Assembly (NCBI RefSeq): GCF_963678975.1
Contig: NC_089278.1
Location: 9,637,479 to 9,701,478, forward strand
Direction of reading: 5' to 3'
Length of the DNA stretch: 64,000 nucleotides
From: Dysidea avara
Taxonomy: Eukaryota; Porifera; Demospongiae; Dictyoceratida; Dysideidae
This document shows positions 1 through 64,000 of the stretch, in pieces. Made by a program: the position numbers and the translations under genes. Under the pieces are notes generated by a model. The model worked only from the letters and a program-made list of their open reading frames with translations. It did no database searches and was not told the origin of the DNA. Each line of letters opens with the position of its first letter. The first letter of the stretch is position 1.

Positions 1-600
1 ACTAGCAGACTTCTTGTCTGCCTCAGCTGGGTCATCTCCACTGGAGATAATATCATCCTCTGATGGATGCAGTGTTGGATTTTCATCATCTGAGCTGCTG
101 CCCTTCACTACATCTTGGTGAGAATGGCTGTTGTAGGGATTAAAACAAGCAGTGATTTTATTCTTGAACATACCAGACTTGTACTTGTACAGTACTCATG
201 GTTTACCTGTATGGACAGTTTCCTGAACTGACACAAGAACGATGTCTTTGTTGTACACCTAATCCACATCTTTTATTGCAAAAACTCCATGAACTCCAAC
301 TAGACCATGATACTACACATTTTCCTAATAATTAAGAGAAAAGCATTCAGTTATGTGGAATGCATTCTAAAGAAGCCACCGGATACATTAGATTTGTGAA
401 TGAGAATACCTCAGATTTGTGAATGAGAATACCTCATGCAGTTACCTATTAGTTATTAAGCTAGCTACAATAAATGGCTATGTATTCATGCTCAGCTATG
501 CTACACTAACATACACTAATAAAATACCTGTGCTGTAAGTACTAGTGGCCAGGCCACATATGGCAAATGCTGTCAGCAGCAGCAGGTGCCAACTCCTCAT
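1..600 (-). CDS. Secreted TSP1-repeat protein, 5' part (partial gene)
   Basis: Three exons read on the minus strand: 600-528, 324-207 and 127-1, running off the left edge; phases agree (1, then 2). Exon 1 starts with an ATG and encodes a signal peptide (MRSWHLLLLTAFAICGLA). Exon 2 encodes a thrombospondin type-1 core: the W-x-x-W-x-x-W tryptophan ladder (WSSWSSWSFC), C-x3-CG-x-G, then an R-x-R-x-C-like stretch and a further Cys pair. Exon 3 is acidic and Ser/Asp-rich (SSSDDE, SEDDIISSGDD), like a flexible extracellular linker. TSP1 repeats mediate extracellular adhesion and matrix binding; which family member this is cannot be told from one repeat. A TATA-like box lies about 95 bp upstream. 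The intron at 325-527 carries a 23-bp tandem duplication. Divergent to the NUBP1-type gene. Confidence 0.7.
391..436. repeat. 23-bp tandem duplication in an intron
   Basis: Two exact adjacent copies of a 23-base unit (begins gatttgtgaatgag) inside intron 1 of the TSP1-repeat gene. Probably a recent slippage duplication. Confidence 0.85.
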
Positions 601-695
601 CTTTAGAATATACTATATATATCACTGCAACTTGTATAGGTTAGCAGCAATATGACAGATCCTGGAATAATGCAACTGACTGCAACTTTGCTGGG

Positions 696-703
696 TATTT
701 ATA
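696..703 (-). promoter_or_regulatory. TATA-like box of the TSP1-repeat gene
   Basis: Reads TATAAATA on the minus strand, 96 bp before the ATG at 600. A start of transcription near 670 would give a short 5' leader. Inferred from sequence only. Confidence 0.4.
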
Positions 704-1062
704 GCCATAGTAGATGTCATGGGTGGGACAGTCATTATGGGGTGTATTCCTATCAACGATGTCATTCATTTGCACTGCTTACATAGTTAGGTAAAACAAC
801 TTGTATCAATTTGTCTATGTGGTGATGCATGATGAGTTCTTCTGTAGTTCAATATTGCGGTTAGGTAATGTTAAAGCAGTACCAATGTAGTTTAAGGTAT
901 TCATGGCTTAATATAATAACAATTATAGTGTGGAAGTCTAGACATAAGTTTTCTCAGTTTGCCCATGGAATCAATGAGTTGCTATAGGTGTATCTGTTAC
1001 TGCACTTAACAGGTTATGTGCTAATATGTGTTAATGGCATATCATTTAACACTTTTGTTTAG

Positions 1063-2487
1063 GGGTTGGCAAGTCAAGTATTGCCACATGTCTAGCTACT
1101 GCCCTAGCTAATTGTGGAAAGAAGGTACAACTTGTTATTATGATTAATTCTTTAATTATGCCATAATAGGTTGGCATTGCTGACTTGGATATCTGTGGAC
1201 CATCTGTACCTAAAATGATGGGAGTTGAAGGACAGAAAGTTGTCAATTCTGATTATGGTTGGGTACCATTAAGGTTGGTTGTTAACAACTTAAACAATAT
1301 GAGCCCATATTATAGTTGTATGTAAGGTATATATTATGTTGATGTTGTATCTGTTAGTACTTAATTAGGAGGAGTACATATATATAAACTATGGCTACAT
1401 AGCCTACATGCATATTAAATTTAGTGTTTTAAGTGTTTTGAATACACTGTGTGTTGTGGTACACACACATTATTTGTATACACAATTTCACTGATTAGCA
1501 AACTACTATAGTCACATTAACCAACTATAAGTGAGTTTGTATGTGTACTTGTGTAGGTCACCTAACCATGACATTAAGGTAATGTCTGTAGGCACCCTAC
1601 TGGAAGACATTGATTCTGCGTAAGTGACTTTATCATTAATCCCCTGGTAGCCCCATTGTTTTGGGCAGACTATTAGCTTCGTATCCTCTGTTGTTTTCAG
1701 AGTTGTCTGGAGAGGACCTAGAAAAACAGGTACACACAGATGCTGCTGTCTTCTTTCTCAATAGCTAGTGTCTTACCACAGCTCTCATTAAACGGTTCAT
1801 TAAAGATACTTTTTGGGGACGATTGGATTACTTAATTTTTGATATCCTTTTGTAACAAGATTAGCTGAACAGCATATTCACCTTCACAGATGAATTTTCA
1901 TTCCTTGACTGTAGTTCCTAAAATACTCCACCAGGAACATCTGATGAACACTTGTCAATCATAAAAATATTGACTAATGCACGACCAGATGGAGCAGTGA
2001 TTGTTACTACACCACAAGAAGTGGCAGTGGCAACGGTCAGAAAAGAAATAAACTTTTGCAAGAAAATGAATTTAAAAGTCATTGGACTGATAGAAAATAT
2101 GAGCAGCTACTGTTGTCCTTGTTGTAAGGTATTTACTATGTATGTTACATTTAAAATTTTAATTTACTCTTTGTACATACATCTAGGAATCATGGCCTGT
2201 GTTTCCCACTGGACGGGTTGACAGTTTGGTATCAGATTTACAGATACCTGTTCTTGGAAAAATTCCTTTGTATTCTGTAAGCAATGAGCTTGTTGATTTT
2301 GTAATAATTATCATGTTTACAATATGTGCTATATGTAAGGTTTGTTGATGTGTAAATGTTTGTCTCCGCTACCTCTTAGGGTATAACGCAATCTGCAGAA
2401 AGAGGAAGCAACGTCCTGTTAGATGAACCCAGCTGCACCTCAACAGAACTGTTTTTTGACATTGCTAAGAGGATAACTGACATGTGA
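1063..2487 (+). CDS. NUBP1: NUBP1/Nbp35-type cytosolic Fe-S cluster assembly P-loop ATPase (5' end not found)
   Basis: Exons 1063-1124, 1170-1273, 1557-1619, 1701-1729, 1782-1841, 1923-2128, 2187-2276 and 2380-2487 give about 240 residues. The family builds Fe-S clusters on a dimeric scaffold for cytosolic and nuclear proteins. Visible motifs: the second half of the deviant Walker A (GVGKS), [33 protein letters not shown] (switch/Walker B region), TTPQEV and the cluster-ligand C-x-x-C after [16 protein letters not shown] and RKEINFCKK are closer to NUBP1 than to NUBP2. The expected N-terminal part (first half of Walker A; in NUBP1 also a four-Cys cluster) is not recognisable between 600 and 1062, so this may be a 5'-truncated copy or have a diverged first exon. 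The intron 1842-1922 has U12-type signals. It is divergently placed from the TSP1 gene. Confidence 0.82.
1842..1922 (+). other. U12-type (minor spliceosome) intron with AT-AA ends
   Basis: The 5' splice site reads ATATCCTTTT, an exact match to the minor AT-type consensus. A perfect branch-site match, TTCCTTGAC, lies at 1901-1909, 14 bases before the only junction that preserves the conserved [10 protein letters not shown] motif (exon resumes at 1923). No GT or AG is available at the required phase. Confidence 0.75.
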
Positions 2488-4993
2488 ATGTCCTCATATG
2501 TACATTTTCTGTACACATTGAAATGCCTAGATAGTAAACAATTAAATGCTTGCCCAGTCCACATATACACACTGGACCCTAAACAGAAGATGCATGAGTT
2601 GTACAACACACATACACTCCACATTAGTAAGGTTTAACATAGTAGGTAAGTTCCACGTGGTAACTCAATGAAATTGATCCATATTCAATTTCTTGATGAC
2701 TTGTAACCATCAAATTTTATGCACCTGTGCCAACTGGTTACATTACAATGGTATCTATATATATGAACTTTGTAATAAGCGTGCAGTTTTCTTTTATCTG
2801 CTTGTCTTGTACTCAAGCCCTAACCCACTGCATAATATAGACCGTAATGTTTTTGTGTTCTTGCCATTTCTTGAGGATATCAATCTAGTAACCATTTCAA
2901 ATCTGCAGCCTCTGCTTGCTAGCACAAAACCATTAGATCATGCAGCACTCTTTACTCAGGCATTTCTGGTCCAGACAATTTGGTATGGGTAGATGTGCAA
3001 AAAAGAGGGGAAAACTGAAAAATACGAATTCCTGCCATATGATTCCAGTTTGTTAGACATGTGTCTGTGTGTGATTGGTCCATGCCATAATCTGATCTAC
3101 CGCACTCTGTGCATGCTGAATGTGTAAGATTACCAGCTGTTGTTTGCATAATTTGTTGGTGCAAGACTTGATTTGCTAAGTGATTGAAATCAGAAACCAT
3201 CTATTGTTGTTCAATGCTAGGCCAAACTGTTGCACAATTGAAAATCATTACAATATCAGTGACATTTATTCACTAATGATAACTGCATAATTTCCTATGC
3301 TAGTTTTGCAAGAATTGCAACCCAAATTTCCGGTGAGAAAGGATCCAGTGACATTCACCAAGAGTTGATCTTACAATGTCTGAAGCAATGCCTGTGTGTG
3401 AAAATCTCAGTGTACAGTATACTTTTTGATCTCAGAAGTCATCATGGATTCTTGACTACTATGTAATAGAATCTTAACAACGATTCACCACAAATGGAAA
3501 GACCTGTACATATAGTTAGCTTACAGTTTGTATGCAAGGCCATGGCCATTTAAACAAGGAGATAGTGCTATACAGGACCACTCCTGTCCTCATATTGTCA
3601 TTGTTGGCTTTTATAGTGGATAACCTTGCATTGGTCTTATTGTGCATGACTTATCTATAGATATTAATATTGAAAAGTTTATTTCATGTAGATAATAAAT
3701 GAAACCAATATTTATATAGCACTTAGACAATACTATTGTGGTAACTATACTATCTCATGATGCCAAATGAATTCAATTCACTAAATAGTGCATGTCTATA
3801 CAACTAATATGACTCAGCTGGCATCATCATCTTCCAGTATTATAGTGGGAAAGAATGTGTTAGTGTACTGACTAGTCGCAAATAGTTAATGTAAATGTGG
3901 TAAGTTAATCAGTGTTTTAAATTACATGCCTAGCTATACTGATAGTTAAAAATTAAGTAGCAGCCACTGTTATGGCTTCTTCTTTCAATTCTCCAGCAAG
4001 TAGACGAAATCCAATTATGGCTACAATAAACAGTGATGTATCCCTAATCAATCCCCTACAAAAAAAAAAAGGTGACGAAGGATTTAAACACAAGTGGACT
4101 ACCAATTACAACAATTCAGTGTTTATTCTGGGATTTTTCCTTGGGGGGGGGGGGGGCATCAGGAATTTGGGAGGGAGGGGGGTGATCGTGTGAAAATCCA
4201 TATGATATAGGTACCTACACTTGTCCAAGTTCAGAACCATAAAGATAGTCATCAAGGCTATGTCAGTAGTGTTGATTTTTGTGATTGGGTAAAATCAAAT
4301 GGTAGATCTAGAGCTTGATGCATGAGTATTATAGTGATGACAATGATCTAATATCTATACAGGAGAACCATGTGGACACAATTCTATTAGTAGTGCCCTG
4401 AGTATGTTGAATCTGTTGGATAAACAATTTGTGTGAGACATTGTATTAGCCATAATTGTATGATACCACAAGGCAATAGCAAACTAAAATGGATGCCTTC
4501 CAAGCAAAACTTAAAACTGAATATTATTTTTCATGCTTAAAGGGCCATTCTCAACTCAAAACAGCTACAAAATGTTTACAACTGTAAAGTAACAACTGAA
4601 AATATGATCCGTCTACTTTGAGATGTGCTGAATTACACAATTTTGATAGGTCATGATTCTAGTGTTCTCTGTAATAGCTCTGCTGGTTGTGCATGCTATT
4701 TTGAAAGCAAAATCGGCTTAAAAATGCATCTGTTGTTAAACTTGAGGAGACAATTTTAATAGTTGAATGTGTTATTTTAAAAAAACAAGAGTCATCGATA
4801 GTCAAATATGTACACTACAGGAAATAAATATTGAAACACTTAGACCATCTGAGGCTGAACCTGAGACCATTTTAAGGGTAGCTACGTATGCAATTTTTAC
4901 CTGAGAAAAATTTATATTAAACACTCTGAGATTGAATGTAAGGGAATTTTTGTTAGTTTTGTGTGCTATTTAACCTAACCATATAGTTAATTG
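2488..4993. other. Intergenic, no gene recognised
   Basis: Only short unconnected open frames without domain similarity or good splice context. Holds a poly-G run at about 4143-4156 and A-rich tracts. Otherwise plain A+T-rich sequence. Confidence 0.6.
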
Positions 4994-5227
4994 TCACTCA
5001 TAATTTTTTATGAGGGAGTCCCTCCTAACAGCCTTAGAATAAACACTCCTTACACCATAGATTCGTATATTATCTATGCTTGCACCACTTTCTAACCTGG
5101 CAAAGTCATTTCTGTACAACGACTTCGCCATTCCCGTTAGTTGGCTGATTCTTGACTGGGGATCATTCTTTTTCTCGCTGGTTTGCTTGCTTGCTGAACC
5201 GAAAGTCCCACCACGAGCAACTTCCAT
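4994..5227 (-). CDS. Possible small hypothetical protein (77 aa)
   Basis: Open frame starting MEVARGGTFGSASK, rich in Ser/Arg/Lys, with no family I recognise. Its start region is locally richer in CpG than the surroundings and faces a second ATG (5305, plus strand) across a perfect CRE, as expected of a divergent promoter. It could equally be the first exon of a longer gene or a chance frame. Confidence 0.3.
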   Translation of the reverse strand: MEVARGGTFGSASKQTSEKKNDPQSRISQLTGMAKSLYRNDFARLESGASIDNIRIYGVRSVYSKAVRRDSLIKNYE

Positions 5228-5260
5228 GATGCGTATTAGTTAGAATATTAGAATATATCA

Positions 5261-5268
5261 TGACGTCA
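5261..5268. promoter_or_regulatory. Palindromic CRE (TGACGTCA)
   Basis: A perfect cAMP-response element, the CREB/ATF binding palindrome, located 34 bp upstream of one candidate start (5227, minus) and 37 bp upstream of another (5305, plus). Confidence 0.45.
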
Positions 5269-5304
5269 CAACAAGTCCGGTTAAGAACGAGCGCGGAAAA
5301 TCAG

Positions 5305-5344
5305 ATGGCGAAAAACCCAGCTGCGAGCTCAAACCAGCCGAACG
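5305..5344 (+). CDS. Possible first coding exon (orphan)
   Basis: ATG followed by 13 codons (MAKNPAASSNQPN) ending at a consensus donor, GTAATG. CpG content is locally raised. I found no convincing downstream exon before the repeats begin at 6 kb, so this is weak. Confidence 0.2.
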
Positions 5345-6059
5345 GTAATGAAATGTTATTGTTTGTGTTATGTGCCCACTAGATTTTTTTCTGTAATCAA
5401 GGGAGGACTAGTTTAATTGTTTCTTTGTTACTTTGTTTATACTTTTGTACGGCGGGAGGAAAGTCAGTAAAAATGAAAAAATGTTCTCGGGAAATTTATT
5501 TGATCACAAAAATCGACACAATTCCGTTCCTCCTTGTTAGAGTGATGAAACCAAACATGTGTACGCATAAAAGTACAGACAAAAAATCAACATAACCACG
5601 TGCACACCATAGATACTATACTTAAAATTGACTATTAGTAAGAGCTCGAGCTTATAGTATATGTACTGAGGAGAGTGTCCTACTCTCATATACCCCTGTA
5701 GGGTGTATTGTAAAGTAATGACACAACAACGAGGTGTTATGGTTTGTGGCATATGAGCATCCATGAAGTGTAAGAACTGTCACACTTGTGACATTCGGAA
5801 CAGCCATATTCATGAATGGCCTAGCAAGAAATGCCTACGTCCATGAAGGCATGTTTGTAGTTTGGTGAAAAACACTGAGAGCTCAAGTTTGGTTGCTAGT
5901 GACAGGCTTGTGTACAATTGATATCATAGATACACAGACAAATACCTGGGATTGCAATCATCTGGTTTTTCATGCCGGATCATTGTTACCAGAAGCAGCA
6001 ATATCTTCAATATTTATCACAAAGAAGACTAGTTTTACTCTTGTGACCATGCATTATAA

Positions 6060-6745
6060 GTTAGGTTTCTCCAATAATCATACAGTACTGTATAGTAGGG
6101 ACCACAAAGGAGTGGGTGTGGCCCATGAAAAAGCATCACCCTAAAGCTAGCCTCACTTTTCCGTGATGACAATGAAGCAGTATTGGTTAGGTAAAACTAA
6201 GTCCAAACAAGCCTTCAGATCGACCTGAAACGCTTTCAACAAGTTGCTATATATGAAGTTTTTTTTTTAAATTAAAATTTTCTACTGACTGACTGAGTAA
6301 TTGACTGATCCCTTCAGACAAGTGTAACTCTATAATGGCTCAGGCTACGGGATTGATTTTTTCACTGTTTGATGTCGCTTTGGCCCGAGATCTAGAGGTG
6401 CCTTTTGGCCTACCACAGTACGTATAATGCATTCTTCATAGACTTACCAGTGTCCTCCTTTGTGTCTCATTCATCTTTGCTGACAGCAAAAAGTGTTGAT
6501 TTGGTGGTAGCATGAGATGGCTTCCCTTCATAACGGAAATCGTCCGTATTTTTCATAGTGGCTACTTTGATTGCAGAGGTGCTTTTCGAACAGTTCTTGA
6601 TTTGTAATGCTGTGTAACGGGTTGAACATAGCTGACAATGAAGCGTAATGGATACTTCACTTTTTAGACAATAATTGATAGCTGGGGTGCGCAGCACCAT
6701 TTCTTTCTTTTGATGCTGTATGCATGGGTTCACCAGTCATAATAA
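6060..6745. repeat. Dispersed ~0.65-kb repeat, copy 1
   Basis: Shares an extended colinear match with 7600-8230: landmarks such as 'actgactgactgagtaattgac', 'ggctacggg.ttgatt.cttcactgtt', 'gtcctcctttgt.tc' and 'tttctttcttttgatgc' occur in the same order in both. No coding capacity is seen. Probably a non-autonomous transposon family. Confidence 0.75.
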
Positions 6746-6791
6746 TTTTATTTTACAAAAAAAGTTAACAAACAAGTACACAAAACAGTTT

Positions 6792-7045
6792 GGAATTTTC
6801 AACTAGAGTAGGGACCATAACACATCGATAAAAAGTACTGAAACAAGCTGGAGTAGTGCATGATATTAAATCACAGTAAAATAATCAGAAGTGTTATATC
6901 CCTACTGTGCTCAAGATAATAATGGAAATGCACAGTAGGGATATAACTCTTCTTATTGTTTTACTGTGATTTAATATCATGCACTACTCCAGCTTGTTTC
7001 AGTACTTTTATCGTGTTATGGTCCCTACTCTAGTTGAAAATTCCA
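6792..7045. mobile_element. Foldback MITE-like inverted repeat
   Basis: Arms of about 115 bp (6792-6913 and 6931-7045) are near-perfect reverse complements around a spacer of under 20 bp. The outer ends read ggaattttcaactagag and its complement. No open frame. Confidence 0.8.
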
Positions 7046-7363
7046 ATTTTTTTTGTGCACTTGTGGTGCCTACACTTTGGCCTGTCGCACTGAGAGACAC
7101 ACCCACACACCAGGCCCAGCTGCTAATTTAACCATACCCATGCCAGGAAGCTCTCACATATAGAAATGTATTGTGAGTGGCATAATTATTTTACTATCCT
7201 GCCTAAAGTGATCCAGCAAATGTGTTTCTCAGGTACTAGTCTGTATATCTATGTCGATATTATGTTCAATTAATGGCATCATAATTGTACAAAGAGAAAC
7301 AGGTGAGCTCAGAAGTCTTGCCTCATAAATGTGAGAGTAGGACACTCTTCTCAGTATCATACA

Positions 7364-7613
7364 GTATGGTAGTACCAAGAGTTAATAATAGTGGTGGGAA
7401 GAGTATCCAACACTGAATATGGTCTGTGTAAAATGAGCGCGTAGAGTGTAATTGCATTCATTTCACAGAAGCCATACAGAAACCTACCCAGTTCCTTTCT
7501 CTCACAATTCATTCCATAGAAACCCTTTGGATACAACTGCACTCTACGCGCTCATTTTTGACAGACCATACAGGCTCTCCCTACCACTATTATTAACTCT
7601 TGGTAGTACTGTA
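7364..7613. mobile_element. Foldback MITE-like inverted repeat
   Basis: Arms at about 7364-7455 and 7537-7613 are reverse complements (tacagtatggtagtacca outer end; gagcgcgtagagtg inner end) around an 80-bp unrelated middle. It abuts the left edge of dispersed repeat copy 2. Confidence 0.75.
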
Positions 7614-8235
7614 TATTAGGGATCATGGAGGTTTGGGCTTTCTGGCTCAAAAATATCACCCAGAAACCAACCTCATTTTTCCTTCATGACAGCTTGGCAG
7701 TGTTGTTTAGGCATGACTAAGCCCAAAAATGTCTTCAGACTGGGTTCAAACCCTTCCAACAAGTTTCTATGAAAATTTTAATTTTAGCTGAATTTTCTAC
7801 TAACTGACTGCCTGACTGACTGATGCCTCCAGCCAAGCATAACTCAACAATGATAAGGCTACGGGCTTGATTTCTTCACTGTTCAACGTCACTTCATCCT
7901 GAGATGTGCCTTTTTGCCAACCACAGTATGTACAATACATACATCATGGTCCTCCTTTGTATCCCATGACAATGCAAGGTGTCGATTTGCGATAGCTTCC
8001 CTGTGGCTGTGCTGACTAGCTATCACACAAAATGCCCGTATTTTCTGTAGTGACTGGATTGATTGCAGAGATACTTCTCGTACTGTTCTTCATTTGTAAT
8101 GGGTGGGACATAGCTGAAAATGAAGCATAATGGCCACTTCACTTCTTCAGTAATTGATTGTAAGGGCACACGTTCAGACGCAAAATGGCATGTCTACATG
8201 GCACCGTTCTTTCTTTTGATGCAGTAGTTGTAATT
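7600..8235. repeat. Dispersed ~0.65-kb repeat, copy 2
   Basis: Same family and orientation as 6060-6745, separated from it by two foldback elements. A short inverted fragment of its left end lies near 10905-10965. Confidence 0.75.
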
Positions 8236-8936
8236 ATGTTAATAAAAAGTACCATATTTCCTTGTATAAAAGCCCAGGCTTTTATTTTCTTCACAGCATT
8301 TTTGACCTGGCCTGTCAATGAATAAGGTCTTTAGTTGAGACTGGGCGTTTATTTTGGATTGGTCCGACTGATGTCTGGCATTTAATCGATTTGTGGTGGT
8401 GGTAGAATAGGATTGCTGTAATGGTAAGCATAAAAAACAGTTATACAGTGTGTTGACTATGTAGTCAAGGCTTAAAATGATTGGAAAAATAGTTGTATCA
8501 TACATATCTGCATGCACGCAGACTCGCCCGGACTACTCACGTGATTACTCATAGTACCTTCATCCCTCAGAAGGCTCTGTGAAGAAGCAACAGCAACAAG
8601 GGAAACAAATAAAGCCATTAGCAGTTGTAATTTAAGATCAAAAGTATGTAAACTATGTTGCATAGTTTATGTATCTATGGTGATCTTCTCGTGCGATGAT
8701 CAAACCATGCTGCCACATGGAAACGGGTCCATATCCCTTGTCACTGAAACTGGGGATGATATTTCAACAATTTTAAATTCAGTTTTCGGTCTGGTGTACT
8801 TAACAGCGCTTATTGCACTAGTGTGTAACAAAAGTTAGAATCCATCTATGGATACAGAGGTAGATCCAGAAGCTTTAAAGGGAGGGGCACACCCAGCCAT
8901 AGATGCAGGTGGTTAGAGTGAAAGGTTCTCTAGCTG

Positions 8937-9156
8937 CAGTGGTCCCTCGATTATCCGGCCATTGATTAACTGAACTTTTGGTTACCCGAACTGTAGCGAT
9001 GACTGCTCTATTAGAGTATTTTATATAAGGTGTGCGTTCTATTAGAGTAATTGAGCAAGGCTCTGTATATAAATGAATGGGTTTTGATTATCCAAACTTT
9101 TCGATTATCTGAACATACTCAGGACCCAACGAGCTCGGATAATGGAGGGACCACTG
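8937..9156. mobile_element. pogo/Tigger-like MITE
   Basis: About 220 bp bounded by inverted ends beginning CAGTGGTCCCTC, with 'ttatccg' just inside on both sides. That resembles the pogo/Tigger branch of Tc1-mariner. TA follows the right end; the left flank is not TA. No transposase, so it is non-autonomous. Confidence 0.6.
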
Positions 9157-9236
9157 TATAGTGTTACTGTACACTCATTATGCTGCTATAGTGCACCAAG
9201 GCATAAACTACCAAAAATTGACTTTATCTTAATTAA

Positions 9237-9931
9237 CCCTTTAAGGACCGCTGCCGTAATATTACGTCCAAAGTAGGTATTGCTCGAAAGACCAGCGCTG
9301 TAATATTACGTCCAAGATTATTGGCAGTAAACAAAGAGCTATAACTCCGCAACAAATGAAGCTATTAGATCGAAACAGGGGCCATTGTATTCGCCATTCA
9401 TAGGCGATTCTTTTGATATATAAGGCCAACTTATCACGCAAAACTAAGCCTGTATAAAATTCCTAACAAAGTACAAACATTTAATATTTACACAACAATA
9501 AAACTAACCTTGTAGAAATCGCTCCATAACTTTGGCTGTGTTCATCGTATTAACTTCAAATAAAGCTCAAAGTGCTCACTATTTAGAGGCGAATAATTTG
9601 ATATACAAGATCACGTGATGCGGTTTTAAAAAACTAAAATGGCGGACTGTTTTTATTGATTGTGTCACGAAGAAATCAGTCGCGTGTAGGTGTTTGAAAC
9701 TCACCTTAGTGCTTTTAAGACATTGGTTCTACACTTTGGTAAGTTAGATAATGTTGTTTATTATTGTCAGGCGAGTCTTTTAGTATAATTTGTTATACAA
9801 TTGAGCATTTGTAGGGGCTTTGTCAATGCTATAAACTTATTATATTTTTTTAAAACACTAAATGCGCAATAATCATAAAACGTGTGGGCTTTTAGGGTAG
9901 ACTATGCACACAATTTTTGGTCCTTAAAGGG
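9237..9931. mobile_element. piggyBac-like non-autonomous element (TTAA target)
   Basis: Perfect 13-bp inverted ends, CCCTTTAAGGACC at the left and its complement at the right, both flanked directly by TTAA (9233-9236 and 9932-9935), the target duplication typical of the piggyBac superfamily. Length 695 bp with no transposase frame. Inside the left end a motif containing gtaatattacgtccaa occurs twice (about 9255 and 9299). Confidence 0.75.
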
Positions 9932-10710
9932 TTAATTAGCACATATCTCCATAATTCATGGAGTAATTAATATAAGTTTTGGTGTGGATGTATATACCAC
10001 TATTACCTAACATTTGCACCCATAGTTTCCATGGAAACATCAATCAATTAGTGGATATCCTATAAAAACCTATTTTTACATTTTTCGCTTCTACTTTTAC
10101 ATTTTACATCAAAACTTCAAAAGCTATGTGCCATATGAAATCCTTCATAAAAGGTATTGACCAAAGTTATGAAATTGTTTTTAAATTGAATAATATGTCA
10201 TTTTTAGGCAATTTTGTAAAAACGCTACTATGGTTTCAAAAACCCAATTATCATAGCCTGTTTCCCAAGAGGATGCTAAATTATTACTATCGATCAAAAT
10301 TTTCAATTTGGTTTCTGTTTGTAAAAAATCGAGCAAAATTTCTATTTAGTGCTTATTATGAGCACAGCCATACTAGTGGATTTTGAATTAAAGTTTGGCT
10401 TCTCCTGATCATTTTTTATCACTGGAGTGGAATCTAATTGTTTTACAATGTGAAAATGCTACTGTACAGAGGAAACATAAGAAATGTATGTAGGATTGTC
10501 AAAATTTCTGATAAGTCATATTTCAATTTTGGTAGTTTATGCCTTGGTACACTATATCTGAGTGGTCAAAATGGGGTATGATCATCATTGTCAACTTCAC
10601 TGTTCTATTAGAGTTATTGGCTGCTCTATTAGAATACAAAAACAAGGACAAATTAGGAATTAAAAAGTTTGATTAAGGATCATAGGTATAAAACTCAGTG
10701 AAACAAGGAA

Positions 10711-10817
10711 GGTCGCCTACACCTGCAGATATACTAGTGGACATTTAATCCTTACTTCAGTCAACACCCATGACTGAATTAGGGAATAAATGTCCACTAG
10801 TATATCTGCAAGTGTAA
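10711..10817. repeat. Short inverted repeat
   Basis: Arms of about 35 bp (tacacctgcagatatactag at the left outer end) around an A+T-rich middle. A similar layout recurs at 11657-11795. Likely a short foldback element. Confidence 0.6.
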
Positions 10818-11656
10818 AAAAAATTGAGTTAAAGTAAAACAATGAAATTCCATAGCAACTCAACAGAAGCAATTTTGGCTGCTCTGAAGACACCTTTGGG
10901 CTTGTATATTTTTAGTTTTCTTGTGAGAAAGTACAAACCTCCATGATTCCTAATATACAGCACTATCGTACTGTATGATAATGTTATCTCAAGTTGCTAA
11001 TGATTTTCTATATGGTTAATCAGCCAGAAAGAGAAGTAGGGGATGCCCCCACGTCCCTTTTAAATCTACCTCAATGAAGTTACTTGATACAGCTTCTTTG
11101 TACATATGCTTTGTATAGCCCCATACATGCATAGTACCAGAAAAGCTGTAACTTGAAAATGCCTGCAAATGTGCCATTACAGAAAGACATCATGAGGAAA
11201 TTGTTGCTCTCAGTTGAACTCTCAGCTATTTTCTTCACTGCAAGACATGAGGCAAGACCTTTCGCCAGTACTGCAGATCACGCATGCTACACACAAGGTT
11301 TCAAATACAATCCTTTGTGGAGACGAGTGTTCTACTGTAAGACTGCCTAGAACACTGCAGACAACAAAGTAGCAATATGCTTGTAAACTACAGTAGCCAT
11401 TGGACCCATTCCTCCAGTGCATGACCCATCCCTCCAGTGCATGACCCATCCCTTCTGTGTCATCTCATTCTCTGTACTCCGTTCTGCCTACCATCTTGGC
11501 TATCCGGGGCAGCAGGACTGCCAGCTCCACTATACCGCTGGCTGAACTGCACCTTCAGTGGCAAAACTCCATTACAGGCAAGCAACACAGATTAATTCTG
11601 TTTACATCTCTGTTGTCAAGTCAATCCCAAGTTCATATACAAGTAGAATGAAACAG

Positions 11657-11795
11657 TAGGGATCAAAGAAGTGAAACAAGGGAATAGCTACAAAAGAGCC
11701 CATTGTTTATACCTGCAAAAATACTTTAATCTCTATACTTCAGTCATGTTTAGCTATTCCCTTGTTTCACTACTTTTTTTTCTTTGATCCATAAT
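11657..11795. repeat. Short inverted repeat
   Basis: Arms of about 35 bp (ggatcaaagaagtgaaacaa and its complement) around a 70-bp middle. Confidence 0.6.
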
Positions 11796-12484
11796 CTAAC
11801 TTAATTTTTTGTTCTACTTGTTTGTTTACCGTATTTCCTTGTATAAAAGCCGCATTCAATTAAACGCCTGTCTCGATTATAAGCTAGGGGGTTTCCAGCA
11901 CCTTTGGAAAATAAGCACCTGGAGGCCAGGGCTATTACTTGAATTAACATTATACCCTACCTAGCGAGGGAGAACTCTGGTACACATTTAGTAACACTAA
12001 AGCAATGGCATGCTAAAACAAGCAACAAAGAGCCTCTACACGTGGCTTAGATCAAAGCGCACAAAGAATATGTGCACAGCATGTCAGTCACTCTCCCACT
12101 TTTTGTGAGAAGTGGCCAGCTTATAAGCAAAGCACTTATTAATTTATTTTGTAGTATCTATGACCATACACACTTACACAAAACTTAGGACAAAAAAGGC
12201 TTTGCACAGCCATGAAAGTCAGTAAAGGAATGGAGGTTTGCTGGCAAGGAATTCCACAAATGAGTGGCATTGCATCAAGAAAATAAATGCATGAAGGCTA
12301 AATGACATCATTACCTTAATGGATGTAGCTTTTACCCATTTGATCAGGCAATTTTGCCACTGCTTGGGAACACTACATCTGTGTATCTTGTAACAGAAAT
12401 TGTGTATTCTATAATTAATTACAAAATTAAGAGTGTTCTATGAATTGGTAGAATGTTCTGATATTTCTGAAACACTAGTACTTT

Positions 12485-12620
12485 CACTGCAGTTGTGAAC
12501 CTGATAAATTTGAGCTGTGAACCTGGGCTGTAATTGAGCTGTAATTACAGCCCAGGTTCACAGCTGGGCTGTAATTGTGGCACTGTCAAAGTTGAGCTGT
12601 GAACCTGATAAATTTACCAT
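12485..12620. repeat. Nested direct and inverted repeats
   Basis: The unit gagctgtgaacctg occurs repeatedly and is also inverted around the centre at about 12540, so 12514-12567 forms a near-perfect hairpin. No coding role seen. Confidence 0.6.
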
Positions 12621-13560
12621 AACCAGTTAATTGGCACCTAATTTTTGGCGTTCAACTGGTTTTCAACTGGTTTTGCAAAAAAATTGTCAGAAAATTATAA
12701 ACTGTATCTTTGTGGTTTTCCAGAAATGACGATTTTTCAGTTTGCTTAATACTTATGGCCCAGAGGAGGTTGGACACACTTTAAGCATCACTAAAACAAT
12801 TAAGCTAAAGTAGTTTTGTTGAGGAGGGTAACATGTCAATTGCTGTGAAACATCATTCTGTTCATGGAACATGTGCGTGACAAGTCTGGTGAAGTTGCAT
12901 ACACAAAGCCGCAACTTATTAATTTCACCCAGAACTCAAGCGCTTCTTACAAATTTAGGTACATTGCCTTGAAGCTTTGTGAGGCATGCTCTGAATATCT
13001 AATGAACCCCATCATTTTTCAGTTTTGTATAGCGACTATATTGAGGGTCACGTGAAATACCAAATGAAACAATGCAATTAAAGGCAACATATTTAGGTGG
13101 CACTTAGAACACATCCAACTTCAATTCATCAATTTTAGATGTGTCATTGACATGTTGTGTTGTGGGAACAATTGGATACTTGGTTGCGGACCATTCAGCA
13201 CAGAAAATGCAATGGTAGTACCATTTACTGTGTAACTGCACTGCATTATTCAATAGCAGAGTACTCAAAGTAATATCACTCGAGTGATACAGACCACACA
13301 GCTGCAAATCTTGACTGGAAAAATGTGTTTACTAATGCAGTGTACATCAGTGCCAGGCTTCTCATTTGCCACATGTGTGAAGCTTAGTAATAGCTTGGTT
13401 GTCAAGAAAATTATATTAGGAAACAGTATCCTGTGAAATCAAACACTTCTTTGATGGGGTGCGTGGCATGTAAATATCACATTCATAGAGTGATGTCAAG
13501 AACCATCATCAATACAGTGCATACCTAGAGTACATACTTGGTGGTAGGGTTGTAGCAGGA

Positions 13561-14028
13561 GTATATATTAAAACCCAAGAGTGTCAAATGGTATATTAGC
13601 CCGTGAATAATGATTGTGTAAAATAACACGGATATTTCAGTAATTGTTTGTTTTCACAAATGGTAATTTGAAATGCGTACATGGCAACGGGTCTTTGTTT
13701 GCCAGTTTTCCGTGCCATTCAACCAAGTATTCAACAGTTATTGTAAGGATCCAAGATAACTCCAGCTTGCTTAAAAAAAAAAAAGGTTACACAAATGAGT
13801 ATGTTGCCATGCCTTCAGATCCGCTTGGCAGTGCCAGAACTTTATCATTAATCATTTCCCTTTAACATTATCATGTTTTCACTTGATTTATTGGCCAAAT
13901 TGGGCTAAATACAGCAACCCTTAACGACAATATAAACGAACAGTTACTGAAATATCTGTGTTACTTTACAAAATCATTAATCATGGGGTAATACGCCTGT
14001 TCGATACTCTTGGTTACTATTATATACT
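13561..14028. mobile_element. Long-TIR element, copy 1
   Basis: About 85-bp imperfect inverted ends (13561-13650 and 13945-14028, sharing cccaagagt and gatatttcagtaa). The internal sequence and right end are again present at 51275-51530. No transposase frame; a non-autonomous DNA transposon is likely. Confidence 0.6.
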
Positions 14029-16388
14029 CTTGGTTGTATGTATGGCAGCAGCAGTTGTTAGAGGTCATGAAGTACCACTCAGTGATAGTAGACAGATGAA
14101 GTGATGGTTTAGCAGAAGTTGTGATATCATATAATCAGGAGCCCTAAAGTGCTGCTGTATGGGCTCCACAATTAATAGTATTCCACATGACATTGTTTCA
14201 TGTACAATGGTATTTTCCTGCTTTGCACACACAATATGTGTAGCCATTCATGTGAGGATTTCCGAATCTTTGCAACACATCTGTGTAGTACAGTTTAAAA
14301 ACATGATCCTCCCATCATGACTGGTGAACTGGACCAAATGGTATGACTCAACTAAGTTGCTTCAACTTGCTTGTTGATAGTTTTTGAACTCGTGTATATA
14401 CCAGTATTTCACTCAAAGATACAGGGATACATATCTCATCACGTATTGCAGGTATTTAAAATTTCACATAATGGACTCACATGTGAACACATTACGCATA
14501 GGCATTGCAAAGACTTGGAAATCCCCAGTTTACAAAAATCATCAAACAGTCCTGATAGCCCATCACACCACCCTGTGTATAGTGCATTGTGATGTATGTT
14601 TGTGTGTGCAGTTGCAAAGATACATACCAGTTTTGTTTTTAAGACTAAGTGTCTTTACGTAGTGAAGTTGTTGTATAACTTGTAATTTTAGTGCCTCTCT
14701 AGGGCATGCAATAATGATGCACTCAGTAACACTTACTTTTACCTGTTCAATAGCACATTTGTGTGCCTTGCGGTGCTTATGGTAATATGTAGAACTGAGT
14801 AATTCAATATTCTATCTCACAAGCTTCACTATATAAACAATTCTTAACTTGGCCTTTCTATACTTTTAGTGTAATTTTATAATATGTGGGTTTTATGGAA
14901 AAGCATATACTATCTCTTTAGTAATCGTAGAGTGCTTAATATTATGTATTGTTTCTTTCCCCCTACTTCAAATGGTCATCATTGCTTGAAGCCATACTCT
15001 CCTCTACTGAATGAGAATCACATTGACATCTCAAAGGATTCCCACAAGTCATATTGTTACTATATAGTGCTGACAGCTAGGCTCCAGTAACATTCTCTTG
15101 TTTTGTGTTGTTGAACTGACTACTCTTTAGTGAGCTGCTGTATGCCTTGTGCACTGGTTGGTCAGTAAATATAAATGCTTTTAGGAGTACAGTTAGGAGC
15201 ACCTGAGCTCTGGTCTGGGAGCTTAAATTTTAGCACTTAGATAAGGGCGTGCAATACTAATTGGCCCTCCACAGCAACCTGACCACATATAAATAGTAGA
15301 TGCCTCTCCTATATGCCTGGCATCACAAATGTTTCCTAGCTGGTTTCTTTAATCGAAGGTCAAACAAAAGTGGTAGCCATTAAATTGTACTTGCCTAATT
15401 TTCCTTCTGCTAAATGATATCTATGAGTCTGCAATCCCTTTATAGTGATTTCAGCCCTATCAAAAACCATACCTGCTGGGATAACAATAAACCACGGAAC
15501 TTGCTTTCTGCAGCCACAAGGGAATTCTCCTTAATTTTCACGTTATATAAACTTTTACCCCGTAAAATTCTGTGTGGTGTTTATGGAGATGCCATGCATT
15601 AAAGTTTACGGAAATAAATTTTCTGTACAGTAATTTCTACATCTCTCTTCCTCTGATATTCTTGTTAAATGATACCAAACCACATACACACTTCTGCTAC
15701 TTTTTCCTAGGGGGCTTATGGGGTCAAGATTTTTCTTCAACTTTGCACGATATTCTAATTTGATTGCCTTGAAACTTGGCATAGTTAATCTGGCACAGAT
15801 AAATGAATTTATATACCTGTCTGATAACTGTGTGTCTGTCATGTGCAATCTGTTAAATGATTTTCTGTTTTCATCAGTGTCCCTGCTGCATGTACTTCCC
15901 CATTTTAAAGGTGTAACTGTTATTTGACAAAATATTGAGGATGTGTAGCTACTTCAGTTTTCAAGATTGCTGCACTCATACAATAGCTACCTCGTGCATT
16001 GTGCAGTGAACATTCTGACAGCAGAGGGAAGTTGAACCACCAGTTGAACTCAGTGAACTGTCATGAAGGACGACTATAGCTACTGAAATGGATGTTTGTT
16101 ACCACATGTAGAGTTATCCAAGTATTAGATAGCTAACTGCCAGTTATGCAGAGTTGAGGTGTGAAATGCAAGTACTAGTGATATGGATATTTAGTTAAAC
16201 CTTGGTTAATTGATGGGCTGTCGACTGGACGATCTTGCAACTCAGAAGCCTATTAACCACACCCAGGGGGCGGTGGCAGTTACCTATCACGTGAATACGT
16301 ATGAACGCCATAGCTAAGGTCTTAGCAACGGGTTAAGCAGCGTCCTTACGGTCTCCCTTTCTTGCAGAGCGTTGTAGTGTATTGTGCC

Positions 16389-19300
16389 ATGGCTGACCAA
16401 GACAACAAAGTACCAAGCAGGGTGGATGACAAGGAAGACGAAGCAGTGGGAAAGGCTCCTAAGAGCAACGGTGGTAAGTAGTTTGTTGTATGCCTCTCAG
16501 AGGTTATCCTTTGAGACGAACAGCGACCTTGGCCCATTCTACTCGCTGTACAGTAGTTAGTCTCGTTCTGCTGTTACTATAGCTGATATCGCGCGACCGT
16601 CCCTTTTTTGGCGCCTATAAGCACCCCAAAGTTCGGGGCGCTTAAAAAGGGTTGTCTTCCTGATCACACGTACAGTCGATTGCAGAATTCTTGAAGAAAA
16701 AAAAAGCGGTATCGTGAGTGTTTCCGTAAGGCCAACAGTTGTAAATTCCTTGTTTCCCGTCCTAGTCAGACGAAAAATACCATGCGGGCGGGCGGCTATT
16801 ATTTATTGGCAAAATCTATAATTGTTTAGTATCAAATCCAATAATAAATTTGCATGCAGCTCTAAAATTACCATGCGGGTGGGTGGCAGGAAACAGAATC
16901 TACAATTGGCCTAAGGCTCCTTGTGAGTAAATTTTGTTGTCCTTGCTACGGATTCAACAACAATTGAACCACACTAATTGTTTTCCTCAGTCTGGCTGAT
17001 CCGGCATCACTACAAATACATGGAATGTTTATGGCCCGGGAAGAGAATTTTCAACAATTCTGCAATTGACTGTATTGGACCTCAAATCTCTTCCCGTCTT
17101 GTCTTCAAACTCACTAGGTTCCGCCATAGTCTGTCGGTGCCTGCTCCTTCACAAAATAGGGAGGATCTGGTCACTCTAACATTACAGAGTTGTAACTATA
17201 CAATGTAATTAAATGGCACATCTAGCAGCCATACAATAGAAATAGGTTAATGATTGGCTGTTGACACAACCAAACATATTTTCATACTGATTGCATAGTC
17301 TGGCATGGCCGCCATTCAATTAGAATTAAAGGTCTGGTCTGTCTAGCATTACAAACTTGTGCAGATGGAATGTGGTATTATGTCATGATCACTGCATAAA
17401 TTGAATTCATATCAAGACTAGGGCTGGGACGAAGCTTCGAATGTTTCGGTGGTTCGAAGGTTTAGTAAACTTCGAATTTTAAAAGTATTCGAAGCTTCGT
17501 AATGCACTCATTGTTTACAAAAGAATTACAAATAAAAGTCGTCTTTATTGCAGTTGCTTATTGATCTTCCGCGATCGATGTTCATCTCTTCGTGGGTGCC
17601 ACGCCCACTTTTAAACCATCGAAGTTTAGCTTCCTACCATAGTTATAGCCTTGAAACACCTTATAAAGTGATAGATATTGCAGGAAAACGTCCGTTTAGC
17701 CATTAGTTGATGTTTACCTATGTATGATTGCAGTATAGCAGACATGCCCATTTGCAATCGATCGATCGCGTCATTCAGTACTGCTGCCATGCACTTTCCA
17801 AATGCTTACAAACTTATTAAATAGGACTAGAAAGATAAAACTTCAGAAAGATGTTAGTAAGTACAAGAAAACCTGTAACTTGAAAGCTAACACCGAATGT
17901 TCGAACATTTTATAAGCGAATATTCAAAGGTAAAATTCAATATTCATCCCAGCCCTAATCAAGACACACTACTGTGTGGCCAAGAAAGCCTGTGCGCCAC
18001 ACCATGAGTATATTGACAGGAAGAAAGAAAACAGCTTTTTCATGCATGTATAGCTCCATGGCCCCTTCTCCAAAGCACACCATTTTTGCATTATAGCTGT
18101 CTGCCAGGTAGGGTAGGGCACACAGCAAATTTGATTAAATTTGCAACAGCCATTTGTGAGATATGGGCGTTCAAAATTTCATTTAAATTTTTTTTTCTTA
18201 GGCCATATGGGGGCTTCGATTTATTTTCGCACACTTTGCAAAAATTGCTATAAAACGTAAACATGCGATTTGATTGTCTCGATCTTTGGCACAAATGAAG
18301 AGCGTATAAAGGTGAAGTCAAGTACTAAGTTTGCTGTAAATATGATGAATATTCAAGCAGTTATGAGTGTTTATTCACGTAAAAAAAAGCGAAGTTCTGT
18401 CACGGCTACAGGGTAAACCAACTATGGGAATATCTTGAAAATTGGTGTGTACATAGACTGATCATTGTAGCAGTGCTTTTTGATAGTTTGAAATTAGCAA
18501 TAGAGTTACAGCTACAAAGTTATAAAGCAAAAATCAAATAAGTGTAAAATTGCAGGATTGAGATACTCTAATAGAGCAGTCACCGTGGGGTAAAAAAGGT
18601 GCACAAAAATGTTTTTAAAAACTTACCAGGGTTTGAACCAGGGACCTCCATACCTAACACCCACATCCTTAACCACTGAACCACTGCTATCTCGGCTGAT
18701 CACCTCACTTAATTTCTGCTTTATAAATGAAACTGCTATATATAAATAAACTTTTGTAATTTCATAGATCTACCAATAGAAGTACTACATTGTTCTAGAA
18801 CATTCTATGTATGTTCTTTTAGAAGTCCTCTAAAAAATGTGCACTCTTTTAGAGTATTACAATAATATTACGAAGTAAATCATGCAATACAATACATATA
18901 AATCTGTCTTCAATAATCATCATTGTATCTGTATAGATAAGAAGAAATGTGAGTAAAAACAAACCTTAAAGTCAGCCATAGGCTGGTTTTTGGGCCTTAT
19001 AAAGTACAAAAAGAAGTGAAATCCACACAAAAACAGTCAAGCTGTGAAAATTGGTGCGGCCTTAAAAAGCCTGGGTGAAAAAAGTTGTGAAATCAAAGGT
19101 GGCGGCCAAGAAATGGCTGCAATGCTGTTAAGGCTAATAATTTTAATAATGGCTGTACATTGTTAAAATTTATCAGTATTAACATCATTGCAGCCATTTC
19201 TTGGCCGCCCACCTTTGATTTCACAACTTTTTTCACCCAGTTTTTTTAAGGCCACACCATTTTTTCACAGCTTGATGTGGATTCCTTTATTTCTGTAGTT

Positions 19301-22300
19301 ATCGATAATGTCTAGAGGTCAGCAAAAGTCTTCTTAACAAATTCCTTTTATTTGGCATTCAGAATGGATATCTTCACATATCATTACAAAGCACAAGAAA
19401 TTTTGTATGAGTTATATTAATTCACAACCAAGCGATCTGAATGGTGTACCTGATTCTTGTACCATACGGCCTAAATATTTAAATATTTCGAGGGGAGAAA
19501 TTCGAGGTTTTTGGAGTTAACTGAAAATTTTATCCTTGAAAATTTTAGACCTCCATATATATTACATATGGGATTGTTTGCAAATCCACGAAAATTTTAT
19601 TTTTACATTGCTCAACCTCGAAAATTTTGCCCCTCAAAATATTTAGGCTATACAGCAATCTGGTACAAGTACATGATTGCTAGACAGACCTGACCCTTAA
19701 TTCCAATTGAAGGGGTGGCCATGCCAGACTTCTAATTAGGTACCATCACGAGTACATTAGTTCCAACTTCAAGGTTCTTTACTGCCTCCATCTTTTGTTC
19801 TTTTAACTATTGTTGATTACAAGCAGCCTTAATCTAGAGCTGAGCAATAGTGACGATTAATCGATTATCGTGATAATTAGTAGCAATCGTGATCTTGATA
19901 GTATACTATCGTGCTATTGTGATTACTTATCCATATCTATGCCTGGTCAAAACTATGGATAACAAAAGCAAAGATGATAATGTTGAAGTTCAGAAAACTG
20001 TAAAAGACCGGTACCTTGAGCATGGACAACAAAGATAACAACTGTAATACTGACACATAACAAGAGTGTTAGAAATGCAGATATGTGGTGTGTACGTAAT
20101 TGGAGTATTCAAGTGTTTGTATATGTGAGGTTGAGTGTCTTTAATAACTGTTAGTAACTATCGTGATACTATCATTATCGTGATATAAAAGTTACTATCA
20201 AATCGTGATTAGGATAGTTGTACTATTGCTCAGCTCTACATTAATCATAACGCATCTTCACAAAAGTTTGTGGCAAACTCTTCTACATATTACATAATTC
20301 TACAGTGTCTATGGTAACTCCAAAACAAATGTCACAAAAATTTAGTAATTACCAACAATGTTATCTGATTGTTTTCTTTTATCATGCTATAAATTTTGAA
20401 TGTTAGAATGACCAGATCCTTCCTCTTTTTTGCAAAGGGACGGGCACTGCCAGACTAATACTGTCATGTGTTCCGGTCTGCTCCGTCTCGTGAGCTTAAG
20501 GTCAGACATGGTTTCAGAGTGTTATGGTCACACCTGTACCAGCTCCACCAAGAATATGCACTTTCAGCAGGGGAGCAACCTCAAGTGATTGTGAGTACCT
20601 GGCTAAGGAGTACAGTAAGGGTTGTGTCCGGGATCATTTGATCCCCATCTACTTGAAGTTAGCCGTCAGGGTGTTGTCCCCAAGCGCACACACTTGGACA
20701 GTGGCTACTAAATGTGGACATAGGAATCCAGTGTCAATGATGGTATTCCAGAGTCCTTATGCTCCTTACCTATGTCACGATTCAGGATGTAGCATGAGGT
20801 GTTTAGAGCATGGGTTAGGGGGCCCAGCTTGCTAAGGTTAAAGTGCCTACAGAACTGTACCAGTCCATATAGATAATTGGCAAATAAGTAGTCTTGTTTG
20901 TCGACACTGCTCTCTCCTTTAGGTTAAGGCCAGCCACCAAGACCATCACAGACATAGCTGAATGGATTGTCAAGCAAGCTGGTGTAGGGTTTCTGATCCA
21001 CTATTTGGATGATTTCCTGGTGATTGAAGCACCTGATTCTACCCCACACTCATCAGCCCTTTACATACTAACCTCCACATTCCATTGTTTGGGTCTCCCA
21101 ATTGCCGAGGAGAAACCATAGTGCCCAACCATTTGTTTACCGTTCTTAAGATTTGAGATTGGTTCGCAGTCAGGCTACCAACACCCCATCCTCACCAAGA
21201 AAAATGTATCTTAAAGAACTGGAATCATTAATTTGGTCATCTGGCTCATGGAAACCGTGTGGGAAGACTTTCACGAGACAGCTGTTTGAAAAGCTTGCCA
21301 GTCTTAAGGTTTGCAAGCTCAAGCCCCATCATAGGTCGGTGAAACCTCATACTCAGACATTTCTGGTGGGCAACATTCATGGAATGGAACCTCCTTCATA
21401 CCTTGCAGCAATGAAGGCACTCACCACCTTTGGACTGACATCTCTGGTACTTTTGGTTGTGTTGCGGTTTACCTGCCAATACCTGGTGTTCCAGGAATAT
21501 CCTGGCAACAGATTCAGGCCGCAGCAGGATGTCTGAAGGTGATTCCCTGGCCTCTGCTAGAGCTTCTCATCATCCAAAAGACATCACCAATCTGGACGAC
21601 ACTGTTCTTGAACTGTTTCTTGCAGGCCTAGCAGACTCCAGACCTATAAATCTGGAACTCACTATTATATATAATTCTGTAATCAAGTCTCAGCAATAAC
21701 TCCTTTCCAAACTTATTGACATAATTTATTCAAGATGGCTGTTCGGCAGGCACAATCAAGAGCTACTCAGCAGCTGTAAGATACTTGCAGATCTCATTGG
21801 GCCTATGTAAGAGACCCCAGATGGGAGATATGCCTAGGCTGAAGTACACACGATGAAGGGAATTAAAAGGTCTATGTGTCCAACCTGGAAACATCTTCCA
21901 ACTACACCAGATATCTTTGGAAGTTGAGGCGAATGTGGCAGCCATCCCTAGATTCCCATGATACTTCTGTGTTATGGGCTGCAGCTTGTATGTGCTTCTT
22001 AGATTTCCTGCGCATAGTAGTCCCAAGGTTAACAGCTCTGCTAGCATATGCTTGGCGATATCAGAATGGACACCAACAATACGTGGAAGTTTTTATTTAG
22101 GAGCCACTTTTTCTCTCCTCAACAATCCTTCACTACTTGGTTGTTTGTGACACAAATTTTCTCTGTTGGAACCTAAGGAACAGTTTCTTGAAGTGGTGTG
22201 AGAAGGTCTAGCAATAGATTTGTCAAACTATGCAGGTCACAGCTTCCAGATAGGTGCAGCAATCATAGCAGCTAAGTGAGGGATCCAAGACTCCTTAATG

Positions 22301-25300
22301 GATGCTGGCAGATTTGGCCTACTTTATGCATCCATACTCGAGAGGCTCCCTCTGTTCACAGTGGCAAGGAATTTAGTAGTAGCATCATAACACATTGTTG
22401 GCTGTGCCCACATACATGGCTAGAGACCCTTATCATATTGCTTTTATTACTGTGTATCATATGTCAATGTAATTATATTCACAAGCTTTGGGTTTTATTG
22501 ATCTTACTACATATGCATCTTCTCTTGTACTGGAGCTACCCTATAATCATGGGCTACTTGTGAGCCTGTTGGCCCATTGAAACATGTGGAGGCTTAAGTA
22601 AGTGGTGACCCAATCCTTCGTCCACCTCCTGGGAGATGTCTCTTGGTCATGGGAATCACATTATTGAGAGCGTACTTTATTTAAACTGAAGACAGTGAAC
22701 CATGCATGGTGTTATAAGTTCAGGAAGCTTGCATCATGTACAGCTATTTAACATAAAAAGATTGAACCTTTGTCATGGCTACAGAGAAAGTGAATGTAAG
22801 TTAACCATCATAGCAGTGCCTTTTGAAAGAAGTTGAGTAACATCTACAGAGTTGTGTAAATAAGAGATACTCTAATAGAACGGTCACTATGGGGGTAGAT
22901 AAGGTGAATGAAAAGTTGTTAAGATTTGAGCCAGGCACCACCACACCTAACACCCAGTCCATTAACCTCTGAGCCACTACTTTCATGGCTTAATTTCTAT
23001 CAAGTTTATAAGTTACTTTAAATCTACAATACTCATATGAGTGACTGATTGTATAATGACTATTGTGTATGACTAACAGTTACTGTCTTATATCACTCTG
23101 CGTGTATATTGTAGTGATCATGTGTGTTCTCTTTGTATTGTGTAGCTGTGTCTCCATACTTCAAGCAAGTGTTGCTGATCACCCTGGTCATTCAGAATGC
23201 TGTCTTGATCCTCAGCATGCGTTACTCCAGATTGGTGGAGGGTGAGTAAAATGTATTGTAGTAGCTAGGCTACACTCGAGCACTACGCCTGACAGTACAT
23301 GTGCTGAGAAGAATGTGACTGTTCTATTAGAGTGTTTTCAATTTGTGTGACATTCTTATTAGCTGAATACTAGGAAGTAATCTTTTGGTACAGAGATTGG
23401 CCCCCTGTCAATAATTGATAAGTGACCAAATTTGATGACTTCATATCAAAGATGTAGCCACTATTTTGTGGGGAGGATATGTTGAGACAAATGTGACCGG
23501 ATCTGCAAAAAAGGGACATAATCGCACAAGCCTAAATTTACAGTATAAAGCATTGAATACATTGGGTGAAATACTTGCATATCATTGAAAAAATTTCGTA
23601 AATTTTTTAAACCCCTCTTTCATAGTGAAGGAAGGGACTAACAATAAAAACCTGGATATCATCTTATTCACCTACTCAAGAGGAGTTGGAAAAATCTTTG
23701 TTTTGTTGCAGTAGACCCAAGGACACGTGAGTTATGAGCATTTGTTTACGTCATGTCTAAGCAATCGTACGCGATTGATTTTTCTTCACGAATTTTGCCT
23801 TTGTATGCAGTGAAGAAGGGCGAGTAAAGGAAAAACTCACCTAGTAATTGATTCCCCCGTTCATGGTGAACACGATAGTGAAAATTTTAGCCCCGTTCCT
23901 CAATCCCTTGGTAAGTTACAATGGTTTTTGTAAGTGCCTGTAATTTATTTTCCCTATACTTGCTGTACAAATCGATTTTCTGTTGTTGCCACTTTGTAGG
24001 GCTGTAATTCTCAAAGTTATTGGCAAATGAAGCTGAAACTTTGCCAGTGGGTACACTTGGCTAAGTAGATTATAAATATTTAATAAACAGGAATTTGAAA
24101 AAAATGTGATTATGTCCTGTTTTCACAGATCCGGTCACAAATGTACTTGTATTGCTACATCTTTGGTATTTAAACTTGACAAGCATCCTGGAACTTAACT
24201 GGAACGTACTCTCTATCTTCACTATGACTGCTGACTGGAAACATAATGGTAGTGGAGTACACATGGGAGTCTCTTTGAAGTGTACTCTTCATTTTGTAAA
24301 ATCTGCTGCTGTTTTAGTAGCTAACTGCCATTCAAAAAAGCAGGCCTGGTTCACTTGTTACATATCCATTATTGCTAGACCACAACCATCAGTAAAAGGT
24401 TGTTCTGTTCTTTGCATCATCAATGGTTCCTCCTCCCTAATGCACTTTTGATAAGAGTATCAAATTTCTTATGAGGTCAGCATAACACTTTGAGCTGATT
24501 CCTCAAAAACGTTTAATAACTCATGGATGCAATTACTCACGATCTTGAAATTTGGCTCATTTGTAGTACTGCTTGACCTGCTAAAAATATTTCAAAATCT
24601 TTTTGTTCGGCATTATATTTACAGCCAATCAAAATTTTCACAATGCATTTCCTATGGGGAAGCCATACACTACAGTGTCCATTACAGCCCTTTCCCGAAC
24701 TTGTAATGGAGCCAAACTGTACATGTCTGTTGTTGACACCTTTGCTTTTACCAATAATCATCTGGTTGGCTGAAATCTTAACTCTGTTGAGAAAAAATCC
24801 ACATTTTATTTTTAGCTGATTTTCAGGATTCAGCTCAACGTGAACATACTATATAAGTATTTTAAGAAGGGGAAGTGCATTAAACATCCTTAGCACCTGT
24901 GTCAATAAAGCTATTTGTTTACTTAGAAACCTGTTAGTTTAACATTAAAGCAGCACATAATCTCTATCTGCAAATAATGCCACATTGTTGTTGACCCAGT
25001 GTGTCAGTAAACGAAATCACTAAAATGTCACTTTATAATATCCATTTCTACTTTATCATGTACAGCTGTTATACTATATATTTGGGTATTGCTTTCTATG
25101 TAACACATTTTTTTGTTGGCAAAGTTGATGTTGTGCTATTTCTAAAAACCAGGTGCCCAGTTAGTGCCTTGTTGGGTTGCTAAGGAAGCAGGAATTACTT
25201 TATACCTCTTCTCAACTGTTTTATAGTTTTGCTATCACATTTCCTTACAAAAATTTGCATTTTGCGTATGCCCTTCATTTTCATATGACTGCAAGAAGGT

Positions 25301-28300
25301 CACACTCTCTTTCAATATGCCTTTTTTTTGTCTGCTGTTAATTTTTGGTAAATAAGTTGCCTTTACAACCCATAAAAACTGTTCACAGCATGTTTAAGAT
25401 CTGTTTTACTCATATTTTAAACTGGCATGATATTTACTGCTAATCTGCCTGAAAATTTACAACAGGAACTCTATATAGTATTCAAATCCGTTTCTCGCAC
25501 ATTGATCACTTTCAAAATATTCCTGTTTGCTCGAGTGCATACAGACACTCAGAATGGTTTTTCACAAACCAATTCTCAGAATGGTGTGTTTGATTTTTAA
25601 AAAATGCTGTTCCAAGGACTTCCTGATTCTCAAAACACTCAATGCATGCTCTTTTGACTCCATAAAAATTTTAAATGATGATGGCTATCTCAGTTATAAG
25701 ATTGATTACTGGTGAATGGTTTAATATGTTAGTGCTATATTTATAGTTAGCTGACAAACTACACAATTCTCATCACCATACTTTTATACTGCAACACTGC
25801 CATATGTGATTGCTAGTTGGCCATTTCTTCCTGGCTTGTATGTGAGGCATCCCATCCTATTCATTCCTCCAAGAGGTAGACAGTGCTATGATCTGTTTGT
25901 TATGTTATCAGACAGAGCAGCACTGCTGGTAAACTCATGCTTGTGCCTGTTTTGGTGCTACATATGTATGTATTCACAGCCTCCCTGTATCATGTTTCCA
26001 ACTATTAATGGAAGTCACCAGTCATTAATTTTGAATCACTAATAGTGTTCTTTTTATTGTATTCACTGAGACTCTGTAATGAATTAACTGAGTACTTAGG
26101 ACTTACTGTTTTCCCTGCTGTTTCACTATATGACCTCCATATTTTTCCTGTTTGACATCTGTACTAGTTTTTCATTGAATTGAATGATGATGAGGAGGTT
26201 GTGATCTAAATAGTTTCAGTGACTAGTAGGATTGCTTTCTGTTTTGCTGTCTGTGAAATTATACATCCATTTCATAGCTTATTCAATGGTACACAATGCC
26301 ACATTGGTGAGGTGGCAGTGATGCCAACACTGCTTGAAGCATATCTTGGCCGCTGTGTAGAGCTCATAATATTTCCATAAATAATATTACAAACTCTTTT
26401 GTGAGGTGTATGCCTTGGAAATGTGCCAGTTAAGACTTGTAGCTTGTTACCAATGACATCAGCTCAGAGAATGAATTAGTAGACAGCAAGAGCAAGAGTT
26501 CATAATAATATAAACTTTATATTATGTACTTTTGGTAAGAGGCTAAGTAAGCACTTTATCCACTACACATATGAGAAGTTATGCATCATGCTTAGTGATC
26601 CTCAATCCTGCTGGCAATTGTCACCTTAAGTCAAGAAGGTAGGAACTAAGGCTTGTACCGTATGCTGTATCCTTTACTGGGTAGTCTGGACATCTGTGCC
26701 AGTAATGTTAGATTGCCTGAAAAGTTGCTAGACATACAACACTCTTGTGGGAATCTTTAGCCTCCTAGTTGATGCCTACTCCTTCTTAAGGATTTTGTTT
26801 TGTGTTTGTGTGAATCACAATATTATGTTGTTATAATATGTAACAGCTGGATTGTAAAACCCCTCAAATAGGACCACTGAATCCAAGTGCAATATGCTAC
26901 TAGCCAACTTGGCAGCGGGTTGTTTATGCACATGGCCAGCACCTGCTTAGTGCAGCCACCTACTCTCTAGAGTCAGAAAATTATGGACTGAAAGTATATA
27001 AACCAGCTATTACTATGCTACAGCCCTAATCACTTTACTTGCACATTTCTCATACTCTGTTAGCCTAGTACTGGTTGTTTGTGGGCCTATGAGAACATGT
27101 TTACCATGAAGAGAGTTGTGAAGAGGTAATTACTTCAATCGTACATATGGTAAATTGGGTTTTCCTTTTCTTACATTGCTGCACCTATTAATTCCCTCCT
27201 TTAACATAAATCAGGGGGGTTTACTTGAAAGAATGATTGATGTAACTGGTGGTGAAATGTGAAATACCCACATGTATAAGGTATAGGGAAATGCACCATT
27301 ACTCACTCACTGTACCTAGCCTTCTCCATGACTTTGTTTTTGGCCATCACAGCTTATTGTTGAAGTGTGTGGGTATGTTGTACAGTTATGTTGTTTTCTG
27401 TTTGCTTGTGTTAGTACTCATGCTAATCATGTTACATTACATCAAATTACATCAAATTACATACTTTGAGTGACATCACAATCGAAGTTTAAGATGACAT
27501 AAGGGTGTGCTTACGAACTTGTGACCTGTGAAGTACTTGTGTTGTTTACTTTAGTTTTATGGGTGGCCATTGGAGTAATTGTAACATGACAGTCACAGTG
27601 ACTTGTATCACATCATCACATCATTAGTACTAGTTAATGGTCAAGGTGTGTTTGTAATGACTCTGAACATGGTCTTGGGTGTTGACTGATATTCCTTGTG
27701 TGCCTAAATAAAGTTGATACAGTCAATTTAAAAATAGCATTGTCTGTTGATTTCACCCTATACACAAGAGTTACTCTCACAATCAGACACACACAATTTT
27801 CACTTACCACTTGTTGAGAAAGGGCACCCCAAGTCTTCTAATAACGTAGCCACCAGTAGTAGTGCAAACTTTACTATTATGTAGACGCCCTCACCTGTTA
27901 GTATAGCAGGTACCAGCATGTTCATATTTATGGTGTAGTGTACTACAACTGATGATATCATTATCTGTAACAGATCTTGTCCAGGATATCTTTGTGGCTA
28001 AATAGCTATCTGTTTCAGTTTCAATACTGCACACCACACACAAGCTCACACCACACCTATCCTGTTTGATGTGATAGTCATATACAGCTTCTAATAATTC
28101 TTGCGCGACAGCAAAAAACAAGCGAAATCACGTGTATAGCATTTTGTCCAATCAAATCGATTTATTTTTGAACTTCAAACTATAATTACCACATGTGGCT
28201 TCCGCTTTAAATTTGTTGGCGCGCAAGAACTATTAGAACCTGTGTAGTAGGGGAAGAAGCCTATCATCACACCACACACATGTGTGCTTGGATGTGTGCA

Positions 28301-29780
28301 ACAATTTAGACGCACACACACACATGCACACATACACACGCCACACACACACACACATACCTACAACTGGAATGCATATCTATACCTGTGGGAGTGGTAG
28401 TTTATTTACTGTGTGATATTCCTCAGGTAACCAGTATATCACAACCACAGCTGTAGTGATTGCTGAGACAATGAAGATGTTTGTGTGTATTGGCATCATC
28501 TGGTATCAACAGCCTAACACATCATCCTTCGTTTCCTTCCTACATGAATCCATCATAGTCAACTGGAAGGATACTCTCAAGTTGTCAGTTCCTGCATTTG
28601 TTTATGCCCTCCAGAACAACCTCCAATATGTAGCAGTTAGCAATTTAGAAGCCGCTGTGTTTCAGGTATGTATTCAGCCCACTGGATTCTGTTATAGTTT
28701 TGAGTACGTACTTGAATCTGTTTTGTCTGCCTAATAGTGTTATGACAAAGTGGTCAATGTTGTTTTGAGTACTGTTAATGTGTATCATCTGGAGATATAA
28801 ATGTTACTGTTTGCTTACAGTATTACGTATGAAAAAACAGTTTGGCTTATTTCTACATAACTAGTAGTTGGCTTCTGTCTTTGCTATCTATGTTTGGTCA
28901 GTCTGTGATCAGTTAAGGGATTACAGTGCCTTAATAGCTTAACCATATCACAATTAATATTGTTACCTACAAAGAACTTGATACAGCAAGAATTACAAAT
29001 TGGTCAGTGAATTTTCCAAAGAAGGCCTAGGAATAGAATTACTAGTACCTGGTATCAGCTGTGATTGTGAGTAAAGTTTAAAGGTTGCTTTTGTAGTTAT
29101 GTTCTCATGTTAAAGTGATGCTTATTATTGTATAGGTGCTCTATCAGATGAAGGTATTCACTACAGCCCTGTTTTCCGTGGTGTTGTTGGACAAGAAGCT
29201 CTCTTTTTTGAAGTGGGGATCTCTTGTTCTTTTGTTCGCTGGTGTCTGCTTGGTCACCGTGGATCCTTCGTCATTTGGAAATAACAGAGAGAACCAGTCT
29301 TTCATTATTGGTGTTGTAGCCGTAGCTATATCCTGTCTCTCTTCTGGCTTTGCTGGAGTGTATTTTGAGAAAATATTGAAAGGAACAAGTGGATCAGTTT
29401 GGCTACGGAATATTCAACTGGGATTTTTTGGATCACTGGCGGCTGTTGTTGGAATGTTGATGCGTGACTATGACAAAGTTACAAATGATGGATTTTTCTT
29501 TGGCTACAGCACGTTAGTTTGGATGGTGATTATCCAGCAAGCTGTGGGTGGTCTGATTGTGGCAGCAGTTGTACGCTACGCTGATAATATTCTAAAAGGA
29601 TTTGCCACCTCAATATCTATCATTGTATCGGCGCTCGCTTCTGTTCATTTGTTTGGGTTTACACTAACACCACTGTTTGCTGTGGGAACATTACTTGTAG
29701 TAATCTCAATATACATGTATGGACAACCGGACAAGCCAGCTGCAAGTAAAGATTCATTACCACTCACAAACAAAAACTAG
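16389..29780 (+). CDS. SLC35A2: SLC35A2/A3-type UDP-sugar transporter
   Basis: Coding exons 16389-16473, 23146-23241, 28427-28665 and 29136-29780 join in consistent phase to 354 residues. The family exchanges UDP-galactose or UDP-GlcNAc for UMP across the Golgi membrane. The N-terminus is a short hydrophilic acidic/Lys tail; the first helix begins at SPYFKQVLLITLVIQN, and ten membrane segments fit. Family hallmarks: NNLQYVAVSNLEAAVFQ, VLYQMK, GFAGVYFEKILKG, SVWLRNIQLG and the strongly conserved YADNILKGFATS. The C-terminal helix followed by GQPDKP lies between A2 and A3, so substrate is not settled. Intron 1 (6.7 kb) and intron 2 (5.2 kb) are huge for this window because they are filled with mobile elements. 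Its stop lies 98 bp from the stop of the RIM-like gene on the other strand. Confidence 0.9.
17419..17957. mobile_element. hAT-type MITE (8-bp target duplication)
   Basis: Inverted ends TAGGGCTGGGA and its near-complement, flanked by a perfect 8-bp duplication ATCAAGAC (17411-17418 and 17958-17965). 8-bp duplications mark the hAT superfamily. 539 bp, no transposase, within intron 1 of the UDP-sugar transporter. Confidence 0.85.
18395..18730 (-). mobile_element. tRNA-derived SINE, copy 1
   Basis: On the minus strand the part near 18635-18700 reads as a tRNA-like head: an A-box-like TGGTTCAGTGG followed about 45 bases on by a B box, GGTTCAAACCC. The body beyond it contains the recurring 'actctaatagagca' element and matches 22740-23000 over about 250 bp. 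No full cloverleaf, so it is a SINE rather than a tRNA gene. In intron 1 of the UDP-sugar transporter. Confidence 0.65.
19005..19300. mobile_element. Foldback MITE-like inverted repeat
   Basis: Arms of about 110 bp (near 19010-19125 and 19190-19285), sharing tcaagctgtgaaaa, gaaatcaaaggtgg and ccaagaaatggctgcaatg as reverse complements around an A+T-rich loop. Intronic. Confidence 0.75.
19835..20238. mobile_element. hAT-type MITE
   Basis: Inverted ends TAGAGCTGAGCAATAGT and complement, 404 bp, flanked by ccttaatc and cattaatc (7 of 8 bases identical), consistent with a hAT target duplication. The inside is rich in overlapping 'atcgtgat' palindromes. Intronic. Confidence 0.75.
20500..22300 (+). 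mobile_element. DIRS-type (tyrosine-recombinase) retroelement fossil
   Basis: Broken remnant in intron 1 of the UDP-sugar transporter, same strand as the host gene. A reverse-transcriptase core is recognisable (YLDDF box near 21000), followed by sequence like the DIRS/Ngaro tyrosine-recombinase core (about 21700-22100, 'LWAAACM.FLDFLR'). Multiple breaks; clearly old and incomplete. Terminal repeats were not identified. Confidence 0.6.
22740..23000 (-). mobile_element. tRNA-derived SINE, copy 2
   Basis: Colinear with copy 1 (18395-18730): shares the atagcagtg-like tRNA head on the minus strand, 'acctaacaccca', 'agatactctaatag' and 'catagcagtg.tttt'. The B box is degraded. Lies just upstream of exon 2 of the UDP-sugar transporter. 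Confidence 0.6.
23493..24138. mobile_element. TIR element with AAAT duplication
   Basis: About 34-bp imperfect inverted ends (gtgaccggatctg at the left, complement at the right), 646 bp, flanked on both sides by AAAT. Superfamily not clear; no transposase. In intron 2 of the UDP-sugar transporter. Confidence 0.6.
24150..28300. other. Rest of transporter intron 2
   Basis: About 4 kb of intronic sequence with only short unsupported open frames; I see no second gene. It ends in an impure CA-rich microsatellite shortly before exon 3. Confidence 0.5.
28308..28370. repeat. Impure (CA)n microsatellite
   Basis: Interrupted acac tract about 55 bp upstream of exon 3 of the UDP-sugar transporter. Confidence 0.8.
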
Positions 29781-29878
29781 TATATATTTTCATATATTAT
29801 ATAAAGTATAAACAATTTAGCAATTGTACACACATGAATGCACATAAGTAAGATAGTGAATTGTGTCAAAACAGTAGT

Positions 29879-32800
29879 TCATGTATATAATTGATACCAA
29901 CTAGAAAGTCCAGATAGATCAGCCCACTTGAGATTCACCCATACTTCTCCAACATATTTTTTTGATAGGAGAGATCCTTTAGTGACCACTATATGAAGAT
30001 GCATTCTGTCTGTACAACCTTGACTGTCGAGGTACATCTCTGCCAATGGGTTTGCTGCACTGCTGAGTACTGTAGACACCTTCTTTTTGCAGATAACCTC
30101 CTTTCCTTGAACCAGTGTTGCTTTAATAGTACAATCTACAAAGGAAGCAAATATCCTTAATAACTTCCTGTAAACAACCACTTATATTATTCATAGAAAT
30201 AATATTGTATACAAGTTGTGCTCACCATTTCCTGATACAGTAGGTGATCTTTCTTCTATTGTTCGTATTTTCAGGAGTAGCCTTCTGTGCTGTACCAGAC
30301 TGAATCTCATCCTGCCACAGGGTTCCTGAAGATGATCTGAATTAGGAATACTTATAGTAAAATGCAGCCCATTTGTCCAGTTAGAAAGAACTTACCCAAT
30401 TTGGGTATGAACTGGCCAATCCCTAATTCCTTCCTTTGTTGACTGAGGCTTATTTTGCTTCCCTCAGGACTGCTGTGTGAAAGAAACAGAGACCATAGAA
30501 TTGAATGTGTTTTAACATTAATTATTATCTTACCTTGATGTTGATGAAACTGAGGTCTTGCTTGGACGAGATGCCTCACTGGGTGACTTGCGGCTTGCCT
30601 CACCAGATTGCTTGTGACGGAACAGCTTGAAAGGTGCTTTTATCTTTTTTGCCTTGATGAAAAACATGCGAGACTTGTTTGGAGCAGGGGGCTGTGGTAT
30701 TGCACTATACTTCATTTTAAAAGACATAATTAAGTTTTCTGGTTTTGATGCCAAGTTATGGTTATCCTCCTGACTACTGTTCAGTGGAGAGTCACACTGT
30801 GACAATTCTGTTGAACTATCAGTTTCAAGTAAAATCTCAACACTGGCACTTCGATGACATGGCTTCAGTCTTGGATACTCATTCATGGGTACATCACTGT
30901 TTGCACTTTCTTGTGAATGCTTTCTAGACTGTCCTTGTAAGGCTTGGAATTCAATTGCATTGTCCATGTGAAGATTATTCAAACTGCAACTTCTTCTCAC
31001 CATTGTGGAACACTTGCTGCCCATATTTTGAGCCTCTTCATGCCAGAGCACTCCTGGAGATTCTGTTGATGAATTTGAATAATTAGAGAAACCTGAATTT
31101 CTGTTCATCGATGAAGTCTCACTATGATGCATTGAAGTATAACCAGATGACGGTGAGCCCAGTTGTTCTTGTTTAACTTCATGTTGTTCTGGGATGGGCT
31201 TTTTGTGCACCTCAGTGTCCAAACCCCAGGCAGGGTGGTAAGCATGAGGCTCGACAACTGCTTCAACTTCCATGGTCCTTCCATTGGCTGAGTAACCAAT
31301 GAAGGGAGTGTCCTGTTGTTCATCCATTGATCTACTATTGGAATAGTGTCCTCTCTCTGCTTGTTGATAGCAAGAGGTGGGCGGGCTTTTAGTATCCTGA
31401 GCTGAAATATCTTCTTTTACATAGGACAATTTGGGACGCATCACTAACATCTTATTACTTGACTTGTTCTTTTTGGAGCTTGTCTTGCTTTTTAGCAAAG
31501 GTGGAAACGTTCTTCTTCTGGTTGTAAGGTCAGGCAAATTTAAGCTGCTAGAACTCTGTTTCAAGGAGCTGGTAGCTGATATAACTCTGTCAAACAATCT
31601 GTTAATTATTGCTCTTTTCTTCACACCTACAGGTGTGGCAAGCTGTGGTAAATTATGATCGTGATCAGTCAGCGGATACCACGCTGCAGTACTATTGATA
31701 GAAGACGATAGGTTGAGAAAAACCTACACAACGATAAAAAAAAGATTATAGTGGACTGTCAAACCATTAAATACAGCTACGCAGTGGTGACACACAAAAG
31801 CTGCTATCAAAACTATTACAGTGCATTATACTATGATACATGGTGTACAGTTCACTCACCTCTCCCGCAAAACTGTATTGCTCGTCGCTTTTGTAATCCC
31901 AGACAATAACGTGCAGTCCAGCACCAGCGAGCTACACAATTTGCACAACGAAACTGTTAAATGATGTTCAAGCACGAGAATCCTTTGTTATAAATGACCC
32001 TACAAGCCGTACAAGTTAGTTTAAGCGATTGCATAACTTTATTACTATATAAGTCAGTGAGGTAATTAGCGCCTCTCCACTGCCTCACTGGTATGCACCG
32101 GAGTTAGTGTTCCTGTTCCTATCTCAACCAACTACAATTGAATGAACAAAGCTATAGTGTAGATCATTTCATTGGAAGTATTCAGGATATTAAACCATGC
32201 TAACTTCCAAGAGATATATACCATAGCTTTACTGGATGTACTTACTGAATTTTGTGGTAGATTAAATGGCTCTAGTTTTTGGTTCCAGACAGGATGGTTG
32301 GTCTGTGTCAAACTCAGTGACATTTCACCATCACATAATCCACTAGGACTGCATTACCACACAACAGTGACATATACTGAGTACTGAGCTAGCTATATAG
32401 AATAGGTGTACCTTATGTCCTCTCCTATAATGGTGATATTTGCTAGAGGGTTTGTCAATACACTGCTGGTCAGTTTTGCTTGGTGTAAAACCACCCCCAG
32501 TTTGCCAGACTTACTGTATGCTATTGACAGCTGGTACAAGTTACATTAATGCCAGCTACTAATAAAACATTCAGATAACTCACCTGTACTTTTCCATAAT
32601 TCATAGTATTCTCCAGTTTCATTTTATCCACCGTTGGAATAGTTACGTGTTCGTCATTACTGTTTTTAGGCTCTTGTTCTTCAAACACCCACTGTTGCTG
32701 ATCACTGAAACTTATGACTGACTTTCGACGTGATCTCTTAAACCCTCCTGGTTTAAGTGCAGATTCCACAATTTCTGTGATAAGTTCTATATAACTTAGC

Positions 32801-34464
32801 TACAGTTGGATTAGCTATACTAGTGTACCTTCTTCCTCAAATACTGTATCTAATTTTCCTTCTGTTATATTTTCCTGTCTCTTTTTTATTGCAATATCAA
32901 CATCACTTCTAACGTATACAGAAATCTGGCATCACATTAAAGAAGTACTATAGCTATACATTACCGTTTCTCAGAAAGAATAAGCTTTAGCTCATTGTTG
33001 GGTATCTTTTGGCTTAAAATACTTTTTATTCCCTCAAATGTTTTGTTTATCAGGGATATTCCATTCCACTCATGTACAATTTGACCTGTCTCAACACAAC
33101 AGTTGCATATTCGTAGGTTTATATACTATTTTGTTGTCTCATACCAACAGTAACATTTCCTAAGATGAATGCAGGGCCTTCAATGTCCACATCAGTCACA
33201 CACGTTATCAGCCCACTATTTGATGCAATACCTCCATGTATGCTTAAGCCAACTCCGGCTCCTTAACATCAATATATACAATATACATAACAAGCAATGA
33301 CGTGTGCAAGCATGTAATCAGTAGGGCTATATATGAAGTGTGACATATACAAGTTTTACTGGTGAGAAAAATTACAAATACCATAGGAGTCACCGACCTC
33401 CAAAGGACCTTGAAATGTTTGTGAAGGGAAGCACAACCGAATATAATGGACCACTGTCTGATGGCTGTACTTCAGTTTGAAGGGTCATCTATTGTGGCAC
33501 CAAATACATACAAACATGAAAGACCTTTTTCTTCATACCAAATTTGGGATTGGAGCAGGGTTGTCTGCAGTAGAGTCTACAGTAGGGCTATCTACAGTGA
33601 TCATGATATCATTGAGGTCCATGTGACTACTAGTGCTACTGCTAGAATGAGATAAGTGATTTGAACATGAAATCTCATCTTTGTCAGATTCTGCATTCAC
33701 ACGGTCACTCCAGTTCTCTAATTTGTCTGGGTGGTGGTCAGGGATTACCTCAGGATGAGCTTTGAACATTTGTAAAGATTCCTCATCATCTGAAACCCAA
33801 TTATCTAAACTATGATCCTCTAGTGACCTCTGTTTGGGACTTGAGTCTTCTCTGTCTACAATCACTATCTCATCATTTATGCCACCATCTAACCAATAGT
33901 CTAAATTTGAACCATAATCTGTGTCTGTCCATTTTAGATTACTCTCAAGATATCGTCTCTCCCAGTAGCAAGGTGTGACATCTGTGATTGAATTTTTCCT
34001 ATGTTTGGGCTTCTTAACTTCAGCTAAATCTCCGTCATATGCTGATAGGGTGTTGACCTGATGGCTGTGTGGTGAATTTTAGATGATTAATATACTCTGG
34101 TGGCGGTCATACAATAACATTTAATATGGTTACATTTCAATATACAAGTCCATATATTGAATAGATATGATGACATTACCTAACTGGTGAGCATTAGTGA
34201 TGTTACAGTACATCAAGTACTTGACAATACAAATTAGTCAGATTGCTACCATTGAATCTCATTTGTACCATAACAATATTAGCCTTAAGAGGGCTCATAA
34301 CATTCATTGACATAGCAACAAAACCAAAACTATGGAGGCCTCCCTCTTTGTACTGTACTGTTCTATGTGGTCTATACTACTTATATACCCACCTGGTTTT
34401 CTTGGACATCCTTGCTCTGTCTTTGTATGGATATGACAAACTCTAGCTGTACATGTCTCATGGT
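29879..34464 (-). CDS. RIMS: RIM-like active-zone scaffold (PDZ-C2A-C2B), 5' end incomplete
   Basis: Minus-strand exons: about 34464-34389 (Cys-rich, CVCQNC), 34064-33539, 33488-33398, 33261-33145, 33085-32966, 32908-32829, 32774-32584, 32509-32412, 32348-32246, 31931-31860, 31723-30535, 30469-30396, 30336-30226, 30135-29879; over 1000 residues. Order: acidic linker; PDZ domain (GVGLSIHGG, then VHEWNGISLINKTFEGIKSIL); basic linker; C2A (NHPVWNQKLEPF, LHVIVWDY, FAGEVFLNL, WYPL); long Ser-rich linker; C2B (YVGEVWVNLKW, WYQL) ending at the stop. That architecture matches RIM proteins, which tether vesicles and recruit Munc13 and Rab3 at release sites. The initiating exon was not found between 34464 and SLC35E3. 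C2A lacks the usual first-loop Asp residues. A divergent PDZ/C2 scaffold of other origin is the alternative. Confidence 0.72.
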
Positions 34465-34630
34465 TGTTCACTGGAACTGACAGGTCACAGTTTTGACATA
34501 CACAAACTCTAGGATCTCAAAACAGTACCTTACACTTACGCGTGTTAATAAATATGTTATAAAGTGTTAAAATCAAGTTATCAATTCTAGTAACTAAATG
34601 TGTTATTCATGATGCACAGGTATTTACTGT

Positions 34631-40540
<5,910 letters not shown>

Positions 40541-40699
40541 TATTATTTTGTAAATACACGCACTATGACGCATGCACGAATTCCTCTTATGGCACTTTGT
40601 ATTTTTATATATTTACCATACCAAGTAATAATTAAGTGAATTATGGTGGGCGTGGCTAATGATTTTTGATTGTGGGATCTCAACATCACGTACTGTACT

Positions 40700-43600
40700 A
40701 TGACGGGAAGGGAATGGCGTTGTTTAATGTTAACGTTAATTAGCACATTGTGCTTGGGAAGGTACGTGATTAGCACGTGGCTTGCGCGGTACGCACAGTG
40801 ATTCGCTATCCACTTCTCACATAGCTAGCACAAACCACATAGCAATCTACGAGCATTTAAATTGTTTGTCTTTCTTTGCAGCAAAAATGGCAGTTTAGTG
40901 CAAGGAGAAGTTCTACAAGATGGTAAGGAATGCATAGTATCCGTGACATCACATTTGGGACACCCCACACACCTACACATTGTTTTACACTGGGACAGAT
41001 GATTTAATGCACTAATTTCTGATGTTTTAGCTGCAGGTCAATGCCACATTGTCATTCACGGACAAGACATCAGTAATATCAACAGCAGCCATTGTATCAA
41101 TGTTGTCGTGGTTGGTAGTGTTACAATTGACTGTGATCAGATAAGAGATGAACAGTTGGCAACCTTTCAACTGGTCACAGAATCACCGGCTTCTTGAGCA
41201 TAATTAACTGCAACAGATCAATCCCTTTACATAATCTTACTGTTCTACATGGTCACACCCAGACCAGCCTATCACTGTTACAGCAGTCTTTTCTCACAAG
41301 TGTCGGCAACTACAGTTCAGCTGAAATGTGGTCGTTGTTAGTGTTCAACAGTTCACTTGATCAACTGCAGCTATACGGACTAAGAGAGGTGGTACGAGGT
41401 AGCATCTTCATACATGATACTGGCAGGCTGTGTGTACACCAATCAGTGAGATGGAGTGATATTATTAGCTCCAGATCTCAGATGGCTCATTCAGTACTTC
41501 TCTCTGACTGTTAGTATGGGTACATATCAGCTGAATTGTATACATATTTATTTATTTAGGTGTGATTGCTGTGGAGTGTCATACTACGTGTCACAGAGCT
41601 TGTTGGGGACCTGATCTAAACCATTGTCAAGCAGGTATGGTGAAGAACATTACTACATTATTTGTCTGGGACCATAATTGACACAGGCATCACTCGTGAT
41701 ATGGATAAACTTCCTAACAAGCCAAAATGTGGTAGTACAGTTAAACTCAAAACAATAACATGCATGGATGAATAAGATTGTGTAGTAACATGTGTAGGCC
41801 AGTGTTCACATGTGCAGCATGGCTATATATTAGCATGTCAAAAAATCAAACTTCCTTTTTCATTGTCCAAGTAGTAAACTTGATGAATACAAGTAAATTT
41901 TGGCTTAGGTGTTTGCCTACTACAATGAACAAAGCTGTTTTGAAGCCACACACTACATGATGGGATGTAATAAAGACAAATGATTGTAAAATTGCACTAG
42001 TAGTGTAATCTTTGTAATACTGTAAGCTACATTGCTGATAGCAAGAGTATATATATACTTTTACATGGAAAAAACTACTTTCACACAATTGTTATGTATT
42101 ATACAACATGCACAAGATGTACCCACTAGCTTATTCTAGTGATATGATAACTCTGGTCACACATATACAGCCATATAACTCGACCATACATCATGTTTTA
42201 TTTCATGGTGTGTTAATCACTTAATGAGGTGTTCAATTTCAACTTGTATTTTGTGGGGGCTCTTCATCAGTGGTGATGTAGCTTCTAAACATCCTTTCCA
42301 GCACTTAGTTGGGATGACTGTGAGACAGCCTGCTATCATCGATGCCACACTGGGGGATGTTGTCATTCTGAGTGTGTTGGTGGTTGTAGTGGTCCTGACA
42401 TAGAACACTGCATGGTAAGTACTTTACTATCACTTCCTCACGTTGCTATTATTTGTTTGTTCAGGCTTGCCGGCACTTCCGCAATAATGGAAGTTGTGTA
42501 GCAAATTGTGCCCCATTGTCTGTCTATGACCCTCTCACACATCAACTAACCATTCTCCCTGATGGAGAATATCTTCTACATTACGACTGTGTCAAGGAGT
42601 GTCCAGGTGTGAGTACATTCTAGTCTTGTATGTTTCAAATACTTGCTACATATGTTACAGAGCTGTATAAGACATATGAAGAATGCTGTGTTTTAGAATG
42701 TCCATCTGGTACCACTGAGAATAATGGAGTGTGTGAAAGATGCGACGGCGTATGTCCAAAAGGTTGTTAATACAATACACCACACTGACAATACATCTAT
42801 TGTATTCTGTGAACAGTTTGTCTGGGCAGTGGTCAGCTACCTGGAGAATCTCCACACATCACTTCATTATATATTGATCGTTTTATCAACTGTACTCACA
42901 TCAATGGCAGTATCATCCTTAACAAGTCTTCACTTGAAGGGTGTGTGGCATACTCCCACTGTACACAACCTGTACATGTATGGTAACATCATTTGTGATA
43001 TAATGTCTCTCACTCATGTGATAACTAACTGATTTCCATAATATGTTGTTATATGAGCTCACATGTTTAGGGTTCTTGTGATTCTTGTCTACTTTATATA
43101 GGAATGTCACAATGGGTGTGCCACCAATGACCCAGGGCTCCTTATGGGCACTGAGCAATTTAGAAGAGGTTACTGGATATGTGGTCATTGAAGGTCTTAA
43201 CGTGACCAGTTTAAGATTCCTCCACAATCTGTGCACAGTTGGAGGGAAGGAACAGTTTATGGCAGCCTTTTCAAGCTTTTCCATTGTGATAAAGGATAAT
43301 CCATTGCTTGCTACATTGTCACTGGTGTCACTGCGTCTAGTTGAAAGAGGTGATATTCAGATCACAAATTGCCCCCAACTATGCTTGGCAGATACCCTCT
43401 TGCCTGAAAACATTTTCAAGGATAACTCACAACAAAGCCTGGAACTAACATCATTGAACTTGAACTGCAGTAAGTGAACATGTTAATTGGTACCAATTTA
43501 CTAATCATTACTACAATGTAACATGTCTGAATAATGCCTATATTATGCTGTTTACTACATAGCGGATTGGAACCACAAGGGGTAGTCACTTCCATACCGC

Positions 43601-45794
43601 CAGTTGATACACTTGCGACCAGGATCAAGAATTTTGTTTGTCAAAGTTTTGCCTTGATCACTTGATTACACTTATAAAAGTGCCTTGATTCTTGATAGTC
43701 TACCGTAAAATACTAGTAAATTCTTGTGTTGATAAAAGTTAGCTTTGAAAGGTGCTTGATTGTCACTTTTGCTGACATCTTGATCGCTTGATTCATTGTA
43801 CAAAAGCTCCTTGATCCCAGTCGTGAGTGTTTCAACAGACAGTACTGAAGTGACTACCCCTTGAACCTGGGTAATGTGGACACTTGGTTTGGATTATCAG
43901 GTAATATTGGGACACATTTGGTCAGGCCCAAGGTGTCTGTTGTAGTACACAGGTTTCTCTGTATATCATTCCTATCCCATATCAGGACATTATAAGGAAT
44001 CTCAATATCATCCATTACATAATACTAAGTGTTCATGTTTAGTTTTGTACTGTTCTCTACAGTGGGGGTGAATTGCCATAGGGAGTGTGATAGTATGGCG
44101 GGTTGCTGGGGGACTGGAGCTGATGAGTGTGTACATTGTAGAAACTACAACTATAGCAACAGCTGTGTCCCTTCCTGTGATCAGTAAGTCATGTTGTAAT
44201 GGCAACAAATGGGTTGTTTCAATTGGTGCCTAATTGTCATGTACTAATATGGTAATGTCCTGATAGATCTCATTCATACGAAGAACACTCAACATGCTTA
44301 CCATGTCATGATCAGTGTAATTTAGGAGGATGCTATGGACCAGTGAGTGTCAATGGACTGTGCATGATGATGTTTATGATATCTGATAGGCAGCAAATCA
44401 ATGTATTATGGGATGTAGGTGTTACACTGATGGTCCATATTGTGTGGCAGAGTGTCCACCCTTGGTGACGTACCTATCCGGCAACAATTCATGTCAGCCA
44501 TGTGATCCTTTGTGTTATGGCAGTGGTTGTAGTGGAAATGGTAGTCACCTTGGACCAGGAGGCTGCAATGAATGTTACATCATATTAAACATCAATGGAA
44601 CAGTAAGCCATTTACTACAAAGACTTTATATTAGCACCTCACATCCACTAAAGACATAATTATTAGCACCTCAAAAGTATTGAATGATTGTATGTGTTTG
44701 ATGCAGTAAGCCACTCACTACAAAGACTATAAATTAGCACCTCAGAGGTGCTGAATGATTGCATTTATTGGATGGTATTGTTGTAGGACTATTGTGTTGA
44801 ATCCTGTCCTCTGGGATATCAGCTTGTCCAATATCCACTTAGGGCCAATAGCACTTACGCTGGATTCTTGGTATGTCCGGAATTGTTTTCTTATCTGTAA
44901 AAGACTTATACCATTTACAGGTGTGCATTAAAGAGCAGCCAATGGTTGTAGCAGACAATACTCAAATAACAACCCGATCACTTATCACTAGCTCCAGTTC
45001 AGTTAGTGCATTCATTTCAGAAGGAATTGCTTCATCATCAGCCCAGCTCAATTTATCACCTTCAATAACCACTACTCCATTTACAGGGTATGAAATTACA
45101 TTTCTTATTTCAGCTTTTACTATTACACATCATCTACAGATCAAGCTCAGGAAATACAAATTTTTATCGGATAACTTTAATCATGACGATAGTATTAATC
45201 AGTGTAGTGATTATTGCTATATTATTGGCACTTGTGGTGTATCGTGCCTACACAAATAAGTCAACAGTAAAGGTAGCAGTGATGAAGACTAATGTTGATC
45301 TAAAAGAGGCTACTCACAAACGTACTAGTGGTGACTCACAGACACTGTTAGATTACACAACATCTAAACAAGGATTATTGAGAAGGACCTCAATTGCCAC
45401 TCTAGCAAATGGTGCAAAAAGTGAACACAATTCTCTAGCAGTAGCAACTTCTTCCCCTGCACCCTCTGGACGTTTTTCACAACCACAAAGCAGACTGGGG
45501 GATGGGCTATCCTCGTACAATGTTTCACCGAACATGGTGATTACTGAAAGAGAAAAGAAACCAAGTGCATCCCTCAAGTCTTCATCTCTGTCACATAATC
45601 ACAGTCAGCTGTCAGTAGGCACCATGCCTGGTGAACAGTGGTCACCACACCATGATGGTATGGTAAGCCGACACAGTACAGGGGACAATTTTTTTGCCAC
45701 TGGAGGCTCACCTCACTCTAGAGCTAGTAGCTGCTATTCTCCCTCAATTCAACTACCAGGATCAGTGCTTGAGGAACCACTAACACACCAGTGA
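40700..45794 (+). CDS. Kinase-less ErbB/EGFR-like transmembrane receptor
   Basis: Sixteen exons: 40700-40761, 40882-40922, 41031-41509, 41560-41634, 41687-41731, 42302-42414, 42465-42606, 42661-42762, 42817-42940, 43102-43469, 44063-44183, 44267-44342, 44390-44602, 44787-44870, 44921-45087, 45140-45794. Order: signal peptide (RCLMLTLISTLCLG); receptor-L domain 1; furin-like Cys-rich region (CHRACWGP, CHSECVGGCSGP, the CP..L.VYDP...QL block seen in EGFR); receptor-L 2 (VCLGSG, then VTGYVVIEG); second Cys-rich region (CHRECDSMAGCWG); Ser/Thr-rich stalk; one membrane helix (LIMTIVLISVVIIAILLALV); about 180-residue Ser/Thr-rich tail ending at a stop. There is no kinase: no glycine loop, VAIK, HRDLR or DFG anywhere downstream before the retroelement. 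L1 shows an apparent one-base frame break near 41183. Starts 160 bp after the previous gene. Confidence 0.82.
43470..44062. other. Longest intron of the receptor gene
   Basis: About 590 bp with no gene. It contains several 'cttgatc/cttgatt' direct and inverted short repeats around 43650-43820. Nothing else noted. Confidence 0.5.
44600..44775 (+). repeat. Imperfect tandem duplication spanning a splice donor
   Basis: The sequence from the donor of exon 13 (cagtaagcca...tactacaaagact...attagcacctca...ttgaatgattg) is repeated about 100 bp downstream, giving a second donor-like 'gcagtaagcc' inside the intron. Confidence 0.7.
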
Positions 45795-46399
45795 CCACTG
45801 TACACACACTATATCACCTCTTCTTGTATATACTAACTTCTTGTATACACCAATGTGTTTAGTGTTGTGAACCGCATTAAAATGTTAAAAGAAGTACACT
45901 GCTACCCACACAATCTGCTGTTGATTATAGTACATCGTGTAATTAAAATGTTAAATGATTTGATGCTTGTTTGAACAAGTACTTATGTGATTGATGGTCA
46001 TCTTGGCCTGTCACCAGGTAACCTACAGAAAAGACAATTACCTAGTAACTGACAATGTAGGGGTGAGTGCTATATAGTGAGATTTGAGACATCACAATTC
46101 TAGACTACAAAATGTCACAATTATGAGAACTAACACAATTGTTATTATATTTAATACAAACAAGCCAACAATTCGGTAAATTCATTAGTAGAGCAATATA
46201 ATAGCCAGTAGTTATATTTTGTGAGATTTGCTACTTTAACACTGGTATTTGGTATTTTCATCTTATTACACAATTTACAGTAATTTTAGTAGCTCTAATA
46301 AAATACACATAATTAGAAAGTTGGCTGTATATCTGGCATGGTTGAGGGCACTGTATACTCCAAATTCCCACTTTTTTCTTTTACTGCACGTGTAGCACA

Positions 46400-49300
46400 G
46401 TTTGGTAGCTCTCTATGTTCAAAATGAGTGACAATCAGAAAAAAGCTTTTGATGAAGAACTTCAAGCAGGACCCCACCAAGAGAATGGAGACATGGCAGT
46501 GGTTAAATTCCGTGTCGACCCACAACCCGTTTACCCATTGTGGGATGTTTCCTGGCGTATTCACCGCATCTTATTCCTTCTGTCCACTACGAGCTTTTGA
46601 AATGGAACTTTGTTTTGTGCCAGTTCTCATCGGGATTATGCCAGTTTTTTCAATCACTCTATGGAAGTGTTGACACCCTGAAAGGTGAATTTAATAGTGG
46701 TGGAATGCCAAGTTAGCATGAGAAGGCTTGTTTTCATTAGGGCCTTAAACAGTCACAGTCAGGAATATCATCTGAGCTGCCACATGTGATGAATCAAAAC
46801 ACAGCTGTGTTAGTTACACCTTGAGTAATGAGATAGACCGTGGATTCAACAATAGAAAACCGAAACAGATTACCCAAGACCCCTGGGTTCTGGAGGCTTA
46901 CCAGCTAGAACTGATACAAACCCCCTTCCACTTCCAGATCAGCCCAGGAATGTCAGTGGCCAGGTCATCAAAGAAACACTAAGCAATCACAGCAGAAATT
47001 CAATCACTGCTAGCGACAACAGGACTCATCCCCAAAATAGATGGAACAGTTCACCAGCAGACTCTTTGTGATTCCGAAGAACAACGGATCGCTGCGTCCA
47101 GTAATAAATCTGTAACACTTTCATGTCCAATCACCACTATGGAGGGAATTAAGGAACTGTTGAGAGAAGGAGATTGGATGTGCTTGATGGACCTGACAGA
47201 TGCATATCTCTTGGTGGCCATAGCAAATATTACAGGAAGTACATCAGATTCGTATGGGAAGGCACCACCTACGAATTCACCTGTCTACTGTTTGGAGAAC
47301 TAAGTCAGTTTTAGAGCCCTCTCACCAGAGATTGTATCTGGGACTGCTAGTGGATGCATCCTTAATAAAATTATTTTTTCCAGGGGAAAAAAATACAATA
47401 AATAACCAACAGTGTTGACAAAAGTAACCATCACAACCCAAGTATTGGCATCCGTGATTGGAAGAATGTCAGCTATATGGCTAGCAGTCCGATCAGCTCC
47501 TCTATACTACCGCCACCTTCAACAACTGATACAAACCCTGAGGAGGACATCCTCAGTAAGAAACAGAGTGACACTGAATCAGGACTCCCAGGATGAGATG
47601 CACTGGTGGATCTTCCACCTACAACAATGGAATGGAAGAGAAACCACACTTTCTGCTCCAGACCTGATTGTGCAGTCAGATGCCTCCCTCCAAGGATGGG
47701 GAATAGTCTGCAATGGGGTAAGAACAGGAAGCCACTGATCAGCCAAAGAAAGGACTCAACACATCGACCTTTTGGAGCTCCTGGCAGGATCCACCCAAAG
47801 CCTTCACTAAGTAAAGGAACAACCTCCGGGTACTACTGCAGATGGTCAACCGCTTGGCAGTCTCCTATGTGAACAAGATGGGTGGCACACACTCACCAAT
47901 CCTTTCCCTCCAAGCTTGCAATCTAGGCAGTGATGCCTCCAAAGAGAGATCATCCTGTTTGCAGAACATCTCCCAGGAATCACAAACACTATAGCAGATC
48001 AGGAATCATGTCAGGTGGAGTCATCGGCAGAATGGATGCGGTTTTTGACATGATTCAGCAGACACTGGGTCCTTGCTATACGGATCTGTTTGCAACCAGG
48101 CTGAATCACCAATTCCTGGACTTTATTATGTCAGACCCCTTTGCATGGGGAACCAATGCTCTCCAGCTGAACTGGAAGAATCTGGATGGATAAGTGTTCC
48201 CACCCTTTTGCCTAATAGACAGATGCCTACAGAAGATCCAGAAAGAGCAGAGAACCATCACAATAGTTAGTGGCCCTCACAGGCATGGTATCCAGCTCTG
48301 ATGGAATGCCTAGTGGACCTTCCCTTGGGTCTTCGCATGGATTTACTTCACAATCCAAGCAATTATGCTCACTCTCTGATTTGGCAAGCACTACACTCTT
48401 GAAAACTATTCCTTGTGTATGGTCACTCATACAGACATTAGAATTCGTAATATTTATATAGTCCATTTGTTAATGAATTGTTTGTATATTTCTGAAATAC
48501 TGTGAAAATCACATCATGTGTATCTAGGATACTGCAATATTTAGGCTCACTACAACTTTTCACTTGCAGAGTATCAGGGAGCAGCACATGGCACAGGAGT
48601 TTCAGAAAAGGCTTCAGAACTCCTACTAGCAGGGTGGATAAAGGGAAAAATACAGCCTACCAGTCAGGATGGTCACATTGGAGTTGTTGGTGTTGTCAAC
48701 GGGAAGTTGATCCCATTTCAAGCAGCATCCAGCCATTCCTAGACTTCCTGGCAGATCCCTACAATGAGGGCCTTCAATACCGTTCAATTAATCTGGTTAG
48801 ATCGGCAGTACAGTAACACTGAAGCAGCTCTGATAGGCCAGCATCCAGTGGTCTCCAGGAGATCTACAACTTAAGGCCTCCTGCAACACAGTATTTCACC
48901 ACCTCAGATGTGGCAACAGTTCTCTCCTGGATAAAGGATCAAGGGGACAAAAAGGAATTACCCTTGAAGGAGCTATCAAGGAAGCTGGCGCTGCTGTTGG
49001 TGCAATAGAACTTCAGAGTTGTAGGCCCTGTATCTGTGGTTTGGATATTTTTCCCCTGATGGGGTAGTTATCAAACTAGCTTCCCTGACTAAGAATAGGA
49101 AAATTGGGGCACCACTGAAGGAATGCTTTTTTTTCTTCTTCCTTTCCTCATGACAATTGTCTCTGTGTAGTGCAGTGCCTCAATGTGCATGAACAGGCTA
49201 CAGAGATATTCAAGCAGATATGCCAGCCCCTTTGTTCGTGTCTCATGTAAAACCTCACAATCCAGTGAAATCCAAGAGAATAGCTCACTGGATCAAGGAC

Positions 49301-49500
49301 ACTCCAATGAAGGCAGGAGTGGACACAAACACCTTCAAAGCACATTCAGTGTGGTAGCTTCCACCACAGCAGCTGTAGGAAAGGGGCTACACATTGCATG
49401 AAGATGGCAGACTGAGTAGTGAATCAACATTCCGGCAGTTCTACTACCACCTCAGCTGAGAAGGATTTTCTCCAGTTAGCGCTCAGTACTCAGACGGAAA
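46400..49500 (+). mobile_element. DIRS-type (tyrosine-recombinase) retroelement fossil
   Basis: Broken copy with parts in DIRS order: reverse transcriptase (about 46870-47330), RNase H-like part (about 47400-47770, with 'LIVQSDASLQGWG'), a further domain to about 48200, and tyrosine recombinase (about 48590-49450, with 'FLDFLADPYNEGLQYRSIN' and a C-terminal 'TFRQFYYH'-like box). Many breaks, so an old inactive insertion. Ends not defined. Confidence 0.7.
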
Positions 49501-50991
49501 AGCTACCCATGGTTAGCAAGAAGTAGCAGATGATCAGTGACAGTAACTGTTGCCATAAACATTTCAACTAGTAAGACTGTAATCCTGCTGTACATATGCA
49601 TACCTGTATACCTTGTGTATAAGTCTGTCAGCTATGCAATGTCATCATTGTAATTAATAGTAACACTATAATAAAGCTCATGGTTTGGGATACCTAACAC
49701 ATTAGGAATGATATTTTCACCATAGCATAAGGGCTCTACTCAGTACTCACAGCAAGGAGATTGTCAGTTTGAAAGTAAAATCATTATTCACAAAATATAA
49801 TATTTTTGATGATTTGATGAAGGCCGTTAATACAAGGTTATATGAGTGAGATGAGCAAATGTAACATTGCCCAAGGCCAACACTCCCCGTACATGTCACA
49901 TTGCTCATCTCTTACAGGCATTCTTTGAGTAGCAGGAAACTCAGAAGTCACTTGAAAGCAAAACAAAAGCAGGATTTGCAGTATACGGTGCCCTCTTATA
50001 GGTGACCATGCCAGATATATGGCACTTTCTAATTATGTGTGTTTTATTAGAACTACTATATTGCTGTCAATTATCAGTGTTACATTTGCTCATCTTTATC
50101 ATTACAGTGGTGGTACACAATAGCTAGTTATAGCATGAGTTACAGGTAATCAACAGTGACACTAGCAAAAGGAAAGGGCTATTTGTCCGGTTCCGTATGT
50201 ATTAAAAACAGGCAAAAAGGTATTTTTTAAAAAGCAAAATTTCCAAGGATCAAACCCTGGACCACTGGGGTGTATGGTCAGCGTGGTACCAGTTATGCTA
50301 CTGCTGCTAGCTACCTACCTCCCTTAATTTTCTATCTTAGAATAAATGTGATTCAATAAGTAACCTGTGTACAGTAGAAGAATCTATACACCAAGAAACC
50401 AAAGCTGAACTTAAAGCTGAACCTGACCCTAACCAACAACCTTAACACTAACAACTTTAACACAATGGTGTCCTTCACTGTCTGTGAACTAGTGTGCTTG
50501 GCACTTGAGTTATGATGGGTGAGTGCCAGATGAATAGCCTGATTAAGTCAATGTCTGGAACCGGACGAATAGCTACAATGATATCAAAATTCATGTCCAC
50601 TGTAGAGAGATAACATCCGCATCACAATTGTAACCTACATGCACACTGCCTACAATGTATTGACTCAAATAGCCAGACCCTTATTCTCTGAATGGTGCTT
50701 ACGATTAGCGAGCAGGCACTTTTAGCTACAGTATGCAAGACTAACTTTTTATTATATACAATAAAACCTTTGTTTGACTGTAAGATGGGTAAGATGAAAT
50801 AATGAATGTGCATTGAGAAAGAAAATTCTATACTAACTGTTTGGAATATTTTAGTGAAAAATATTGGTTGATTAGCCAACTTTCATAAACTACTTAGTAA
50901 ATCTTTTTAAGGACAGGTTTAGATACTATTCACCAACCAGCATCTACACTAATACTAACAGTCTAACTATACAAATGATGTACATGTCACC
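49500..50991. other. Intergenic, includes a third tRNA-like SINE fragment
   Basis: No gene recognised. Near 50215-50330 the minus strand carries a tRNA-like head (tagcataactggtacc... and B-box-like GGTTTGATCC). The rest is plain A+T-rich sequence downstream of the NBN stop. Confidence 0.5.
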
Positions 50992-53900
50992 TCACCTGAA
51001 CAAATCAGGATCATCATCACCAGCACCGATATCATTGTCCATCTCATGCTAGAACACAAACAACTCTAATAGTACACACACTAGTGTGTGTGGCCTGGTA
51101 CCTCTCTTTCATACTGCCACTCTTGAGTTAGAGTTGACATTTCTTCGGTGAATCTTATTAGGTCAGCTCCACCAATAATGGTCGGCAGTGATCCAATTCC
51201 AATGTACTTTGCCTGGGAAAAAAACAATCACATGTAAACTCAGCTGTGATTTGTCAATTGACACTTGATTGTGTATAATAACATGGATATTTCTTGAAAG
51301 CCGTGACACAAACAAGCATGTTGCCATGCCTTCAGGGATCTCCTTGGCAGTGCCAGAACTCTAATATTAGCCATTTCATTTTAATGCTATCGTGTTTTCA
51401 CTTTTTTAGTAACCAAACTGAACTACAAATACAGTAACGGTAACATGAACAAATACTGAAATATCTATGTTACTCTACACAATCACTAATCACAGGGTAA
51501 CACGCCGTTGGTTACTATTATACCCTCTTAGTAATCTTGAAATAACAGCACAAACATTACACCCTTTATTAAGATTATTGCTTGGCAATGGATAATTGTT
51601 GTTAGGGAGCCACATAACTGTCCATGTGTATAAGACATTCACCAACCAATTGTTTATTGACCAATCAAATAGACATTCAGGAAATTCATTACAAGCCAAT
51701 TAATATACATTAGAGATGCAACAATATATCGATGTCGTGTATCGTATTGTTTTAAGACAATATCGCTGTATCGATACAAAGTCAAACTGAATCGATATAT
51801 CATGTATCGTGATATATCAACATATCGTGGCTTGTTAACATGGCTGACAATCAAATTATTGTACATTGTGGTTAAACTGAATAGTATGTAATGAAAAAAT
51901 GCTCACTTATTTTCCTTAAAAAAACAATGTAGACCATTGTTTAGACTCCACTTTGTATCGTGCAATATATCACTGCATCGTGATACACCAGAGGCAATAT
52001 ATTGATATGCGCACTGTATCGTTGCAGCTCTAATATACATGTCATCTAAGCACTATGTTGTCCACTTGGTGTATATATATCACTGAGCTTCAAGTACTGT
52101 GACATTTTTCATCACATACAAGTATATACTATGTAAGGAACTTTTATATAATTAATTCAAACATGTATCTGGCCTTACACATGCACAGTTATGCAGAGGG
52201 AACAAACACAAAGACTTGTGTATGTGTCTACAGTGGAATCTGTCTATAGTCGCAAGTGTCCTGATTACAAAAATGTTTATGTTAGTTTGCATCAATGTTA
52301 GGACTTTAACAAAGTGTGAGGATCACTTTCAACAATTGACTGACCTTTTTAAACTTTTTAAAGTTTACAGGTCCGCAATCTTCACTTGACAGGTCATTGA
52401 CCAGTCCAGCTACTGCCACACGATGCACCACCAAAGACACTGCTTCACACACGACCGGAGGAGGAACAGGCAGGTCCAAATCAGTAGCTGACTCATCTGG
52501 CTATATAACACAACCACACAATACACTGTACTAGTATACTGGTGTAGTCTTACTGCTGTCACTGTTGTTGATCTTACTCGAGCAGACAGATAGCCATTGC
52601 TCTTATGAACGTTGCTGTAGCGCTCAGCAAAACGACGGAATCTTGTCAATGTTGGTCGCTGTGAATCACTGTCCATTACTTCCTGTGATGCACTTTGTGA
52701 CATTCCCTGTGACATGCTAGCACTGTGGTGCAGCCTGCCACTGGCTGAGGTCAGTATTGATGGTCTAACCGGTGTCTCATTGTTTCCCTTGGGATCACAG
52801 AAATCAGTATGTTGTCTATTGTCTGTAATATCAATCACTGCTGAGCTGCTTGAGGTAGGCATAGGTTTGGTGGTAGTCTTAGCCTTTTCAGCTTTAGCTT
52901 TCTCCATTTCAAGTCTAGCTTTCTCAGCTTTGGCCTTCTCCATTTCAGCTTTGGCTAATTCAGCACCCCGTTTTTGCCGTTTCTTTGACAGCACACTGAA
53001 GATATTGACACTGTTTGTGGTGGAGGTGGCAGTGGTCTTGGGACGTATGTCTTCCTCTTGTGTCAGGTCAACTACATCATGATCGGTAGAGTCTGCTGCT
53101 TCATCTTCATCAGCAGGTAGTCTGACAAGATATGATGATACTCTCAATACATTTGACATGAAGCAGAATAACTCACTTCCTCTTTCTAGTGGTAAATAGC
53201 TTGGATACAGCTTTAGCATCCTGTATAATGAAGTTTTAGATATTTAGCATGGATTTATAATTCCTTCTACCTGTTCCTTGTTTATCTTCTCTGCAAATGT
53301 GCCAGGAACTAAGACAGATGCATTAGTTGAAGTAGGAAGTGAGGACCGAAAGGTACTCGGCGAACAAGAAAGACCGTCAGGACTTGGCACAGCAGGTGGT
53401 ATCTTGCCTTCATCATCCGACCCCCTAACAGGTGTCTGGCTAGTACCAGAGCTAATGGGAGCTTCTGGTGGCTCATAGTATTTACTTGCCGACTGAGTTA
53501 AGTTACTGATGCTAGGTGTGACCCGAGGTGGGTCAGTCGGTACACTCAAACTAACAGAAATTTCATTATCATCATTGTCTTCACCATCACTTTCTATCTT
53601 AATAGAACACTGTAGAAAGAGATTAACAAGCAAATAGCACACAATAGACAATACATTATTTGGCTAAATGCTGTGGTTTGGTGTTAAAGGGTCATGGGAT
53701 GGTGCTAATAGTGATAACTAGCAGATAGTAGACTTATTCAATTGACTGTTTTACAGCTAAGGTGATTTCACAGATGGTGATGGGCATTAAAATGGTCAAC
53801 TACATTCACATTACTCTGTCTTAAGTGCCATCATTCCTTCTTCCCATATTCAGTGGTTGCTTAGGAAGGTATTCTTACACAAAATCACAATAAAAAGTAT

Positions 53901-55634
53901 TTTACTACTGCTTAATGTGTCACATCTAACATACAAAGTATGTATAGACTAACATTATGTGGTTCCTTGGTGGTACTCTTAGGTGTTGCCGCTGTCCTGC
54001 TTGAACCACCAGGTTCAGTGAGTTGAGTCTCACTAGCATATACTGTAACATTACCAAGACTATTTCCACTAGTCACAGGTTGTTGTGACATTGAAGGAGG
54101 AGGGAGAGGATCAACAACTATAAAGTGAAGGTTAGTGAATACCTTGTGTAACGTGTGCATGTGTGCATGTGTGCATGTGTGTGTGTGTGTAAGCTGACCT
54201 TGTTGGTGAGACAGTGGATTACAGTGTTTCTCAATTGAGACAGATAACAGTGCAAAACCCACTTCAGAGTCAACAATAGTCCGATAACCCTTACTGATGG
54301 CATATAGAGATTAAAACAAACAGCTAGCTTAGTATACATACCTCTTTACAAAAGATAACGCTTCCTCAACCCACTGCTTTCTGTTATTATCAAGTGACGA
54401 CAACAAGGTACCATCTACCGACATCACAATGGCATTGTTATTGACTAGTTCATCCAGGCTGGCCAAGCTCTCCAATGATACAGCAAGTTTGCAAATTCCA
54501 CCACCATTGTTAATACATTCCTTCAGTCGCTGATACTGTAGAGAAAAACAATATATTGGTATTAATACATGGTCCACTCCACACCTGTTTTTCTGTGAGA
54601 AAGTAGAAAACTTTACCAGAAAGCAAGAAGGACCTGCTTTCATCTGGAAGGAAGCATGTCTTATTATCTTTACAATTAGGATCAGTCACTTCTGGTAAGT
54701 AACTGCAACATGTACAAAGTTGAAACTATATTGAGAAATAATGTAAACTTACTCTGCATGGTCAGGAATGGAGTTGCCACCTCTGATAGCAGTCACACAG
54801 TCTTCCAGCCACTTAGGAGTGACAATGGGCTTCAAGTTGGACAATGCGTTTACTACCTAAACACAATAGAAATCCACACACATAGTGTTTTCACTTTTCA
54901 GTGGTGCATATACATGTATGTACACAAACAGATACATTATACAGAGAGACACACTACACACACCTTCACTGTTACCATAATCCCATTCATGATCAAGTGT
55001 GTACAAGAGTTGTCCCATACATCAACAACTTTAGCACCTACAAAAGCATCATCACTTGTGGGAATAATTTGAAAACTAACCTAGTTTACTGGCTGAGGTT
55101 TTAGCAGCTGTCTTTTGGCTAGCACTCATATTAGAAAAACAAACCACCAGCTGTTTTCTATGCAGCCTATTGACAATGATATCATGTACAAGACACTATA
55201 TATCACAATAGACAACAAACCTAAATTCACTTTTGTTGGGCTGGTTTCCAAACTTGATAACATCTCCTTCTTTCAAACGATGTCGTTGATCCTTTGGCAA
55301 TTGCTTGCTGTTAACTGACGATCCATATTTGGATAAGTCAGTGATGAACACTGTTCCGTCTGTCTGCACTAGTAACTTGGCATGGACACGACTGATGGAA
55401 GGGTCGCCATTGATTACTACACTACAATCTGTATAAGGTACAAGGATAATGCATTATTGTGTGAAATGGGAATCACCAACTAAAATAACAATATCATCTA
55501 CAATAAGAATCTATGACATCTAAATGATACACACAAATTCAAGTTCACACGATAAGTGTCATTACAGCCGTACCTACTACCTATGCGTGTAATATCACAT
55601 CTGACAATCAGATACTTATATAAAAAGTAATAAT

Positions 55635-55665
<31 letters not shown>

Positions 55666-56310
55666 GGCTTACGTATTAAAATATTAGAACTACCTTTTTT
55701 CTCCAAGGATAGATGGTTGCCCTTAGACCCCAGTACTTCTTGGCAAGTGTTGGACAAGTGCTAAAATCAATCATCAAAACTTGTGTGCATAATATACAAC
55801 CCAATCTTAACTCTTGATTTTCTACAAATTCATATTTTTGAAGACATATCTACTATTATGACCCTCATTATGGGGCAATGTGATTGAAATAACAAATGAC
55901 AATTAGTGGTGAATGCCTGAAAATCCTACTTCACCTATTGGATATGGTTTAACATCAGTTCACAGGTAAAGGGTGTACCCCGGTGGTGGAACGCTTGCAT
56001 CAAATTCCAACCTGCCTATACTAGGGAGAGTAGGGGCTCAACATTTAGAACATCTTAAGCACTACCGCATGCAGTCAATTTCTTGTAAAATAATTTCTGG
56101 GTTTTCTATTCATGTAGGTATACTTGCCATATAAGATGTGAAAGTAATAAGCTCCCTGGTGCGATTGTATACTAACTAGCTACACTAACTAAAATATAAG
56201 AATATGCCCAACCTTTTCTTCCTACAACAATTTCTTCATCACAGAGAAGTTCGTACTCCTTATCTGTGCCACTGAGTATAATAAAAACTCTACATTAATT
56301 ACCATACCAT
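50992..56310 (-). CDS. NBN: Nibrin (NBN), MRN complex subunit
   Basis: Minus-strand exons from about 56310 to 50992, including 56271-56213 (start of FHA: EIVVGRK), about 55431-55217 (FHA core: DPSISRVHAKL, DLSKYGSSVN, GDVIKFGN), a BRCT1 set near 55040-54720 (GAKVVDVWDNSCTHLIMNG, PIVTPKWLEDCV), BRCT2 near 54700-54200 (GKVFYFL, YQRLKECINNGGG, FALLSVSIEKHCN), Ser-rich linkers 54117-53954 and 53609-53271, 53220-53177, 53121-52578, then 52500-52345, 51212-51102 and 51048-50992. The MRE11-binding motif NFKKFKK is intact and is followed by IIGGADLI; the end is acidic (GDDDPDLFR), like the ATM-recruiting tail. NBN recruits MRE11-RAD50 and ATM to DNA breaks. The first coding exon is only about 8 bases if the start at 56310 is right; that start is uncertain. 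Shares a 360-bp divergent promoter with KDM5. Confidence 0.9.
51275..51530. repeat. Long-TIR element, partial copy 2
   Basis: Colinear with 13780-14028 (catgttgccatgccttcag, tggcagtgccagaact, tactgaaatatct.tgttact). Lies in an NBN intron. Confidence 0.65.
51711..52032. mobile_element. hAT-type MITE in an NBN intron
   Basis: Inverted ends TAGAGATGCAAC and near-complement GTTGCAGCTCTA, flanked by a perfect 8-bp duplication ATATACAT (51703-51710 and 52033-52040). The interior is rich in 'atatcg' palindromes. 322 bp, no transposase. Confidence 0.85.
54150..54192. repeat. GT-rich microsatellite
   Basis: Mixed gtgtgcat and gt run in an NBN intron. Confidence 0.8.
55633..55660. repeat. (GT)n microsatellite
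   Basis: About 13 units in an NBN intron, followed by a short GA run. Confidence 0.9.
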
Positions 56311-56669
56311 GGTTATGAACAGGCTTTAGAGTCATTTCTTTGGAAACAGCTTTTCGCTCTCCTTATTCTAATTAGTACCCTCCGTCAATCGTCCGCTACG
56401 CATGCGTGTGAACACGCATCCTCGTGACACCGCCCACAAGAAAGTAGTTTGTAGTAATGGTGGCTTTACGTAACTGTCGTTTTTTGTACGAAAGAGTCGT
56501 GTTATCTCCCTTTGTGTTAGATAGTTGATAGCAATATTTATCTAGCTATGTTTTAGTACAAGAAGACCGCCAAATAGCTCATTAGTTGTAGTGTTATTTT
56601 GAAGTTAACTGAAAGAGGTGACTCTGTTTAGTTTCAGCAGCTGTCGTTATTTGAGTTGGAAACATCACT
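56311..56669. promoter_or_regulatory. Divergent promoter region NBN / KDM5
   Basis: About 360 bp between two start codons on opposite strands, CpG-richer than surroundings (tccgctacgcatgcgtgtgaa, the palindrome ACGCATGCGT at about 56398). No TATA box seen. Confidence 0.55.
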
Positions 56670-63940
<7,271 letters not shown>

Positions 63941-64000
63941 TTGTTGCTTATTTACTTGTCATTGCATACAATTTTTGTGTATATAGCTACAAATATACAA

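Follow-up and report, generated by a model that had tools for sequence, protein, structure and literature searches.

An ErbB-type receptor gene without a detected kinase domain in the sponge Dysidea avara

A 64 kb stretch of DNA from Dysidea avara (contig NC_089278.1; hereafter the window) carries at 40700-45794, on the + strand, a kinase-less ErbB-type receptor gene of 15 exons (Table 1). All 14 introns have GT-AG borders. The encoded protein starts with a signal peptide, followed by domains I-IV of an ErbB ectodomain; a stalk rich in Ser and Thr then leads to a single membrane helix and a tail of 184 residues. From within exon 3 to the stop of the gene, 879 residues are open over 13 exons, a run with a chance of about 1.7e-27 (calculated from the stop frequency of the introns), and when the same DNA is read in the remaining two frames, 50 and 71 stops appear. 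The stalk, encoded by exon 14 and the start of exon 15, has 62 residues, 39% of which are Ser or Thr. The GC content by codon position of exon 15 (0.47/0.49/0.32) is similar to that of the rest of the coding sequence (0.475/0.476/0.36), and the stop followed by a poly(A) signal marks the 3' end of the gene.

Table 1. Features of the receptor locus and its surroundings (positions in the window; the last line refers to two other contigs of the genome, C12 and C4)
Feature	Position	Strand	Basis or remarks
Exon 1: ATG and signal peptide MTGREWRCLMLTLISTLCLG	40700..40761	+	GT donor; hydrophobic core, Kyte-Doolittle 2.34 over 11 residues
Exon 2	40882..40922	+	AG/GT borders; frame continues
Exon 3: L1 domain (ErbB domain I)	41031..41509	+	AG/GT borders; ErbB4 alignment
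Frame overlap in exon 3, site of the break	41152..41197	+	first frame stops at 41197; second open from 41152
Exons 4-7 with the introns between: first Cys-rich region (ErbB domain II)	41560..42762	+	Pfam Furin-like 1.6e-26; ErbB4 alignment
Exons 4, 5, 6 and 7 singly	41560-41634; 42302-42414; 42465-42606; 42661-42762	+	
Exon 8: last part of domain II and beginning of L2	42817..42982	+	borders, Pfam, ErbB4 alignment
Exon 9: most of L2 (ErbB domain III)	43102..43469	+	Recep_L_domain E 1.1e-13
Exons 10-13 with the introns between: second Cys-rich region (ErbB domain IV), YTDGPYC stretch	44063..44870	+	GF_recep_IV 3.2e-20
Exons 10, 11, 12 and 13 singly	44063-44183; 44267-44342; 44390-44602; 44787-44870	+	
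Exon 14: Ser/Thr-rich extracellular stalk	44921..45087	+	Ser+Thr content
Exon 15: end of stalk, transmembrane helix, cytoplasmic tail, stop	45140..45794	+	single open exon
Transmembrane helix ITLIMTIVLISVVIIAILLALVV	45171..45239	+	Kyte-Doolittle 3.32 over 19 residues
Cytoplasmic tail, 184 residues	45240..45791	+	27% Ser+Thr; 5 tyrosines
Tail motifs	45318..45392	+	KRTS 45318-45329; acidic-dileucine-like DSQTLL 45333-45350; RRTS 45381-45392
Poly(A) signal ATTAAA	45876..45881	+	82 bases past the stop
Decayed dispersed element, outside the coding sequence	46287..50058		bounded by 35-nt inverted repeats
Kinase-bearing ErbB-like tandem genes	C12 2.55-3.71 Mb; C4 33.64 Mb		L1-CR-L2-CR-TM order and EGFR-type kinase

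Exon 3, which encodes L1, is divided between two overlapping reading frames, so that the coding sequence, as assembled, breaks off at a stop after 89 residues of the first frame; the second frame supplies the 879 residues that lead to the stop of the gene, and has no ATG among its first 58 residues. This break, overlooked in the first-pass annotation, may reflect an indel in the assembly, a null allele or the onset of decay. The simplest readings would be the assembly indel and a null allele that segregates.

The order L1, Cys-rich, L2, Cys-rich that the first-pass annotation had read in the ectodomain was confirmed by Pfam and by alignment with human ErbB4. In the second reading piece, once spliced, three Pfam models passed the cut-off: Furin-like at 1.6e-26, Recep_L_domain at 1.1e-24 in two stretches, and GF_recep_IV at 3.2e-20; the short first piece alone matched no Pfam family. 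No fn3 domain appeared among the Pfam matches down to E 1, GF_recep_IV standing in its place, which sets the gene apart from the insulin receptor family. Against human ErbB4 the ectodomain scored E 1.6e-66 (phmmer) with 35% identity (181 of 516 aligned residues), the alignment of the second part of exon 3 starting at residue 56 of chain 3u7u, and 45 of the 47 ErbB4 cysteines within the aligned range are kept, preserving the domain II and IV framework. Among the 60 PDB matches listed out of 120, 59 were named ErbB or EGFR and the other only 'receptor protein-tyrosine kinase'. In a whole-genome search with Recep_L_domain, exon 9 was the top match. Single-sequence folding of the L2 exon gave a mean pLDDT of 40 and no usable structure. 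At the sequence level, VYDPLTHQL in domain II of the window gene aligns with VYNPTTFQL of ErbB4, and TDGPYC in domain IV with KDGPNC, so that the Y and P of the arm and the DGP stretch correspond. We take VYDPLTHQL to be the domain II dimerisation arm and DGP to be the domain IV tether, assuming that these are the residues that matter.

Hydropathy bore out the single membrane helix of the first-pass annotation: no other segment of the second piece has a Kyte-Doolittle value above 1.6, and in support of the helix, residues 11-30 of the exon-15 model average a pLDDT of 97. Its presence distinguishes the product from a soluble or secreted decoy receptor. The Ser/Thr-rich tail ending in a stop was likewise found as described. 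It has no Pfam family above the cut-off, and beyond the helix the single-sequence model shows a low-confidence coil; we consider the tail to be short, probably disordered and Ser/Thr-rich. A genome search found no second copy of it, and its capture from another gene or repeat was rejected on that ground. A likeness of 12 tail residues to the VAIK strand of kinases (E 0.24) was dismissed as chance. A pattern scan found neither YxxPhi nor NPxY motifs and one YxN. Basophilic [RK][RK]x[ST] sites number 3 against 0.48 expected (p 0.009), and the dileucine DSQTLL gave p 0.088; both values come from shuffles in which nine patterns were tried, the former uncorrected. This motif enrichment, RRTS-type sites included, is mild, becomes weak once the nine patterns are allowed for, and is suggestive only.

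The absence of a kinase, the central claim of the first-pass annotation, held throughout the window. Neither an active nor a dead tyrosine kinase domain of the kind that defines ErbB/EGFR receptors was found: the spliced protein had no Pfam kinase match, and six kinase pieces searched against all 64 kb by tblastn gave a best E of 0.27, whereas the same pieces recovered their own source loci at 3e-11 to 3e-37. Tyrosine-kinase signatures in the window were limited to two isolated VAIK strings. The window extends 18 kb downstream of the receptor gene. A misjoin of the tail in the assembly is unlikely because the helix and tail share one uninterrupted open exon, preceded by an intron of 52 bases. 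The statement that the next sequence is a retroelement survived in part. There is a repeat, but it begins about 490 bases past the stop and beyond the poly(A) signal, and none of its 9 ORFs tested matched a Pfam transposon family; elsewhere in the genome the element is matched at 5 more places, with 70-84% identity.

ErbB-like genes with a kinase are present elsewhere in the same genome. We detected 18 tandem ErbB-like ectodomains, and two EGFR-type kinase exons at no fewer than 15 places, all on C12 and C4. VAIK, HRD and DFG are kept in all five EGFR-type kinase loci scanned, and one hand-spliced kinase matched EGFR in all 60 of the PDB matches listed out of 704. Comparison of positions showed that for 5 of the 18 ectodomains no kinase was detected before the next ectodomain. 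These tandem genes share with the window gene the L1-CR-L2-CR-TM order and, in the one member compared (L029), intron position and phase at the 3 sites worked out; they differ in carrying an EGFR-type kinase and, in those read, a longer and different domain IV. L029 is 28% identical to the window gene over L1-L2, and the window ectodomain scores 100 bits to L029 versus 183 bits to human ErbB4, on which basis a recent origin of the gene as a truncated C12 cluster copy was rejected. The genome search revealed no close copy of the window gene, the best cluster exon reaching E 9e-5. The whole-genome GF_recep_IV search is insensitive and no proof of absence, because it failed to list domain IV of the window gene, which is encoded in short exons. 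An L domain at C12:4062241 had no receptor match in the PDB, and no homologue was confirmed in contigs of prokaryote genomes or in viral contigs.

The first-pass annotation had assumed that all ErbB and insulin-receptor relatives keep a kinase, active or dead. This premise is wrong, since kinase-less members are described in excerpts of PMC9262388 and PMC7357564. The nematode IRLD/HPA proteins and DAF-2B lack the kinase, and HPA-1 and HPA-2 modify EGF signalling in C. elegans (PMC9262388, in excerpt). Their L domains without a tyrosine kinase are a likeness of kind that does not imply descent, the domain order of the window gene being that of ErbB. According to the same excerpt, the homology of IRLD proteins to the EGF and insulin receptors is only weak, whereas the window gene keeps the complete four-domain ErbB ectodomain at high significance. 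A secreted decoy of InR in Drosophila and kinase-less insulin receptors of Lepidoptera and tenebrionid beetles (PMC7357564, in excerpt) are kinase-less members of a related family, but they stand on the insulin-receptor side, and the Drosophila decoy has no membrane helix, unlike the window gene with its helix and tail. Soluble EGFR isoforms, herstatin and decoys made by intronic polyadenylation also consist of a receptor ectodomain without kinase, and according to PMC5343918 and PMC2717834 herstatin and the decoy isoforms restrain signalling; these are products of kinase genes and are described as having no membrane helix, whereas here a separate gene encodes one. Truncated TrkB/TrkC (PMC3189609) and the Kekkon proteins (PMC5591008) are transmembrane receptors with a short non-kinase tail, like the window product, but on other ectodomains, of LRR and Ig type in the Kekkons. 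With human ErbB4 and Drosophila EGFR the gene shares the domain I-IV ectodomain, cysteine pattern, putative arm sequence and single helix; it differs from them in having no detected kinase and in its tail, which has 5 tyrosines and belongs to no Pfam family. An EGFR survey reports these receptors in sponges and ctenophores, with none in cnidarians or placozoans; as its excerpt states, it retained kinase-containing sequences only, and kinase-less ErbB genes would therefore have been invisible to it (PMC4914847). In open-licence PMC text we found no description of a kinase-less EGF-receptor-like protein in non-bilaterians.

We propose, with a probability of about one half, that the locus encodes an ErbB paralogue that is anchored in the membrane, has no kinase, and limits signalling by binding ligand or partners with a kinase. 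The kinase would have been lost rather than never present, its place being taken by the short Ser/Thr-rich tail encoded with the membrane helix in one terminal exon. The expressed protein would reach the cell surface, where it would bind an EGF-type ligand, pair with kinase-bearing ErbB-like receptors through the apparently retained domain II arm, or both. By soaking up ligand or by forming non-productive pairs it would limit or tune the signalling of those receptors, and its tail may direct trafficking or offer sites to basophilic Ser/Thr kinases. The broken frame in L1, the differing domain IV of the kinase-bearing relatives and the weakness of the tail motifs count against this proposal. 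A role as decoy, sink or co-receptor, as the first-pass annotation had it, is plausible, and there is precedent for kinase-less RTK relatives acting as decoys or modulators (excerpts of PMC9262388, PMC7357564 and PMC2717834). A lineage-specific receptor class, also suggested there, is not supported since a single gene in a single genome has been seen.

The gene might instead be a pseudogene or null allele, that is, a kinase-less duplicate starting to decay that yields no full-length protein, which we judge rather unlikely. The break in exon 3, leaving a short first frame and a second frame without an early ATG, speaks for this reading, and the 5 tandem ectodomains likewise lacking a detected kinase suggest that this genome may generate truncated copies. 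However, the break is the only one: the second frame is long, the introns and nearly all cysteines are kept, the gene ends with a stop and a poly(A) signal, and neither its bit scores nor the absence of cluster exons below E 9e-5 resemble those of a recent truncated copy. It is improbable that the product acts as a signalling co-receptor whose tail recruits kinases or adaptors for a kinase-independent output of the kind claimed for the kinase-less Kek-6 of flies (PMC5591008, in excerpt). That precedent, the basophilic sites (one of the nine patterns), DSQTLL and the coding-like codon-position GC of the tail are consistent with such a role, but the tail has neither a Pfam domain nor the YxxPhi or NPxY motifs, and no second copy in the genome. 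A more speculative and doubtful reading is a split ErbB system, with the best-conserved ectodomain in a kinase-less ligand-binding subunit, the kinase supplied by the duplicated and divergent array, and pairing in trans; if true, signalling would need that pairing, an extreme form of the ErbB2/ErbB3 division of labour. Finally, alternative splicing from the donor-like AAAG/GTAGCA in exon 15 (GT at 45273, eleven residues past the membrane) into missed downstream kinase exons is very improbable, because the window, its 18 kb of downstream DNA included, showed no kinase similarity in a search that recovered its positive controls, and the EGFR-type kinase exons detected all lie on other contigs, with none at E <=1e-8 on the window's own (38 of 38 candidates scored in one search and 150 of 291 in the other).

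Kinase-less RTK relatives that act as decoys or modulators are already known; here the ErbB ectodomain is complete, in a separate gene, and is joined to a membrane helix and a tail. If the gene is expressed and conserved, an early-branching sponge lineage would have a dedicated gene for a membrane-bound ErbB modulator, and the origin of receptor-level damping, or of a division of labour, in the EGF pathway would become testable.

The 15 exons of the window gene are joined at 14 GT-AG junctions (14/14), 11 of the 14 introns being shorter than 125 bases. The stalk is rich in Ser and Thr (39% S+T), one strong membrane helix follows (Kyte-Doolittle 3.32), and the stop after the 184-residue tail is followed 82 bases 3' by a poly(A) signal, ATTAAA. 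The second of the two reading frames that make up the gene stays open for 879 residues across 13 exons, with 50 and 71 stops in the other two frames; estimated from the stop frequency of introns, the chance of such openness is about 1.7e-27, and that for the tail exon alone 2.5e-7. The tail exon also has the codon-position GC pattern of the rest of the coding sequence. The domains, membrane helix and tail are as the first-pass annotation described them, which overlooked that exon 3 (L1) is read in two frames. The first piece, read from its ATG, stops after 89 residues and the first 58 residues of the second are without ATG; read in the ordinary way, the sequence as assembled cannot give a full-length product. 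Possible causes of the break are an assembly indel, a null allele and the onset of decay; that it is the only one in 15 otherwise clean exons speaks against old decay.

Features of the window and of related loci on other contigs (C1, C4, C6, C9, C10, C12 and C13) of the assembly (G000)
Feature	Location	Strand	Details
Neighbouring gene: nucleotide-sugar transporter	window 29136-29777	+	Pfam 6.1e-76
Long (TG)n microsatellite	window 37308-37474		shows as VCVCVC open frames
Window gene	window 40700-45794	+	signal peptide, L domain, Cys-rich, L domain, Cys-rich, stalk, TM helix, tail
Overlap of the two frames	window 41152-41197	+	exon 3
Donor-like AAAG/GTAGCA	window, GT at 45273	+	eleven residues past membrane
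Decayed dispersed element	window 46287-50058		between inverted repeats of 35 nt (94% complementary); 5 more matches elsewhere in the genome, 70-84% identity; transposon family (Pfam) in 0/9 ORFs tested
Neighbouring gene: PHD-finger exons	window 62438-63937	+	one with below-cut-off PLU-1 similarity
Tandem family	C12:2.55-3.71 Mb		16 L1/L2 pairs
Tandem family	C4:33.64 Mb		one pair
Tandem family	C1:35.67 Mb		one pair
Tandem ectodomains with no kinase detected ahead of the next ectodomain	C12 3645101, 3530673, 3441420, 3417285; C1 35666934		stretches L013, L014, L015, L019, L022
Recep_L match outside tandem family, besides window gene	C12 at 4.06 Mb		
L030	C12:4058000-4067500		exons 5793-7482 and 8308-9186: L-domain-like exon, TM-like segment, kinase
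GF_recep_IV-like repeats	G000:C6:38566509-38567327	-	2430-residue open frame
Dense tyrosine-kinase-like match clusters	C13:16.66-17.59, C9:24.3-25.5, C10:18.9-19.1 Mb		
Introns common to window gene and L029	domain II		phase 0 before A-C-x-x-F; phase 1 after Cys-Pro of VKECP/VESCP
Intron common to window gene and L029	L2		phase 2, inside domain

Comparison with Pfam, proposed earlier as a check with Recep_L_domain, Furin-like and kinase profiles, found three ectodomain families in the second piece: Furin-like (1.6e-26), Recep_L_domain (1.1e-24, in two stretches) and GF_recep_IV (3.2e-20). No kinase was matched there, and by itself the short first piece gave no family. Since GF_recep_IV stands where insulin receptors have fibronectin III, the gene belongs, by its predicted domains, on the ErbB rather than the insulin-receptor side. 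Its best PDB match was human ErbB4 (1.6e-66, 228 bits), with 181 of 516 aligned residues identical and 45 of the 47 ErbB4 cysteines kept; among the best 60 of 120 matching PDB sequences, 59 were named ErbB or EGFR and the remaining one only 'receptor protein-tyrosine kinase'. A stretch of domain II, the first Cys-rich region, reads VYDPLTHQL (VYNPTTFQL in ErbB4) and one of domain IV, the second, TDGPYC (KDGPNC in ErbB4); from known ErbB structures, we take these to be the dimerisation arm and the tether. Frame break aside, the predicted ectodomain is intact in all that the alignment shows.

Six kinase pieces, drawn from two of this genome's kinase genes (one is L030, a likely pseudokinase), gave no match in the window, the best E being 0.27; as a control, the same pieces recovered the loci they came from at E 3e-11 to 3e-37. 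Scanning the window in six frames for a few tyrosine-kinase signatures turned up only two isolated VAIK strings, and no kinase was found in the window for the donor-like site to lead to. Genome-wide, at E <=1e-8 (150 of 291 candidates scored for one exon, 38 of 38 for the other), two EGFR-type kinase exons each matched 15 places, at the same loci (14 on C12, 1 on C4), and none on C7, the contig of the window. In a general kinase search (135 of 2304 candidates scored), the C7 kinases among the matches listed were far from the window, the nearest at about 0.59 Mb. The clusters on C13, C9 and C10 suggest large kinase expansions in this genome.

Searching the genome for Recep_L gave 38 matches, 36 of which form a tandem ErbB-like family (18 L1-type and 18 L2-type, sorted by position and matched profile range). 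It comprises 18 detected ectodomains and 15 EGFR-type kinases; the Amphimedon EGFR count is one in an excerpt of PMC4914847. Twenty stretches of 9.5 kb were fetched around Recep_L matches, and kinase pieces of the C4 gene matched five of them (L021, L024, L026, L028 and L029), with VAIK, HRDLAARN and TDFG kept in 5/5; open frames in L028 and L029 hold L or Cys-rich regions, a TM segment and a kinase. The hand-spliced L029 kinase had EGFR in all of its best 60 of 704 matches, and the L029 ectodomain is ErbB-like (ErbB3, 1.9e-34). A kinase lies downstream, before the next ectodomain, in 13 of the 18 cases. For the other five none was detected, and the kinase pieces did not match their stretches within 9.5 kb, a limit at which several kinase-bearing ectodomains were also matchless, their kinase lying further on. 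Two inter-ectodomain intervals each contain a pair of kinases; one of these kinases, at C12:2809421, carries two stops in the exon that was matched. The five are either kinase-less genes or fragments; because of them, the kinase may have been lost more than once in this genome, which would make the window gene less unique and would fit a tolerance of kinase-less ErbB ectodomains. L015 and L019 show a further Cys-rich peptide downstream, that of L015 with weak, below-cut-off RGM_N similarity. The L030 kinase reads SHGNLAARN and TDYN where HRD and DFG are expected, and is followed by a long acidic tail rich in tyrosines; the L030 L domain had no receptor match in the PDB.

The window gene is unlike a recent tandem copy. 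Its ectodomain gave 26 genome matches at E <=0.01, 10 of them its own exons, the best non-self match being on C6 (1.5e-5) and the tandem family following from 9e-5; over L1 to L2 it scored 183 bits against human ErbB4 and 100 bits (28% identity) against L029, the one tandem member compared. All three introns worked out in L029 share their position and phase with introns of the window gene. Over about 130 residues, the C6 open frame has 45% identity with the window gene's domain IV.

That known ErbB and insulin-receptor members always carry a kinase, as the first-pass annotation held, is a premise that fails, since relatives without a kinase are already described: IRLD/HPA proteins and DAF-2B (PMC9262388), the fly decoy insulin receptor, and insulin receptors lacking the kinase in Lepidoptera and tenebrionid beetles (PMC7357564). 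Other kinase-less cases are soluble EGFR and herstatin (PMC5343918, PMC2717834), truncated Trks (PMC3189609) and Kek-6 (PMC5591008). That a full ErbB ectodomain, a TM helix and a non-kinase tail are encoded by a gene of their own is less usual, and our searches of open-licence PMC literature gave no such case. An EGFR survey including the sponge Amphimedon kept, by the part cited, only kinase-bearing sequences (PMC4914847), and a table in PMC8662651 contrarily places EGFR emergence in bilaterians. One passage of PMC3001462 gives sponge EGFR a glutamate at the place of human EGFR Q791, and another is readable as isoleucine; aligned by eye, the L029 hinge reads SEF there, a weak likeness to sponge EGFR.

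No second copy of the tail was found in the genome, nor any Pfam family above cut-off, and a model gave coil after the TM helix, without confidence. With nine patterns tried, basophilic Ser/Thr sites numbered 3 against 0.48 expected (p 0.009), and DSQTLL is dileucine-like (p 0.088). For the earlier proposal of signalling through Ser/Thr motifs these sites are suggestive only; the motifs may, weakly, fit trafficking control or Ser/Thr phosphorylation. Reading on through an old splice donor behind the membrane helix, into an intronic poly(A) site, is a possible origin of the gene, as in decoy isoforms of mammalian RTKs (PMC5343918).

We regard the window gene as real and clearly defined, an ErbB paralogue that lacks a kinase and whose reading frame carries a single unexplained break. 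Apart from that break its ectodomain appears intact, while the catalytic half is missing; the genome also holds relatives that have a kinase with conserved catalytic residues. Receptor-level modulation is the simplest function and probably its role: the product would bind ligand without signalling, or would pair with kinase-bearing receptors.
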